22,430 bases of DNA, taken from IMG/VR virus record IMGVR_UViG_3300021375_000179, positions 1-22,430 of that record; one strand, written 5' to 3'. Below the pieces are notes generated by a model. The model saw only the letters and a program-made list of their open reading frames with translations, did no database searches and was not told where the DNA came from. The DNA comes from a virus. Both the position numbers and the translations under genes were made by a program. Within the stretch, counting starts at the first letter, position 1. The number at the start of each line of letters is the position of its first letter. Shown here in pieces: positions 1-22,430 of the stretch.

Positions 1-1
1 G

Positions 2-880
2 TCTAAAGAATCTCTATTTAACCTAACAAAAATATACGAGCAAATAGATTTTAATGAAGATCTTAAAAACTCAATATCAGTTACACAAGGTAGCTTTCAG
101 TGGGAAAATGGAGTTAAAGATACAAAGGTTATGTTTGTGCCAAATAAAAATGGTAGATTCAGAGTTTCCTGGATTCCACCTTTAAATCTCCAAAATCGTG
201 TGATAATAAAGGGTGGACTTAAATATCCAGGTAATGAGCACTGCGGGGCTTTTGGCTGTGATAGCTACGATATATCAGGTACAGTTGATAAAAGAGGTTC
301 TAATGGATCTTTACACGGTTTAACAAAATTTAGTATGGAGGATGTACCTCCAAATCATTTCTTTTTAGAATATATAGCTAGACCACAAACCGCTGAAATA
401 TTTTTTGAAGATGTTTTAATGGCTTTGGTTTTTTATGGTATGCCAATATTAGCAGAGAATAATAAACCTAGATTATTATATCATTTAAAAAGAAGAGGTT
501 ATAGAAAGTTCTCTATAAATAGACCAGATAAAAAATATAATAAATTATCAATAACAGAGAAAGAATTAGGTGGAATACCAAATTCAAGTGAAGATATAAA
601 ACAAGCACACGCAGCAGCGATTGAATCTTATATAGAGGATTTTGTAGGTTTAAAAACTACAGGCTATGGCGATATGTACTTTCAAAGAACATTAGAAGAC
701 TGGGCAAAGTTTAATATAAACAACAGAACAAAGCATGATGCTTCTATTAGTTCTGGACTTGCTTTAATGGCTTGCAATAAACATAGATACGCTCCGTCTG
801 CTCCAGTTAGAAGAGAAGCTGTAGATTTAGGAATTAAAAAATACGACAACAAAGGTGTCACATCAAAAATAATAAGTTAA
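2..880 (+). CDS. Terminase large subunit, C-terminal nuclease part (5' end outside window)
   Basis: The large terminase drives ATP-powered DNA packaging into the prohead and cuts the concatemer. The frame is open from base 2, so the start and ATPase domain lie upstream; 292 residues are visible. They match the RNase H-like nuclease half of TerL. There is an early acidic motif GCDSYD (Asp codon at 260-262), the typical FFLEYIARPQ segment, then a YGMPILAENNK stretch followed by LLYHLKRRGY. A late acidic motif KHDASISSGLALMA (Asp codon at 737-739) fits the last metal-binding aspartate. An internal ATG at 131 exists, but coding similarity continues upstream of it, so it is not the real start. The stop codon directly abuts the portal ATG, which suggests translational coupling and fits the usual TerL-portal order. 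Confidence 0.88.
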   Translation, partial: SKESLFNLTKIYEQIDFNEDLKNSISVTQGSFQWENGVKDTKVMFVPNKNGRFRVSWIPPLNLQNRVIIKGGLKYPGNEHCGAFGCDSYDISGTVDKRGSNGSLHGLTKFSMEDVPPNHFFLEYIARPQTAEIFFEDVLMALVFYGMPILAENNKPRLLYHLKRRGYRKFSINRPDKKYNKLSITEKELGGIPNSSEDIKQAHAAAIESYIEDFVGLKTTGYGDMYFQRTLEDWAKFNINNRTKHDASISSGLALMACNKHRYAPSAPVRREAVDLGIKKYDNKGVTSKIIS

Positions 881-3268
881 ATGGGTATATACACTAACAC
901 CAATAGCGCTTTTCCAAGCCAAGTAGTAAGCGACGCTGAAAAAGCTAGCTGGGAATACGGAACTCAAGTTGCGCAAGCAATAGAGTATGAGTGGTTTGAC
1001 CAAGGGCGAACTGGAGGTAACAGATACTTAACTAATTGGAATAACTTCCATACATTAAGACTATACGCTAGAGGTGAACAACCTGTACAGAAATACAAAG
1101 ATGAATTATCTATTAATGGTGATTTGTCTTATCTTAATTTAGACTGGAAACCAGTACCTATCTTATCTAAGTTCGTAGACATAGTAGTTAACGGTATATC
1201 ACAAAAGTCTTACGACATAAAAGCTTACTCTCAAGATCCTAGTTCAGTTAAAAAAAGAACTGAATATGCTAGTAGGCTTCAAGAAGACATGGTTGCTAAA
1301 GAATATTTAGATAGTTTAAAGCAAACGTTAGGTATTGACTTACATCAATCGCCAAGTGGGGTTGTAGTTCCAGAATCTAAAGAAGAGCTTGAACTACACA
1401 TGCAGCTTAGCTATAAGCAATCAATTGAAATAGCAGAAGAAGAAGCTATATCAACTGTGTTTGCTCAAAATAAATATGATCTTGTAAGACGTAGATTAAA
1501 TATGGATCTTACAACAATTGGTATTGCCGCTGGTAAAACTAATTTTAATACAGCTGAAGGAATTACAGTTGATTACGTTGATCCTGCTTATATGGTTTAC
1601 TCATATACAGAAGATCCAAACTTTGAAGATATATACTACGTAGGTGAAGTGAAATCTATAACAATACCAGAGCTTAAAAAAGAGTTTCCTGGTATATCAC
1701 AAGATGAATTAGAAAGAATACAAAAAACACCTGGAAACAGACAATATATAACAGGTTGGGGTAATTACGATGAAAATACTGTACAGGTTATGTACTTTGA
1801 ATACAAGACTTACCATAATCAAGTATTTAAAATAAAGCAAACAGATTCAGGTTTATTAAAAGCTTTAGAAAAGCCAGATACATTTGATCCGCCTGAAAAT
1901 GACAACTTTGAAAGAGTATCTAGATCAATAGAGGTTTTATACACTGGAGCTAAAGTTTTAGGAACTAATACTATATTAGACTGGAGTTTAGCAGAGAATA
2001 TGTCTAGACCAATGGCAGACACAACTAAGGTTGAAATGAATTACACAATATGTGCTCCTAGAATGTATAAGGGACGCATAGAATCTGTTGTAAGTAAATG
2101 TATTGGGTTTGCAGATATGATTCAGCTAACACATCTTAAATTACAACAGGTAATGTCTAGAATGGTACCAGACGGTGTCTACTTAGATATGGACGGTTTA
2201 GCTGAGGTTGATCTTGGAAATGGTACTAATTATAATCCTGCAGAGGCTTTGAATATGTATTTCCAAACAGGTTCTATCGTAGGTAGATCAATGACGCAAG
2301 ACGGTGATATGAACCCGGGTAAAGTACCTATTCAAGAACTTAATAGCTCTAGCGGTCTTGGTAAAATACAAGCCCTTATTCAAACGTATCAATATTATTT
2401 ACAAATGATACGTGATGTGACCGGATTAAACGAAGCTAGAGATGGAAGCTCACAAGATAAAAACTCGTTAGTAGGTCTTCAAAAGATGGCAGCTAACGCA
2501 TCTAATGTTGCAACTAGACATATTAAACAAGCTAGTTTATATCTTACATTAAAGCTAGCGGAAAACGTGTCTCTTAAAATAGCAGATGCTTTATATTTCC
2601 CATTAACAGCTGAGTCGCTTAAAAATTCTATATCAACCTTTAATGTTGAAACACTACAACAAGTTGTTGACTTGAATTTATATGACTTTGGTATATTCTT
2701 AGAGTTAGAGCCAGATGATGAAGAGCAAGCTAAGTTAGAAGAGAATATACAGGTTGCATTGGGTCAAGGCGGTATAGACCTTGAAGACGCTATAGATTTA
2801 AGACAAATTAAAAATCTTAAACTAGCTAACCAAATGCTTAAAGTTAAGCGTAAGCAAAAAGCTATTCAAGATCAAGCTAATCAACAAGCTAATATACAAG
2901 CTCAAGCAGCTGCACAAGCGGAGACTGCTGAAAAAACAGCAATGGCTGAAGTTCAAAAACAAGAAGCTATATCAGGTTCTAAGGTTCAATATGAACAAGC
3001 TAGAACTCAAATGGAAATAAACAAAATGCAAATAGCAGCTGATTTAGAAAAAATTAAAATGCAACAAAAGTTTGAATACGATATGCAGCTTAAGCAAATC
3101 GAAGTTCAAGCTATACAGCAGAAAGAAGCAGCTATAGAAGATAGAAAAGATAAGCGTAGCAAAATGGAAGCTACACAACAAAGTGAAATGATAAGCCAAA
3201 GACAAAACGACAGCTTACCTACGGACTTTGAAAATCAACCCGATATGGGTATGCAAGCTTTCATGTAG
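881..3268 (+). CDS. Portal protein
   Basis: A 795-residue protein predicted to form the ring at the capsid vertex through which DNA enters and leaves. Length and position, after terminase and before scaffold and capsid, suit a P22/crAss-type portal. The centre has the helical portal-core signature around residues 500-560, including TGLNEARDGSSQDKNSLVG followed by a long amphipathic helix with NVATRHIKQASLYL. From about residue 645 to 775 the sequence is a glutamine-, alanine- and lysine-rich coiled coil, as expected for the long C-terminal barrel helices of P22-like portals. The tail ends in an acidic, methionine-rich stretch. The start ATG immediately follows the terminase stop (TAAATG) and has no Shine-Dalgarno sequence. 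The identification rests on context plus the core motifs; no search was run. Confidence 0.88.
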   Translation: MGIYTNTNSAFPSQVVSDAEKASWEYGTQVAQAIEYEWFDQGRTGGNRYLTNWNNFHTLRLYARGEQPVQKYKDELSINGDLSYLNLDWKPVPILSKFVDIVVNGISQKSYDIKAYSQDPSSVKKRTEYASRLQEDMVAKEYLDSLKQTLGIDLHQSPSGVVVPESKEELELHMQLSYKQSIEIAEEEAISTVFAQNKYDLVRRRLNMDLTTIGIAAGKTNFNTAEGITVDYVDPAYMVYSYTEDPNFEDIYYVGEVKSITIPELKKEFPGISQDELERIQKTPGNRQYITGWGNYDENTVQVMYFEYKTYHNQVFKIKQTDSGLLKALEKPDTFDPPENDNFERVSRSIEVLYTGAKVLGTNTILDWSLAENMSRPMADTTKVEMNYTICAPRMYKGRIESVVSKCIGFADMIQLTHLKLQQVMSRMVPDGVYLDMDGLAEVDLGNGTNYNPAEALNMYFQTGSIVGRSMTQDGDMNPGKVPIQELNSSSGLGKIQALIQTYQYYLQMIRDVTGLNEARDGSSQDKNSLVGLQKMAANASNVATRHIKQASLYLTLKLAENVSLKIADALYFPLTAESLKNSISTFNVETLQQVVDLNLYDFGIFLELEPDDEEQAKLEENIQVALGQGGIDLEDAIDLRQIKNLKLANQMLKVKRKQKAIQDQANQQANIQAQAAAQAETAEKTAMAEVQKQEAISGSKVQYEQARTQMEINKMQIAADLEKIKMQQKFEYDMQLKQIEVQAIQQKEAAIEDRKDKRSKMEATQQSEMISQRQNDSLPTDFENQPDMGMQAFM

Positions 3269-3275
3269 AAAGTAA

Positions 3276-3298
3276 CAACTATTTAATTATATTATATT
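3276..3298 (+). promoter_or_regulatory. A/T-rich 23-nt leader, copy 1 (before scaffold)
   Basis: The 23 bases ending directly at the scaffold ATG begin CAACTATTTAATT and continue with TATTATAT-like sequence. The same 23-mer, with two differences, ends directly at the ATG of the gene at 6103. The shared sequence and identical spacing suggest a translation-enhancing leader, or a promoter giving a near-leaderless mRNA. Which of the two is not decidable from sequence. Confidence 0.55.
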
Positions 3299-4504
3299 AT
3301 GTCAGAAGTAAAACAAGAGGGCAACTTCAAAATGAAGGCTAAGCCAAGAAAACCTAAGAATTTAGGTAAGAAAAACGAAATCACTAAGGTTGAATTAAAA
3401 GAGCCAGTGAAAAAAGTTGAAGAGGAAATTACCAAAGTGGTAATACCTAAAGAAGAAGTAAAACAAGAAACCAATGCCGTTCAAACACAAGAGACAAATG
3501 ATAGCAATGTTGTTGTCCAAGAGTCTAAAGACAGTGGCGACAGCAAAGCAGTGGTTGAAGAAGTACGGGTCACCGAAGAAAAAGTAGAAGAGTTTAGTCC
3601 ATTAAAAGAAGTTACAGCTGAAGAAGTTAAAAAAGCTGAAACTGAAGTTAAGGAAGCTATTAGAGATGAAAAAGTTCTAGGTAAACAACTACCTGAAAAC
3701 ATTGAAAAATTAGTTTCATTTATGGAAGAAACAGGTGGAACTATAGAAGACTATGCTCGTTTAAATGCGGACTATTCTAATGTAGATGATAAAACATTAT
3801 TAAAAGAGTATTACAAAAAAAATAAACCTTATTTAGATAGCTCAGATCTTGAGTTGTTATTAGAAGACTTTGATTATGACGAAGATCTAGATGAGGATAG
3901 AGATATACGTAAGAAAAAACTTGCGTTTAAAGAAGAAGTTGCAAAAGCCAAAGGCTTTTTAGAAGAGACTAAGAGTAAATATTACGACGAGATCAAGTTG
4001 AGACCGGGCGTTACTCAGGATCAGCAAAAAGCAATGGACTTTTTCAACCGATATAACAAGCAGCAGGAAGTAGCTACGCAACAACACGAGCGGTTTCAAG
4101 AAAGTACTAAAAAACTTTTTAGCGATAATTTCGAAGGTTTCGATATTAAAGTCGGTGATAAAAGTTATAAGTACAACATTCAGAACCGTGATAAAGTTGC
4201 AGAAAACCAATCAAATATTAACAACCTTGTCGGGAAGTTCCTAGACTCTGATGGTAATGTTAGTGACACGAAAGGTTATCATAAAGCTATGTATGCCGCT
4301 GAAAATGTAGACAGGATTGCCTCTCATTTTTATGAGCAAGGAAAAGCTGACGCAGTTAAAGAAGTTTTAAACAAATCAAAAAACCTAAGTGATACCAAAG
4401 CTAGGTCTCAGCAAGGTGATGTGTTTGTAAACGGATTTAAAGTTAAAGCTGTAAGCGGTCTTGATACTACAAAATTAAGAATTAAAACGAAAAAATTTAA
4501 CTAA
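3299..4504 (+). CDS. Putative capsid scaffolding protein
   Basis: A 401-residue, highly charged protein between portal and major capsid genes, the standard scaffold position. It begins with a basic patch (KMKAKPRKPKNLGKK, about residues 12-26), then a long Glu/Lys/Val-rich low-complexity helix region to about residue 130. An acidic segment follows (LLLEDFDYDEDLDEDRD, about 185-202) with more coiled coil. It ends in a short basic tail (KLRIKTKKFN), the kind of C-terminal basic patch that docks scaffolds onto capsid subunits. No peptidase motif is visible, so this looks like a plain scaffold rather than a protease-scaffold fusion. The start follows the 23-nt A/T leader. Sequence composition plus context support the call; scaffolds are rarely recognisable by similarity alone. 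Confidence 0.75.
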   Translation: MSEVKQEGNFKMKAKPRKPKNLGKKNEITKVELKEPVKKVEEEITKVVIPKEEVKQETNAVQTQETNDSNVVVQESKDSGDSKAVVEEVRVTEEKVEEFSPLKEVTAEEVKKAETEVKEAIRDEKVLGKQLPENIEKLVSFMEETGGTIEDYARLNADYSNVDDKTLLKEYYKKNKPYLDSSDLELLLEDFDYDEDLDEDRDIRKKKLAFKEEVAKAKGFLEETKSKYYDEIKLRPGVTQDQQKAMDFFNRYNKQQEVATQQHERFQESTKKLFSDNFEGFDIKVGDKSYKYNIQNRDKVAENQSNINNLVGKFLDSDGNVSDTKGYHKAMYAAENVDRIASHFYEQGKADAVKEVLNKSKNLSDTKARSQQGDVFVNGFKVKAVSGLDTTKLRIKTKKFN

Positions 4505-4517
4505 AAAAATTTAAAAC

Positions 4518-5984
4518 ATGGCTTTAACACCAGCATTCGGTTCAATTAAACCGAGTCAAAAACAACAATTATTGAGTGATAACTATTTATCATTTAATGG
4601 AGGAGCTAACCCTGGCGACTCTGACACTTTTGCACAACAGTACTTACCTGAAATCTACGAACAAGAAGTAGAGCGTTACGGAAACAGAACTTTATCTGGA
4701 TTCTTACGTATGGTTGGAGCTGAAATGCCAATGACTTCTGACCAAGTAATCTGGTCTGAGCAAAATAGACTACACGTAGCGTATAACGACGTAGACGTAA
4801 ACGCAGGTGGTGTAGCAACAAATATTTTAGAATTTACAGTAGGTGGAGCTGGAGACGCTTTCGTTGAAAATGTAATTTCTAAAGATCAAACAATCGTAAT
4901 TTTAGATACAAGTAACTCTGTAGAGCTTAAAGCTTTAGTAACTGAGTCTAGCCAAACTGGCGTTACAGCTAGTATTACAGTAGCTCCTTACACTCAAGCT
5001 GATTTAACAGGTCTTTCTCTTACAGGATTAAAAATCTTTGTATACGGTTCTGAGTATGGAAAAGGAAAAGCTATCACTAACTCAACTGGACTTACTGATA
5101 CTACTGGTTACAAAACAATTACTCCATCTTTCACACAGTACTCTAACTCACCTGTTATCATCAGAAATAAATACGTTGTAAACGGATCTGATATGGCACA
5201 AATCGGATGGGTTGAAGTTGCTACTGAAGACGGAACATCTGGTTACCTATGGTATTTAAAAGCTGAATCTGAAACTCGTTTACGTTTTGAAGATTACTTA
5301 GAAATGTCTGTAGTTGAAGGTGAGCTTGCTGCTGCTGGATCTGGAGCTGCAACAGCTGGAGTTAAAGGTACTCAAGGTTTATTCGCTGCTATTAAAGACA
5401 GAGGAAATGTAAACGCAGGATTTACTGCTGCTACTGGTCTTGCTGCTTTTGATGCTATTTTGAAAAACTTAGATACTCAAGGTGCTATTGAAGAAAACAT
5501 GCTTTTCTTAAATCGCCAAACATCTTTAGATTTTGATGATATGTTATCTGAAGTTTCTACCGGAGCACAAGGTGGAACTGCTTTTGGATTATTTGAAAAC
5601 TCTGAAGAAATGGCTTTAAATCTTGGCTTTAGCGGGTTCCGTAGAGGATCTTACGATTTCTATAAGACTGACTGGAAATACTTAAACGATGCTTCAACAC
5701 GTGGTGGTTTTGCTACTAGTGCTGCAGCTATCGAAGGAGTATTAGTACCAGCTGGAACTTCTACTGTTTACGATCAAATCTTAGGAACTAACATCCGTCG
5801 ACCATTCTTACACGTACGATACAGAGCTTCACAAGCTGACGATCGTAGAATGAAGTCTTGGTTAACTGGTTCTGCTGGAGGAGCTTTCACATCTGATTTA
5901 GATGCAATGGAAGTAAACTTCTTGTCAGAAAGATGTTTATGTGTTCAAGCAGCTAACAATTTCGTATTGTTTACTGGAGCATAA
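4518..5984 (+). CDS. Major capsid protein
   Basis: A 488-residue protein that should form the icosahedral shell. Support comes from its place after the scaffold, its size, and an N-terminal region typical of this group (YLPEIYEQEVERYG, then SGFLRMVGAEMPM and DQVIWSEQNRLH at about residues 40-92). The central and C-terminal parts have alternating helices and strands compatible with an HK97 fold, including ERCLCVQAANNFVLFTGA at the end. Residues about 110-185 are Thr/Val/Ser-rich beta sequence and look like an insertion domain. Codon use differs from neighbours: about half the arginines are CGN rather than AGA, and AAC, TAC and ATC are favoured, as expected for a very highly expressed gene. A strong terminator lies 18 bases downstream. 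The start has an A-rich leader and no Shine-Dalgarno. Confidence 0.88.
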   Translation: MALTPAFGSIKPSQKQQLLSDNYLSFNGGANPGDSDTFAQQYLPEIYEQEVERYGNRTLSGFLRMVGAEMPMTSDQVIWSEQNRLHVAYNDVDVNAGGVATNILEFTVGGAGDAFVENVISKDQTIVILDTSNSVELKALVTESSQTGVTASITVAPYTQADLTGLSLTGLKIFVYGSEYGKGKAITNSTGLTDTTGYKTITPSFTQYSNSPVIIRNKYVVNGSDMAQIGWVEVATEDGTSGYLWYLKAESETRLRFEDYLEMSVVEGELAAAGSGAATAGVKGTQGLFAAIKDRGNVNAGFTAATGLAAFDAILKNLDTQGAIEENMLFLNRQTSLDFDDMLSEVSTGAQGGTAFGLFENSEEMALNLGFSGFRRGSYDFYKTDWKYLNDASTRGGFATSAAAIEGVLVPAGTSTVYDQILGTNIRRPFLHVRYRASQADDRRMKSWLTGSAGGAFTSDLDAMEVNFLSERCLCVQAANNFVLFTGA

Positions 5985-6002
5985 TATTACAACAATAATA
6001 AT

Positions 6003-6027
6003 CCCTGCCTTCGGGTGGGGGTTTTTT
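6003..6027 (+). terminator. Rho-independent terminator after the capsid gene
   Basis: A 7-bp stem (6003-6009 with 6014-6020, five G-C pairs and two G-T wobbles) closes a TTCG tetraloop and is followed by GTTTTTT. This is a textbook intrinsic terminator 18 bases after the capsid stop. It should end or attenuate the terminase-portal-scaffold-capsid transcript and stabilise the 3' end of the capsid mRNA. Confidence 0.9.
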
Positions 6028-6030
6028 ATA

Positions 6031-6072
6031 TGACATTAGCCCCTTACTACTTATATACTATGGCTATTGTCA
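6031..6072. repeat. Imperfect inverted repeat between terminator and next gene
   Basis: TGACATTAGCC (6031-6041) and GGCTATTGTCA (6062-6072) are reverse complements except for one T-T mismatch, separated by 20 bases that include TTATATACTAT. It may be an operator-like dyad flanking a -10-like box, or an RNA hairpin. It lies in the 118-base gap after the capsid gene. Function is unknown. Confidence 0.5.
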
Positions 6073-6079
6073 CAATTTT

Positions 6080-6102
6080 CAACTATTTAATTTTATTATA
6101 TC
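6080..6102 (+). promoter_or_regulatory. A/T-rich 23-nt leader, copy 2
   Basis: This 23-mer matches the one before the scaffold gene at 21 of 23 positions and, like it, ends directly at an ATG. It sits downstream of a terminator and an inverted repeat, so it may be part of the start of a new transcription unit. Alternatively it acts only in translation initiation. Confidence 0.55.
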
Positions 6103-6927
6103 ATGGCTAAAAAAGCTACAAAAGCAGAAGAAACAATTGAGGTTGCAACTCAAGAGGTAGCAGTTAAAACTGCACCACAAAAACCCACAAAACCAACGTG
6201 GGAAATTAAAGACAGAAACTACTACCTAACAGGTAATAAATCTCCTTTAACATTTACTATACCATCAAGACATACTGTGAAACATTCACTTTTATATTTT
6301 GATGAAGAATTAGGTTCTCAAAGAGAACTAAGGTATGCAACAAACCAAGCATCTCCATTCGTAGACGAACAAAAAGGTCAAGCCACAATGGGTCATATTA
6401 CTTTTAAAAATGGAACGTTGCATGTGCCTAAAGAAAAACAAAATTTACAAAAAATATTATCTTTATATCACCCTATGCGTAAAAACATATACAGTGAGTT
6501 TAACGCTGTTGAGGTTGCTGAAGATGAATTAGATATTTTAGATCTTCAAATTGATGCTTTAAATGCTGCTCGTAGTATGGACATAGATCAAGCAGAAGCA
6601 ATTCTTAGAGTAGAGCTTGGGTCTAAAGTAACATCAATGAGTTCTAAAGAACTTAGAAGAGATTTACTTTTATTCTCTAGAAATAATCCAGCTTTGTTTA
6701 TTAACTTAGCTAATGACGACAATGTTCAACTTAGAAACTTTGCTATTAGAGCTTCTGAGGCTGGTATAATTAGATTATCTCCAGATCAAAGAACATTCAC
6801 ATGGGTATCTAATGGTAGAAAACTAATGAACGTACCGTTTGATGAAAACCCTTATTCTGCATTTGCGGCTTTCTTAAAAACTGACGAAGGTGTAGAAATC
6901 TATAAGTCTATAGATAAAAAACTATAA
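6103..6927 (+). CDS. Conserved phage head/virion-associated protein, function unknown
   Basis: A 274-residue protein immediately downstream of the capsid block. The first 30 residues are a Lys/Glu/Thr-rich, probably disordered lead. The folded part starts near WEIKDRNYYL with a beta-rich section (LTFTIPSRHT, LLYFDEELG, RELRYATNQASPFVDEQKG). From about residue 140 it is helical (ALNAARSMDIDQAEAILRVE, SMSSKELRRDLLLF, NDDNVQLRNFAIRASEAGII). It ends with FTWVSNGRKL and NPYSAFAAFLKTDEGVEIY. I recall this protein style beside capsid genes of marine phages, but know no established function. Head completion or decoration is a guess from position. Its private A/T leader and the flanking terminator and hairpin suggest it can be expressed as a separate unit. 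Confidence 0.75.
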   Translation: MAKKATKAEETIEVATQEVAVKTAPQKPTKPTWEIKDRNYYLTGNKSPLTFTIPSRHTVKHSLLYFDEELGSQRELRYATNQASPFVDEQKGQATMGHITFKNGTLHVPKEKQNLQKILSLYHPMRKNIYSEFNAVEVAEDELDILDLQIDALNAARSMDIDQAEAILRVELGSKVTSMSSKELRRDLLLFSRNNPALFINLANDDNVQLRNFAIRASEAGIIRLSPDQRTFTWVSNGRKLMNVPFDENPYSAFAAFLKTDEGVEIYKSIDKKL

Positions 6928-6951
6928 AAACAAGTAATACTATATTGTAGT

Positions 6952-6983
6952 AGCTAGGCCACTTTAAACGTGGCTTAGTTTCT
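6952..6983 (+). terminator. Hairpin, possible weak terminator
   Basis: A 9-bp stem (6954-6962 with 6970-6978, one G-T pair) with a 7-base loop, extendable by two outer pairs, lies in the gap between two genes and is followed by a short TTTCT tract. The stem is good but the T tract is poor. It may be a leaky terminator, a processing site or a 3'-end stabiliser. Confidence 0.45.
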
Positions 6984-7004
6984 ATAATTAATAAAAAATA
7001 AAAA

Positions 7005-7817
7005 ATGGCGGTAAATGTAAATACGGTATATCAAACAGTGTTGTACATATTGAATAAAGAGCAAAGAGGTTATGTGCCTCCAGCTGAATTTAACAGTATA
7101 GCGACACAAGTTCAGCTTGAAATATTTAACTCTTATTTTCCTGACGGAAATCAAATTAATAGAGTTAACCAAAATAACACTCAAAATAACACAGAATATT
7201 TTAATACGTTTGAAAACTTGTCTTACAAATTAACTCCTTTTGTACAAGAAGTATCTTTTTTATTAAATAGTACAATACCTGGAAATGATCCTATTTATAG
7301 TGATGGTATTGGTTTTAGCTTTCCAAGTGTAGATCCTGTTTCAGGTACTTTAAACCCTATTATTTATTTATTGGGTGAAGTTACTTGTAACTATACTGGT
7401 AATCCTACATTAAATTCAGTTGCTCAAATAGTTAGTAAAAAAGAATATACAATAATACAAAAATCTAAACTAACCAAACCGACAAGAAATCATCCTATAT
7501 ATTATAATTATGGCTACACTAATCCTTCGTCGACTGGAGTTAATAGCTATATAATAATACCTTCTCCTCTTCCTGATTCTGTAACCGCAAGCGTTATAAT
7601 TACTCCATCAAGTCCAATTTGGGGTTTTGTTGGCGGTTCTAACGGACAGTACTTATACAACAGAAACTCTTCTAACAACTTTTCTTTAGACGCTTCAGAG
7701 CAAACAAACTTAGTTGTAAAAATATTAAAATATTTAGGCATTGTTATTAATGATCCAACAATAATACAAACCGCAGCTCAAGAGTCTACGAAAATAGAAG
7801 TTAACGAAAAATCATAA
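7005..7817 (+). CDS. Putative head-tail connector / ring protein
   Basis: A 270-residue protein at the head-to-tail transition of the gene order. The N-terminal 45 residues form predicted helices (VNTVYQTVLYILNKEQRGY, then PPAEFNSIATQVQLEIFNSY). They are followed by an Asn-rich linker (NRVNQNNTQNNTEYFNTF) and a largely beta middle with many Pro/Gly turns. The C-terminus is helical again (ASEQTNLVVKILKYLGIVI). Helical ends with a beta body resemble small connector or ring proteins stacked under the portal in short-tailed phages, but no diagnostic motif is visible and the function is inferred from position. It starts 22 bases after the hairpin, with an A/T-only leader. Its TAA is followed by a second TAA and then the ATG of the next gene, so the two are probably co-translated. 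Confidence 0.7.
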   Translation: MAVNVNTVYQTVLYILNKEQRGYVPPAEFNSIATQVQLEIFNSYFPDGNQINRVNQNNTQNNTEYFNTFENLSYKLTPFVQEVSFLLNSTIPGNDPIYSDGIGFSFPSVDPVSGTLNPIIYLLGEVTCNYTGNPTLNSVAQIVSKKEYTIIQKSKLTKPTRNHPIYYNYGYTNPSSTGVNSYIIIPSPLPDSVTASVIITPSSPIWGFVGGSNGQYLYNRNSSNNFSLDASEQTNLVVKILKYLGIVINDPTIIQTAAQESTKIEVNEKS

Positions 7818-7820
7818 TAA

Positions 7821-9044
7821 ATGAGTTTAATAACTGAAACAAACCAGCAATATTATCAAGGCGCTCAAGGCTTTAGAGGTGATGGCACTACGCTAACTTT
7901 TCCAACTACGTTTGATACAGATTTGGTTTTAGGAAATTTTGATCCTAACAATATTAATTACGCTTTAAATAACTTTAAACTATACACAAGTTCTACTGGA
8001 TTACCTGGATCTTACTTAGAATATATTACAACGTTTACAGTTGTAGATAACGCAATAACATTTCCTGTAGCTCCAGCTACTGGTCTTTATATAGTTGTTC
8101 AGTTAAAAAAACTAGACGGTGGATTATATGGCAGTACAGAAGCTGAAAAAGCATACGGTCAAATAGTTGAAGATAATTATGGCAGTTACTCATATATTAC
8201 GCTAAATGACGCTATAGATAACTTTATGGTTGGCTATGTAGGTGATGGCAAGCTAATACAAACAGCTAAGAAATCAGATATACTTTTCTTTGCTAAAAGA
8301 GGTTTACAAGAGTTTAGTTATGATACATTGAAGAGTATTAAATCAGCTGAACTAACTATCCCAGTAAGCTTGACACTAGCTCTACCGCAAGATTACGTAA
8401 ACTATGTTAAATGCTCTTGGGTAGATCAACTGGGTGTTTTACATCCTATTTATCCTACAAACAACTTAACCACAAGTCCTTACTACACTCAAATTCAAGA
8501 CTCTAAAGGAATTCCCACTCAAGATAACTTTGGATCAGATATAGAAGGCACATCGATAACCCAAGAAAGATGGCACAGTAATAATAGAGGTAACTTATTA
8601 AACAGTGATTTATCAGGTATAAGCGATTTATCTTTAAACTGGAATCAAAACGGTGAGTGGATTAATTACCAAAACTTTGGCCAACTATACGGTGTAGATC
8701 CTCAGTACGCTAATATGAACGGTTATTTTAATCTAAACGAACGTGAAGGCAAAATGTCTTTTTCTAGTCACTTAGTAAACCGTTTAATAGTATTAGAATA
8801 CATTTCTGATGGCTTAGCATATGATACAGATACTAAGATACCAAAGATGGCAGAGGAAGCTTTATACGCACACATATTGCATGCTATAATATCTACACGT
8901 GCTAATCAACCTGAGTATGTAGTTCAAAGACTCAAGAAAGAAAGATCTGCTAAGTTAAGAAATGCTAAAATAAGATTATCTAATATTAAAACCGATGAAA
9001 TCACTCAAGTAATGAGAGGTAAATCTAAATGGATTAAACACTAA
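7821..9044 (+). CDS. Tail adaptor / tubular protein (T7 gp11 / P22 gp4-like role)
   Basis: A 407-residue protein that probably joins the portal to the tail nozzle. Its core, about residues 125-210, carries helices and a strand pattern typical of adaptor proteins of podoviruses of this kind: KKSDILFFAKRGLQEFSYDT, IKSAELTIPVSLTLALPQDY, then VNYVKCSWVD. The C-terminal 90 residues are helical and basic (AEEALYAHILHAIISTRANQ, then VVQRLKKERSAKLRNAKIRL). The N-terminal 100 residues are different: beta-rich, starting YYQGAQGFRGDGTTLTFPTT and ending with ITFPVAPATGLYIVVQLKK, reminiscent of fibre-docking domains. The gene is tightly packed with its neighbours, with 6 bases to the nozzle gene. The adaptor role is inferred from motifs plus order. 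Confidence 0.72.
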   Translation: MSLITETNQQYYQGAQGFRGDGTTLTFPTTFDTDLVLGNFDPNNINYALNNFKLYTSSTGLPGSYLEYITTFTVVDNAITFPVAPATGLYIVVQLKKLDGGLYGSTEAEKAYGQIVEDNYGSYSYITLNDAIDNFMVGYVGDGKLIQTAKKSDILFFAKRGLQEFSYDTLKSIKSAELTIPVSLTLALPQDYVNYVKCSWVDQLGVLHPIYPTNNLTTSPYYTQIQDSKGIPTQDNFGSDIEGTSITQERWHSNNRGNLLNSDLSGISDLSLNWNQNGEWINYQNFGQLYGVDPQYANMNGYFNLNEREGKMSFSSHLVNRLIVLEYISDGLAYDTDTKIPKMAEEALYAHILHAIISTRANQPEYVVQRLKKERSAKLRNAKIRLSNIKTDEITQVMRGKSKWIKH

Positions 9045-9050
9045 AATAAA

Positions 9051-12000
9051 ATGGGTAAATCTATAAATACATTTTTAAAGTCTAAAATGAATCAGGATCT
9101 AGATTCTCGTTTAATTCCAAACGGGGAATATAGAACAGCAAAAAACATTCAAGTAAGTGCTTCTGAGTCAGAAAATGCAGGATCTGTTGAAAATATATTA
9201 GGAAATATAAGGGTTTTAGACATTGTAGAACTAACTGGTGTTGAAGACTTGTTTTGCATTGGTCAATGTGTTAATGATGAAACAAGCGAAGTTTATTTGT
9301 TTTGGACAAACTGGGTTGATACTCCAAATAATAAATACTCTCCAGATTCTAGTAATTTTATAGTAAGATATAATTCTCAAACAGAAACATCTAAGGTTCT
9401 AGTTCAAGGTTCATTTTTAAATTTTTCAAGACAAAACCCTATACATGGCTCTAATGTTTTAGAAACTCTTCTTTTTTGGACGGATAACAGGAACCAACCA
9501 AGAGTTATAAATTTAAAACAAGCTGAAGCAAATATAAATTACTACACTACAGAGGATCAAATATCTGTAGCAAAATATAGTCCTTATAGTTGTATAGAGC
9601 TTTTTGAAGAAAGCTATTTATCCTCTACAGACGGAGCTTATGAAACCACGCTTAAAGATGTTGTTTCAAAAAATTATCCAAACGGTGGTTTTGGAAACTT
9701 AAATAGCAATATAAGCGCTAATACAACTACTGTAGAAGTAAATTCTTTTGTTGGAGACATTGTTTTATCAGGCGCTGAATACCCGACTGCCGCAACAGTA
9801 GGTTACACAGCTTTTGATACTGGTCAAATAACAATTATACCAGGCGCTACGCTTTCTTCAGCTACGTACGATACTCTTACAGCTATTTGGACATTTACTA
9901 TTACAGGAGGTACCTTTCCTGAATTAACAACCTTAAGTGATATTGTTTTAAATCCTAACCCATATTACAATTCTGGTTTTGCAGGTGATCCTGACTTTTT
10001 AGAAGATAAATTTTCTAGGTTTAGCTATAGGTTTAAATATGAAGATAATGAATATTCTTTATTCGCTCCATTTACACAAGCTGCTTTTATACCAGAGCAA
10101 GACGGTTATTTTTTATACGTAAAAAAACCAAATATATCAGAAATAAAAGATCAAAGTGATACTTATAGAAGTACTACGGTATCTTTTATGAAAAACAAAG
10201 TTAATGACATAAAGCTAAGAATACCATTACCTTTTAAAAACTATGATATACAAGATGGCTTAAAGCTCAAAGAAATAGATATATTATACAAAGAGTCAGA
10301 CGCAACAGCTGTTAAAGTTATAGAAACAGTCTCCATAAACGACGTGGTTAATTCAGCTGGAACTTTTTCTGTAAATGGAGACGTTCCAGCAGCAATGCAG
10401 TTTAATATAGATAATTTACAAGGAGGTATAGAAATAGGTTCTTTAATAACTGGCTTTGGAATAGTAGGTAAACCTAAAGTGACGGCTTATGAACCAACAG
10501 ACGTAAACAACCCTTCGACAGGTGGTTTAATTACCGTAGACTTACCGCAAACTCTAGTTGACGACGTTGTTTTAAATGTGAATGACCCTAACTACTTTGT
10601 TTACAATTATCAATCTAAAAAACCATTTAAAACTTTACCTGAGGCAGATCTCATAAGAGTTTATGATAAAATTCCAGTAAAAGCTTTAGCTCAAGAAGTT
10701 TCTGGAAATAGAGTTATATATGGTAATTTCCAAAACAAACACACACCGCCTAAGTTTTTGAATTATAACGTAACTTCATCTGCTAAAGCAGACTTTGATT
10801 TAAAGAAAGAAGAAGGAGAAGTAACAGGTGGTCCATACAACGGCACTACTATAACTATAGATAAAGGTGCTATACCACCAAATGTTGGTGATTTTATAAC
10901 TTTAGTCGTGGGGACTGGAGATATACCAGAAAATACGCAGGTAGTATCTGTTACAGAAACGCCTCCGAGTTCAGGTATTTTCGTAGTTGTTCTGACTAAC
11001 GCTGTAACTAATTTAGTGTCGTCTAACATAGTTTTATTTCAACCAGGTTCGAACACTTTACAAACAACTAGCATTGTAGAATATCCAAACCACAGCGTTA
11101 AGTCTAATAGAAACTATCAAGTAGGTGTTTTGTTATCGGATAGATATGGTAGAACATCTACTGTTATATTGTCAAACAACAAAGATACTATACTAATAGG
11201 ATCACCTCCAAGAGCATTTTCCGGTTCCACTGTTTACTCGCCATACATAGATCGCTCTGTAATTCCTTCTCAATGGCCCGGCAATTCTCTTAAGATTCTA
11301 TTTAATCAAACTATAGATTCAACTTTTAACGCTACAATTGGAACCCCTGGTTTATACAATGGGGATCCTACGAGCGACAACTACAATCCGTTGGGTTGGT
11401 ATTCTTACAAAATAGTTGTAAAACAAACAGAGCAAGAATACTACAATGTCTATCTACCAGGTATAATGGCTGCTTATCCGTCTGACACTACTTTAGAACT
11501 TGGATCAACATCTCACTTTGTTTTAATAAATGACAATATAAATAAAGTGCCTAGGGATCTATCAGAAGTTGGTCCAGAACAACGGCAGTTCAGGAGTTCT
11601 GCAAAATTATTTGGTAGAGTTGAAAACACAGATAATTTAATTGACCCTACAACTGACCTAGGTAGTTCTAATAAACAGTATTACCCTGAAAGGTTTAACG
11701 ATTTAGTTTCTACTATTTCAACAAATAAAGACTTATTTGATTATACACCTATAGGTGACGATGCTCCAAGACCTGATTACTTTCCTCAGTTTTATGACTT
11801 AGAATCAAATCCTTTAATAGCCAGAGTAAGTACACACAAGCGTATAGGTCAAATATCTACAACTAATTACGATACGGTTAGCGCTCAGTCATCGCTGTCT
11901 ACCAATACTGATATAATAAGATTAGCTAGCGTGGCTGGTGATCCTACAACTATAAACCCGGGTGATAAGGTTTTAGGTTCTGGATTTCCAGATGATTTAG

Positions 12001-13934
12001 TGATTGAGACACCTGGGTTTACTGCAGAATCACCTATCTCAAACACACCTGCTTTTGAGTCCGCGGCTGTATCTATAAATAATAAAATAATACTAAATAC
12101 ACTAGGTGATCCAGCTCAGTCAATAGCTGTTGGTGATTTAGTTTACAACCCAGCAGATTCCAATAGTATACCAGCAGGTACTTTTATAACAGCTATAGAC
12201 GTTAGTAGTAATGAAATTACACTAAATAACGCTGTAGCAATAAGCAATGGCACTGCTTTAGTTATATCTAACCCTGCTAGAATAAAAGTGAATAAACCAG
12301 TTAGTGTAAATACTGGTCAAATTGTAACTATAGTTAACGACGCCACGCCTGGCCTGCAGTATTTGGCTGTATATGAAACAGAGCCTGTAGAAAGTTTATT
12401 AGACATATTTTGGGAAACATCTACGTCGGGTTTGATTTCTGACTTAAATAATGCTATAATAGATTCTGCGTCGGGTGGAGCTAGTTTAAGCGGTTTGAAT
12501 CCTAGTCCTTTTACGGAGGGTCTAGAACAAGGTGGTGAAATATTTGCAGCTCCATTTAGCATATTAGATAATTTTGGTCAAATAATTCCTTTTGTAGAAA
12601 TTAATGAGACTTTAGAGATAACAAGTGTAACTAATGGATTAGGTGAAAATGTTAATAGTTATTTTACATTAACGCAGGTAGCTTCAAGTAATTTGTTTAA
12701 CATAGAAACAACTACTGAGTATTTTGATACAATGTTTTTTAACTACTTAGAACCGTCAAGAATTTTTACTTTTAAATTTAGAACAGTTATAAATGGATTA
12801 GAAACATTTTTTGAAGAAGAAATAGCATTACAAAATGTTGCACCAATCATTAGGTTTCCAAACCAAGGTCAAACTTTTTCAATTACACCTAATACAGTAG
12901 GCGTTTGTAACATAGCTGCTAGAAATGGAAGCGCAAATACTCAAGATCCACCAACAGGTAGTCCACTGCCTCTTTCAGGTAACTTCAACGCTGGTGATTG
13001 TACTATAGTGTCTCAAAAACAGGGGTCTATTGATGGTCCAGACGTTGATTATTTTACTGTACTTCCAGTAAATGTAAGTGGAACAGCAACAGACGCTAGT
13101 TGGAAGTTAGAGAACACAGCGGTTGGTACGATACCAGTAGATACTTTCTACTTAACTATACGAGTTCAAGACGCTGGAGGTAGTAGCTTTGCAGATGAAG
13201 TAGATATAATAGTAACTACAGGTGTTACTGTCGAAAATGTTTATCAAAGAGTGATAATGTCAAGGGAAATTAGTTTACCACCAGATGGTCCAGTATATAA
13301 TCCAAATTGGCATATGACTGCAACTCCACAGATTGCTTATCAATTTATAACGTTTTTTGAAGTAACAAGTGGGCCTACTGAGTCTCAAGGTTGGTATATA
13401 TTTAATGGACCTTTTAGTAGTACTAGTTACTATTATTTTATGACTTTCGCGGGTGGAATAGAAGGCTCGCCTGTAGGATTTAATAATACTTGGTTTGTAT
13501 TTGGTCTTATGGGAGTTTTAACCAGCCAATTAGCAAATGAAAACAATGTAATAGAGATTGATTTTCATAGTGCAAATGGTGATATAACTCAATTAAAGCA
13601 TGCGCCTACTCAAGAAGCTGCTTTTAATGAGTGGTTTAATGGTGGGCCAAGTGGTTCTATTAGCTGTAGGTATTCTCAAGTTTGGCCGTTTCCAAGTGGG
13701 TACCCGTGGAATCCTAGTACAGATGGTTATGGGGGTGAGTGTCAACCTTTAAATCCACTTCCTGGTAATATTGGTGGGTGTGTACCAGGAATGACATTGA
13801 GAGATAATGTTCCTTATGCCATTAACCCACCTGGCGCAGGAATCATTGGGTCTGCACCTGGCGGTGTTTTAGATATAAGTGCTAATGCTGAGGAGTTTGG
13901 GCTAGATCAATATACTTGGGCTATAGTAACTTAA
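9051..13934 (+). CDS. Giant tail nozzle/stabilisation protein (P22 gp10 / crAss stabilisation type) with extra domains
   Basis: A 1627-residue beta-rich protein. The N-terminus has the pattern of gp10-type nozzle and crAss stabilisation proteins: NTFLKSKMNQDLDSRLIPNG, EYRTAKNIQV, then NAGSVENILGN within the first 52 residues. A beta-propeller-like LFWTDNRNQPRVINL follows around residue 143. The family binds the adaptor and closes the tail channel. The middle contains several copies of a small beta-module (annotated separately). Around residues 1365-1389 a cadherin-like strand pair appears (FYLTIRVQDAGG). The last 235 residues are rich in Trp, Tyr, Phe, Gly, Pro and Cys and look like an adhesive or receptor-contacting domain. 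It is far longer than P22 gp10 (about 470 residues), so insertions have expanded it. No signal peptide or membrane segment is expected or seen. Confidence 0.72.
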   Translation: MGKSINTFLKSKMNQDLDSRLIPNGEYRTAKNIQVSASESENAGSVENILGNIRVLDIVELTGVEDLFCIGQCVNDETSEVYLFWTNWVDTPNNKYSPDSSNFIVRYNSQTETSKVLVQGSFLNFSRQNPIHGSNVLETLLFWTDNRNQPRVINLKQAEANINYYTTEDQISVAKYSPYSCIELFEESYLSSTDGAYETTLKDVVSKNYPNGGFGNLNSNISANTTTVEVNSFVGDIVLSGAEYPTAATVGYTAFDTGQITIIPGATLSSATYDTLTAIWTFTITGGTFPELTTLSDIVLNPNPYYNSGFAGDPDFLEDKFSRFSYRFKYEDNEYSLFAPFTQAAFIPEQDGYFLYVKKPNISEIKDQSDTYRSTTVSFMKNKVNDIKLRIPLPFKNYDIQDGLKLKEIDILYKESDATAVKVIETVSINDVVNSAGTFSVNGDVPAAMQFNIDNLQGGIEIGSLITGFGIVGKPKVTAYEPTDVNNPSTGGLITVDLPQTLVDDVVLNVNDPNYFVYNYQSKKPFKTLPEADLIRVYDKIPVKALAQEVSGNRVIYGNFQNKHTPPKFLNYNVTSSAKADFDLKKEEGEVTGGPYNGTTITIDKGAIPPNVGDFITLVVGTGDIPENTQVVSVTETPPSSGIFVVVLTNAVTNLVSSNIVLFQPGSNTLQTTSIVEYPNHSVKSNRNYQVGVLLSDRYGRTSTVILSNNKDTILIGSPPRAFSGSTVYSPYIDRSVIPSQWPGNSLKILFNQTIDSTFNATIGTPGLYNGDPTSDNYNPLGWYSYKIVVKQTEQEYYNVYLPGIMAAYPSDTTLELGSTSHFVLINDNINKVPRDLSEVGPEQRQFRSSAKLFGRVENTDNLIDPTTDLGSSNKQYYPERFNDLVSTISTNKDLFDYTPIGDDAPRPDYFPQFYDLESNPLIARVSTHKRIGQISTTNYDTVSAQSSLSTNTDIIRLASVAGDPTTINPGDKVLGSGFPDDLVIETPGFTAESPISNTPAFESAAVSINNKIILNTLGDPAQSIAVGDLVYNPADSNSIPAGTFITAIDVSSNEITLNNAVAISNGTALVISNPARIKVNKPVSVNTGQIVTIVNDATPGLQYLAVYETEPVESLLDIFWETSTSGLISDLNNAIIDSASGGASLSGLNPSPFTEGLEQGGEIFAAPFSILDNFGQIIPFVEINETLEITSVTNGLGENVNSYFTLTQVASSNLFNIETTTEYFDTMFFNYLEPSRIFTFKFRTVINGLETFFEEEIALQNVAPIIRFPNQGQTFSITPNTVGVCNIAARNGSANTQDPPTGSPLPLSGNFNAGDCTIVSQKQGSIDGPDVDYFTVLPVNVSGTATDASWKLENTAVGTIPVDTFYLTIRVQDAGGSSFADEVDIIVTTGVTVENVYQRVIMSREISLPPDGPVYNPNWHMTATPQIAYQFITFFEVTSGPTESQGWYIFNGPFSSTSYYYFMTFAGGIEGSPVGFNNTWFVFGLMGVLTSQLANENNVIEIDFHSANGDITQLKHAPTQEAAFNEWFNGGPSGSISCRYSQVWPFPSGYPWNPSTDGYGGECQPLNPLPGNIGGCVPGMTLRDNVPYAINPPGAGIIGSAPGGVLDISANAEEFGLDQYTWAIVT
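10356..10580 (+). other. Beta-module, copy 1 (in nozzle protein)
   Basis: Residues about 436-510 of the nozzle protein. The recognisable core is IEIGSLITGFGIVGKPKV, followed by a turn and LITVDLPQTLVDDVVLNV. It matches the loose pattern G-x-V/I-x-G-x-G-[IV], spacer, T/K-x-V, spacer, paired strands, seen again further on. It is a degenerate protein-level repeat; DNA identity between copies is low. Confidence 0.45.
10824..11050 (+). other. Beta-module, copy 2 (in nozzle protein)
   Basis: Residues about 592-667. The core is GTTITIDKGAIPPNVGDFIT, then GTGDIPENTQVVSVTETP, then a strand pair ending NAVTNLVSSNIVLFQPG. Order of elements: entry strand, G-D/S turn, 'P-E-N-T-x-V' turn, exit strand with hydrophobic F. 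Same layout as the other copies. Confidence 0.5.
11898..12272 (+). other. Two tandem beta-modules, copies 3 and 4 (in nozzle protein)
   Basis: Residues about 950-990 (INPGDKVLGSGFPDDLVIET, apparently shortened) and about 1006-1074 (IAVGDLVYNP, IPAGTFITAIDVSSNEITLN, NGTALVISNP). They sit back to back and show the clearest form of the module: 'I-x-x-G-D-x-V', then 'P-x-G-T-x-[IV]-x-x-[IV]', then 'I-T-L-N-N-A', then 'G-T-x-L'. Confidence 0.5.
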
Positions 13935-13961
13935 TAAATAAATAAGTAATAATAAATAAAT
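13935..13961 (+). promoter_or_regulatory. A/T-only leader with stacked stop codons
   Basis: The 27 bases between nozzle and next tail gene are A/T except for one G and made of TAA/TAAA units. They provide further in-frame TAA codons after the nozzle stop and an unstructured leader for the next ATG. There is no Shine-Dalgarno; this probably works as an A/T-rich initiation region of the Bacteroidota kind. Confidence 0.4.
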
Positions 13962-15938
13962 ATGGCTGCTATAATAGAGATAAAATACTTTAACACTTTC
14001 ACTCTACATAAAACTAACAACGCTTCGGAAGAGCCTATATGGAATGGATCTAGAGGCGTACCTAAAGACTTAAGTGGTTACGATGTTGTTCCTAATACAA
14101 CTGATGAAAACAACTGGGTTATAGAGGAGTCTAGAATAACAGGTGGATATAATAACACTTCCGTGGATTTTGGAGTTAAAGCTTACGTGGTAGAAGAAGA
14201 TGCTAATGCTTCGTTTTTAAGCAGTTCATTGATATATTCTGGTCCTTTTAATTCTAGAACCGGCATAAATAAAACTAATGTTTTTTCAATTGGCGAAGAT
14301 ATAACTAAATCCGCAGACCCATCTAACGGGTCTATACAAAAACTATACGCTTCTGATTCTAATATAAACGTGTTTCAAGAGCTAAAAGTAAGTAGAGCGT
14401 TAATTGATAAAGATGCTATTTACTCTGCAGAAGGAGGAGGAGCAATAACTAATTCTAATTTAGTAATTGGAACAATACAACCTTATGCTGGAGAGTATGG
14501 TATAAGTAAGAATCCAGAAAGCTTTGCGGTTTATGGTTATAATCAATATTTTTCTGATAAAAACAAAAACACTGTTTTAGAGCTAAACGCAAGTGGTATA
14601 AGTGAAATATCTTCTTTTGGTATGAAAAACTTTTTTAGAACAAAGTTACAGTCTATAGATAGTTCAATAAGTCAAGGCTATGTTTTAGGTGGTTTTGACA
14701 TTCACAACAAACAATACGTAGCTTCTCTGCAGCCAAATCCAGTTTTAAACACTAGTAATAACTATAGTACTTTGTCTTATGACTCTAGATATAATGGTTG
14801 GGTTAGTTTTTTCGATTACGAGCCAGATCAAATGTTTAGTATAAGAGACAAGTTTTACTCTGTAAAAAGTTTTGTTGGTGAAGGTTCTTTTGCTGTCACC
14901 ATAAATGTTGAAACCACGCCGCAACCTCAGTCAGTATTTCAACTGCTACCTGGTTCTATTAATGGTGATATAGTGACAGGAATGACTGCAACCATTTGTA
15001 ATGTCACTCCTTGCAGTCCAGAGAACATGGTGGTAATAGGAAATGTAGTTAGTTTTGACCCAAATACTAACACGCTGGTTTTAGACACTGAAAGAGTATA
15101 TACGTCTAATCAAAAAATATTTTTTGGCTACGCGTCAGGTGTTTACAAACATTACTCTAAACAAGTTCCCAGGTCTAGTTTTTATTCAATTCAAAACGCT
15201 AGCTCAATTAGTTTTGTGGTTAACGAAGACCCTGTTAAGTCTAAGTCTTTTCAAACCATATCTTACGAGGGTGGCAACGGATGGCGTGTAGATACTATAA
15301 GCCCGGTTGTTTCTGATCCAACTGGAGATGATTTTTCTATATCAACACAAAATTGGAGTCAAACAAGAGATTCATCTTACTTTGTGCCTAGCTATTACGA
15401 GGGTAGATACACAGTAATTGACTCACAAGCTTCATCAGCGGCGGCCTCAACAACTACAAGTGTAGTTGTTCGAAACTTAAGCGGCACATATGGAGCTGGT
15501 GGTAATAGTGAAGTTATGATCCCAGTTGGCGCGAGTGTACTTGGTAATGGAGTAGATTTAGGAACTAGAGTTGTTAGTTACACACCAGCTACAGGTGTAT
15601 TAGTTGTAAATCAAAACTTAAATATAAGCGTTAACACATTACTTTATTTTAATTTGAATGTAGAGTCGCAAGATTACCAAACTGTCTTTGGAACATCTCA
15701 GCCTAGTTTTATAAATCAATTTTATAAAGGTTTTAGTAGAAAGGAAAACAAGTACGTTGCTAGCTTAAAAAATTCTTCAGGACCTAACGCTGGTGAGGTG
15801 AACTTTGGCAACGATATAGCTGGTATAAAAGGATTTTATGTAAACGTTACTATGACTACTGATTCAGTAACTAATCCTGGAGGCGAAAAACAGCTTTTTA
15901 GCGTAAACACAACTTATAATACAAATAATGGATATTAA
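13962..15938 (+). CDS. Phage tail structural protein, nozzle-associated
   Basis: A 658-residue, beta-rich protein directly after the nozzle gene. Its N-terminal half has motifs I associate with tail proteins of crAss-like and marine Bacteroidota phages: NWVIEESRITGGYNNTSVDF (residues about 48-67), LIYSGPFNSRTGINKTNVFS, and NGSIQKLYASDSNINVFQEL. A propeller-like stretch, AVYGYNQYFSDKNKNTVLEL then SGISEISSFGMKNFFRTKL, follows near residues 190-230 and resembles sequence normally found near the end of gp10-type nozzle proteins. The C-terminal half carries two more copies of the beta-module found in the nozzle protein (about residues 324-390 and 496-564). It likely assembles on the nozzle, possibly as its distal part or a fibre collar; the exact role is inference. 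Confidence 0.68.
   Translation: MAAIIEIKYFNTFTLHKTNNASEEPIWNGSRGVPKDLSGYDVVPNTTDENNWVIEESRITGGYNNTSVDFGVKAYVVEEDANASFLSSSLIYSGPFNSRTGINKTNVFSIGEDITKSADPSNGSIQKLYASDSNINVFQELKVSRALIDKDAIYSAEGGGAITNSNLVIGTIQPYAGEYGISKNPESFAVYGYNQYFSDKNKNTVLELNASGISEISSFGMKNFFRTKLQSIDSSISQGYVLGGFDIHNKQYVASLQPNPVLNTSNNYSTLSYDSRYNGWVSFFDYEPDQMFSIRDKFYSVKSFVGEGSFAVTINVETTPQPQSVFQLLPGSINGDIVTGMTATICNVTPCSPENMVVIGNVVSFDPNTNTLVLDTERVYTSNQKIFFGYASGVYKHYSKQVPRSSFYSIQNASSISFVVNEDPVKSKSFQTISYEGGNGWRVDTISPVVSDPTGDDFSISTQNWSQTRDSSYFVPSYYEGRYTVIDSQASSAAASTTTSVVVRNLSGTYGAGGNSEVMIPVGASVLGNGVDLGTRVVSYTPATGVLVVNQNLNISVNTLLYFNLNVESQDYQTVFGTSQPSFINQFYKGFSRKENKYVASLKNSSGPNAGEVNFGNDIAGIKGFYVNVTMTTDSVTNPGGEKQLFSVNTTYNTNNGY
14931..15130 (+). 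other. Beta-module, copy 5 (in 658-residue tail protein)
   Basis: Residues about 324-390. The core is INGDIVTGMTATICNVTP, a Cys-containing turn, then VVIGNVVSFDPNTNTLVLDT and a final strand with F. The layout matches the modules in the neighbouring nozzle protein but it carries two cysteines. Degenerate, so confidence is moderate. Confidence 0.4.
15447..15653 (+). other. Beta-module, copy 6 (in 658-residue tail protein)
   Basis: Residues about 496-564. STTTSVVVRNLSG, then IPVGASVLGNGVDLGTRVVS, YTPATGVLVVNQNL, and TLLYFNLN. This is one of the clearest copies: entry strand, 'V-G-A-S-V-L-G-N-G-V', 'G-T-R-V-V-S', exit strands, terminal F. Confidence 0.5.
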
Positions 15939-15956
15939 TAATAAAAATATAAAGAT

Positions 15957-16625
15957 ATGCCAATAGGAGCAGGAGCAGTTATAGGCTTAGGAGCATCTTT
16001 AGTGGGTGGGATAATTGGTTCTTCATCTGCTAAAAAAGCTGCAGCAAGAGCAGCAGCCGAAAAAGCTCGTTTACAAGCTAAGTTAAGTAGCTTAGAAAGA
16101 AATAGACAAGAGGTTATAAATCCTTACGGAGACGTTACGAGTCTAAGTGGTATGATAACTAATCCTTTCGCTAATTTAGGGGTTGCTACTAAAGCTGCTG
16201 AAATGAAAATTGAAGAAGCTGATATCTCATTAGCCAATACGTTAGACACCATGAGAGCTACCGGAGCTAGCGCCGGTGGCGCTACGGCTTTAGCTCAAGC
16301 AGCTTTAAGATCTAAAAAAGGAGTTGCAGCTAGCATTGAACAACAAGAAAAGTCTAACGAAGATAAAAGAGCGGCTGGAGAACAGCAAGTGCAGCAAGCT
16401 AAAATGGCTGAAGAGCAGCGTATTCAACAAGCCGAAGCTATGGGTAAACAGTTTGTATTTGGAGCGACAGAACAAAGAGAGGTTAAAGAAATGGATAGAA
16501 CTTACGCGGAAATGATGGGCGCAGCTCAAGATCAAGCTCAAGCTAAGGCAGATCAAACCGCGGCTATAACTGGCATGTTTGGATCTATGGCTTCAATTGG
16601 TGGTGGAATGTTAGGAGGAAACTAA
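15957..16625 (+). CDS. Putative internal virion / ejection protein
   Basis: A 222-residue protein with the architecture of small podovirus ejection (internal core) proteins. A glycine/alanine-rich hydrophobic helix at residues 4-22 (GAGAVIGLGASLVGGIIGSS) could insert in a membrane. A long Ala/Gln/Glu/Lys coiled coil spans about 25-195, broken by a conserved-looking NPYGDVTSLSGMITNPFANL segment (residues about 54-73). A second glycine-rich hydrophobic end, GMFGSMASIGGGMLGGN, closes the protein. The overall design is similar to T7 gp14-size proteins, which enter the cell envelope ahead of the DNA. It sits between the tail genes and the giant ejected protein, which supports the role. There is no catalytic motif. 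The function is inferred from composition and position. Confidence 0.65.
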   Translation: MPIGAGAVIGLGASLVGGIIGSSSAKKAAARAAAEKARLQAKLSSLERNRQEVINPYGDVTSLSGMITNPFANLGVATKAAEMKIEEADISLANTLDTMRATGASAGGATALAQAALRSKKGVAASIEQQEKSNEDKRAAGEQQVQQAKMAEEQRIQQAEAMGKQFVFGATEQREVKEMDRTYAEMMGAAQDQAQAKADQTAAITGMFGSMASIGGGMLGGN

Positions 16626-16635
16626 AAAACAAAAA

Positions 16636-17730
16636 ATGGAAAAAAACTTAAATCAAAACCTTTTTTTACAGCAGTTTAACGAAAGTGATGCTATAGCTTA
16701 TAACGAAGGTTTTACATCAAGCACCAGTGATTATAATTTTCAACTACTAGAAAATGCATATAGAAATACAGGTAGAATTTATGCTAAATTAAAGCTAGCT
16801 ATAGATTCAAATAAGTGTCAAGATGAAACCTGTGCTTACGAGCTAATGGAGATCAAGCACTTGCAAGAAGCTCCGCAGTTATCTTTAGATTTCTTATCTT
16901 CTCTTTTAGCTGAATTAAGCGTAACAGATGATCCAAACTTTGATCCAAATAACAACTTTAAGTATACAGCTGCAAATAGCGTTATGACAGCTAAACCTGG
17001 TTTTTCTAAGTCAGACGGTTATAATGTTTATTTAGATTTACTACCAGGTGGTGCTCAGCAAATAGTTTTTATTGGTCCTGCTTTTCAAGAGCCATTAGTA
17101 ATAAACAATACAGCTTTAAATGCTTTAAACGAGTCAAATACTTCACTTGTAGCACCTACGCCAGATATTAATAAGGATATGCTTAGATTATTAACAGAGG
17201 TTGGTATATTTTCACCTGATATGGTTGGTGAAAACGGGCAGCTTACAGCTGGAGCTAAAATAACTGAAGAATATGTGATTATGAATCCTGATGGTTCTTT
17301 TGATTACGAGATCATAGACATCGGAAATGGGAAAGGTAGAAATGTACTTAAATACGATTTAGATAAAATAGAAAAGAAAGTAACTCCATTTATAAACGCT
17401 GAGGTTGCTGGTTTAATGAGCTCTGAGCAAGACGCTGTTGCAGCTTGGAACGTTTATATATCTAAAGGTACAAGTGTTGAAGAGGACGATCAGATGGCTC
17501 AGAATGCTAATGCCGCTGATAGCTCTTGGAGTTACACAGAAGACTTGCCACTTATGCAAGATAAAAAAGTTTTATTTGAAAAGAAATATAAAGAATACTT
17601 TATGAATAATTATCTGAAACAATTTACTACGAACCAATTTCCTACGGTTCAGGCAGACGCCGCGGTGTTTGATTTAGCTGAAGCTAAGAGAGCTAAAGCT
17701 CAAAAGTTTATTGACGATAATAACCTATAA
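16636..17730 (+). CDS. Virion protein of unknown function, possible ejection component
   Basis: A 364-residue protein lying between the small ejection-type protein and the giant gene, 10 bases from each. The N-terminal half is mainly helical (QLLENAYRNTGRIYAKLKLA, YELMEIKHLQEAPQLSLDFL). A beta-containing middle follows (YNVYLDLLPGGAQQIVFIGP, then TEEYVIMNPDGSFDYEIIDI). The C-terminus is an acidic linker followed by a helix (KRAKAQKFIDDNN). No membrane segment or catalytic motif is visible. I do not recognise a named family. Its operon position suggests a structural or cargo partner of the giant protein. GGAGG occurs upstream inside the preceding gene, 18 bases before the ATG, too far to act as a normal Shine-Dalgarno. 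Confidence 0.6.
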   Translation: MEKNLNQNLFLQQFNESDAIAYNEGFTSSTSDYNFQLLENAYRNTGRIYAKLKLAIDSNKCQDETCAYELMEIKHLQEAPQLSLDFLSSLLAELSVTDDPNFDPNNNFKYTAANSVMTAKPGFSKSDGYNVYLDLLPGGAQQIVFIGPAFQEPLVINNTALNALNESNTSLVAPTPDINKDMLRLLTEVGIFSPDMVGENGQLTAGAKITEEYVIMNPDGSFDYEIIDIGNGKGRNVLKYDLDKIEKKVTPFINAEVAGLMSSEQDAVAAWNVYISKGTSVEEDDQMAQNANAADSSWSYTEDLPLMQDKKVLFEKKYKEYFMNNYLKQFTTNQFPTVQADAAVFDLAEAKRAKAQKFIDDNNL

Positions 17731-17740
17731 ATTTAATTAA

Positions 17741-20700
17741 ATGACATTACTAGAATACGTACAGTCACTTCAAGACCAAGGAGAAAAAGATATAGCTTCT
17801 AAAGTTAAAAAGTGGAAGGAAGAAAACCAATACAAAGCTCCAGAGGTTAGTAGTGAAGCAAAGATAAACCCTGCTGCGACCAAAATGGGTGCAGTTGTAG
17901 CAGGGAAAAAAATGAAAGCGTCCAACAAAACGTTTTCAGATTCTGTTTCAATATTTGGAAATGGAAAGTCTCAATATCAAGAAGGTGATTTTTCTAAAAC
18001 GTTTAAAGATACGTTTGGCATATCAATAGACGATTCTAGAGAAAGAGACAAACAAAGAGCAGATTATAACGCTCAAATGGCTGAGTTAAATAAAGTTTCT
18101 AAAATAGACGAGGTTTACTCTCCAGGAGATGGCTACGATTATAAGTTTAGCATTGATCCTGAATCCAATACTTTAAAGTACGAAGCTAAAGTAGTTGGAG
18201 GCGAAAAGTTTAAAGAAAAATCTGGTATAGCAGCTTTTAGCATAGCTAACATGTTTGGTCACTTAAACGAAGAACAAAGCAAGCAACTAGCTGAAATAAA
18301 CGCTCAAAACAAAGCTGAATCTGAAAAGCAGAAAAAAAGAGAGCAAGAACTGTTACAAGCTAAAGAAAACCAGCTAACAGCTATGCCGTTGGTTCAAGAA
18401 GGTGTTGTAGAAAGTGTTGACACCGGAACTAGCTTTACTGATCAAACTAACTACCTTGTAAATCAATTAATTTTAAATAGTGAAGAATCAACTTTAAAAC
18501 TTAAAGGTCGTAATACTAGATTGTACAGAAGCAAAGTAGAAGAATACATAAATAGCGGCATGTCTAAACAAGATGCTGAAGCTAAAGCTACAAGCGAGTC
18601 TAGTGTTGTAGAAGCTTCTTACGATGTAACTAGAGATAGTGCAGATGACATAATTAACAATTTAAAAGGATATACCGATCAAGAAAAAGAAGACGTTAGA
18701 CTAGCTATCAATTTAAGTAAAAAACTCAATAAAGCTCAATCTAAAATACAAACAGATGCTAGAATGAGAGTCGCTGCTCCGTTTTCAGATATAAGAACTA
18801 GTGATGAATCAATAAAAGAACAGAAATCTGTACTTGATAAAATAGATAAATTAAACAAAAAATATTTAGGTGAAACAACAAGACAGGTTGCAACACCAGA
18901 GGCTTTAGCAGATTTCACAGAACAGTTCAACACTCTTCAAGGGAATTACGGAAGAGGTAGCGCCAAGACTAATGAAGTTATTTTTAATCAAACTATAAAT
19001 GGTATGGTTAAAAACGATCCTTTTATAAAAGCTGAACTATTAAAGCTTCAAATAAATGCAGATCAAGAAATTAAAGATTTCTCTGCAGAACTACAAAAAA
19101 AATACGATACATCTACTGTAGAAGGTAATAAAAAAGCTACTGAAGAGCTGCAGCAATTTGCTAAGTCTTTAACTCAAGATAAGCTATTAGAAGGCGATGT
19201 GTTTAAAGAAAGGTTTTCTCAAATACAAACAGTAGGCGTAGAAGCCTTAGGAAAAATAAACCTTGAAGATAAAGAAAGAGAACTACTTAAAGCTAGAATG
19301 CAAGATCCTATTTTTAAATATCTTGAGATAGGTAGAAAATTACCTGGTTTCAAGTTTGCAGCATTAGGTATTGAGGGAATAATGAAAGGTGGTAAGCGAT
19401 TTCAAGACGCTGTAAACGTAGTTCAAAAAGACTTTGCGGCTGATGGAGCTAGAGATTCTATAGCTATGATTTCGTCTTTAGAAAAAGCTTTAGAGTCTGG
19501 AGAAGTAGATTTAACAACTAAACTCTCTTTCGATAAAGGCGGTTTTATGACTGTTGAAAAAGCTTTAGACTATTTTAACAAAGCTAAAAACTACGATGAA
19601 AAAAACATTATAGAACAACTAGATGATTTATCTGAAATTAGGAAAGATTTAAGTTTATACAGAGAAATAGATCCAGAAGATAGCTGGTTGACAAGAACTT
19701 TTCAAACCGTAGCTGAATCAGCTCCAATGATGACAGCTGCTTTAGGTGGAAGTGTTGTTACTTATTTAACGGGTGGTACAGCTAGTGCTGTTATAGCGCC
19801 TATAGTTTCTACTTTAGGTACAGCTGCTTTATTCACGCAATTTTACGGCGATGCATGGGAAGATACTTTTATGGAAGGAGCTAGAAGCGAGGCTAAAAGT
19901 AAAGGTATTGACTTAGATAACATAAGTGAAGAAGAAAGAAGAGATTTCTTACTACAAGCTTTGCAAAGTGGTAAATACGATAAATCAGCAAACGCAACTG
20001 CAACAGCTGCTCTTCAAACCGCTACAGAAAAATTTGGTTTTTCAAAACAAATGTCAGCTGCTTCAAAAGCTTTAGGTTTAGGTAAAGAAGGTATTACCTC
20101 TTTAATACAAGGTCAATGGAGACAAACAGGAAAAGCTTTTTTACAAGGCTCACTAGCTAAAGCTGAATCTGCTCTAAGCGAAGGTGTAACAGAATGGAGT
20201 CAGACTGTTATTGGAGACTTGAATAGAGGTTTTGCTTACGATAAAGGAACTAGTCTTGTTGACTTTAGCAGCGCTTGGGAAGCTGGTAAAGCTGGTGCTA
20301 GCGCTGGACTTTTAATGCCTGGTGGTGCCGCTATAATATCTCAGACTAGAGTTGAAATTCAAAACTTGTCTAGAAAAATAGCTATACAGTTTGCTCCAGA
20401 CTCAAGCTTTGGCCAAGCAAGCTTAGTTGCTGACAACTACTTTAAAGCAGCTCAAACAGAGTTAAATCAAAGGTTAGAATTAGGAGTCAACCCAGATGGC
20501 ACCGAGTATACTGTTCAGCAGCATCAAGAAGACACTAATGCTTTGGCTAGTACATCTAATGCTTACAGAAGAATACCAAATACAGCTAGTACAGAGGTAA
20601 GAACAGAGCTTCTTGATTTAATGGTTAGAAGAGACAAGTTACAGCTAGAAATTAATAAAGTTAATGACTCTGATTTAACAGTGCTACAGCAACTAGAATT

Positions 20701-22430
20701 AAACTCTGTTAAAGATGAAATAAAAGAATTAGCAAAAGAAGCTTCTGCTCCAGTTGGAGTTAAAACAGATTCTGAAAAGCTTAAAAAAGGAGCTGGTGTA
20801 GCTATTAGTCAATTAGGCGCTGGTGTAGAGAGGGTTGATAATACAGAAGACTTTATAAGCAGCGTTTCATCTCTAGAAGCTCAAGGGGTTGAAGCTAATA
20901 TCAATAGAAATGAAGCAGGGGAAATACTTCCAGCAGAAGAGCAAGATTATGGTATATTTGCAAAGGTTCCTGATGGAAAAGGTGGTTTTGATGTACAGTT
21001 AATAATAAACGATGCTTCAGCTAAAGCTGATGGTCTTTTACCAGCTGACAAACACGAGCTACTGCATGTAGCGGCTATGAAGATGGATGACGCTTCAAAA
21101 GTAAAAATGGGTGGTGATATATTAAACTCTTTGCTTAATGACTCAAATATAGAGATAAATAGAAAGACAAGAAGACTTTTAAATGCTTACAAGTTAGACT
21201 TAGATAAAGGGGATATTACAGTGGCTGAATTTTTTGAAGAAGTTATGGCTGTAACTAGTGATGGTTTAACACCTAGCTCAAAAACAGGTGTAGCAGACAT
21301 AAGAGTAAAAGACGTAAGTAAGTTTAAAGCTATTGGTCAAAAAATATTACAAGCAATAGGATGGAGACAGAACTTTGCTGATGGTCAACAAGCTATCGAC
21401 TTCTTAAAAGAATTTAACGCAGACGTGTTAAAAGGCGAAGGTTTGTCAGAAAGTGTATTAAGTAGATTTGATACTAAAACTGACACAGACGTTGAAGCAA
21501 AAGTTGAACCAGGAAATGCTAAAGCTAGTAAAAGAGTAGAAACACAAGAGCAAGCTAATAGAAATAAAGAATTAGTACAAAAAGCTAAAGACGGAGATAT
21601 AACAGCCTCAAGAGATTTAGTTCAGGAAAATTCAGGTCTTATATTAAGATTGTTAGGATTTAATAAAGATATTGGAGACATAGAAGCAGATTCATTGCTT
21701 CAAGCGGTAACTGACATGGCTACCCCTGGTATGGCTGATTTAGTTTTTCCTGGAAGAAAGCAATCACTAGTAGAAGAGTATAAAGAGAGTAGTGGAGAGG
21801 TTAGTACTTTTTTAGGTAGACTTAAACAAAGAAAGCAAGAAATATACACAGCTGCAGGACTTGATCCTAATAAATTTAATCTAGTTGCTATTGATTCTTC
21901 TACTAAACAAATAGTAGACGAAGGATCAGATCCTAAACCTAAGCCAGAAAAAGAAGTAGCTACTACTCAAGTAGATCCAAGAGAGTTTGGACCTGTTACG
22001 GAAGGCACTAAACTTAAAGACGTAGAAGGTATAGTTAAAGTAACTGACAAAGAAAGATTAACATTCAAAAAACTAGCTTCTAAATACTTTGATAAAGTTT
22101 CACAAGCGTTATTTGGTATGCCTGGCAAAAAAGTAAAAGGTAATGCTAGTTTAAAGTATGCTGATGTTAAGGGTCAACCTAATTCTTCTGAAGCTAGTAA
22201 GCTTCAAAATATTTTTAAAAATGTTGAAGACGTTAGAAGCTTTATAAAATCTATGCCGCCTTATAATGTTGCTACGAGTCAAACAGTAATAAATAGACAG
22301 GGTAAAAAAGTAGATGTTTCTAAAGATGTTAGAGGTAGATCTATAGCTATAAATCCTACAATATTAAAAAAGTTTTATAAACCAGTTACTAGAGCTATAG
22401 AGGGTATATCAGACGAAAGTGGTAGAAGTT
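17741..22430 (+). CDS. Giant multidomain ejected 'polyvalent' virion protein (3' end outside window)
   Basis: The frame opens at ATG 17741, ten A/T bases after the preceding stop, and stays open to the window edge: 1563 complete codons. Residues 1-650 are charged and mostly helical with coiled-coil stretches (AEINAQNKAESEKQKKREQE). About 661-699 is a Gly/Ala/Thr/Val-rich hydrophobic segment able to span a membrane, followed by SEGVTEWSQTVIGDLNRGF near 805-825. Residues 1105-1109 are HELLH, a zinc-metallopeptidase signature, with FFEEVMAV about 57 residues later as a possible third ligand. About 1276-1368 resembles sigma-70 region 2. About 1420-1563 is a further conserved-looking domain. This mosaic fits polyvalent proteins of phages and mobile elements, which are delivered with DNA. 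At this place in the order it is probably ejected into the cell, as T7 gp16 is. Enzymatic activity is inference. Confidence 0.75.
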   Translation, partial: MTLLEYVQSLQDQGEKDIASKVKKWKEENQYKAPEVSSEAKINPAATKMGAVVAGKKMKASNKTFSDSVSIFGNGKSQYQEGDFSKTFKDTFGISIDDSRERDKQRADYNAQMAELNKVSKIDEVYSPGDGYDYKFSIDPESNTLKYEAKVVGGEKFKEKSGIAAFSIANMFGHLNEEQSKQLAEINAQNKAESEKQKKREQELLQAKENQLTAMPLVQEGVVESVDTGTSFTDQTNYLVNQLILNSEESTLKLKGRNTRLYRSKVEEYINSGMSKQDAEAKATSESSVVEASYDVTRDSADDIINNLKGYTDQEKEDVRLAINLSKKLNKAQSKIQTDARMRVAAPFSDIRTSDESIKEQKSVLDKIDKLNKKYLGETTRQVATPEALADFTEQFNTLQGNYGRGSAKTNEVIFNQTINGMVKNDPFIKAELLKLQINADQEIKDFSAELQKKYDTSTVEGNKKATEELQQFAKSLTQDKLLEGDVFKERFSQIQTVGVEALGKINLEDKERELLKARMQDPIFKYLEIGRKLPGFKFAALGIEGIMKGGKRFQDAVNVVQKDFAADGARDSIAMISSLEKALESGEVDLTTKLSFDKGGFMTVEKALDYFNKAKNYDEKNIIEQLDDLSEIRKDLSLYREIDPEDSWLTRTFQTVAESAPMMTAALGGSVVTYLTGGTASAVIAPIVSTLGTAALFTQFYGDAWEDTFMEGARSEAKSKGIDLDNISEEERRDFLLQALQSGKYDKSANATATAALQTATEKFGFSKQMSAASKALGLGKEGITSLIQGQWRQTGKAFLQGSLAKAESALSEGVTEWSQTVIGDLNRGFAYDKGTSLVDFSSAWEAGKAGASAGLLMPGGAAIISQTRVEIQNLSRKIAIQFAPDSSFGQASLVADNYFKAAQTELNQRLELGVNPDGTEYTVQQHQEDTNALASTSNAYRRIPNTASTEVRTELLDLMVRRDKLQLEINKVNDSDLTVLQQLELNSVKDEIKELAKEASAPVGVKTDSEKLKKGAGVAISQLGAGVERVDNTEDFISSVSSLEAQGVEANINRNEAGEILPAEEQDYGIFAKVPDGKGGFDVQLIINDASAKADGLLPADKHELLHVAAMKMDDASKVKMGGDILNSLLNDSNIEINRKTRRLLNAYKLDLDKGDITVAEFFEEVMAVTSDGLTPSSKTGVADIRVKDVSKFKAIGQKILQAIGWRQNFADGQQAIDFLKEFNADVLKGEGLSESVLSRFDTKTDTDVEAKVEPGNAKASKRVETQEQANRNKELVQKAKDGDITASRDLVQENSGLILRLLGFNKDIGDIEADSLLQAVTDMATPGMADLVFPGRKQSLVEEYKESSGEVSTFLGRLKQRKQEIYTAAGLDPNKFNLVAIDSSTKQIVDEGSDPKPKPEKEVATTQVDPREFGPVTEGTKLKDVEGIVKVTDKERLTFKKLASKYFDKVSQALFGMPGKKVKGNASLKYADVKGQPNSSEASKLQNIFKNVEDVRSFIKSMPPYNVATSQTVINRQGKKVDVSKDVRGRSIAINPTILKKFYKPVTRAIEGISDESGRS
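19721..19837 (+). other. Membrane-like glycine/alanine segment in giant protein
   Basis: Residues about 661-699 contain two runs of small and hydrophobic residues with no charge (from PMMTAALGGSVVTYL to IVSTLGTAALF). They are flanked by charged helices. This is the only clearly membrane-compatible stretch seen in the first 1000 residues, and it would suit a protein that crosses or lines the envelope during DNA ejection. Confidence 0.5.
21053..21067 (+). other. HELLH zinc-peptidase motif in giant protein
   Basis: Codons for HELLH (residues 1105-1109) sit in a predicted helix after a strand-like LIINDAS segment (ADKHELLHVAAM), the usual setting of the zincin active site. Glu in FFEEV (residues 1166/1167) could be the third zinc ligand, as in gluzincins. 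Metallopeptidase domains of this type occur in polyvalent proteins. Confidence 0.55.
21566..21841 (+). other. Sigma-70 region 2-like segment in giant protein
   Basis: Residues about 1276-1367. The pattern LVQKAKDGDITASRDLVQ then ENSGLILRLLGF and DIEADSLLQAVTDM parallels sigma-70 region 1.2-2 (L-x-x-A-x-x-G-D-x-x-A, L-x-x-x-N-x-x-L-I, D-x-x-D-L-x-Q-x). VSTFLGRLKQRKQEI then follows like the later helix of region 2. Recognised by eye only; the fold is unproven. Confidence 0.4.

Follow-up and report, generated by a model that had tools for sequence, protein, structure and literature searches.

We identified a family of small β-rich modules that, in the overall reading that we consider quite likely, act as autonomous units within the loops of a muzzle protein split over two genes: they would be gained and lost, insert into copies of themselves, adopt a small-barrel fold and form a peripheral decoration with a putative role in weak contact. 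The window, by which we mean the whole 22,430-nucleotide stretch analysed (IMG/VR record IMGVR_UViG_3300021375_000179), is from an aquatic crAss-like phage. Each module spans about 75-85 residues around a core of G-x-I-x-V-G-x-x-V-x-G-x-G-I-P-x-G-T-x-V-x-S ... T-L-S-x-x-V-T-L ... L-x-F. Coordinates are given in Table 1.

Table 1. Muzzle genes and module segments in the window
Feature	Positions	Strand	Residues and match
Muzzle N-terminal part (N)	9051..13934	+	1627 aa; carries copies 1-4
Candidate seventh module (M0)	9702..9959	+	N residues 218-303; family-level hhalign 88-95% to main sites
Copy 1	10359..10586	+	N residues 437-512; HMM 1.6e-21
Copy 2	10806..11048	+	N residues 586-666; HMM 5e-14
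Copy 3, first half (outer module)	11883..12056	+	N residues 945-1002; HMM 0.006, positions 12-47
Copy 4, very probably nested within copy 3	12057..12275	+	N residues 1003-1075; HMM 5e-8, positions 12-77
Copy 3, second half (outer module)	12276..12344	+	N residues 1076-1098; HMM positions 57-76
Muzzle C-terminal part (C), own gene	13962..15938	+	658 aa; carries copies 5-6
Copy 5	14874..15140	+	C residues 305-393; HMM 9e-9
Copy 6	15420..15659	+	C residues 487-566; HMM 1.4e-15

Host protein and homology of the copies

The sequence-only reading had assigned the recurrences to two tail genes, a nozzle protein and its neighbour. These are in fact the N- and C-terminal parts of a single crassvirus muzzle protein. 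The N gene matches the Pfam family crAss_MUZ with 51 bits and the C gene matches crAss_MUZ_C with 29.4 bits (curated cut-off 27 in each case), and both match PHROG 14478, the C gene at positions 927-1144. The predicted model of the N part resembles residues 164-934 of the phicrAss001 muzzle (7qok_A, Z 10.6), and that of the C part resembles residues 1072-1371 (7qol_P, Z 14.0, 2.8 A, 269 residues); Foldseek with the N model returned no match at E 0.001, the Z-scored matches of that model coming from a second structure comparison. The two-gene muzzle is shared by the window and the collected relatives. It is one gene in phi38:1 and elemoF and two in Panino, and a single muzzle gene is therefore not a defining criterion. 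Over both parts, muzzle length varies from about 1,500 to 2,500 residues among the phages here.

The six recurrences first proposed, whose coordinates correspond to N-gene residues 436, 592, 950 and 1006 and C-gene residues 324 and 496, were all detected by a profile. The motif layout described for them is real, but its literal form is too strict, and a profile was needed to find all six. Across both muzzle-part proteins, 'I..G..V.G.G' matched twice, a relaxed form three times and 'GT.VV' once; shuffled sequences gave a mean of 0.04 matches to the relaxed form, and none of 2000 shuffles reached three. The search HMM was built from relatives only, with no window sequence. When the six-frame stretches of the window, 129 in all, were searched with it, matches were confined to the N and C muzzle genes. 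HMMs from which an insert's own site had been left out still found the window inserts at sites 1 (4e-7), 2 (5e-6), 3/4 (6e-10) and 6 (1.5e-9); copy 5 was weak under this scheme (E=0.01; 15.4 bits, where shuffles peaked at 11.9). All inserts that had been shuffled or reversed scored worse than 1e-3.

In profile-profile alignment, which had been suggested as a check, hhalign joined the five main sites to one another at 95.7-98.0%, whereas pairing a module with a control taken from elsewhere in the two proteins gave a median of 0.17%. Only one control segment, C 401-485, matched strongly; it was rejected as a module match, its signal being due to inserts in three relatives and amounting to 0.1-0.3% without them. 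A chance motif is excluded by the shuffles and control segments, and on the strength of these comparisons the six segments are almost certainly homologous copies of one inserted module. The M0 insert of the window is individually not significant, as only 22 of 92 M0 inserts match the HMM singly and that of the window is not among them. No model in Pfam or NCBIfam describes the module, and tblastn with one module found no match at 0.01 in the phage collection; profiles were used for the search because single modules are too divergent for tblastn.

Gain, loss, nesting and spread

We compared 97 N-part and 88 C-part proteins of relatives and placed 89 phages on a tree built from the muzzle body only. 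Presence and absence in related phages, another check proposed at the outset, proved clear-cut: between conserved flanks, each site falls into a discrete length class, empty at 0-29 aa, filled at about 70-130 and, for three of the sites, doubly filled at about 145-180. The site of copy 1 is empty in about one third of relatives and that of copy 5 in 72 of the 88 C proteins, and nine of the 89 phages carry no module at any of the five main sites. The tree calls for a minimum of 34 changes of occupancy. In addition, modules diverged faster than the muzzle body in 594 of 611 comparisons. Most best matches of a module fall at its own site, indicating that recent movement is rare. GC content is 0.33-0.42 in the window modules, against a body value of 0.34, and GC3 is similar; composition thus gives the modules of the window no clear mark of recent foreign origin.

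The segments at 11898 and 12066 were excluded as consecutive copies, since the second sits within the first. When copy 4 was removed, the spliced outer copy 3 scored 20.6 bits (shuffled maximum 6.1) and a full module was restored, as also occurs on splicing at sites 2 and 6. At double sites the second copy lies in the hairpin of the resident, between about HMM positions 47 and 57. Judged from the splicing, copy 4 is very probably nested in copy 3, and the module would thus insert into itself.

The module also occurs outside the muzzle. Two relatives carry it in a ring-type protein, and in other, unrelated phages it turned up in proteins of the tail sheath, head-closure, baseplate and gpJ types. 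A P22-gp10-type protein carries a clean 66-residue module insert, and relatives 73% identical to it are without the insert. Bacterial matches are weak, and one such protein has PATR autotransporter repeats; β-repeat proteins may match the module profile through composition alone. The suggestion that an insertion domain has spread through tail proteins is borne out by the empty, filled and double sites, the many changes of state, and the presence of the module in further virion proteins, both of these phages and of others. There may also be, at somewhat less than an even chance, a new family of promiscuous virion insertion domains that favours its own hairpin as acceptor, grows recursively in the manner of a 'Russian doll', and passes between muzzle, ring, sheath, connector and hub proteins of tailed phages at large, with copying inside a single genome as one of its routes.

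Predicted fold

Structure prediction, likewise proposed as a check, supported the reading in part: among the matches listed, copies 1, 2 and 4 are predicted as the same kind of small barrel, but copies 5 and 6 gave no match to the solved fold shared by these three. Copy 1 (model 258-336) resembles EF1A domain 2 and copy 4 (model 822-900) resembles residues 479-558 of the JBD30 baseplate protein (Z 7.0), the small-barrel matches of both lying at Z 6.7-7.0. Copy 2 (model 410-489) matches T5 pb9 89-169 (Z 8.1, 2.1 A, 71 residues) and also F1-ATPase barrels. Copy 5 (model 307-390) matches the tail tube of phage Mystique at 103-178 (Z 8.3, 74 residues), a differently described domain, and the model of copy 6 has a pLDDT of about 70-98. 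The chi tail tip is also among the structural matches. These Z values are middling and lend moderate support to a small barrel. From the models, the fold class is probably the EF-Tu-domain-2 (RIFT-type) small barrel, as in phage Dit and hub proteins.

The module profile finds no sequence match in the JBD30 hub, where the match is structural only. Residues 474-525 of lambda gpJ gave a weak partial-profile match in a PDB search (E 0.025); a separate comparison, with the search space set to 1000, gave 13.5 bits and E 0.003, a score that none of 200 shuffles equalled. A Pfam scan of 26 modules at E 0.1 returned no Ig, Big or fn3 profile, no BACON (PF13004) and no CBM family.

Possible roles and known systems

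The modules sit in muzzle loops whose sites have switched between empty, filled and doubly filled over evolution. We propose that they pass from phage to phage by recombination and are also copied inside a genome; the host loop could tolerate a module because its ends would lie close together. With a hexameric muzzle and six copies, about 36 modules would be displayed at the tail tip. The likeliest role is that of a fast-evolving peripheral decoration, which would touch the host surface or the surroundings weakly and at many points. Decoration or adhesion, like the glycan contact first suggested, is a tentative assignment, and any binding is a guess because aromatic and charged residues are scarce in the modules and none of their surface sites is conserved.

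The main alternative to decoration is subunit bracing, in which each barrel would rest against the adjacent muzzle subunit and make the hexamer more rigid, with no host contact. In the tail tube of YSD1 (chi-like), the inserted domain 2 latches adjoining subunits (PMC7385642), conservation within the module is confined to structural positions, and the scarcity of aromatics and the chi tail tip match fit as well. However, modules are dispensable, as the nine phages lacking them at the main sites attest, and a fixed partner should neither allow divergence much faster than the body nor tolerate a second copy in the hairpin, so that we regard bracing as rather unlikely. We give the same standing to the possibility that the modules are near-neutral passengers, small, fast-folding, close-ended domains spread by recombination and tolerated in loops without a dedicated function. 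Frequent gain and loss, fast divergence, nesting, and insertion in many unrelated virion proteins agree with this, but copies long stay open and fold-competent, are mostly inherited at one site, and as a set of six use up some 1.4 kb of coding capacity.

That these are carbohydrate-binding modules, each with a defined site for a sugar as in evolved Dit proteins, is improbable. Dit loops of other phages do carry CBM inserts (PMC7291167) and the tail tip is a fitting location; against this, no CBM family matched, W/Y make up 2.6% of the modules compared with 6.6% of the body, and the absence of a conserved polar or aromatic cluster argues, indirectly, against a conserved sugar-binding platform. 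That there is no family at all, the segments being look-alike consecutive strands of a large protein, is extremely improbable and already contradicted: all segments do lie in β-rich, T/V/G-rich sequence, but relatives lack entire segments between flanks that are conserved, shuffled and reversed inserts failed to match, other β-rich body segments went unmatched and the module stands alone in unrelated proteins. Neither strands of one large domain nor different folds, named beforehand as grounds for abandoning the idea, were found: the copies form separate units that relatives can lack, and three of them match one kind of small barrel.

The family is absent from curated libraries and connects, from phage to phage, stretches of virion proteins that carry no annotation. 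Near relatives with empty, single and nested sites form a natural series for asking what promiscuous phage β-domains are for, a question standing since Ig-like domains were first described. In addition, the removability of the segments aids alignment and annotation of crassvirus muzzle proteins.

According to the passages of PMC8718954 and PMC7385642 that cite Fraser et al. 2006, phage Ig-like domains are small β-domains found sporadically on a wide range of virion proteins, missing from close relatives and thought to give weak surface contact. The muzzle modules share this size, sporadic occurrence and range of proteins, but are without Ig, Big or fn3 matches, have a predicted fold nearer the small barrel, and sit in loops, where one copy can hold another. 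RIFT-related or EF-Tu-domain-2-like barrels occur in phage tail and neck proteins (PMC10684548) and T5 Dit pb9 has an OB-type domain (PMC7291167); copies 1, 2 and 4 match these structurally, but each known barrel is a single, constant domain of its hub or Dit protein, whereas the modules are many, at polymorphic sites, self-nesting and marked by their own sequence signature. Lambda gpJ is alike in its weak sequence match to the profile, yet the matching segment is a resident part of another protein at another position and covers only part of the profile.

The CBMs of evolved Dit proteins are likewise decorating loop inserts in tail-tip proteins, variably present among relatives (PMC7291167); the modules differ in lacking a CBM match, in having few aromatics and in their host protein. 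The BACON domain of crAssphage is a repeated β-domain of the tail region of a crAss-like phage, with single-domain horizontal transfer in some lineages (PMC6949934), but it is arranged in tandem in a separate protein, whereas the modules are scattered loop inserts with no BACON match. Finally, domain 2 of YSD1/chi is also a β-domain inserted in a tail protein, but is present in one copy, has a bracing role and is described as a variant Ig-like fold (PMC7385642).

Muzzle genes of the window

The window is a virus record, 22,430 bases long. It contains genes matching the portal, capsid-type and ring-type structural families of crAss-like phages, and its relatives include Cellulophaga, Flavobacterium and Maribacter phages. 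The module-bearing genes had been taken for two tail genes encoding a nozzle protein and its neighbour. We found the module in both, but these are not separate proteins. Based on their Pfam families, their common PHROG 14478 (matched by the C gene at positions 927-1144) and the matches of their predicted structures to the phicrAss001 muzzle (N gene, residues 164-934, Z 10.6; C gene, residues 1072-1371, Z 14.0), they are one muzzle protein divided over two genes. The comparison of muzzle gene number covered the two window genes, relatives L001-L003 and L088, and L004, L005 and L006. A two-gene muzzle is common to the N and C pairs gathered from viral contigs of aquatic relatives; the muzzle is a single gene in phi38:1 and elemoF and two genes in Maribacter phage Panino.

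Directly ahead of the split, the N gene has a C-terminal tail that evolves much faster than its remainder and differs greatly in length among relatives. In addition, the muzzle N part of contig L059 lies in two reading frames, possibly owing to a frameshift or an assembly error.

One module family, inserted and nested

All six module positions proposed by the sequence-only reading are present in the window. Its spelled-out motif fared less well: even in relaxed form it fits only three of the six copies, although three still exceeds 2000 shuffles. The appropriate test is a profile. When the inserts of each site were aligned and these alignments set against one another in hhalign, sites 1, 2, 3/4, 5 and 6, the five main ones, joined one another at 95.7-98.0% probability, against a median of 0.17% for 144 module-control pairs; the lone strong control match was traced to inserts that three relatives carry in that control segment. 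HMMs built without the tested site detected, at E<1e-3, 60/66 inserts at site 1, 70/82 at site 2, 53/77 at site 3/4, 14/16 at site 5 and 47/48 at site 6, and 0 of 5,780 shuffled inserts from these sites. Copy 5 is the weakest window copy with its own site left out (E 0.01). An HMM without window sequence, run against 129 six-frame window stretches, had matches confined to the two muzzle genes.

When 97 N and 88 C proteins were aligned, module stretches proved to come and go among relatives: flanks are largely conserved, and between-anchor lengths form classes of 0-29, about 70-130 and about 145-180 aa. Copy 5 is missing from 72 of the 88 C proteins, including those of L110 and L099, relatives with 76% and 73% identity to the window in the muzzle body outside the modules. 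A tree of 89 phages was made from the body columns alone; on it, with length class taken as the state and neither root nor direction of change inferred, the six sites (candidate M0 included) need at minimum 2, 5, 7, 9, 6 and 5 state changes, a total of 34. The five main sites are without an insert in nine phages and hold six modules in the window. The segments are thus read as insertions, not as consecutive strands of one domain.

The count of 34 is further limited by a few module-length inserts that are other than this module, as in L083-L086. Elsewhere in their loops, these muzzle proteins also contain an insert of another type, with a G-x-G-Y-x-x-G-D-x-V-like motif: after residue 159 in the N proteins of L145 and L151, after residue 66 in that of L105, in that of L083, and near residue 403 in the L105 C protein.

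At 11898 and 12066 one copy lies within the other rather than beside it: HMM positions 11-47 are followed by a complete inner module (positions 11-77) and then by positions 57-76. Once the inner module is removed, the joined outer halves score as one module, at 20.6 bits versus 6.1 for the best shuffle. Such nesting recurs in almost every double insert at sites 2, 3/4 and 6 (spliced outer scores 9-43 bits; pattern not resolved in two), and the inner copy enters mostly between about HMM positions 47 and 57, in the hairpin preceding the T-L-S strand.

Spread to other proteins

The proposed spread of an insertion domain through tail proteins held up, as the module also occurs in ring-type, sheath, head-closure, baseplate-type and gpJ-type proteins; further phage contigs were found with a module consensus query. 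L114 and L154 have homologues of the window's ring-type gene that carry it, each at its own position, and the L114 copy has its closest match at muzzle site 1 of that phage (44% over 73 aa). The head-closure copy is a clean 66-residue insert, missing from relatives at 73, 65 and 48% identity. Best matches of muzzle modules are nearly all to the same site, and cross-site identity is at most about 50%; on this same-site pattern, most muzzle insertions are old and inherited.

Giant repeat-rich bacterial proteins (L238-L252; Verrucomicrobia, Rhodobacterales and others) are also hit by the module profile, in some cases more than once per protein, and one has autotransporter PATR repeats as well. 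These hits count as weak, as proteins made of beta-repeats can score through composition.

Muzzle features and module carriers
Feature	Position	Detail
Ring-type gene	7005-7817	
Muzzle N-terminal part	9051-13934	1627 aa; Pfam crAss_MUZ
M0, candidate module	9702-9959	basis: family level only
N-gene C-terminal tail	12858-13934	N residues 1270-1627
Muzzle C-terminal part	13962-15938	658 aa, next gene; Pfam crAss_MUZ_C
Ring-type homologue with module	L114:1593-2573	
Ring-type homologue with module	L154:1832-2824	
Module in tail sheath	L179	
Module in head-closure protein	L198	P22-gp10-type
Module in baseplate-type proteins	L178	
Module in gpJ-type protein	L171	
Muzzle N part, two frames	L059:8001-10934, L059:10993-13380	

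Fold, role and known counterparts

Mean pLDDT of the predicted models was 82 for N and 76 for C, and copies 5 and 6 lie mostly above 80. Three copies in one model each match small beta-barrels separately: copy 1 matches EF1A domain 2, and copy 4 the JBD30 baseplate protein at 479-558. For copy 2 the matches are the N-terminal barrels of F1-ATPase, a GTA tail protein and, at Z 8.1 and 2.1 A over 71 residues, the Dit protein pb9 of T5. The model of copy 5 matches the phage Mystique tail tube over 74 residues, and lambda gpJ 474-525 is a weak sequence match of the family profile. The RIFT-related group includes domain 2 of EF-Tu as well as the F1 barrel. It is likely from the models, rather than proven, because the Z values are middling, that the module is a small beta-barrel of RIFT-related class. 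Numerous tail and neck proteins are reported to contain RIFT-related domains (PMC10684548).

In 594/611 close-pair comparisons the modules have diverged more quickly than the body; their conserved positions are mainly glycine, hydrophobic, proline and threonine, and aromatic and charged residues are scarce. Judged from sequence, these properties would be less in keeping with a conserved site for sugar binding than with a scaffold whose surfaces are free. The phicrAss001 muzzle is hexameric (PMC10172136), and if this one is too, six copies would give about 36 modules per tail tip. The main rivals as to role are bracing between muzzle subunits and a near-neutral passenger; a putative weak peripheral contact is the most likely.

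PHROG matches of the module are single and weak. Since no Pfam or NCBIfam family covers it, and a literature search of partial coverage found neither a description of it nor one of self-nesting in phages, we place it as new beside the known promiscuous beta-domains of phage virion proteins: Ig-like domains (cited in PMC8718954 and PMC7385642), the CBMs of evolved Dits (PMC7291167) and BACON repeats (PMC6949934).
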